Below the pieces are notes generated by a model. The model saw only the letters and a program-made list of their open reading frames with translations, ran no database searches and was not told where the DNA came from. The position numbers and the translations under genes were made by a program. Positions 1 to 24,455 of a DNA stretch of 24,455 nt are shown here, piece by piece. How positions within the stretch are numbered: position 1 is the first letter of the stretch; every line of letters starts with the position of its first letter. Origin of the DNA: a virus. The stretch lies in IMG/VR virus record IMGVR_UViG_3300009165_000037, positions 1 to 24,455 of that record; one strand, written 5' to 3'.

Positions 1-136
1 AATGTTCCCAACGCAAGGCGTGCATGACGATACAGTGGATGCGTTAGCGTATATCCACCAGTTAGTAAGACCTTCTTTCGATGCCGATGACGGTGGCGAT
101 GAGTGGGAAACTTTAGACGTAATTAGTGGCTACTGA
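1..136 (+). CDS. Terminase large subunit, C-terminal end (5' partial)
   Basis: Only the last 44 residues are present; the gene enters from the left edge (reading frame begins at base 2) and stops with TGA at 134-136. The peptide contains the motif HDDTVDALAY, the usual ending of the RNase H-fold nuclease domain of large terminases, where the paired aspartates help bind the catalytic metal. It is followed by a variable acidic tail ending in DVISGY. The protein would cut concatemeric phage DNA and drive it through the portal. The portal gene follows 11 bases downstream, the standard packaging-gene order, which supports the call. The ATPase part lies outside the window. Confidence 0.85.
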   Translation, partial: MFPTQGVHDDTVDALAYIHQLVRPSFDADDGGDEWETLDVISGY

Positions 137-147
137 TAAGGAACAAA

Positions 148-2148
148 ATGGCTGAAATGAAAGACAACAACGAAGGCGTACAGTGGGATTCTCCTTCTGA
201 TGCTGATAGAGAGCTGACTGCGTTCGTTGTTCAGCATTGTGACCGCTGGCGTGATAACCGTGACCAGAACTACCTAGAAGACTGGTTAGAGTACGAAAGA
301 ATATTTCGTGGTGTTTGGGCTTCTGAAGACCGTACTCGTGACTCTGAGCGTAGTCGACTAATCAGCCCTGCGACGCAGCAAGCGGTAGAAACCCGCCACG
401 CTGAAATCATGGAAGCCGTGTTTGGTAATGGTGAGTTCTTTGACATCAAAGACGACATCATGGACTACAACGGTAACAAGATGGATGTCGAAGCAATCAA
501 GGCATTGTTAAAAGAAGACTTAGAGCGTCATAAGATTCGTAAGTCGATTGACTCGATTGAACTGATGGCAGAGATTTATGGTACTGGCATCGGTGAGATT
601 ATGGTTAAGACGGAGAAAGAGTTTATTCCCGCTACTCAGCCTATTCCGGGCAGTACGCAAGCTGCGTATGGAGTGCAAGAAAAGGAATACTTCTGCGTTA
701 AAGTAAACCCAGTCAATCCTAAGAACTTCCTTATTGACCCTAACGCTACCTCTATTGACGATGCGATGGGTGTTGCGGTTGAGAAGTTTGTCTCGATTCA
801 CAAGGTTGTTGAAGGCATGGAAAAGGGTATCTATCGTAAGGTAGACATTGGACCTGCTGGCAACGACGACGACTTAGAAGTAACTCAAGAAGTTGTCCAA
901 TACCAAGATGACAAGGTTAAGCTCTTAACGTACTACGGATTAGTCCCTAGAGAGTACATAGAACAGCTTGAGAACGAAGATGGTGAGGTAGTTGACCTCT
1001 TCCCCGAGGAAAGCATTGCAGACAACTACAGCGACCTCGTAGAGGCTATTGTGGTCATTGCCAATGATGGTCTCCTGCTCAAGGCAGAACGCAACCCATA
1101 CATGATGCAAGACCGTCCTGTGGTCGCCTATCAGGATGATACCGTTCCTAACCGCTTCTGGGGTCGTGGTACAGTCGAGAAAGCATACAATATGCAAAAG
1201 GCGATTGATGCACAGCTCCGTAGCCACCTAGACAGCCTAGCCCTGACGACAGCTCCAATGATTGCAATGGACGCTACTCGTTTACCTCGTGGTGCTAAGT
1301 TTGAAGTCCGTCCCGGCAAAGCCATTCTTACCAATGGTAATCCTGCTGAGATTATGATGCCGTTTAAGTTTGGACAAACCAGTCCTGAGAACTTCAATAC
1401 CTCGAAAGAGTTTGAGCGTATGCTGCTCATGGCAACCGGTACTTTAGACAGCCAAGGCATGGTAACGCAAGCCACCCGTGATTCTAGCGGTGCTGGTATG
1501 TCGATGGCTGTTTCTGGCATCATCAAGAAGTACAAGCGTACCCTGACAAACTTCCAAGAAGACTTCATGGTCCCGCTGATTAAGAAAGCAGCGTTCCGTT
1601 ATATGCAGTTTGACCCTGAGCGTTATCCTTCTGTTGACATGAAGTTCATGCCTACCGCTACACTGGGTATCATGGCTCGTGAATATGAACAGCAACAGCT
1701 CATTGGCTTGTTACAGACTCTTGGACCTGATACTCCTGTGTTGCCAATCATCCTCAAAGGTATCATTGCTAACTCCAGCCTGTCGAATCGTGCTGAGATG
1801 GAGCAAGCCTTAGAGCAAATGAGTCAGCCAAACCCAGAGCAACAGCAACAACAGCAAATGGCTGTTCAAATGCAGATGGAACAGGCTCAGGCGCAGACAC
1901 AATCGCTTCAAGCCCGTGCAATGCGTGACCAAGCAGAAGCTCAGAAGACCGTGGTTGAGACCCAATTACTGCCTGAAGAACTCAAAGCCAAGGTCATTAG
2001 CTCACTTTCAACCAACATTGATGGTCAAAACCAAGACCAAGAGTTTGAAAAGCGTGCTCGTATCGCTGATTTGATGCTTAAAGAGAAAGACATCGACAAC
2101 AAAGGCAAGATTGTTGAGTTGCAGATGAAAAAAAGCCAGCAAAACTAA
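148..2148 (+). CDS. Portal protein (head-tail connector)
   Basis: A 666-residue protein with ATG at 148 and Shine-Dalgarno AAGGA at 138-142. Portals form the dodecameric channel at one capsid vertex through which DNA is packaged and ejected. The length fits podovirus portals, and the position directly after the terminase and before scaffold and capsid is diagnostic. Visible features include the stretch FLIDPNATSIDDAM (about residues 193-206), a type of motif common in podovirus portals. The C-terminal part (about residues 550-666) is helical and glutamine-rich, with a run of six Gln near residue 565, then a charged coiled-coil-like tail ending in MKKSQQN. The Gln-rich tail probably corresponds to the portal barrel. 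No transmembrane segments are seen. Confidence 0.88.
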   Translation: MAEMKDNNEGVQWDSPSDADRELTAFVVQHCDRWRDNRDQNYLEDWLEYERIFRGVWASEDRTRDSERSRLISPATQQAVETRHAEIMEAVFGNGEFFDIKDDIMDYNGNKMDVEAIKALLKEDLERHKIRKSIDSIELMAEIYGTGIGEIMVKTEKEFIPATQPIPGSTQAAYGVQEKEYFCVKVNPVNPKNFLIDPNATSIDDAMGVAVEKFVSIHKVVEGMEKGIYRKVDIGPAGNDDDLEVTQEVVQYQDDKVKLLTYYGLVPREYIEQLENEDGEVVDLFPEESIADNYSDLVEAIVVIANDGLLLKAERNPYMMQDRPVVAYQDDTVPNRFWGRGTVEKAYNMQKAIDAQLRSHLDSLALTTAPMIAMDATRLPRGAKFEVRPGKAILTNGNPAEIMMPFKFGQTSPENFNTSKEFERMLLMATGTLDSQGMVTQATRDSSGAGMSMAVSGIIKKYKRTLTNFQEDFMVPLIKKAAFRYMQFDPERYPSVDMKFMPTATLGIMAREYEQQQLIGLLQTLGPDTPVLPIILKGIIANSSLSNRAEMEQALEQMSQPNPEQQQQQQMAVQMQMEQAQAQTQSLQARAMRDQAEAQKTVVETQLLPEELKAKVISSLSTNIDGQNQDQEFEKRARIADLMLKEKDIDNKGKIVELQMKKSQQN

Positions 2149-2157
2149 AGAAATAGC

Positions 2158-2186
2158 TTGACAATTTAATCCAGTTGTGGTACACT
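2158..2186 (+). promoter_or_regulatory. Sigma70-type promoter with extended -10
   Basis: A perfect TTGACA (2158-2163) is followed by a 17-base spacer and TACACT (2181-2186), with TG at 2178-2179 giving an extended -10. It sits in the 90-base gap after the portal gene and would start transcription about 50 bases before the ATG at 2239, driving the small ORFs, scaffold and capsid genes. The spacer length and -35 are ideal for host RNA polymerase. A related element lies at 10565-10593. Confidence 0.7.
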
Positions 2187-2238
2187 TCGAAAAGAATGTT
2201 GTATTTAAACAACAGTTTCTCCTTAAGGACAAAGAAAC

Positions 2239-2490
2239 ATGGACAAGAAGTTACAAAGCTATTACGAGAACCGTTTTTCCATGATGGCAACAGACGGTTG
2301 GCAAGATTTAATCGAAGATGCACAGGCGATGTTCAATTCGTTGAACCACGTGCTCTCAATACAGAATGAATCAGACTTAATGGTTAAGAAAGGGCAACTG
2401 GACCTGCTTCAGTGGCTTATTAACCTGAAACCTGCTTCAGAACAGGCTTACGAGCAGCTCATGTCGGGAGACTCAGCAGATGGCTCGTAG
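2239..2490 (+). CDS. Small conserved phage protein of unknown function
   Basis: An 83-residue protein with ATG at 2239 and AAGGA at 2225-2229. It is predicted mostly helical (segments YYENRFSMMATDGWQDLI and a second helix around DLMVKKGQLDLLQWLINL), with no membrane segment or cysteine motif. It is the first gene after the promoter at 2158-2186 and overlaps the next gene by 11 bases, so the two are probably co-translated. Small helical proteins of this type are frequent between portal and scaffold genes in short-tailed phages. I know no function; a role in head assembly is only suggested by location. Confidence 0.75.
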   Translation: MDKKLQSYYENRFSMMATDGWQDLIEDAQAMFNSLNHVLSIQNESDLMVKKGQLDLLQWLINLKPASEQAYEQLMSGDSADGS

Positions 2491-2710
2491 GATGTATGAC
2501 TTCAAATGTGAAGAATCTCATGTGACAGAGGCTTTAGTTGATTATGAGACAACTCAAATTCACTGTCACTGTGGTAAGGAAGCTGTACGGATTATCTCTC
2601 CTGTAAGGGTGAGCTTAGACGGTACAGACCCAGTCTATGTGTCTGCTTACGATAGGTGGGCGAAAAGGCACGAAGACAAACAGAAGCAAGAAGCAAAGCA
2701 AAACGCCTAA
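2480..2710 (+). CDS. Small zinc-ribbon-like (FmdB-like) protein
   Basis: A 76-residue protein overlapping the upstream gene by 11 bases. The first half looks like a degenerate FmdB-type zinc ribbon: Cys10 and His14 (CEESH), then Cys29 and Cys31 (HCHCGK), followed by the beta-strand VRIISPVRVSLDG. The classic family has CxxC in the first knuckle and CPxC in the second, so metal binding here would use an altered set of ligands. The C-terminal part is a basic, charged helix (about residues 58-76) suggesting nucleic acid or protein contact. It sits in the capsid operon just before the scaffold gene. The family resemblance is moderate and the role is unknown. Confidence 0.65.
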   Translation: MARRMYDFKCEESHVTEALVDYETTQIHCHCGKEAVRIISPVRVSLDGTDPVYVSAYDRWAKRHEDKQKQEAKQNA

Positions 2711-2776
2711 GACACCTCGAAAGAGCCTTAGATTATAAATCCTAAAATCACTTGATTCGGTGACAGGAGACTTTAA

Positions 2777-3604
2777 ATGGCAGCAAACTTTATCCAAGAA
2801 GAAGAACTGTTTAATGGCAGTGAGCAAGAAGAAGTACAAGACATTACAACCCCAGTCCCTGACTCAACTGGAGCAGGGCAAGCTGAAGCGGCTGGTGTCA
2901 GTGAACAAGTAGAAGAATTACCAGAGAAGTATCGTGGTAAGTCGGCTATTGAGATTGCTAAGATGCACCAAGAAGCTGAGAAGCTCATCGGTCGTCAAGC
3001 AAACGAAGTTCACGAAGTACGGAGTCTTGCAGACCAGCTCTTAAAACAACAACTCGAAAGCAAGGCTAGAGAAGCAAAGCCGATTGAAGAATCGCTTGAA
3101 GATGACTTTTTTGCAGACCCAACCAGTGCGGTCAACAGACAAGTAGAGAAGCACCCTGCAGTACTTGAAGCAAGACAAGCAGCACTCGAAATGAAGCGCA
3201 TGAAGACAGCACAACAGTTGTCTACCAAGCACCCAGACTTCGCCACTATCGCATCCGATGCTGGTTTCCAAGATTGGGTAAAGTCTTCAGCTATTCGACT
3301 AAACTTGTTTGCCAAAGCTGATGCTGAATTTGATTTTGAATCCGCTGATGAATTGTTAAGCACTTACAAAGAGCTAAAGCAAATCAAACAACAGAATCAA
3401 AATGTCCAATCAGCCGCAGTAGAAAGCAAAGCTCAAGAACAAGCAATGCGTGCAGCTACAGTCGATGTTGGTGGTGCTGGCGAATCAAGCCGAAAGGTGT
3501 ATCGTAGAGCAGACCTAATTAAACTGAAGATGACGGACCCAGACCGTTATATGCAAATGTCCGATGAAATCATGGACGCATATGCATCAGGGCGAGTTAA
3601 GTAA
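2777..3604 (+). CDS. Capsid scaffolding protein
   Basis: A 275-residue, highly charged protein rich in Glu, Gln, Ala and Lys, with ATG at 2777 and AGGAGA at 2765-2770. It has an acidic disordered N-terminus (EEEELFNGSEQEEVQ), long helical segments with coiled-coil character (about residues 70-140 and 190-235), and a basic helical C-terminus (YRRADLIKLKMTDPDRY, then MDAYASGRVK). A basic helical C-terminus is what scaffolds use to bind coat protein. The position immediately upstream of the major capsid gene is the usual one. It would direct procapsid assembly and then leave the head. The assignment rests on composition, size and synteny rather than on a sharp motif. Confidence 0.8.
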   Translation: MAANFIQEEELFNGSEQEEVQDITTPVPDSTGAGQAEAAGVSEQVEELPEKYRGKSAIEIAKMHQEAEKLIGRQANEVHEVRSLADQLLKQQLESKAREAKPIEESLEDDFFADPTSAVNRQVEKHPAVLEARQAALEMKRMKTAQQLSTKHPDFATIASDAGFQDWVKSSAIRLNLFAKADAEFDFESADELLSTYKELKQIKQQNQNVQSAAVESKAQEQAMRAATVDVGGAGESSRKVYRRADLIKLKMTDPDRYMQMSDEIMDAYASGRVK

Positions 3605-3635
3605 TTTTAGCATTTACAATTAAAGGAAACTTATC

Positions 3636-4598
3636 ATGGCATTAGCAAAAGTAGCATACCCCGGCGGTAGTACTTCTATCGTTAACAACACCAATGCAGC
3701 AGTATTCATTCCAGAAATTTGGAGTGACGAAGTCATCGCTGCTTACAAGAAAAACCTCGTATTGGCAAACCTTGTTCGCAAGATGTCTTTCAAAGGTAAG
3801 AAAGGTGATACCCTCCACATTCCTAAGCCAACTCGTGGCACAGCAACCGCTAAAGCAGCTAACACTGCCGTAACGATTCAAGCTGACACCGAGACAGAAG
3901 TTCAGGTTTTGGTAAACAAGCACTTCGAGTACTCACGTTTCATCGAGGACATCACCGAAGTTCAGGCTTTGGCATCGCTCCGTTCTTTCTACACGGAAGA
4001 CGCTGGTTACGCCTTGGCTAAACAAGTTGATGACGAACTCATCGCCTTGGGCAAGTCTTTTGGTAACAGCGACGGCGCTGACTGGGTACACAGCAATTCG
4101 TACTACATCGACGGTACTTCAGGTTTGACAGCTTACGCTGTTGACACTGTAGCTGCTGCTGACGTATTCACCGATGCTGGTTTCCGTAAGCTCATCCAGT
4201 TGATGGACGACGCTGACGTACCAATGGATGGTCGTAAGTTTGCGATTCCTCCTTCACTGCGTAACGCAATCATGGGTATTGACCGTTACAACAGCCGTGA
4301 CTTCGTTGATGCACGTGGCGTTCAAAACGGTCAAATCGGTAATCTGTATGGTATCGACATTTTCGTATCAAGCAATATGCCTACGATTGAAACTGCTGAT
4401 GATAATACCGCTGGCGACGCAGTTAAAGCCGCAATGCTTTTCCATACCGACACAATGGTATTGGCAGAGCAGTTAGGTGTTCGTTCACAGACTCAATACA
4501 AGCAAGATTACTTGGCTACTCTTTACACTGCCGACACATTGTTCGGTGTTAAAGTTGTACGTCCAGAAGCTGGTTTCGTATTGGCTGTAAACGCCTAA
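3636..4598 (+). CDS. Major capsid protein (HK97-fold)
   Basis: A 320-residue protein with ATG at 3636 and a strong AAAGGA at 3622-3627. It begins with a short arm (ALAKVAYPGG), then FIPEIWSDEVIAAYKKNLVLANLVR, which is typical of podovirus coat proteins just before the capsid core. Beta-rich segments follow (DTLHIPKP, FEYSRFIEDITEVQ), then an alpha-rich domain (AKQVDDELIALG) and the late motif FAIPPSLRNAIMGIDRY; it ends VVRPEAGFVLAVNA. Length and features match T7/P-SSP7-class HK97-fold coat proteins. The gene is closed by a strong terminator, fitting a highly expressed capsid operon. It has no proteolysed prohead domain, consistent with the separate scaffold upstream. Confidence 0.92.
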   Translation: MALAKVAYPGGSTSIVNNTNAAVFIPEIWSDEVIAAYKKNLVLANLVRKMSFKGKKGDTLHIPKPTRGTATAKAANTAVTIQADTETEVQVLVNKHFEYSRFIEDITEVQALASLRSFYTEDAGYALAKQVDDELIALGKSFGNSDGADWVHSNSYYIDGTSGLTAYAVDTVAAADVFTDAGFRKLIQLMDDADVPMDGRKFAIPPSLRNAIMGIDRYNSRDFVDARGVQNGQIGNLYGIDIFVSSNMPTIETADDNTAGDAVKAAMLFHTDTMVLAEQLGVRSQTQYKQDYLATLYTADTLFGVKVVRPEAGFVLAVNA

Positions 4599-4610
4599 GT
4601 AGTAAAAACT

Positions 4611-4644
4611 CAAGCTCCTTAGCTTCGGCTAGGGAGTTTGTTTT
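4611..4644 (+). terminator. Rho-independent terminator after the capsid gene
   Basis: A 13-bp stem (4611-4623 paired with 4628-4640, including two G-T wobbles) is capped by a TTCG tetraloop closed by C-G and followed by TTTT at 4641-4644. It lies 12 bases after the capsid stop codon. The T tract is short, so it may attenuate rather than fully stop readthrough into the tail-fibre genes. Confidence 0.85.
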
Positions 4645-4688
4645 AGTGTATTCCTAGAGTGCATTAAAACAAGTCAAGGAGATTAATT

Positions 4689-5885
4689 TTGAGCATATAC
4701 AGAGGCGCAGGTGGTGCAGGAGATGCTGTAGCAGACTCCTCTAGTGAAGCCTTACTAATTCGTGACTTAGCTGTAGAAGTTCAAGCCGATGCTGACGCTG
4801 CTTCTGCAAGTGCTACCGCTGCTTCTGGTTCAGCAAGTGCTGCATCATCTTCAGCAAGTGCTGCAAGTACTTCAGCAAGCAATGCTGCAACCTCAGCAAC
4901 CAACGCATCGAACTCAGCCACCGCTGCAGCTACCTCAGCTACCAATTCTGCTAACTCCGCTACTGCAGCTCAGACTGCAGAGACTAATGCAGAGACAGCA
5001 GAAACCAATGCTGAGACTGCACAGGCTGCTGCAGAGGCTGCACAGCTTGCTGCTGAGACAGCACAGACTGCTGCAGAACTAGCAGAGACTAACGCTGAAA
5101 CTGCAGAAACCAATGCTGAGACTGCAGAGACTAACGCTGTTGCTTCAGCAAGTGCTGCTTCTGGCTCTGCCTCTGCTGCAGCTACATCAGCTACTAATGC
5201 ATCCAATAGTGCAAGTGCAGCATCTACTTCAGCTACGAATGCTTCTAACTCTGCTAGTGCAGCATCTACATCTGCATCTAATGCAGCTACCTCAGAAACC
5301 AATGCTGCAACATCAGCTTCAACAGCAACCACTCAAGCAGGTATAGCAACAACACAAGCTGGTTTAGCATCTACATCAGCAAGCAATGCAGCTACATCCG
5401 AAACGAACGCTGCAGCTAGTGCATCTACTGCTACTACTCAGGCTGGTATCGCTACCACTCAAGCAGGTAATGCAGCCACTAGCGCAACCAATGCTAGTAA
5501 CTCAGCTAGTGCTGCAGCAACTTCTGCTACCAATGCTGCAAACTCTGCTACCTTAGCAGCAAGTTATACACCAAGTCAAACAGGTAACTCAGGTAAGTTC
5601 TTAACTACCAACGGTACAGCTACATCATGGGCTAATGTGGATGCCTTACCTTCTCAGACTGGTAACGCAGGAGAATACTTAACCACCGATGGAACTACTG
5701 CTTCTTGGTCTCCTTTAGATACTGATGCAAACAAAACCACTAAAGGTTTGTACGAACACAGCAACACCATCTCAACCAGCTACTCTATCACTGCAGGTAA
5801 CAACGCACACTCTGTAGGGGCTTTAACAATCGCTTCTGGTGTAACCGTTACTGTACCGTCAAACAGTCGCTGGGTTATCCTCTAA
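4689..5885 (+). CDS. Tail fibre with alanine-heptad shaft
   Basis: A 398-residue protein starting at TTG 4689, supported by AAGGAG at 4676-4681; the first residues MSIYRGAGGAGDAV are a recurrent N-terminus of short-tailed-phage fibres and probably attach to the virion. Residues 34-292 form 37 uninterrupted seven-residue repeats with Ala almost always at positions 2 and 5, as in SATNASN, SASAAST and AETNAET. After that come two copies of a 25-26 residue unit beginning PSQTGN(S/A)G and ending near SW (from about residues 295 and 321), then a beta-rich C-terminus (SYSITAGNNAHSVGALTIAS). The heptads suggest a slender trimeric coiled-coil shaft. The rare TTG start after a terminator may keep expression below that of the capsid gene. 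Likely role: receptor-binding fibre or fibre adaptor. Confidence 0.82.
   Translation: MSIYRGAGGAGDAVADSSSEALLIRDLAVEVQADADAASASATAASGSASAASSSASAASTSASNAATSATNASNSATAAATSATNSANSATAAQTAETNAETAETNAETAQAAAEAAQLAAETAQTAAELAETNAETAETNAETAETNAVASASAASGSASAAATSATNASNSASAASTSATNASNSASAASTSASNAATSETNAATSASTATTQAGIATTQAGLASTSASNAATSETNAAASASTATTQAGIATTQAGNAATSATNASNSASAAATSATNAANSATLAASYTPSQTGNSGKFLTTNGTATSWANVDALPSQTGNAGEYLTTDGTTASWSPLDTDANKTTKGLYEHSNTISTSYSITAGNNAHSVGALTIASGVTVTVPSNSRWVIL
4788..5564 (+). repeat. 37 x 21-nt in-frame degenerate heptad repeat
   Basis: Codons 34-292 of the tail fibre gene are built of consecutive 21-base units coding for 7-residue repeats. Neighbouring units differ by synonymous changes (GCA/GCT/GCC), but some blocks are near-identical. 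For example, the block coding for two AETNAET units occurs twice, and the ...SASTATTQAGIATTQAG block occurs twice. This pattern suggests growth by duplication of multi-heptad blocks followed by drift. Confidence 0.85.
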
Positions 5886-5893
5886 GGAACAAT

Positions 5894-6436
5894 ATGAGCG
5901 TAATATTACAATCTTCAAGTGGCGGCTCAGTCACCCTAAATGAGCCAACAACTGCTAGTAACTTTACAGTTACATTACCTGCTGCTACTGGTACTGTACA
6001 AGTTAGCGGTAATATGCCAGCGTTTAGTGTTTACCGTAGTTCAAATCAATCATTTACATCTAATACAATTAGTAAAATACAATTTAATGCAGAATTATTT
6101 GATACAGCTAATTGTTTTGATAGCACAACAAATTACCGTTTTACCCCTAATGTTGCTGGGTATTATCAAATCAACGCACAATCTAGGATAAGAGGAACTT
6201 CATCAGATAATAAAATTTTATATATTTATAAAAACGGCTCTAATTATGCCGCTATGGATAATTTTGCTTTATCTATTGAATATTTTGCAATCTCATTTTC
6301 TCAAGTTATATATTTTAACGGAACAACAGATTATGTAGAAGTGTATGGATTCTCTAATGGGTCAAATACTACATTTTTAGGTGATGCAACTATTTTATTT
6401 ACATCTTTTAGTGGTTCATTAGTGAGGGCTGCATAA
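5894..6436 (+). CDS. Fibre/tip protein with C1q-like beta-sandwich
   Basis: A 180-residue protein with ATG at 5894 and AAGGA at 5884-5888. It opens with a short N-terminal strand, MSVILQSSSGGSVTL, of the sort found on several fibre proteins in this region. It is followed by a domain resembling C1q/TNF-like trimeric jelly rolls: AFSVYRSSNQSFTSN, then IQFNAELFDTANCFD, FTPNVAGYYQINAQ, and a hydrophobic C-terminus (GDATILFTSFSGSLV). The spacing of F-N, aromatic G-Y-Y and terminal FSG elements is typical of that fold. Such domains end trimeric receptor-binding fibres. Codon use is visibly more AT-rich than the preceding genes, suggesting recent acquisition. The stop codon overlaps the next ATG by one base. 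Confidence 0.75.
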   Translation: MSVILQSSSGGSVTLNEPTTASNFTVTLPAATGTVQVSGNMPAFSVYRSSNQSFTSNTISKIQFNAELFDTANCFDSTTNYRFTPNVAGYYQINAQSRIRGTSSDNKILYIYKNGSNYAAMDNFALSIEYFAISFSQVIYFNGTTDYVEVYGFSNGSNTTFLGDATILFTSFSGSLVRAA

Positions 6437-6615
6437 TGAATTTATATGAAAAAATTATTGCGTTATACCCTTCTTTAGTTGATGCTGATTTTATTCCATC
6501 AATAGGCACAATCACACTACAAAACGATAGTGATAATAAGGGTGACTATATTCGTGCTTGGAATCACCCTAGTTTGCCTATGCCTACTCAGGAGCAATTA
6601 GATGCCGTTAAGTAA
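6436..6615 (+). CDS. Small tail-fibre-assembly-like protein (59 aa)
   Basis: A 59-residue ORF starting at ATG 6436, overlapping the stop of the C1q-like fibre gene (TAATG), and ending at TAA 6613-6615. The C-terminal part DYIRAWNHPSLPMPTQEQLDAVK is a pattern seen repeatedly in small phage proteins encoded beside tail fibre genes, where a W-N-H-P..P.PT..QL segment marks tail-fibre-assembly or XkdW-like proteins. It also shares the short fibre-accessory format with the 64-residue protein at 8194. It probably helps folding or attachment of the adjacent fibre. The next gene begins inside its last four codons, indicating translational coupling. Function is inferred from motif and position only. 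Confidence 0.7.
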   Translation: MNLYEKIIALYPSLVDADFIPSIGTITLQNDSDNKGDYIRAWNHPSLPMPTQEQLDAVK

Positions 6616-7105
6616 AGAAATGCTTAATGAGTTGTTTGAGTACCGTGATGGAGAAATCTATTACAAGGTAAGCCGTAGCCGTAATAAAGCTGGCTCTAAA
6701 GCTGGCACTTATAGAAAGCACGACAACGCTTACCAAGTCATTATTAACGGAAAGCATTACCTTACCCATCGTATTGTATTTATGATGCACAACGGTTTTT
6801 TACCGCAGTTTGTAGACCATATTGACCGCAATCGTTCTAACAATAAAATTGAAAATTTGCGTGAAGCTACATTAGAACAAAATGCCCAAAATTCTAAAAT
6901 ACGCAAAGATGCTACAAGCGGTGTTAAAGGCGTTACTTGGAGCAAAGAAAACAAAGTATGGCGTGTGCGTGTGCAAGCTAATGGTCAACGCAAAGACTTT
7001 GGTGGATTTAAAGATTTGGAACTTGCTCAGTTAGTAGCTATGGAAGCAAGGAATAAATATCATGGCGCATACGCTAATCATGGAGTTACAAAATGTCAGT
7101 TCTAA
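6602..7105 (+). CDS. HNH homing endonuclease with AP2 DNA-binding domain
   Basis: A 167-residue protein with ATG at 6602 and AGGAG at 6590-6594. Residues about 50-95 carry an HNH core: H73 and D75 in VDHIDRNRSNNKIENLR, with conserved Asn at 80-81 and 85. Residues about 105-155 form an AP2-type domain (SGVKGVTWSKENKVWRVRV, then FGGFKDLELAQLVAMEARNKYHG). This HNH-AP2 architecture is typical of free-standing phage homing endonucleases that cut DNA lacking the gene and so spread. It overlaps the upstream ORF by 14 bases and the downstream fibre gene by 13, without disrupting either. It carries the Shine-Dalgarno site of the next gene (GGAG at 7082-7085). It is not required for the virion. Confidence 0.9.
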   Translation: MPLSKEMLNELFEYRDGEIYYKVSRSRNKAGSKAGTYRKHDNAYQVIINGKHYLTHRIVFMMHNGFLPQFVDHIDRNRSNNKIENLREATLEQNAQNSKIRKDATSGVKGVTWSKENKVWRVRVQANGQRKDFGGFKDLELAQLVAMEARNKYHGAYANHGVTKCQF

Positions 7106-8193
7106 ATGTAAATAAGATAGTTGACGCTAGTGGTGGTGTGTTCGCTCCTGCTAGTTCTGTATTTAAAAATAGAATAATTAATGGACAGATGGTTATTGAC
7201 CAAAGAAACGCTGGTGCTAGTGTTACTGCCAATAATGGTGTTTTTGGTGTTGATAGATTTAAAATTTCTGCAACTCAAAGTAGTAAAGGAACTATGCAAC
7301 AAAATGCTGGTTCTGTTACACCACCAGCAGGATTTACTAATTATTTAGGTCTTACTTCTAGCTCTGCATTTACACCAGCAAGCGGTGATTTAATTGCTTT
7401 GTTACATAGAGTAGAAGGTTTTAATTCTGCGGATTTAGCGTGGGGAACTGCTAATGCACAGCCTGTAACTTTATCTTTTTGGGTGCGTAGTTCATTAACT
7501 GGCACTTTTGGTGGTGGTTTAGGAAATGCGGATGGTAGCTACACTTATCCGTTTAGTTATACAATCTCAACCGCAAACACTTGGCAACAAATTACTTTAA
7601 CTATTGTTGGTGCTACAAGCGGAACTTGGAATTCAACAAATGGTACTGGTATAAATATTAGCTGGAGTTTAGCTACTGGTTCAACATTTAGCGGAACTGC
7701 TGGCTCTTGGACTGGTGCTGTAAATGCTTATAACGCTACTGGTGCAACACAACCATTTTCAACTAACGGAGCAACCTTCTACATCACAGGTGTTCAACTC
7801 GAAAAAGGCACACAAGCTACTTCATTTGAATACAGACAGTATCAGCAGGAATTGGCTTTGTGTCAGCGGTATTTTAATACTATAAGCGTTTATGATGGCG
7901 GTCTTATTGGTTTTAATGACAGCACAACTGCTGGTATTTATGCTTACTACCCACCCGTTGTTATGAGAACAATGCCAACATTAGGAACTACTGGGACAGC
8001 CGCTAATTATCGCATTAGGCACGCTGGTGGAGCTGTAACTTCTTGTAGTGCAGTTCCAGCAATTCAAGCCACATCTGGAATAAATGTTTATAGAATAGGA
8101 ACAACAGTAGCTTCAGGTTTAACATCTGGACAAGGTTCAATGTTAATTGGTAATACTGATAACTTTGCTCTTACTTTTTCATCGGAGTTATAA
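7093..8193 (+). CDS. Tail fibre/receptor-binding protein
   Basis: A 366-residue protein with ATG at 7093 and GGAG at 7082-7085 located inside the end of the homing endonuclease gene. The N-terminus contains FKNRIINGQMVIDQRNAGAS, then GVDRFKIS, a frequent start of phage fibre proteins with a jelly-roll, carbohydrate-binding-like domain. The middle has the matching strands VTLSFWVRSS and TWQQITLTI, and the segment FYITGVQLEKGTQATSFEYR closes that domain (around residue 250). The C-terminal 110 residues (LALCQRYFNTISVYDGG onwards) are a separate beta-rich head likely to contact the host. The gene is AT-rich like its neighbours at 5894-6615. It abuts the next ORF with no intergenic base. Confidence 0.8.
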   Translation: MSVLNVNKIVDASGGVFAPASSVFKNRIINGQMVIDQRNAGASVTANNGVFGVDRFKISATQSSKGTMQQNAGSVTPPAGFTNYLGLTSSSAFTPASGDLIALLHRVEGFNSADLAWGTANAQPVTLSFWVRSSLTGTFGGGLGNADGSYTYPFSYTISTANTWQQITLTIVGATSGTWNSTNGTGINISWSLATGSTFSGTAGSWTGAVNAYNATGATQPFSTNGATFYITGVQLEKGTQATSFEYRQYQQELALCQRYFNTISVYDGGLIGFNDSTTAGIYAYYPPVVMRTMPTLGTTGTAANYRIRHAGGAVTSCSAVPAIQATSGINVYRIGTTVASGLTSGQGSMLIGNTDNFALTFSSEL

Positions 8194-8388
8194 ATGCCAA
8201 CTTATAAATTATTAAAACTTGAAGAAAAAGAAAATGTTGTTTTGCGTAATGGTAAAGATAGCATTCCATTCGACCCAGCTAATTCAGACTACGCTAACTT
8301 CAAAAAAGACCTTGCTAACGGTGCTGAACTTCAAGACGCAGAAGGCAATGTAATAGACGGTATAGCTTATTTAAAGGAACTTGTATGA
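8194..8388 (+). CDS. Small fibre accessory protein (64 aa)
   Basis: A 64-residue acidic protein directly following the stop of the preceding fibre gene and overlapping the next gene by ATGA (8385-8388). The segment SIPFDPANSDYANFKKDL resembles the short phage proteins with a DPAN.DY..F motif encoded immediately after tail fibre genes, and the remainder (NGAELQDAEGN) is similar in style. Proteins of this kind are usually considered fibre-assembly factors. It has no membrane segment or cysteine. Its placement between two fibre genes, and the tight overlaps, make a coupled assembly role plausible but unproven. Confidence 0.72.
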   Translation: MPTYKLLKLEEKENVVLRNGKDSIPFDPANSDYANFKKDLANGAELQDAEGNVIDGIAYLKELV

Positions 8389-9446
8389 GTTTAATTCTTA
8401 ACGGTACAGACGGTTTATCCGATGTAGACGGTACAGCAGCTACCCCTGCAATACGAGGTACTGACACTAATACAGGTATTTTCTTTCCAGCCGCAGATAC
8501 GATTGCGTTCTCTGAAGGCGGTACAGAGGCAATGCGTATTGATTCTGATGGTGATGTTGGAATAGGAACAACCAGTCCTGCTGTAAAACTAGATGTAAAT
8601 AGAAATGGTGAAGGTGAATACCTACGGGCAGGTGGTGACGATACAGGAAATAATGGCAGAGCGTTACGATTTACTAGCTCAACAGGTGGTGGATTTATTG
8701 GAGCAATGCACACCTTAAATGCTCCATCATCAGGCGGTACGATTGCTTTTGCTACTAACTCTACAGAACGGATGCGTATCCACTCTAGTGGTAATGTGAC
8801 AATCGGAAAAACTGCAATAGACTCGGCAACTGCTGGCTGTCTATTTCTTGCTGCTGGAGAAGGTGTATTTGTAACAAACGGAGCTGAACCTTTAACTTTA
8901 AATAGAAATACAAATGATGGAACTATTGTTTCTTTAAGGCAAGGTGATGTTCAAGAAGGTTCTATTTCCGTATCAGGAACTACTGTTTCTTACAACGGCG
9001 GTCACTTATCTCGCTGGTCGCAACTTCTTGACGGTTCTAAAGATGACGCAATTCTAAAAGGAACTGTACTGTCTAACCTTGACGATATGTGCGTTTGGGA
9101 AAAAGACGGTGTAGTTGCAGACAACGAACAGCTAAACAAGATGAAAGTATCAGATGTAGAAGGAGATACTAATGTTGCTGGTGTGTTTGTAAACTGGACT
9201 AGAGATGAAGATTGCAACAGCGATGACATGAATATTGCTATGACAGGCGATATGATTATCCGTATTGCAGACAGTGTTGTAGTACAGAAGGGCGATTTGT
9301 TAATGTCTGCTGGTGACGGTACTGCCAAACCACAAGGCGATGATATTGTTCGCAGTAAGACAATCGCTAAAGTAACTTCAAACTATGTAACTTGCACATA
9401 CGAAGACGGTTCTTATTGCGTACCTTGCGTACTAATGGCTTGCTAA
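8385..9446 (+). CDS. Tail spike/fibre with Peptidase G2-like C-terminal domain
   Basis: A 353-residue protein with ATG at 8385. The N-terminal 70 residues (SLILNGTDGLSDVDGTAATP, then TNTGIFFPAADTIAFSEGG and GDVGIGTTSPAVKLDV) form a series of short beta-repeats found in many environmental phage fibres. A second copy-like stretch (SGNVTIGKTAIDS) follows near residue 140. From about residue 205 (LSRWSQLLDGSKD, then GTVLSNLDDMCVW) the protein resembles the Peptidase G2/intramolecular-chaperone type domain of pre-neck appendage and spike proteins. In that family the domain helps trimer folding and may cleave itself off. The final residues YCVPCVLMAC include three cysteines, unusual for a phage fibre. 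Assignment of self-cleavage is inference from family knowledge. Confidence 0.75.
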   Translation: MSLILNGTDGLSDVDGTAATPAIRGTDTNTGIFFPAADTIAFSEGGTEAMRIDSDGDVGIGTTSPAVKLDVNRNGEGEYLRAGGDDTGNNGRALRFTSSTGGGFIGAMHTLNAPSSGGTIAFATNSTERMRIHSSGNVTIGKTAIDSATAGCLFLAAGEGVFVTNGAEPLTLNRNTNDGTIVSLRQGDVQEGSISVSGTTVSYNGGHLSRWSQLLDGSKDDAILKGTVLSNLDDMCVWEKDGVVADNEQLNKMKVSDVEGDTNVAGVFVNWTRDEDCNSDDMNIAMTGDMIIRIADSVVVQKGDLLMSAGDGTAKPQGDDIVRSKTIAKVTSNYVTCTYEDGSYCVPCVLMAC

Positions 9447-9457
9447 GAAAGCGTAAG

Positions 9458-9664
9458 ATGAACGAAATTAATCCTATAGAGTACGGTAAGTTAGTACAGT
9501 CAGTAGATAACCTAGAGCGTAAGGTGGATGCTTTAGAAGTAGACATCAAGAAGTTAGTGGCTATGGCAGAACGTAGTAAAGGTTCTCTATGGGCTTTGAT
9601 GGGTGTTGCCTCAGTTGCTGGTGCTTTCATCAGTTATGTTTCAGAGATGGTATTTAGGAAGTAA
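9458..9664 (+). CDS. Small coiled-coil membrane protein, XhlA/holin-accessory-like
   Basis: A 68-residue protein. I place the start at ATG 9458, just after the fibre stop codon, rather than at an in-frame ATG at 9392, which would lie inside the fibre gene and add a basic segment. Residues about 8-40 form a heptad-like amphipathic helix (LVQSVDNLERKVDALEVDIKKL), and residues about 44-62 form one hydrophobic membrane segment (SLWALMGVASVAGAFISYV). This coiled coil plus single C-terminal membrane anchor is the layout of XhlA-type haemolysin/lysis accessory proteins. It is far from the other lysis genes at 17915-19060, so a tail-associated membrane role is also possible. Confidence 0.7.
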   Translation: MNEINPIEYGKLVQSVDNLERKVDALEVDIKKLVAMAERSKGSLWALMGVASVAGAFISYVSEMVFRK

Positions 9665-9665
9665 T

Positions 9666-10016
9666 ATGAGACCATTATCGGTTGGTAAGAACCTTGTTGC
9701 CGCAACCAAAACCACACTATTTACTGTCCCTACAAGGCAGATAGCTAAGTGGACTCTAATGTGGGCTGTAAACAACACTGCCTCTGCTAAGAACTTCTCT
9801 GCTTGGTGGTATGACAAAAGTGAAAACACTGAAATAGCTGTGATTGTAACGTATCCTCTAGCAGCTAAGACATTCCTTAAGTTCGACGGCGGTGCTTATG
9901 TTGCCTTAGAAGAAGGTGATGAAATTAGAGTAGAAGTAGAAGCAGGTGCTACAGCGTCTGTTCTTTGTACCTTTGAATTAGAAGCAACATCCGCAGTTCA
10001 ATACAGTCAATATTAA
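9666..10016 (+). CDS. Beta-rich virion-associated protein, function unknown
   Basis: A 116-residue protein. The start is set at ATG 9666, directly after the previous stop, because an in-frame upstream ATG (9603) would add a stretch overlapping the preceding gene. The sequence begins MRPLSVGKNLVAATKTTLF and continues as alternating strands (IAKWTLMWAVNNT, ENTEIAVIVTYPL, EIRVEVEAGATASVLCTFEL). It looks like a single beta-sandwich of a decoration, fibre-tip or minor head protein. It lies between the fibre region and the basic mini-proteins. I do not recognise a named family with certainty; the structural role is inferred from fold pattern and location. Confidence 0.72.
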   Translation: MRPLSVGKNLVAATKTTLFTVPTRQIAKWTLMWAVNNTASAKNFSAWWYDKSENTEIAVIVTYPLAAKTFLKFDGGAYVALEEGDEIRVEVEAGATASVLCTFELEATSAVQYSQY

Positions 10017-10028
10017 TAGGAGATTATT

Positions 10029-10163
10029 ATGCCCATGGTCAAAGACAAGAAGTTCCCATATACAGCTAAAGGTAAAAAAGAAGCTAAAGAGTATGCCAAG
10101 AAGACTAACAGTCCTATGAAGGCTAAACCAGCTAAGAAGATGGGTTCTAAGCGTGGCTACTAA
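10029..10163 (+). CDS. Lysine-rich mini-protein (44 aa)
   Basis: A 44-residue ORF with ATG at 10029 and a good AGGAGA at 10018-10023. It contains 14 Lys and 1 Arg (about one third basic), with few hydrophobic residues: the beginning is MPMVKDKKFPYTAKGKKEAK and the end MGSKRGY. Composition resembles small DNA-binding or histone-H1-like tails. It is the first of three basic ORFs in a row and overlaps the second by 11 bases. The strong ribosome-binding site and tight packing support real expression. The function is unknown; DNA condensation, head-internal packing or RNA binding are all possible. Confidence 0.72.
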   Translation: MPMVKDKKFPYTAKGKKEAKEYAKKTNSPMKAKPAKKMGSKRGY

Positions 10164-10308
10164 ACCGGGCTTGTACGCAAATATTTCTGCAAAGCGTCAG
10201 CGTATTAAGGCTGGCTCAGGCGAGAAGATGCGTAAAGTAGGCGCTAAAGGTGCTCCTAGTGCTTCTGACTTCAAAGACGCTGCTAAGACCGCTAAGAAGA
10301 AGAAGTAA
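10153..10308 (+). CDS. Lysine-rich mini-protein (51 aa), GTG start
   Basis: A 51-residue ORF starting at GTG 10153, inside the end of the previous mini-gene, and ending with TAA 10306-10308 that overlaps the next ATG by one base. The sequence ATKPGLYANISAKRQRIKAG and the continuation SGEKMRKVGAKGAPS match a small protein I remember as recurrent in tailed-phage genomes (pattern KPGLYANI.AKR.RI..GSGEKMRK.G.KGAP). It holds 12 Lys and 3 Arg and ends in four Lys. The conserved GLYANI and GSGEKMRK segments indicate a real domain, not random basic sequence. Function unknown; partner proteins are likely its two basic neighbours. Confidence 0.8.
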   Translation: MATKPGLYANISAKRQRIKAGSGEKMRKVGAKGAPSASDFKDAAKTAKKKK

Positions 10309-10553
10309 TGCCTAAGAAATCCTTTCAGAACCCTGAAGGTGGACTCAATCAGAAGGGCAGAGACTACTACAACAAGAAGACTGGTTCTAAGCTCAAGCCG
10401 CCAGTGTCTGCTAAAGAGGCTGCAAAGTCGCCTAAAGCGGCTGCACGTCGCAAGAGTTTCTGCGCTAGGATGGGCGGTGTTGCTGGTCCAATGAAGGATG
10501 AAAAGGGTCGTCCAACCCGTAAAGCCTTAGCATTAAAAAAGTGGGACTGTTGA
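10308..10553 (+). CDS. Basic small protein, DUF6321-like
   Basis: An 81-residue protein with ATG at 10308 in a TAATG overlap with the previous gene. The C-terminal half is highly characteristic: RRKSFCARMGGVAGPMKDEK, then GRPTRKALALKKWDC. I associate this with the DUF6321 family of phage proteins. The N-terminal half (FQNPEGGLNQKGRDYYNKKT) is also a recognisable conserved block. There are 16 Lys and 6 Arg. Cys52 and the terminal Cys81 are conserved in the pattern as I know it and could form a disulphide or metal site. The function has not been established as far as I know. Operon position suggests a virion or DNA-packing role. Confidence 0.8.
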   Translation: MPKKSFQNPEGGLNQKGRDYYNKKTGSKLKPPVSAKEAAKSPKAAARRKSFCARMGGVAGPMKDEKGRPTRKALALKKWDC

Positions 10554-10564
10554 GCAAATAATGC

Positions 10565-10593
10565 TTGCAATTTACGTAAAAGTATGATAAACT
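10565..10593 (+). promoter_or_regulatory. Sigma70-like promoter with extended -10
   Basis: TTGCAA (10565-10570), a 17-base spacer and TAAACT (10588-10593) with TG at 10585-10586. It lies in the 49-base gap before the adaptor gene. From GCTTG to the -10 it has the same length as the element at 2158-2186 and shares CAATTTA just after the -35, which raises confidence that both are used. The individual hexamers are weaker than in the first promoter. Confidence 0.5.
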
Positions 10594-10602
10594 GGTAAAA
10601 AT

Positions 10603-11259
10603 ATGGCATCTAAAAACTACTTAGAACTAACAAACGATGTGTTAATACGACTGCGTGAGCCAGAGGCTTCCTCAGTATCGGATAACGCCTATGTAAAGCT
10701 GATTGCACGCTACATTAACGATTCTAAGCGTCAGGTTGAGGATGCTTACAACTGGAACGCATTATCAGAGACATTGTCTGCTGTGACTGGTTCAGACATC
10801 TTTAACTATGTCTTAGAAGGCACAGGTCAACGCTTTCGTGTAATTGATGTGTTGAATGACACTAGCAATTTCGTAATGCGAAATGCCACGACTCGTTGGA
10901 TGAACGACCAGTTCTTAATCGCTAGTCCCGCTAAAGGTTCTCCTTATTACTATAACTTTAACGGCACAAACAGTGACGGCGACACTCAGGTAGATTTATA
11001 CCCTATCCCTAATGGTGTGTACAACATTCGATTTAACGTGATTCGTCCACAAGTTGAGCTAGTTGCTAACTCGGATAAATTATTAGTTCCGCATGAGCCT
11101 GTTGTCTTAGGAGCACTAGCACGAGCACAGGCAGAGCGTGGTGAAGACGGTGGTGTACAGTCTGCTGAGACTTATGCACTGTTTAAGCAAAGTCTTGCTG
11201 ACGCTATTGGTTTAGAGTCTGCTAGGTACTTTGAAGAAGAAGCGTGGTATCCCATCTAA
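10603..11259 (+). CDS. Head-tail adaptor protein (SU10 adaptor / gp11-like)
   Basis: A 218-residue protein with ATG at 10603. The N-terminus ASKNYLELTNDVLIRLREPE, followed by YVKLIARYINDSKRQVEDAYNWNAL, is the typical helical start of podovirus adaptors that sit under the portal ring. A beta-rich middle (FNYVLEGTGQRFRVIDVLND, DTQVDLYPIPNGVYNIRFNV) and a helical C-terminus (PVVLGALARAQAERGED) follow. In the virion twelve copies connect the portal to the nozzle. The stop codon overlaps the ATG of the nozzle gene by one base, the expected partner. The promoter just upstream would allow separate control of the tail genes. Confidence 0.85.
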   Translation: MASKNYLELTNDVLIRLREPEASSVSDNAYVKLIARYINDSKRQVEDAYNWNALSETLSAVTGSDIFNYVLEGTGQRFRVIDVLNDTSNFVMRNATTRWMNDQFLIASPAKGSPYYYNFNGTNSDGDTQVDLYPIPNGVYNIRFNVIRPQVELVANSDKLLVPHEPVVLGALARAQAERGEDGGVQSAETYALFKQSLADAIGLESARYFEEEAWYPI

Positions 11260-12878
11260 TGGCTGGTACACTGCAAACTTCCTCGATTGCAGCACCGGGC
11301 TTTTACGGTCTCAATCTTCAAGAGTCAAGCATTACGCTTTCTTCTGGCTTTGCACTTAAAGCACAGAACTGCGTAATTGACCGATATGGTCGTATTGGTG
11401 CGAGACGGGGCTGGACTCCGCTTAACGCTACCAACAGCGACTTAGGTTCTAATCCGATTGAAGCAATGATGGAGGTCGTAGATGGCGGAAGCAATACTAT
11501 TATATCAGCAGGTAATAACAAGTTATTCACTGGTCGCGCAACACTTACACAACGTCTTGTCCGAAATGCAGACAATTCAGGAAACGCTACTTACACGATA
11601 ACTGCTAATAACTGGCAGATGGCAGCAATGCCATACGGTGATGTCAATGACTTTCAGCCCCATGCTTATTTAGCACAAGCTGGACATCCGATGCTAGTGT
11701 GGCATGAGTTACCTGTCTCTGGCGGAGACCCTCACGACCACGATAGCGGTACTTTCGGATTCCAACAGATTGGGGATGTCGGTACATTACCGGCTAATCA
11801 CAGCACATCAACATTTAAGCCTAATGCAGTCTTGTCTGCCTTTGGTCGTATTTGGGTTGGTAACATTGCTGGAGACACACAGACTGTTTACTTCAGCGAC
11901 TTACTGCGTGGCTCTGACTTCACAACAGGTTCAGCAGGTTTCTTAAACTTACAAGAAGTATTCCCTAATGGCGATAACATTGTCGCTATCGCAGCACACA
12001 ATGGATTCTTAGTCATCTTTGGTCGTAACAACACCGCTATCTACGCTAATCCGATTGATACTTCTGCTTTAGTATTACAAGACATTATCTATAATGTAGG
12101 CTGTATTGCTCGTGATTCAGTACAGAACATTGGTACAGATATTCTGTTCTTGTCTGATGCTGGTGTTCGTAGCCTTGCTCGTGTGATTCAAGAGAAGTCA
12201 TTACCGATGAACGACATCTCTAAGAATGTTCGTGATGACTTGATGGCTAACATAGCTTCCGAGGCTGATTTAGGTAAGGTTAAAAGTATTTACCACGAAC
12301 GAGATGCTATTTATCTTTTGTCTTTACCAACAACACGCTTTGTGTATTGCTTTGATACTCGCTCACGTCTACAAGACGGTTCAGCTAGAGTTACTATTTG
12401 GGACAACTTACAACCAAGTTCATTCTGTATTACGCAAGCAAAAGAGTTATTGATTGGTAAGACATCATACATCGGTAAGTACTTTGGACACTCTGACAAT
12501 GGCTCATCTTATCGTTTACAGTATTACACTAACTACTTTGATTTCGATGCTGCAACTAAACTCAAGATTCTCAAGAAGATTGGTTGGGTCTTAATTGGAG
12601 GCACAAACCAGCCAGTTGCTGTTAAGTGGGGTTTTGATTATACAGAAGGGTATCAAGCATCTACCTATGTCTTAGACACAGCAGTTGTTTATGAATACGG
12701 TATCGGTGAGTACAACATCGCTGAATACAGCTCAGGTATTGTTCTTGATAGATTCTCTGTCAATGCTGGTGGTCAAGGCACGATTATGCAACTCGGATTA
12801 GAAGCAGACATTAACGGCAACCCTTTATCAATCCAAAAGATTGACGTAGCGGTTAAAGCAGGTAAAACAATAGTTTAA
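11259..12878 (+). CDS. Tail nozzle protein (gp12-like tubular protein)
   Basis: A 539-residue protein. I choose ATG 11259 (MAGTLQTSSIAAPGFYGLNL), which overlaps the adaptor stop, instead of an in-frame upstream ATG at 11244. The pattern APGFYGLNLQESS, then NCVIDRYGRIGARRGW, is a hallmark of short-tailed-phage nozzle proteins. It is followed by propeller-like repeats (PNAVLSAFGRIWVGNI, GFLVIFGRNNTAIY, DILFLSDAGVRSLAR). Nozzle proteins form a hexameric tube at the tail end, closing the channel until ejection. The C-terminal part (YYTNYFDFDAATKLKILKKI) is beta-rich and probably binds fibres or the tail tip. Position after the adaptor agrees with the T7 gp11-gp12 order. Confidence 0.82.
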   Translation: MAGTLQTSSIAAPGFYGLNLQESSITLSSGFALKAQNCVIDRYGRIGARRGWTPLNATNSDLGSNPIEAMMEVVDGGSNTIISAGNNKLFTGRATLTQRLVRNADNSGNATYTITANNWQMAAMPYGDVNDFQPHAYLAQAGHPMLVWHELPVSGGDPHDHDSGTFGFQQIGDVGTLPANHSTSTFKPNAVLSAFGRIWVGNIAGDTQTVYFSDLLRGSDFTTGSAGFLNLQEVFPNGDNIVAIAAHNGFLVIFGRNNTAIYANPIDTSALVLQDIIYNVGCIARDSVQNIGTDILFLSDAGVRSLARVIQEKSLPMNDISKNVRDDLMANIASEADLGKVKSIYHERDAIYLLSLPTTRFVYCFDTRSRLQDGSARVTIWDNLQPSSFCITQAKELLIGKTSYIGKYFGHSDNGSSYRLQYYTNYFDFDAATKLKILKKIGWVLIGGTNQPVAVKWGFDYTEGYQASTYVLDTAVVYEYGIGEYNIAEYSSGIVLDRFSVNAGGQGTIMQLGLEADINGNPLSIQKIDVAVKAGKTIV

Positions 12879-12887
12879 GGAATAAAC

Positions 12888-13547
12888 ATGGCAGATTATA
12901 ATAAATCAACTAATTTCACCGCTAAGGATACCTTACCAACAGGTAACGCTGGTAAGATTGTCAAAGGTACAGAAATTGATACTGAACTCACTGCAATTTC
13001 TAATGCGATTGCATCTAAAGCAGATATTAACAGTGCTTCCTTAACAGGTACTCCTACCGCACCGACAGCGTCTGCTGGTACTAACACAACACAACTTGCA
13101 ACCACAGCGTTTGTAACGGCTGCATTGGGAGCAATTTACCCTGTTGGTTCTATTTACATCAACGCTACTAGCGCATCAAACCCATCTACACTGCTGGGGT
13201 TTGGTACATGGACAGCCTTTGGTGCTGGTCGTGTCTTAGTTGGTTTAGACGCAGGTGACGCACTGTTCGACACTGCTGAAGAAACTGGTGGCTCTAAAGA
13301 TGCTGTTGTTGTGTCTCATACACACACTGCAACTGTAACAGACCCCGGACACGCTCACTCCTACAATCAACCAGTACAAAGTAATGCTGCTAACCCTCCG
13401 GGTTCGTCAGGTTCACAAGCAAGTTCAACAACTACTGGCACAGCATCAACAGGTATTTCTGTAACTAACGCATCTACTGGTGTAAGCGGTACTAACGCTA
13501 ACGTACAGCCATACATTACTGTTCGTATGTGGAAGAGGACAGCTTGA
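12888..13547 (+). CDS. Tail fibre/tip protein with phage collar-type domain
   Basis: A 219-residue protein with ATG at 12888 and AAGGA upstream. The N-terminus is virion-binding-like (ADYNKSTNFTAKDTLPTG). A fibre-repeat motif follows (SLTGTPTAPTASAGT, TTQLATTAFVTAAL, residues about 51-81), then the phage tail-collar/gp10-like domain YPVGSIYINATSASNPSTLL, then FGTWTAFGAGRVLVG. The histidine motif SHTHTATVTDPGHAHSY (about residues 143-159) resembles the HxH iron-binding threads of trimeric fibre tips. The end (VQPYITVRMWKRTA) is the usual collar-domain ending. It probably forms a trimeric tail tip or short fibre attached to the nozzle encoded just upstream. Confidence 0.85.
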   Translation: MADYNKSTNFTAKDTLPTGNAGKIVKGTEIDTELTAISNAIASKADINSASLTGTPTAPTASAGTNTTQLATTAFVTAALGAIYPVGSIYINATSASNPSTLLGFGTWTAFGAGRVLVGLDAGDALFDTAEETGGSKDAVVVSHTHTATVTDPGHAHSYNQPVQSNAANPPGSSGSQASSTTTGTASTGISVTNASTGVSGTNANVQPYITVRMWKRTA

Positions 13548-13837
13548 GTTTTAAAGTACCAGTCGTCATTCGTGAAGACTATACCATGTTGTTAGAGTTA
13601 CATGACAACTTAATATGGTTTCACACCGATGTTCGTAAATGGACACCAACAGTTAAAGCAAAGTATTTAGAAGATTTAAATTTGTTACAACACTTAGTTT
13701 CTGTTCCGCTAGTTGGCTTAGTGAAACAAGATAACACAAAGTTAGCCAAGTTTGGAAAGTCAATCGGTTTTGAGTTTAAACAAGATTTTATAGGTCAGGA
13801 TAAACAAATGTATCACATATATAGTAGGAGTCTATAA
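13544..13837 (+). CDS. Small protein in virion operon, possible GNAT-like fold
   Basis: About 97 residues. I prefer TTG 13544 (overlapping the previous TGA as TTGA), since GAGGA at 13535-13539 precedes it, whereas the in-frame ATG at 13529 has no clear ribosome-binding site. Segments KVPVVIREDYTMLLELHDNL and LVSVPLVGLVKQDNTKLAKF, then IGFEFKQDFIGQDKQMYHIY, recall the ending of small GNAT-like phage proteins, in which an aromatic final strand follows K(F/L)G...GF. The acetyl-CoA loop (Q/RxxGxG/A) is not evident, so enzymatic activity is doubtful. It overlaps the next gene by one base and is probably translated with the internal virion proteins. Confidence 0.6.
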   Translation: MSFKVPVVIREDYTMLLELHDNLIWFHTDVRKWTPTVKAKYLEDLNLLQHLVSVPLVGLVKQDNTKLAKFGKSIGFEFKQDFIGQDKQMYHIYSRSL

Positions 13838-14805
13838 TGGGTGGAGCAGTCAAAGCATTAGCAGGACCAGTACTAGGATTAGCTGGTGGTCTAATATCGG
13901 GCGGTAAAGCAGCAGACGCCGCTAGAGGACAAGCAGAGGCTTTACGAGCTGCTGCAGACCGTGCCTCCGCAATGGCGCAGTTCAGACCAATGGGGATGAC
14001 TACAGCCTTCGGTTCGTCACAGTTCGGAGCCGATGGTACAGGTAGTTATACGCTTTCTCCTGAACTACAGGCAATTCAGCAACGTCTATTCGGTGCTGCT
14101 GGTGGTTACGACCCAACTCAAATAGGAGCGATGGCACAGCCTTTAGCGGGTGGCGCACAGTCTCTATTTAATCTTGGACAACAATACCTCGCTACTTCTC
14201 CTGAAGAGGCTGCGCAGCAGTATATGGCGCAGCAACAAGGATTATTAGCACCGGGACGTGCTGCTGAAGAAGCAAGACTAGCTACTGCTAACTTTGGTCG
14301 TGGTACTGGTGGTCTTGGTGTTCAGACTGGTACAGGTTCTGCTCCATCGAATCCTTTAGCACAAGCACTCTTTAATGCTAGAGCACAACAAGACGCTGCT
14401 TTGGCTGCACGAGCTGATGAGTTTGGTCAAAAGCGTGCTGTGTTTGGTGCTGGTTTGTTTGGTACAGGCGGAGAAATATTAGGTCAAGTTCCTGCACTAA
14501 CAACTGCTGGTTACAACCCACTACAGACACAACTCAACCTCTTAGGTGGTGTCGAGAGATTAGGGCAACAGCCATTCCTCTTGTCTCAAGACTTGGCAAA
14601 TCAATACGCTCAATCAGGAGCAAGAGCTGGTCAGTTGTATATGCAACCTCAAGCTGCTGCTGCACAGGCATACAGTCAGTATCAGGGTTACAGTCCACTG
14701 GGTTCTACATTGGGTGCTATGGGTGCTGGTATTAGCCCCGGCGGTAGTGCTAGTGACTGGTTTAGTGGCTTATTTAAGTCTTCAGGTCCAGAAAGATTGG
14801 CATAA
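13837..14805 (+). CDS. Internal virion (ejection) protein 1
   Basis: A 322-residue protein with ATG at 13837 in a TAATG overlap. The N-terminus is a glycine/alanine-rich hydrophobic segment (ALAGPVLGLAGGLISGGKAA), followed by long Ala- and Gln-rich helical stretches (EALRAAADRASAMAQF, QQYMAQQQGLLAPG, RAQQDAALAARADEF). This is the composition of small podovirus ejection proteins that leave the head first and insert in the envelope during infection (compare T7 gp14 by role and order, not by sequence). It is the first of three similar large ORFs before the lysis genes. Tight spacing to the next gene (9 bases, AAGGA) indicates a single transcript. Confidence 0.72.
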   Translation: MGGAVKALAGPVLGLAGGLISGGKAADAARGQAEALRAAADRASAMAQFRPMGMTTAFGSSQFGADGTGSYTLSPELQAIQQRLFGAAGGYDPTQIGAMAQPLAGGAQSLFNLGQQYLATSPEEAAQQYMAQQQGLLAPGRAAEEARLATANFGRGTGGLGVQTGTGSAPSNPLAQALFNARAQQDAALAARADEFGQKRAVFGAGLFGTGGEILGQVPALTTAGYNPLQTQLNLLGGVERLGQQPFLLSQDLANQYAQSGARAGQLYMQPQAAAAQAYSQYQGYSPLGSTLGAMGAGISPGGSASDWFSGLFKSSGPERLA

Positions 14806-14814
14806 GGAAAAATC

Positions 14815-15933
14815 ATGGCAGAAATCGTAGGTAGTTTATTCGGAGTATCCCCTGAGCAGTTAATGCGTCAGCGCCAAGCAACAGATGCGTCTAATGCATT
14901 TAAGTTTGCAAATCTTAGTCCAATGGAAAGAGCGCAATACTCGATTTATCAAGGTGGCGCTGGTCTAGGGCGTGGAATCCAAGGTTTACTTGGTGGAGAC
15001 GCTGAATTAGAGAAAGTGTCTCAGATTAAACAACTGTCTTCACAGTTTGATTTAACCACTCCAAAAGGTGCTCGTGACTTTGCTAGAGCATTGCAGCCGT
15101 TTGCACCACAAGAAGCAATGATGGCTGCTCGTGAAGCAGACCGTATGGATGTATCTCAAGCGACAGTTACACAGAAAACTCGTGAACGGCAGATTCCTAC
15201 ATCTGGACTAGGTAAGTTACTTTTTGAAAAACAAGAACTTTTAAACTCAGGTGTTCCGGCAACAGACCCACGTGTACTTGCGTACGACAATGCTATTAAG
15301 GCTGAAGGCTCTCCAAAAGGAACTAAGATTGACGTTAATCTTGGCGGTGTTTTTGATAAAGCCTTTGCTAAACAAGATGCAGAGAAACAAGCAGATGAGT
15401 GGAATAAAGCAGGTCAAGCCTACTCTGATGCTTCCGCATTAGCACGTAACGTACGTGAGATGGAGTCTGTTGTTGGTAATGCGTTTGTTGGTTCTTATGG
15501 CTCATTACAGGCTGGTGTGTCGAGAGCGTTTGGCGGTGGTAAGCGCCTTAACGACACAGAAGTCTTTGATGCTTTGTCGGCACAGTTAGTATTACCTTTA
15601 GCTAAGTTGTTGCCGGGTTCATTAGCGGTAAAAGAACTTGACCAGTTAATTAAGACTAAGCCAAACCTCAAACAACAAGAAGGTACTATCCGTCGGTTGT
15701 TGAATACAATTAATCAAGACTTACGGGCTTCAGAGATTTCTTACGAAGCAGGTGAAAAGCATCGTTCGCAAAACAATGGTAAAATATCTGGATTTAATCC
15801 GTATATTGCTAAAAACAAAGCATCACGCTTTACGGAACTTGAAGCTATCTATAAGTCAGGTAAACAACTCACAGATGCTCAGAAAGCTGAAGCCCAGAAA
15901 CTTGCAAAAGAACTTCAAATAGAAGGACTATAA
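14815..15933 (+). CDS. Internal virion (ejection) protein 2
   Basis: A 372-residue soluble, helix-rich protein with ATG at 14815 after AAGGA. The N-terminus has SLFGVSPEQLMRQRQATDAS, then LSPMERAQYSIYQGGAGLGRG. The central region (GSYGSLQAGVSRAFGGGKR) is flexible and glycine-rich. The C-terminal half is helical with the ordered stretch VLPLAKLLPGSLAVKELDQL, and ends KEAEAQKLAK-type charged helices. It resembles mid-size ejection proteins that form part of the trans-envelope DNA conduit (role of T7 gp15). It overlaps the next gene by one base. There is no catalytic motif I can identify, so the call relies on order, size and composition. Confidence 0.68.
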   Translation: MAEIVGSLFGVSPEQLMRQRQATDASNAFKFANLSPMERAQYSIYQGGAGLGRGIQGLLGGDAELEKVSQIKQLSSQFDLTTPKGARDFARALQPFAPQEAMMAAREADRMDVSQATVTQKTRERQIPTSGLGKLLFEKQELLNSGVPATDPRVLAYDNAIKAEGSPKGTKIDVNLGGVFDKAFAKQDAEKQADEWNKAGQAYSDASALARNVREMESVVGNAFVGSYGSLQAGVSRAFGGGKRLNDTEVFDALSAQLVLPLAKLLPGSLAVKELDQLIKTKPNLKQQEGTIRRLLNTINQDLRASEISYEAGEKHRSQNNGKISGFNPYIAKNKASRFTELEAIYKSGKQLTDAQKAEAQKLAKELQIEGL

Positions 15934-17912
15934 TGAGCTTTTTAGATTACATTAGCGGTAGAGAAGAATACAAAAGCCCTTTAGAAGGCGGTGCACAGAA
16001 GACTTATCGCATTTCTGAAAGCGGTCAAGTTGAGCCTACTGAAGAATCCCCTTTGCCAATGATTGGCGGAATGTTAGGAACGGTGGGCGGCGTAGCTTTA
16101 AGCAAAGCTCCTGTTATTGGTCCTATTGTTACCCTAGGGACTGCCGGTAAAGACTTAGGTCTATTTGGAAGTGCTGTACGTACACTTGCCCCTTCTCTAA
16201 TTGGCTCTACTGTCGGTACAGCCGCTGGTTTAACAGCCGAAGGACTTACAGCCGAAAGAGCGCCTACTCAGGACAGAGTCTTAGGTGAGCTGGTATCTAA
16301 CGCTGCTTTTGACGTAGGTGGAAACCTTGTATTCGGTGCTGCAGGTAAGACATTTAAAGTAGCGCAGCCTTATCTTGCTTCGTTCTTACCTTTCTTAAAA
16401 GACAAAACACCAGAAGCAGCTAGAGAAGCAGCACAGCGTTTCTTGTCAGAGCGTGGTGCTACTCTAACCAGAGCACAGTTGACAGGGAGTAACATAGATA
16501 TTGGTTTAGAAGAAGTCGCACGAGGCGGTACAGGTGCAGCGGCGTTTAGAGAACAAGAAAAGAATGTAAAACGTGCTATTCAAGAAGGCGTTGATGAGTT
16601 TAAGACAAAGCTAGAAGTATCTGAGCCGTTTAGAATGGCGCTGAAGCAAGGCGACCCAACTCAGATGGCTTTAGGCGATAACTTTAAAGCTGCTATTGAT
16701 GTAGCACGAGATGAGTTTAAGTCTGTACACCGTCCTTTCTATGAAAAGCTGTCTGAAGACCTTAATGCGTTTGTTAGTTTAAAAGGTGTAAAATCACAAG
16801 CTCAAAAGGAATACGACAAGTTAGCTCAGTTTAAATTTGCAGGTGCTGACGACCGTAAGAAAGTATTAGAAAACATACTTGTACAGGACGACATGGTGAA
16901 CTTTGGTGTTGCTCATGACTTACGAAGCAGTTTAGGCGCTTCAGCACGAGACGAACAAGCCAAAACCGGTGTAGCTACGCAGTTGTCCCGTGAGTACTCT
17001 AAAGCAGAAAACAGCATCAACGCTGCAATGGATGTCGCCTTTCCTTACAAAAAAGCAAGTCTTGCTGGTTCCCCTGCTGTTAAGAAGTTAGTGCAAGACT
17101 ACCGCAACACACAAGCAGCTTATAAAGAAGGCATGGACGGTCTATACAACAACACCGTGGCTAAGGCTCTTGACCTCGAACCAGAGGAGGTGGGTAAACA
17201 TTTGTTTAATGCCGAGTCTCCGTCTCGTATGCGTGAGGTGTTTAAAGCAGTGTCTCAAGTAGATAAATACAAAAAAGCAGACGTAGTTAACAGTCTAAAG
17301 TTTGGTTTCATTGACCAATTAATGTCTTCTCCGGAAAATGTTCTAGCGCTGTCCAAAACACTAGAGAAAAATAAAGCGTTTGCCGAAGGCTTTAACTATC
17401 TGTTTAAAGCACCCGGCGAGAAAAAAGCATTGCAAGACATTCTCGGCGCTGCTAAGTTTGGTCTTGATGACGGCGTTGCGTCACAACTTATCCGTAACCG
17501 AACTGTTTTAGAAGGAACACGGTTTGCTGCTCAAGCAGGAACGCTAGGTGGCGGATTTCTATTGTTGCCAACCGATGTCCAAGACAAAATTCAAAATAAT
17601 CTTCCTGAAATTGTGATGACAACAGGGGTGTTATTGTTAACTCCTCGCTTTATCTCCAAAGCAATGACTAGCAAAGCTGGACAAGATGCTCTTATTGACC
17701 TTGGTAAAGTACAAGCTAACCCACGTCTTGCTGGTGCGTTGTCGGCTAAGATTGCAAGTAACTTAACAGAGTCTGGAATTATTGACAATGAGTATATCTC
17801 TGATGTTACTAACCGTTTAAAAATGCAACAACCGCAACAAGGACAGGAACAAACTACAGCTCCGGCAGCGGCTCCTCAGCCGGGTTCATTCGTTGACTTT
17901 TTAAGAGACTAA
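15933..17912 (+). CDS. Internal virion (ejection) protein 3, large
   Basis: A 659-residue protein, ATG 15933 in a TAATG overlap. It starts with a short polar region (FLDYISGREEYKSPLEGG), then a hydrophobic glycine-rich segment (IGGMLGTVGGVALSKAPVIG, about residues 44-110) that could span a membrane. A very long charged helical region follows (residues about 150-520), then a second hydrophobic patch (AAQAGTLGGGFLLLP and IVMTTGVLLLTP, about 528-563), and a Pro/Gln/Ala-rich tail ending FVDFLRD. The arrangement fits the largest ejection protein that threads through the cell envelope. Unlike T7 gp16, no lytic transglycosylase motif is visible, so peptidoglycan cutting must come from elsewhere. Confidence 0.72.
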   Translation: MSFLDYISGREEYKSPLEGGAQKTYRISESGQVEPTEESPLPMIGGMLGTVGGVALSKAPVIGPIVTLGTAGKDLGLFGSAVRTLAPSLIGSTVGTAAGLTAEGLTAERAPTQDRVLGELVSNAAFDVGGNLVFGAAGKTFKVAQPYLASFLPFLKDKTPEAAREAAQRFLSERGATLTRAQLTGSNIDIGLEEVARGGTGAAAFREQEKNVKRAIQEGVDEFKTKLEVSEPFRMALKQGDPTQMALGDNFKAAIDVARDEFKSVHRPFYEKLSEDLNAFVSLKGVKSQAQKEYDKLAQFKFAGADDRKKVLENILVQDDMVNFGVAHDLRSSLGASARDEQAKTGVATQLSREYSKAENSINAAMDVAFPYKKASLAGSPAVKKLVQDYRNTQAAYKEGMDGLYNNTVAKALDLEPEEVGKHLFNAESPSRMREVFKAVSQVDKYKKADVVNSLKFGFIDQLMSSPENVLALSKTLEKNKAFAEGFNYLFKAPGEKKALQDILGAAKFGLDDGVASQLIRNRTVLEGTRFAAQAGTLGGGFLLLPTDVQDKIQNNLPEIVMTTGVLLLTPRFISKAMTSKAGQDALIDLGKVQANPRLAGALSAKIASNLTESGIIDNEYISDVTNRLKMQQPQQGQEQTTAPAAAPQPGSFVDFLRD

Positions 17913-17914
17913 AT

Positions 17915-18319
17915 ATGTTTCCACTAGGTGCAATACTAAGTATCGGTGAAAAGCTCATTGACAAGTTTTTCCCAGACCCAGAGCAAGAAGCTAAGGCTCA
18001 GTTAGAGCTTTTGCAGATGCAGCAGAATGGTGAATTAGCACAAATCAATGCGGATATTGCAGAACAGCAAGAACTGACTAAACGACAACAAGCAGACATG
18101 GCTTCTGATTCTTGGCTGAGTAAGAACATTCGTCCACTCAGTCTCATTGCTTTGTTTGTTGCCTACATTGTGTTTGCTTTGATGAGTGCCTTCGATATGG
18201 ACACTAACGAATCGTACACCATGTTGCTAGGTCAGTGGGGTCAACTCGCTTTCGGCTTTTATTTCGGGTCTCGTGGACTTGAAAAAATAGCTGAGATAAG
18301 AGCAAACGTAAATAAATAA
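17915..18319 (+). CDS. Holin-like membrane protein (GTA_holin_3TM type)
   Basis: A 134-residue protein beginning 2 bases after the ejection gene. It has an amphipathic N-terminus (FPLGAILSIGEKLIDKFFPD), then a long Gln/Glu coiled-coil (EQEAKAQLELLQMQQ to about residue 62). The motif SWLSKNIRPLSLIALFVAY leads into a membrane segment (about 73-93), followed by a second hydrophobic segment (LGQWGQLAFGFYFGSRGLEK). The W-x(5)-RP(L) motif and terminal GxxFGSRGLEK are characteristic of the 3TM holin family found with gene-transfer agents and phages. Its place directly before a second membrane gene and the endolysin supports a lysis function, namely pore formation letting endolysin reach the wall. 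Confidence 0.82.
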   Translation: MFPLGAILSIGEKLIDKFFPDPEQEAKAQLELLQMQQNGELAQINADIAEQQELTKRQQADMASDSWLSKNIRPLSLIALFVAYIVFALMSAFDMDTNESYTMLLGQWGQLAFGFYFGSRGLEKIAEIRANVNK

Positions 18320-18335
18320 CTAAAGGAGAAGAAGG

Positions 18336-18683
18336 ATGAATGAGCAGTTAGACTCAGCAAAAGAAGTAGCAGGTAAATCCATTGGCAAGCATGGACTGAT
18401 GTACATCACAGCTATCATCATGATTGGTGTTGTGTCTAGTGCTTTTCTTACTGAGTCTGCCATCACCGCTGTTATGACAATGGTTGGTGGTGCATTAGTC
18501 GCTCTCATAAACATGATGAACGGAATCGCTGGTACAGTAGAGAAGCAAGACAAACCTGAGTTTAAAGTTATTCAAGACCTAGTAGACCGTTTAGACCAAA
18601 AAGAGCCTCCAATGGCTGTTGTTGTAGATGGCGAGAAAGTAACTGTTACGAAAGGTAGTGATTCAATCACAACTAAAAAATGA
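18336..18683 (+). CDS. Two-TM membrane protein, probable second holin/antiholin
   Basis: A 115-residue protein with ATG at 18336 and AAGGAGAAGGA just upstream (18322-18332), an unusually rich Shine-Dalgarno region. Two membrane segments are visible: LMYITAIIMIGVVSSAF (about 21-38) and TAVMTMVGGALVALINMM (about 44-61), joined by a very short turn. The C-terminal domain is soluble, charged and beta-like (MAVVVDGEKVTVTKG). It overlaps the endolysin start by ATGA (18680-18683). A hairpin membrane protein between a holin and an endolysin most likely acts as a second holin, an antiholin or a spanin-like lysis factor. I cannot choose among these from sequence. Confidence 0.72.
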   Translation: MNEQLDSAKEVAGKSIGKHGLMYITAIIMIGVVSSAFLTESAITAVMTMVGGALVALINMMNGIAGTVEKQDKPEFKVIQDLVDRLDQKEPPMAVVVDGEKVTVTKGSDSITTKK

Positions 18684-19060
18684 ACCAAAATAATAACTTT
18701 GTATTATCCGAACGTTCTAAAAACAATCTTAAAGGTGTAGACGAGAGATTAGTTAAGATTGTGGAGCAAGCAATCAAAGAAACACCTCTTGACTTTGCCG
18801 TTACAGAAGGTCTTAGAAGCCCGCAGAGACAGAAACAGCTTGTTAGTGAAGGTAAGAGTCAAACACTTAAATCAAAGCACCTAACAGGTCATGCAGTTGA
18901 TTTAGCGGCTATTGTAGACGGTAAGATAAGCTGGGATAAGCCGTACTACTTTCAGTTAGCGGAAGTAATGAAGAAAGTAGCTGCTGACCAAAATGTTAAA
19001 ATCCGTTGGGGTGGTGACTTTAAGTCTTTCTTTGATGGTCCACACTTTGAATTAATGTAG
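18680..19060 (+). CDS. Endolysin, M15 family L-alanyl-D-glutamate-type peptidase
   Basis: A 126-residue protein with ATG at 18680, coupled to the upstream gene by ATGA. It carries the M15 metallopeptidase signature: SKHLTGHAVD (S65, H67, H71, D74), with a C-terminal GPHFEL (H122) as the third zinc ligand. EGLRSPQRQKQLVSEGKSQT is the usual preceding helix. The family cuts the peptide stems of peptidoglycan (T5-type L-alanyl-D-glutamate or D-Ala-D-Ala peptidases). The length matches single-domain phage enzymes without a wall-binding module, normal for phages of Gram-negative hosts. There is no signal peptide, so release should depend on the holins upstream. It is the last plus-strand gene. Confidence 0.92.
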   Translation: MNQNNNFVLSERSKNNLKGVDERLVKIVEQAIKETPLDFAVTEGLRSPQRQKQLVSEGKSQTLKSKHLTGHAVDLAAIVDGKISWDKPYYFQLAEVMKKVAADQNVKIRWGGDFKSFFDGPHFELM

Positions 19061-19309
19061 CGTATATTACACAATTTCGTGTGTATTGTACACAATAAGA
19101 TACACGGTAACAGAGTGTAAGATAAAGTGCAGAAAGTGTGTTATTTGTAACATTTTGTGTGTGAATAGTAACAAATGTGTACTATATGCAACATTTCCCT
19201 ATCGGTAAAGTTTCTCTGTTTCTGCACAAATACTAAGCATAATAACCCGAACGGGACATAAAAAAGACAGCCCCGAAGGGCTGCCATAAAGGTACTACTA
19301 CACAAGGAA
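19061..19309. other. Non-coding convergence zone with phased ACAC/GTGT motifs
   Basis: No credible gene lies between the two converging operons. ACAC or GTGT(G) cores occur at about 69, 81, 90, 102, 115, 127 (GTGC), 136, 157 and 177 (all +19000), close to one per helical turn. Inverted repeats include TACACA-N6-TGTGTA-N3-TACACA (19068-19094) and TATTGT-AC-ACAATA (19084-19097), and direct copies of TG(T/C)AACATTT lie at 19146 and 19187. A minus-strand terminator lies at 19260-19285. There is no good plus-strand poly-T terminator, although the first hairpins could pause the late transcript. Confidence 0.6.
19260..19285 (-). terminator. Rho-independent terminator of the minus-strand operon
   Basis: Read on the minus strand, CAGCCC pairs with GGGCTG around a TTCG tetraloop (19268-19283), and a run of six T follows (complement of A 19260-19265). 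It lies 24 bases beyond the stop of the last minus-strand gene. The same C(UUCG)G loop type is used in the capsid terminator. Confidence 0.85.
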
Positions 19310-19465
19310 TTACTTACGGTTTTCTTCTTCTTGCTTAATTGCAGCGAGTAAGACTGCTTTAAACCCTTCATTGATTAAAAACTTAGTGGACTCTTCATCT
19401 AGTCGAACCTCAACATCAGCTGAACCATCATCGTTTTCTACGTAGTTTAAAATTGAAATGTTCAT
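19310..19465 (-). CDS. Small acidic phage protein (51 aa), last gene of the operon
   Basis: A 51-residue protein starting at ATG 19465, which overlaps the reductase stop as ATGA, and ending just before the operon terminator. An in-frame non-ATG start further upstream would add nine residues inside the reductase gene and is less likely. The sequence NISILNYVENDDGSADVEVR, then a helix (STKFLINEGFKAVLLAAIKQ), resembles a small beta-alpha phage protein of the pattern I.VLNYEENEDGSADV...LD.E....LI..GF. The function is unknown. Tight coupling to the ribonucleotide reductase could mean a regulatory or accessory role, but position alone is weak evidence. Confidence 0.78.
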   Translation of the reverse strand: MNISILNYVENDDGSADVEVRLDEESTKFLINEGFKAVLLAAIKQEEENRK

Positions 19466-21363
19466 TTTACTGGACACGCTCCTGTAGCACACTCATCGCC
19501 GCCGTCAAAAGATGCTTCATCTACTTTAGTAATTAATGTTGTTTTAGAGACTAAAGCATCATATTCTTCTTTGGTTATCTCTTCATAAGGCGCTTGTTTA
19601 AACCCATGGTCGCTGTGTAATAAAAAAGACAGTGATTTATGATTGTTCTTGTAGTTCTTAGCAAGATACTTCTTAATCTCCGGTAATTCTTCTTTACGGT
19701 AATACACCGTACAAGACACCGAATTATCGCTCCACACTTCCTGAAGCCACTTAACTGTCTCTAATTGCGAAATAGCTGTCATTTGGTTTGCTAACACAGT
19801 TCCTTCTGGATAAGCAAAAGGAAATGATACGACAACAGTGCTGTGGTCTTCAGAGCCGTCAAAGTTCTGTTGATACTCTACAGGATAACCGTGCTCACGA
19901 CATACATTAACTAAAGCGTGGTCAGCAGAGATGCGAATACGACGAATCATATATTGAGCATACGCTGGGTGACAGCCCGGAGTTACGCCCGGAAGCAGTG
20001 ATAAAGTACCGCTAGGTTTAACGGTTGTGAGTTTAATTGACTCAGGGAAGCCGTGCTCTGCACTGTACGCTTTGTCAAAAGCACGCAGTTCTTCGTAAGT
20101 CGGACTTAACCAAGACTTTTGCTCTTCCGTTGCTTGCAGCACACCTGTAACACCAATACCCATCCGCATATTCTTATGCACAATATCTGCTGTCTCATCT
20201 AAATGACAAGGCAAAGACAAACTGTGTTTGTTGATGCGGTACAGTAGTTGACAAATATCAATTAGTTCTTCTTTTGATGTTACATTGGGAAGGTAAACCT
20301 CTGCAAGACAGCAGGTTTCGTAAGCAGCCAAAGACTGCTCTGCACAAGGGTTATATCCTTCTACATCAGGGTCAGGATAGTTAGTGTCTCCTAAACGACC
20401 CATCTTACGGCTTAAACGTAAGTTGATAAAGCCATAAGGCTCACCTTTGCCTTCGTAACCGTCCCAGAAATACTCATGCAGGTCTTTGATGTCGTTACAC
20501 ACAACAGAGTTGTTTGACATTGCTCTCCAGCTAGGGATGTTGCCCATGTCCCAGCGCTTGGCTAAAAGATACTCAACATCATCAGGGTCTCCAATAGCAA
20601 TCTGAGCAGACCTGCGGACATTCCCAGCCACAACAACAGCGCCGATAATGTTCATAACATCTAAGGCATCAATAGGACGTAGTTTCTTACCTGCTCTTTT
20701 TTCTAAAACTTCAGAAATTTTCTCAATTCCCCAGCATAAATCTTCAGGTCCACTAGCAGTGCCTCCGAATCCTTTAATGGTAGAACCTTTACCTCGTACC
20801 AATACAGTCGAATAAGTAAAGGTAGGCTTTTTATCAGACAAAAATGCAGCTTTAAGAGTCTTACCAAGCAACTGAACCCAACCCTCACGACTATCAGGAA
20901 CGATAAAATCAGCATCATTGCTATCAACACGAACAGGACGGGAAAACTGACTATTAACTTCAGGTAGTTTATCAATGTTTTTCCTTTGAATATTATAGCC
21001 AACACCTGAACCAAGCATAAGCATATCCATTGCCCATGTAAACGGACGTACTGGTTCGTTAATTACAGTGAACGCACAGTTCTGTAGACTGGCAAGACCT
21101 AGACGCTCTACTGTTTCTGTTCCCATTTGCCATAAGAAACGACCAGCGACGGTTCCTTTTAGTTCCATTAAATACTTACGAAGACGGACTTTTTCGTCAT
21201 CGGTAAAGCCGACATGGAGTTGATTATTTGTAGAAGCTATTACACGATTCACGGTGTCTTCAAATTCTTCTGTTGGGCTGTTTGGGTTTGTTTCGTCCAA
21301 ACGACGAGCGTAGGTTCTTTTATAAGTGATGTAGCCTACGGTACTAAATGGTGTGTTAAACAT
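19462..21363 (-). CDS. nrdJ: Class II (adenosylcobalamin-dependent) ribonucleotide reductase
   Basis: A 633-residue protein, ATG 21363, with AAAAGGA just upstream. It reduces ribonucleoside triphosphates (or diphosphates) to deoxyribonucleotides using coenzyme B12. Visible motifs: LQNCAF with Cys96 (first active-site thiol), NPCAE with Asn338, Cys340 (thiyl radical site) and Glu342, Cys351 in ETCCLAE (11 residues after the radical Cys, the spacing of the Lactobacillus enzyme), KPSGTLSLLPGVTPGCHPAY, and the C-terminal redox pair CATGAC (Cys625, Cys630). Glycine-rich GSGVGYN (about 118-124) fits the substrate site. The protein is about 100 residues shorter than the Lactobacillus monomeric enzyme (739 residues). 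The gene supplies dNTPs for phage replication. Confidence 0.92.
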   Translation of the reverse strand: MFNTPFSTVGYITYKRTYARRLDETNPNSPTEEFEDTVNRVIASTNNQLHVGFTDDEKVRLRKYLMELKGTVAGRFLWQMGTETVERLGLASLQNCAFTVINEPVRPFTWAMDMLMLGSGVGYNIQRKNIDKLPEVNSQFSRPVRVDSNDADFIVPDSREGWVQLLGKTLKAAFLSDKKPTFTYSTVLVRGKGSTIKGFGGTASGPEDLCWGIEKISEVLEKRAGKKLRPIDALDVMNIIGAVVVAGNVRRSAQIAIGDPDDVEYLLAKRWDMGNIPSWRAMSNNSVVCNDIKDLHEYFWDGYEGKGEPYGFINLRLSRKMGRLGDTNYPDPDVEGYNPCAEQSLAAYETCCLAEVYLPNVTSKEELIDICQLLYRINKHSLSLPCHLDETADIVHKNMRMGIGVTGVLQATEEQKSWLSPTYEELRAFDKAYSAEHGFPESIKLTTVKPSGTLSLLPGVTPGCHPAYAQYMIRRIRISADHALVNVCREHGYPVEYQQNFDGSEDHSTVVVSFPFAYPEGTVLANQMTAISQLETVKWLQEVWSDNSVSCTVYYRKEELPEIKKYLAKNYKNNHKSLSFLLHSDHGFKQAPYEEITKEEYDALVSKTTLITKVDEASFDGGDECATGACPVK

Positions 21364-21694
21364 TATTATCCTTTTCGTGTTCTATCCTGTGACAATTTGC
21401 ACAAAGCAGTATGCATTTGTCAAGCTCTTTTTGTATCCTTGTCCAACTGTAGTGCATTAAACTACCGGGGTCTGCCTCCTTTTCTTTCATGTCTAAATGG
21501 TGAAAATCATAAATACTTCTATGCTCAGAAACTATACCACAATGAGCGCACTTACCGCCTAAATACTCAATAGCTTTAAGTTTGTTTTTAACTCTTCGCT
21601 CTTGTGTTCGTGCTTTATCGTGAATAGCTAATTTCTCTTTATTGTCAGACCTATACTGTTGCATATAGGCTTTTTTATCAAAGAGTTTAACCAT
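21356..21694 (-). CDS. HNH endonuclease with zinc-binding cysteines
   Basis: A 112-residue protein from ATG 21694, coupled by TAATG to the upstream small gene and overlapping the reductase start by 8 bases. A basic N-terminal helix (YMQQYRSDNKEKLAIHDKAR) precedes the nuclease: CAHCG (first zinc knuckle), DFHHLD (HH catalytic/metal motif), and CILLCANCHRIEH (second knuckle plus terminal His). This is the compact HNH form found both as free-standing phage homing endonucleases and as packaging-linked nucleases. Because it abuts a ribonucleotide reductase gene, a favourite neighbour and target of phage homing enzymes, I favour homing. It carries the ribosome-binding site of the reductase within its last codons. 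Confidence 0.88.
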   Translation of the reverse strand: MVKLFDKKAYMQQYRSDNKEKLAIHDKARTQERRVKNKLKAIEYLGGKCAHCGIVSEHRSIYDFHHLDMKEKEADPGSLMHYSWTRIQKELDKCILLCANCHRIEHEKDNNV

Positions 21695-21849
21695 TATTTC
21701 ACTTCACGTTCTAGTTTATCGGCATTGTCCTCGATGCGCTCCGAGAACATCTCTACAAGGTCTTCGCTACTAATCTCTAGTAACTCCAACAATGTTACTT
21801 CATCTAAGGCTTTAAGACGCTCCCTGATTTCATGTAAAAGCAATGGCAT
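21694..21849 (-). CDS. Small acidic helical phage protein (51 aa)
   Basis: A 51-residue protein with ATG at 21849 preceded by AAGGAAG, and a TAA overlapping the next ATG by one base. The sequence MPLLLHEIRERLKALDEVTL and its continuation LELLEISSEDLVEMFSERIE is entirely helical and acidic, and matches a small protein I recall from many marine and freshwater phages (pattern L..LDE.TLLELL.ISSEDLV). It sits among nucleotide and DNA metabolism genes. Function unknown. The strong ribosome-binding site, exact overlaps at both ends and the conserved pattern support a real gene despite the short length. Confidence 0.8.
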   Translation of the reverse strand: MPLLLHEIRERLKALDEVTLLELLEISSEDLVEMFSERIEDNADKLEREVK

Positions 21850-21850
21850 C

Positions 21851-22180
21851 TTAATCTTCCTTGTTGTAATACTTTTCTGTTACTTCGTCATAGTTCTCAA
21901 TTAGGTAATCGAGATAGTGCTTAATCTTCTTTAAATCCTCAATTCCTCCTTTGTACGGAAATCGAAGGATATATTTTACCACATTATGTGACCACGGGTC
22001 AAGTCCCCAATCAAGGGCGATAGTCCACGGTTGCACACCTTTCTTGTAGTGTGTACCGCCAACTTGACGACTTAAAGTGTTAACTTTAGCATCTTCATAC
22101 TCCTTGATTAAGTCGTTTAAGGTTTCTTCACGAAGGTATCCAAACGGTGTTGGCATCGCTATTGGGTTCTTATCATGCAT
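21851..22180 (-). CDS. DUF3310 family protein
   Basis: A 109-residue protein. I choose ATG 22180, which has GAGG at 22193-22190 and overlaps the upstream stop by 8 bases; a TTG at 22195 in frame would lengthen it by five residues. The C-terminal 70 residues are classic DUF3310: VGGTHYKKGVQPWTIALDWG, then SHNVVKYILRFPYKGGIEDL and KKIKHYLDYLIENY. These proteins are widespread in phages and sometimes annotated as nucleotide kinase-like, but no P-loop is present here. The helix-rich His/Lys/Asp pattern looks more like the all-alpha NTP pyrophosphohydrolase (MazG-like) group. Its neighbours suggest nucleotide metabolism. Biochemical function is not established to my knowledge. Confidence 0.85.
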   Translation of the reverse strand: MHDKNPIAMPTPFGYLREETLNDLIKEYEDAKVNTLSRQVGGTHYKKGVQPWTIALDWGLDPWSHNVVKYILRFPYKGGIEDLKKIKHYLDYLIENYDEVTEKYYNKED

Positions 22181-22910
22181 AGTGTTTGACCTCAACTGAT
22201 TTTCTTAATGACTTTGTTCCTTGACTCCAGCTTCCGCAGTCCCTGCATTGATAGCGTTGATACGTTCCTGACAGTGAGATAGCCTGTCCTCGCTTTTGGA
22301 CTGCATGGCTACCACAAGTAGGACACACCGTATCCTCAGAGTAGAGATTTTGGTTAGGATGGTTCTTAATCCAAGGTAACAATGTATGGTAAAGAGACTC
22401 CAGTAAAACAACGTCTTGTATATTATAATCTTGCATCCGTCCCCAAGCATCTTTATCTCCGTTCATGCATTTAACCCACAAGTCGTGTCCTTCGTGAGCG
22501 TGTTTCTGTCCTAAGCCTAACCGCTGTGCTACATAATCCAGCTTGTTGCTAGGAAAACGAAACTGGCTACGAACCACACGAAGTAAATCAATTTGTTTAT
22601 AAGGCGATGGTGGATTATAAGAATGTAAGAGAAATTCCTTGTTAAGAGTAGGAATATCGAACTTAGTGCCGTTATAATGCACCACAGCATCAGCTTCGTT
22701 GAGAAGTCCATGTATTCCTTTTAACATCTTCTTTGGTTTAGATTGGTGTACAGAATCAAACAGAACATCTACATCGTCTAGCCACTTAGCTGCGTAGCAG
22801 AGAACATAAGAAGATTCCATCAACTGATTGATACTGACGTTTTGCTGCCACAGACCCCAAACGTGGGCTGTGTTAGGACTTGTCTCAATATCGAGTAGAA
22901 GGATTTTCAT
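22173..22910 (-). CDS. DEDDy 3'-5' exonuclease with C-terminal zinc ribbon
   Basis: A 245-residue protein with ATG 22910 in an ATGA overlap. The first 180 residues form a DnaQ/RNase H-like exonuclease: Exo I LLLDIETSP (D7, E9), Exo II VVHYNGTKFDIPTLNKEF (D85), and Exo III YNIQDV (Y162, D166), i.e. the DEDDy class seen in family B and A polymerase proofreading domains. Residues 196-225 carry a zinc ribbon (CPTCG and CRDCG) separated by the strand region GTYQRYQ. There is no polymerase domain, so this is a stand-alone exonuclease or one acting with a polymerase encoded elsewhere. The zinc ribbon may guide it to single-stranded DNA or RNA. Confidence 0.85.
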   Translation of the reverse strand: MKILLLDIETSPNTAHVWGLWQQNVSINQLMESSYVLCYAAKWLDDVDVLFDSVHQSKPKKMLKGIHGLLNEADAVVHYNGTKFDIPTLNKEFLLHSYNPPSPYKQIDLLRVVRSQFRFPSNKLDYVAQRLGLGQKHAHEGHDLWVKCMNGDKDAWGRMQDYNIQDVVLLESLYHTLLPWIKNHPNQNLYSEDTVCPTCGSHAVQKRGQAISLSGTYQRYQCRDCGSWSQGTKSLRKSVEVKHYA

Positions 22911-23191
22911 AGATTGTCTTGCGCTTCCATAAAGGATTCAAAGTCTTGCTTAGAAATACACAGTTCACCGGCTGTGCCTGTATGACACTCTGGGTAAGTA
23001 ACGATAAACCGCATCTTTTCCTTGAGGTTATAACCGTAATAGGCAGACAAACCATCAGCTATTTTAGCCATTACATTTGTCCATGACTCATCGTATGGCA
23101 TAGTAAACTGCTTACTGACTGTATCATTGCTGTCTTCAATCGTAAGACTTACTGTAAAAGTATCGCCACTGTCATCAAAATTCATCATCAT
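22907..23191 (-). CDS. Small acidic phage protein, function unknown
   Basis: About 94 residues. Four in-frame ATGs (23197, 23191, 23188, 23185) cluster at the start; GGAG at 23201-23198 best serves 23191 or 23188. It overlaps the exonuclease by ATGA and the upstream nuclease by 17 bases. The N-terminal half is beta-like and acidic (DSGDTFTVSLTIEDSNDTVS), the middle a helix with aromatic residues (ESWTNVMAKIADGLSAYYGY), then a beta strand (MRFIVTYPECHTG). The length and layout resemble small phage proteins that accompany recombination nucleases. I do not recognise a named family. Confidence 0.7.
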   Translation of the reverse strand: MMMNFDDSGDTFTVSLTIEDSNDTVSKQFTMPYDESWTNVMAKIADGLSAYYGYNLKEKMRFIVTYPECHTGTAGELCISKQDFESFMEAQDNL

Positions 23192-23534
23192 CTTCATCTC
23201 CGTTGTTAGCCATCAAATCAAATAAAAGTTCTGCATCAATTACAGCTAAAGGTTTAGAATTGTTTTGCTTAATAATCACAATCGGTTCGCCATCACCGTG
23301 TTTCTTGCACTGCTCGTAGTAATTATACACTGCAATCTTAGCTAAAGACTTACATTCAAATGTTGCTGGAAGTTCCTCTTTAGCGTATTGCGACATTACT
23401 ACATCTTCACCGTGACTCCCCATCGGACAACTGCGTAAATCCTTGTCCGTCAGTTGTGGATACCTCTCCAGTAGTTTCTTTACTGTCCACTGCTGGAGAA
23501 GCCTTCCTTTTTGCTTTGCGGAGCTTGTTTTCAA
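23175..23534 (-). CDS. PD-(D/E)XK nuclease, resolvase-like
   Basis: A 119-residue protein starting at TTG 23534, preceded by AAAGGAA. The conserved block SAKQKGRLLQQWTVKKLLER leads to the metal-binding part: SCPMGSHGEDVVMS (E43, D44), then ATFECKSL (E60-x-K62), the PD-(D/E)XK core of restriction- and resolvase-like nucleases. A later helix (YNYYEQCKKH) and strand (PIVIIKQNNSKPLAVI) complete the small alpha-beta fold. Comparable phage proteins are common beside 5' exonucleases and are thought to act as Holliday-junction or branched-DNA endonucleases. The acidic tail (DEDDDEF) is unusual. Over its first 128 bases it overlaps, in another frame, the 3' end of the upstream gene. Confidence 0.8.
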   Translation of the reverse strand: MKTSSAKQKGRLLQQWTVKKLLERYPQLTDKDLRSCPMGSHGEDVVMSQYAKEELPATFECKSLAKIAVYNYYEQCKKHGDGEPIVIIKQNNSKPLAVIDAELLFDLMANNGDEDDDEF

Positions 23535-23781
23535 GTTTAATTTCCTTTACCTTTGTTAGCATCTTCTTAGGAATAGTGATACTGTTGTTACACATTCCTG
23601 CAGTGATGGTTCCTGCTAACTCAATCTGTTCATCGTCTTCAAACACCACAAAACCTACTGTCTTACACTTTAAATCTTCCCGCTTTGCTTCGTGCCATTC
23701 GCCTTGTGCTAAGGCATCTAACCACTCAACTAAGACGAGCTTGGTGGAGTCCAAGTCTGATTTAGACTTCTTTGTAGCCAC
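23407..23781 (-). CDS. Conserved small phage protein with overprinted ends
   Basis: The reading frame is open from ATG 23868 to the stop at 23407. I set the start at GTG 23781 (ATKKSKSDLDSTKLVLVEWL), because the portion before it lies wholly within the exonuclease gene; ATG 23868 with AAGGA ten bases upstream is a possible alternative. The core EWHEAKREDLKCKTVGFVVF, then DDEQIELAGTITAG and NNSITIPKKMLTKVKEIKLE, fits a small phage beta-barrel-like protein (pattern C.TVG.V...D..I.LA.TI....N...IPK.M...I). After that core, about 42 residues of low-complexity sequence run over the nuclease gene in another frame. Function unknown; neighbours suggest DNA replication or repair. Confidence 0.62.
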   Translation of the reverse strand: MATKKSKSDLDSTKLVLVEWLDALAQGEWHEAKREDLKCKTVGFVVFEDDEQIELAGTITAGMCNNSITIPKKMLTKVKEIKLENKLRKAKRKASPAVDSKETTGEVSTTDGQGFTQLSDGESR

Positions 23782-24416
23782 AGAAGTTGTGCGTTCTCCA
23801 GTACTCGCTGCTGGTCGCCCTCGTAGGCTTTGAGGACTGCTTCGTATAGTTCGTTTTCGTTTGTACATTCTGCTAGTATCCTTTTAGCTTTAACAGGTCC
23901 AATTCCTTTGAGACCAACGATGTTGTCAATCCTATCGCCAGTCAATATCTGCGTATAGAAAGCAGTTAAGCCTTCAAACTCAGAGACATAATATTTCTCT
24001 TTTTTGCGGTAGTTGTAATGCCAACCACGAAACTGATTGAGGTCTTTGTCGATGTGTACCATGATGGACTCATCTTCAGGAACAGCGTAAGCAGCGATGC
24101 CGACAGCATCGTCAGCTTCAATGCCGTTTACTACCTCAAAACCCCATGAGTTTACTAGGTGGTCTCTAAGCGCTTTTAAATGCACTGGCTTTTCAATGGA
24201 CTCTCTCTGACCCTTGTAGGGAACTGTAACTGCTATCGCATCACGGAAGTTGCCTTTGCCCGTTAGGAAGCCCTTGTAATCTTCACAGTCTAGTTCCATA
24301 CAAAGTTCAGTCATTGTTTGCTCGAGTCTGGACAACGCAATCTTTTCCTCTACATCGTTGCTAGAGAAGCCGACTGCGTAGCACAGACTGTCTGCATCAA
24401 TGAGTGCGGTTATCAC
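23730..24416 (-). CDS. 5'-3' exonuclease, FEN/T5 D15-like
   Basis: A 228-residue protein with GTG start at 24416, in a GTGA overlap with the upstream gene. Metal-binding acidic residues are clear: LIDADS (D7, D9), GIEADDAVG (E100, D102, D103), HIDKDL (D123, D125) and GDRIDNI (D161, D164). GLKGIGPVKAKRIL (about 168-181) is the helix-3-turn-helix that holds duplex DNA. This set defines the flap endonuclease/5' exonuclease superfamily, represented in phages by T5 D15, T4 RNase H and T7 gp6. It would remove RNA primers and degrade DNA from 5' ends for recombination and nucleotide recycling. It is slightly shorter than T5 D15 (291 residues), lacking part of the C-terminal region. Confidence 0.9.
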   Translation of the reverse strand: MITALIDADSLCYAVGFSSNDVEEKIALSRLEQTMTELCMELDCEDYKGFLTGKGNFRDAIAVTVPYKGQRESIEKPVHLKALRDHLVNSWGFEVVNGIEADDAVGIAAYAVPEDESIMVHIDKDLNQFRGWHYNYRKKEKYYVSEFEGLTAFYTQILTGDRIDNIVGLKGIGPVKAKRILAECTNENELYEAVLKAYEGDQQRVLENAQLLWLQRSLNQTWTPPSSS

Positions 24417-24455
24417 AGGATGTCGTCGTCCAAGTCTTCAATCTTGCTATCACCG
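24413..24455 (-). CDS. C-terminal end of an upstream gene, possibly SSB (partial)
   Basis: Only 13 codons are inside the window, ending with TGA that overlaps the GTG start of the 5' exonuclease. The visible peptide is GDSKIEDLDDDIL. A short acidic tail ending in a hydrophobic residue is the usual C-terminal protein-interaction tip of single-stranded DNA-binding proteins, and an SSB commonly lies next to a 5' exonuclease in phages. The identification is inference from a very short peptide. Confidence 0.4.
   Translation of the reverse strand, partial: GDSKIEDLDDDIL

Follow-up and report, generated by a model that had tools for sequence, protein, structure and literature searches.

Shafts of alanine heptads are already known in phage tail fibres. 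In lambda Orf-401 (Stf), 32 heptads can be counted, the two core positions being Ala in 31/32 and 22/32 of them, and there are units of the ETNA type, as in the protein analysed here. The same Ala lattice, ETNA units included, runs through LtfA of DT57C, a T5-type L-shaped tail fibre (PDB 8hqz), for which the cryo-EM report describes a long helix from T40 as the trimerisation domain, in the form of a three-helix coiled coil (PMC10713586). A further model is the Lpp Ala-14 alanine zipper (PDB 1JCD), a trimeric coiled coil with Ala at a and d, which is engineered and short, unlike the protein considered here. In this regard, the all-Ala mutant was a trimer in crystals and mostly unfolded in solution, and therefore a pure Ala core is weak; engineered Lpp trimers with Ala cores showed a narrower supercoil radius (5.1 versus 6.1 Å) as well as low stability (PMC4137666). 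A literature search on fibre coiled coils rich in alanine gave no publication, and neither did a search for PDB 9cod.

The locus described here lies in a viral record 24,455 bases long (the window). The fibre gene (4689-5885, + strand), recognised from its open reading frame and a profile match, encodes 398 aa from a TTG start, with a ribosome-binding site AAGGAG (4676-4681, +) located 7 bases 5′ of it. The best PHROG match in the profile search was to the tail fiber protein family PHROG 3279 (E=1.4e-19, residues 114-375), which lambda Orf-401 also matches; as the match covers mostly the repetitive shaft, the case for common descent is weaker than the E-value implies. A Pfam search of the protein matched no fibre family, and megablast of the whole window against phage records gave no match. 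The gene comes after that of the major capsid protein on the same strand (3636-4598, +; PHROG 267, E=1.7e-51, Pfam PF19821), which was used for finding relatives. An antisense ORF (4970-5332, −) was discarded as a mirror of the repeats. The next gene (5894-6436, +; 180 aa) shows an N-terminal SSGGSVTL..TLPAATGTV segment together with weak matches to PHROG tail and unknown families, and its product might serve as another fibre tip protein. Amid the fibre genes there is an HNH endonuclease with an AP2-like part (6602-7105, +; PHROG 99, E=6.9e-62), probably of the homing type, and a ribonucleotide reductase (19462-21363, −; PHROG 367) is encoded on the strand opposite to the fibre gene.

The alanine lattice and its age

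The shaft (4788-5564, +; residues 34-292), delimited by heptad count, Ala-segment score and predicted helix, was recounted as exactly 37 heptads with zero register breaks, just as an earlier note on this DNA had read it. The same note had placed Ala at position 5 in all units but one, which our count reproduces (36/37), and at position 2 in all but two units, which it contradicts: Ala is found there in 27/37 units, Glu in seven and Gln in three, so that ten units deviate. These two positions of the unbroken heptads lie 3-4 residues apart and match the a and d sites in coiled coils, as in an alanine-core design. Autocorrelation of the shaft gave a lag-7 identity of 0.595 versus 0.234 in shuffles (z = 16.5), and the segment score for Ala at i,i+3 was 52 for the window protein, compared with a maximum of 18 among 300 shuffles of the same residues. 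Ala, Ser and Thr make up 199 of the 259 shaft residues. Upstream of this limit, the 3-4 lattice runs on through Val14, Ser17, Ala21, Ile24, Ala28 and Val31 (4728-4787, +), an extension that contains the larger apolar residues V14, I24 and V31. Because of this lattice up to Val14 and an AlphaFold2 helix from residue 13, we place the start of the rod earlier, and the coiled coil probably begins some 20 residues before residue 34, with about 40 heptads in all.

Duplicated multi-heptad blocks had been taken in the earlier note as a hint that length can change by recombination. Such blocks exist at the protein level, where the best one (units 24-28 against 29-33) keeps 32/35 residues identical, and fade in the DNA, with just 70% identity and the same codon at 12 of the 32 identical residues (13.7 expected from codon usage). 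Over all pairs of units, the same-codon fraction was 0.446 versus an expected 0.411, and the longest exact DNA repeat was 24 bases. Since codons were randomised between copies while the amino-acid lattice was kept, the duplications are old, and selection at the protein level has preserved the lattice. Recent recombination inside the window fibre gene is not indicated; with its synonymous sites randomised, the idea of length change by recombination is not supported within the gene and survives for the whole-heptad changes between related phages.

Heptad steps among relatives

Relatives were taken from 80 loci with a related capsid gene and from additional loci found by fibre search, the same N-terminal motif being common to the fibres, and their heptads were counted with a seven-state model trained on shafts. 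In this way, the shafts of about 50 relatives were found to range from 2 to 57 heptads with no internal register slip, and phase shifts occurred only across inserted non-heptad modules. An anchor test was done on the 49 sequences having an N-anchor together with one of the C-anchors YTPSQTGN and YDxFDDRYLG. Within every pairing of N-type and C-anchor, the distance between anchors fell into one class modulo 7, in 49/49 sequences, many of which are related, so that they represent fewer than 49 independent events, whereas the control lengths from anchor to C-terminus of 40 complete proteins occupied all seven classes (3,7,5,4,6,6,9). These distances take 20 different values between 40 and 370 residues. 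Relatives with non-multiples of seven in this segment, which the earlier note had named as evidence against its rod, did not appear among the 49 distances, and the proposal stands on this point. On the other hand, unequal recombination between repeat units would equally give whole-heptad steps without structural selection.

Other modules were also seen in these fibres. A 10-residue DVTTVAGISS-like repeat occupies fibre residues of about 105-290 in L063, L038 and L037, with autocorrelation peaks at 10, 20 and 30, and was recognised by inspection in L048 and L015; it sits between or replaces Ala heptads, and the heptad phase is changed after it. In L064, L068, L055 and L078, the Ala shaft contains, or is replaced by, a Val/Leu variant of the heptad, TAADVVTTNADAA-like, and in the first two of them the flanking Ala heptads keep one phase.

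In the 17 sequences of the window's N-type with the YTPSQTG anchor, 36-38 units precede the tip, counted from residue 27. Unit-level alignments, uncertain owing to the repeats, suggest that units were gained and lost internally more than once, and they gave large compensating gaps in close pairs with zero net length change; the fibres of the window and L003 are 0.55 identical without gaps and 0.75 with them, and shuffled unit orders produce gaps too (mean of 3.85 events, identity 0.63). That the rod of this group works as a ruler under stabilising length selection, gains being offset by losses, is a tentative reading that we hold as rather doubtful.

Predicted fold and assembly

AlphaFold2, run on a single chain with an alignment of 13 fibres as input, predicted helix at residues 13-166 and 175-291 and beta structure beyond, with moderate confidence (pTM 0.27). 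It is this prediction that gives the helix in the shaft, with a pLDDT near 78 over the first half and of roughly 40-70 over the second, falling to about 41 at residues 160-179, where the helix has a gap (167-174). A Foldseek search of the full model against the PDB gave no match (best E=4.2), as expected for one long helix, and the isolated tip was predicted too poorly for a fold search (mean pLDDT 53). With the textbook helix rise of 0.1485 nm per residue, the 259 shaft residues span 38.5 nm, and the 279 counted from residue 13 span 41.4 nm, so that the roughly 38-40 nm initially proposed for the rod was sound, if slightly low. The helical rod with Ala at a and d is well supported by the lattice, the predicted helix, the multiples of seven and the cryo-EM coiled coil of DT57C LtfA.

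At one end of the protein, the N-terminal motif MSIYRGAGGAGDA (4689-4727, +; residues 1-13), defined by alignment of 13 fibres, keeps R5, G6, G8, G9 and G11 unchanged throughout and is presumed to serve in virion attachment. At the other, the C-terminal tip (5565-5882, +; 106 aa), delimited by the fibre alignment and by AlphaFold2 strands, contains the SQTGN.GKxLTT.GT..SW repeat twice together with a terminal SVG.(L/I)TI..GVTVTVPSxSRWVIL motif, and it is beta-rich in the prediction, with strands of low confidence. One relative of the window fibre, which shares this N-terminal motif as well as the shaft, has a fibre chaperone domain, Peptidase_S74, close to its C-terminus.

Altogether, we consider it highly probable that the protein is a tail fibre whose three copies form a parallel alanine-core coiled coil of about 40 nm, ending in a beta tip and evolving in length by heptad steps. 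On this reading, 4689-5885 encodes the tail fibre protein of a tailed phage, and its chains would probably join by threes into a parallel three-helix coiled coil with a core of nearly pure alanine, making an unusually thin and rigid rod. The Y/F-R-G-x-G-G N-terminus would anchor the fibre to the virion, the larger apolar residues V14, I24 and V31 at the helix start would aid nucleation, and the beta-structured tip of about 106 residues would sit at the distal end, presumably for host recognition, at a distance from the virion set by the rod. Over evolution, the length of the rod changes in whole heptads only, probably because any other step would disrupt the core. Since engineered Ala-core trimers are of low stability, the apolar helix start and the beta tip probably add stability to the trimer.

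The oligomeric state of the window fibre would follow by analogy, and other helical assemblies can accommodate close-packed Ala pairs, so that the shaft might be a dimer, an antiparallel Alacoil-like structure or a helix wrapped around another virion protein. We regard such assemblies as improbable: the S74 chaperone domain present in a relative is known from trimeric fibres, and DT57C LtfA, with its Ala lattice, is a three-helix coiled coil by cryo-EM (PMC10713586). No more probable, and if anything less so, is a flexible low-complexity linker with no coiled coil, where the heptad would be the footprint of an old 21-base tandem duplication. The Ala/Ser/Thr-rich composition, the pLDDT minimum at residues 160-179 and the weakness of a pure Ala core in solution (PMC4137666) agree with it, but the lattice was retained while codons were randomised between blocks (12/32 the same), about 50 relatives show zero register slips, and the same lattice occurs in DT57C LtfA, whose coiled coil was solved (PMC10713586). 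A beta-helical or otherwise beta-structured shaft, for which the beta-rich tip could speak, is practically out of the question with a helix predicted across nearly the whole shaft and with an Ala-rich 3-4 lattice, the signature of a helix.

Comparison with described fibres

The very thin alanine coiled coil had been thought in the earlier note to set this shaft apart from ordinary fibres, which is not supported, as lambda Orf-401 and DT57C LtfA share the alanine-heptad design; the note's view of the structure is otherwise correct for the most part. It is an ordinary tail-fibre coiled-coil shaft, of the lambda Stf or T5-type lateral fibre kind, with other end domains. Lambda Orf-401 has a PF08400 (phage_tail_N) N-terminal domain and PF03406 at its end, whereas the window protein has neither: PF08400, the marker of Lambda-type side tail fibres, gave no match in it despite the alanine-heptad shaft, nor did the phage tail fibre repeats PF03335/PF03406, matched in lambda Orf-314 and Orf-401. 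DT57C LtfA gave a weak, ungapped phmmer match to the window protein over 167 residues (E=0.026). In the LtfA fragment, one core position is Ala or Ser in 24/24 units and the other mostly Ala, Glu, Lys or Arg; its core has Ser, Glu and Lys more often than the window shaft, and the fibre is longer. The resemblance shown is one of the lattice and not of the ends. The N-terminus of LtfA is held by an LtfC ring (PMC10713586).

Two further fibres show the same kind of segment. The gp22 of MEP301, a marine Methylophilales phage, annotated as tail fiber protein, combines 24 Ala heptads with the terminal tip motif of the window protein, and differs in its N-terminal region and in the place of its gene, downstream of one for an internal virion protein. 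The T7 gp17 tail fibre, weakly matched by the window protein (E=0.57), shows between residues 215 and 263 about seven Ala heptads, a short segment whose score of 10 barely exceeds the shuffle maximum of 8; its N-terminal domain, PF03906, was absent from the window protein in the Pfam search. The rod length is quantised in heptads across a wide range, from 2 to 57, a natural set of lengths that would allow testing fibre length against adsorption. In this line, environmental phages commonly carry the thin alanine coiled-coil rod known from lambda and T5-type fibres, as a module combined with varied ends.

Follow-up and report, generated by a model that had tools for sequence, protein, structure and literature searches.

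Paired families of small basic proteins in phage head gene clusters and their possible role in head filling

Introduction

Two genes encoding small, strongly basic proteins, here called gene 2 and gene 3, form a true pair in phage genomes, and the subtype of one member is matched to the subtype of the other. They lie in a virus record of 24,455 bases (IMG/VR record IMGVR_UViG_3300009165_000037), which is referred to over its whole length as the window, where they follow a third Lys-rich mini-gene, gene 1, that belongs to the module loosely. Both protein families are already known by name only; added here are their pairing, the matching of their subtypes, the co-variation of two cysteines, the position in head gene clusters and the links to virions and to a DNA ligase. 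We tentatively favour, with slightly less than even confidence, the explanation that the two products are partners that bind nucleic acid during or after head filling and that some copies stay in the virion. Both families are very abundant in phages, many of them aquatic, and these findings make it possible to test directly what has long been a puzzle of marine phage genomes. If the explanation is true, a DNA-handling module is widespread in aquatic phages.

Coordinates, charge and selection

The three genes are all encoded on the + strand of the window. Gene 1 (10029..10163; ATG start) encodes a Lys-rich protein of 44 amino acids and has a Shine-Dalgarno-like AGGAG on the same strand (10018..10022), 6 bases 5' of its ATG. 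It is followed by gene 2 (10153..10308; GTG start), encoding a basic protein of 51 amino acids, and by gene 3 (10308..10553; ATG start), encoding a basic protein of 81 amino acids that contains the cysteines Cys52 and Cys81. The initial annotation had described three chained open reading frames (ORFs) of 44, 51 and 81 residues, each product with roughly 27-34% Lys+Arg, and the sequence agrees in all respects: genes 1 and 2 overlap by 11 bases, genes 2 and 3 by 1 base, and the measured Lys+Arg contents are 34.1, 29.4 and 27.2%, respectively. The strong positive charge expected of DNA-condensing proteins is found in all three products, with net charges of +12, +12 and +16 and pI values of 10.3-10.7, compared to net charges from -32 to +5 for the remaining 21 of the 24 ORFs measured on the late strand of the window.

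For pairs of sequences differing by 3-30%, the median pairwise dN/dS is 0.150 for gene 1 (285 pairs), 0.099 for gene 2 (2630 pairs) and 0.074 for gene 3 (2001 pairs), and because of these values we conclude that genes 1-3 are real genes under selection. The alignment of gene 2 contains 14 invariant columns in 63 rows at a mean column identity of 70%, and that of gene 3 contains 8 invariant columns in 73 rows at a mean column identity of 49%. The sequence blocks highlighted earlier in the products of genes 2 and 3 are therefore both present and conserved; they had been regarded as lacking a known role, and gene 3 turns out to be an already named Pfam domain.

Families and abundance

This domain, DUF6321 (PF19846), is matched by residues 7-79 of gene 3 (E 2.2e-28), with a score of 99.1 bits compared to a curated cut-off of 28.5. 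The match covers the whole domain; no function is described for the family, and no discussion of DUF6321 was found in the open-licence literature. Gene 2 is a full-length member of phrog_16028 (residues 3-50 of 51 aligned to 2-49 of 50; E 1.6e-25), and gene 1 matches phrog_33179 weakly (E 4.2e-4); none of these PHROG families carries a functional annotation. No curated family of NCBIfam was matched, and an assignment to defence or counter-defence genes was dropped, as no PADLOC match was obtained.

Among 2.9 million viral contigs scanned, at least 537 relatives of gene 3 and at least 596 relatives of gene 2 were confirmed. A search of 50,697 phage records with the gene-3 consensus found DUF6321 in 480 of them, almost all of which belong to phages infecting aquatic bacteria, with cyanophages in the majority, and the gene-2 consensus found 79 of the 50,697 records; a search of the phage records with gene 1 gave no match. 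The cultured phages P-SCSP1u, HTVC168P and KBS-P-1A carry both gene 2 and gene 3, as does S-TIP37, a cyanophage amenable to engineering. In CRP-810 and S-B28, a gene 2 homologue of 50 amino acids (L172:3495-3653 and L173:3504-3653) is labelled "ribonucleotide reductase A subunit", and a similar ribonucleotide reductase label overlaps the gene 2 match in WH11-B and 7B11-B; this label is probably an annotation error. A candidate link of gene 3 to gp50 of CRP-810 was unsupported (hhalign probability 0.7%).

Genes 2 and 3 as a pair

Linkage was counted in the best 80 loci per seed, which are a mutually related and non-random sample, many of them ending at contig edges, with domain profiles built from the same loci in which the domains were then counted. 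Within this sample, 69 of the 80 gene-2 loci contain gene 3 on the same strand within 1 kb and 2 contain it further off, and it is missing from 8 with room on both sides and from 1 at a contig edge. Conversely, gene 2 lies within 1 kb on the same strand in 53/80 gene-3 loci and is missing from 19 with room and from 8 at a contig edge. The order of the two genes is variable, with gene 2 located upstream of 67 and downstream of 58 of the 161 gene-3 domains that carry the cysteines (Cys-type). In one locus (L276) the two are naturally fused, gene 2 followed by gene 3 in a single frame, and the profiles phrog_11180 and phrog_28131 each match both gene 2 and gene 3 domains.

The pairing extends to subtypes. 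Type A of gene 2 is found within 1 kb of 125/161 Cys-type gene-3 domains and type B of none of the 161, with neither type near the other 36. For the 83 gene-3 domains without cysteines (Cys-less), type B lies within 1 kb in 30 cases, type A in 4 and neither in 49. Type B corresponds to phrog_25774, which keeps the GLYANI start and differs in its tail, and which apparently partners the Cys-less form of DUF6321 in place of phrog_16028. Since the loci were seeded and are related to each other, the matching of subtypes reports co-inheritance and not yet contact.

Gene 1 is attached less firmly, being present within 1 kb in 36/80 gene-3 loci and in 7/80 gene-2 loci among the best 80 per seed. The proposal of a single module thus holds for genes 2 and 3, judged by linkage, occurrence in both orders, fusion and matched subtypes, and is weak for gene 1 as a family; a suggested survey of co-occurrence and order likewise finds the former two together, in either order, and the linkage of gene 1 loose. 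Other Lys/Arg-rich mini-ORFs occur within 600 bases of the pair in 57/80, 49/76 and 50/80 loci, at a density of 0.64-0.96 per kb near the pair compared to 0.05-0.06 per kb in the remainder of these loci. A basic mini-protein family of the pattern MPLxKS...KQAVAIA adjoins genes 2 and 3 in many loci (e.g., L090, L093 and L010), and its copy at L006:6159-6311 belongs to phrog_2423.

Position in head gene clusters

The + strand of the window encodes a portal protein (148-2148), a likely scaffold protein (2777-3604) and the major capsid protein (3636-4598), followed by fibre-like genes, the three mini-genes, an adaptor and further tail or internal genes. Just upstream of the mini-genes, positions 9422-9664 encode a protein of 80 amino acids that probably forms a coiled coil and has a hydrophobic C-terminal stretch, which has no good family match and which we take to resemble a small holin-type membrane protein. 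The downstream neighbour, located outside of the module (10603..11259, + strand), is a head-tail adaptor of the SU10 type (PF24175, E 1.4e-13). The module had been placed between tail genes; its position among virion genes is borne out, and with an adaptor as its neighbour it abuts the connector and does not simply lie among tail genes. Gene 3 and the adaptor are separated by 49 bases, which contain a perfect palindrome, TTTACGTAAA (10571-10580). The segment 10572-10593 was considered as a repeated promoter and rejected, as the window holds one copy and no exact match was found in 171 loci except in L001, which is the window itself.

In the related loci, head and packaging genes were labelled by comparison with a small number of references, drawn from annotated records and from the window. 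With these labels, the adaptor is the closest labelled downstream gene in 55/80 window-like (gene-3) loci. For gene-2 loci the closest labelled gene is the terminase upstream (52/76) and the portal downstream (38/76), and for Cys-less loci the same two genes are found in 49/80 and 66/80, respectively. A same-strand head or packaging gene lies within 1 kb in 56/80 window-like loci (25.1 upon random placement inside the same loci), in 57/76 gene-2 loci (28.5 upon random placement) and in 72/80 Cys-less loci (59.4 upon random placement, a modest contrast). The median gap to the portal is -6 bases (71 Cys-less loci) and that to the adaptor is 27 bases (56 loci). As expected of internal head proteins, the genes are hence encoded in head and packaging clusters.

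This also applies to cultured phages, in which the order is scaffold-[gene 2-gene 3]-capsid in HTVC168P, scaffold-hli-[gene 3-gene 2]-psbA-capsid in KBS-P-1A and capsid-[gene 3-gene 2]-adaptor in P-SCSP1u, and in which gene 3 is located immediately 5' of the head-tail connector in MEP301. Exceptions outside of head clusters are gp164 of Ma-LMM01, which lies among helicase genes, a Vibrio phage and HTVC034P. In Syn5 and P-SSP7, the structural regions examined contain neither gene 2 nor gene 3, which means that a T7-like head can be built without the module.

The tight placement at portal and adaptor also fits with the main rival to a role in head filling, namely that the pair serves as a cofactor of assembly or packaging which binds portal, adaptor, scaffold or terminase instead of DNA, acts while the head is being built and leaves before maturation. 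Their strict conservation, together with a predicted fold, points to a specific surface on the proteins, and as the other head proteins are acidic, basic partners would fit them. We consider this reading unlikely, yet worth serious consideration: gene 2 also forms part of a DNA ligase and occurs on chromosomes away from head clusters, and long relatives of gene 3 are reported from two virion preparations, as described in the following section.

Links to virions

Cyanomyoviruses have DUF6321 at the C-terminus of a longer protein that is mostly basic and is encoded soon after the terminase small subunit gp16 (T4-GC119; e.g., SSM1_115 of S-SM1, recorded as hypothetical protein, and gp114 of Syn9). 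These proteins share with gene 3 the C-terminal DUF6321 and its context near gp16, and they differ from the stand-alone 81-aa protein in being multi-module basic proteins of 443-495 amino acids; the gene 2 domain was not found in them. ORF137 of S-CREM2 ends in DUF6321 (E 3.5e-10) and is acidic overall (net charge -20), unlike the other DUF6321-tailed proteins of cyanomyoviruses. It is contained in the mass-spectrometric virion list with 4 unique peptides and a coverage of 4.1% (Table 3 of PMC10665884). The gene directly 5' of it, ORF136 (L170:3802-4515), encodes a basic protein of 237 amino acids (net charge +23), and the same virion list reports it with 8 unique peptides (PMC10665884). ORF29 of S-SCSM1 has a C-terminal DUF6321 (E 3e-22) and is labelled "virion protein" in its record, a label that would reflect mass-spectrometric detection, the available sections of the study reporting 45 proteins in virions (PMC9602691). 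In the same record (L256, L257), this label is also given to a translational repressor and to an NMN adenylyltransferase. The DUF6321 protein of S-SZBM1, SSZBM1_192, is absent from the 30 virion proteins in Table 1 of PMC9146016, as would be expected of a cofactor that leaves before maturation.

As judged from these tables, available sections and records, the long DUF6321-tailed forms, as distinct from the stand-alone pair, are virion-positive in two of three cyanophage proteomes (S-CREM2 and S-SCSM1, not S-SZBM1). The suggestion of virion or internal head proteins gains indirect support from the former two and none from the latter, and the internal-head idea is plausible. In the available parts of the P-SCSP1u and P-SSP7 papers, no virion mass spectrometry was found. 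For the window's proteins, fully tryptic peptides of 7-30 amino acids number none for gene 1, two for gene 2 and three for gene 3, so that most of the gene 2/3 pair would escape trypsin-based detection.

Bacterial copies and the link to DNA

When 84,980 species genomes were searched with gene 2, 56 loci were obtained, and gene 3 is likewise present in 14 of them. Several of the 56 loci contain a terminase or portal gene and therefore look like phage or prophage, unlike some others. Residues 736-782 of a 783-aa frame in Ramlibacter pallidus form the gene 2 domain, and the body of this frame is the ligase and primase-polymerase of LigD. No stop lies between the parts, and an in-frame methionine 5' of the gene 2 domain makes its separate initiation possible. 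This frame is one case among the 56 loci. A Lys-rich tail comes after gene 2 in Variovorax KK3, where the adjoining gene is similar to beta-glucosidases. Four genomes with gene 2 outside of phage-like loci carry one copy each, and gene 2 is present in 4/200 genomes of the Ramlibacter family. In this one case, the simplest role for a basic domain appended to a DNA ligase would be to add affinity for DNA. DNA binding is our best guess for genes 2 and 3, and it gains from the presence of gene 2 on a bacterial DNA ligase.

It had been stated that homologues occurring apart in unrelated gene contexts would argue against the module. Such homologues exist as a minority, comprising the ligase, the Variovorax copy, gp164 of Ma-LMM01 and the Vibrio phage. 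The copies outside of head clusters in Ma-LMM01, the Vibrio phage and HTVC034P could also point to proteins that act on the host ribosome, RNA or nucleoid, either delivered with the virion or made late, and that are encoded in the head cluster only for strong expression. Ribosome- and RNA-binding proteins are typically small, strongly charged and strictly conserved, and the pair fits this description in size, charge and conservation. A host target nevertheless appears rather improbable to us, as the labelled neighbours are mostly terminase, portal, capsid or adaptor and as neither sequence nor fold matches any solved protein.

Predicted structure and cysteines

The model of gene 3 has four helices (mean pLDDT 90.7, pTM 0.71) and that of gene 2 has two (pLDDT 83.2, pTM 0.57). 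A comparison of the single gene 3 model with the PDB by Foldseek and VIA-align returned no chain at E <=0.001 and none at Z >=2, the gene 2 model matched no solved structure, and no solved relatives of either protein were found at useful scores by sequence or fold. In a viral structure library, the best 10 models share the fold of gene 3 with TM values of 0.82-0.94 and most of them are named DUF6321; close relatives other than DUF6321 proteins were not found there. Gene 3 is thus predicted to be a small, folded, helical basic domain that has no match in the PDB, and the missing match is no proof of a new fold.

Among 244 gene-3 domains, 161 contain both cysteines, 83 contain neither and 0 contain exactly one; at 80% redundancy the classes comprise 37 with both and 12 with neither. 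As a single seed search contributed 80 of the 83 Cys-less domains, these counts cover few independent losses. The Cys pair may form a disulfide or a shared metal site. Forms of DUF6321 with four cysteines near the C-terminus, found in Ma-LMM01 (L168:3965-4228) and S-CREM2 (L170:4550-6022), would suit a metal site.

The early suggestion of DNA-condensing proteins is not supported where charge alone is meant, as gene 2 is nearly invariant, so that more than charge is needed, and as gene 3 is predicted to be folded with a co-varying Cys pair. That the products are plain, protamine-like charge neutralisers of which composition alone matters is accordingly very improbable, and for genes 2 and 3 pure action of this kind is rejected in view of conservation (14 invariant columns in 63 rows; 8 in 73), a confident predicted fold and matched subtypes; for gene 1 only, the slot of which is taken in other loci by unrelated Lys/Arg-rich mini-proteins enriched near the pair, it is plausible.

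Proposed function and comparison with known systems

In the explanation that we favour, the products of genes 2 and 3 would be partners in an accessory module for head filling, and their synthesis would be coordinated with that of the connector (adaptor or portal). Gene 3 would be a small folded basic domain that is stabilised in most lineages by its Cys pair, and gene 2 a short basic helical peptide whose sequence is strictly kept. Together they may bind nucleic acid, the likeliest target being the phage genome when it is at the portal or past it, and the virion may retain some of the copies. Gene 1 and the other Lys/Arg-rich mini-proteins could be interchangeable basic helpers from the same operon. 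A bolder and, in our judgement, doubtful version is a two-protein DNA-handling module with a PDB-unmatched predicted fold and an oxidisable Cys pair, which loads at the portal and rides in the head, and the small subunit of which bacteria acquired to serve as a DNA-binding tail, in one instance that of the NHEJ ligase LigD. Overall, the observation made in the initial annotation is confirmed and its interpretation is partly supported.

The internal head proteins of T4 and the ejection proteins of podophages are products of genes grouped with those of the virion and reside in the head, and this is the likeness proposed for genes 2 and 3; no link to them emerged from the general sequence and fold searches. 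Another comparison is offered by the ascovirus protein P64, a basic viral protein for which, according to the available parts of the study, condensation of the genome for its encapsidation was both proposed and tested (PMC6163548). P64 is a protein of 64 kDa from an insect virus, and as gene 3 has no Pfam match other than DUF6321 at E values up to 1, no homology is claimed. What it shares with the proposed function of the pair is being a basic viral DNA condenser, and as such it provides a model of how genes 2 and 3 might work.
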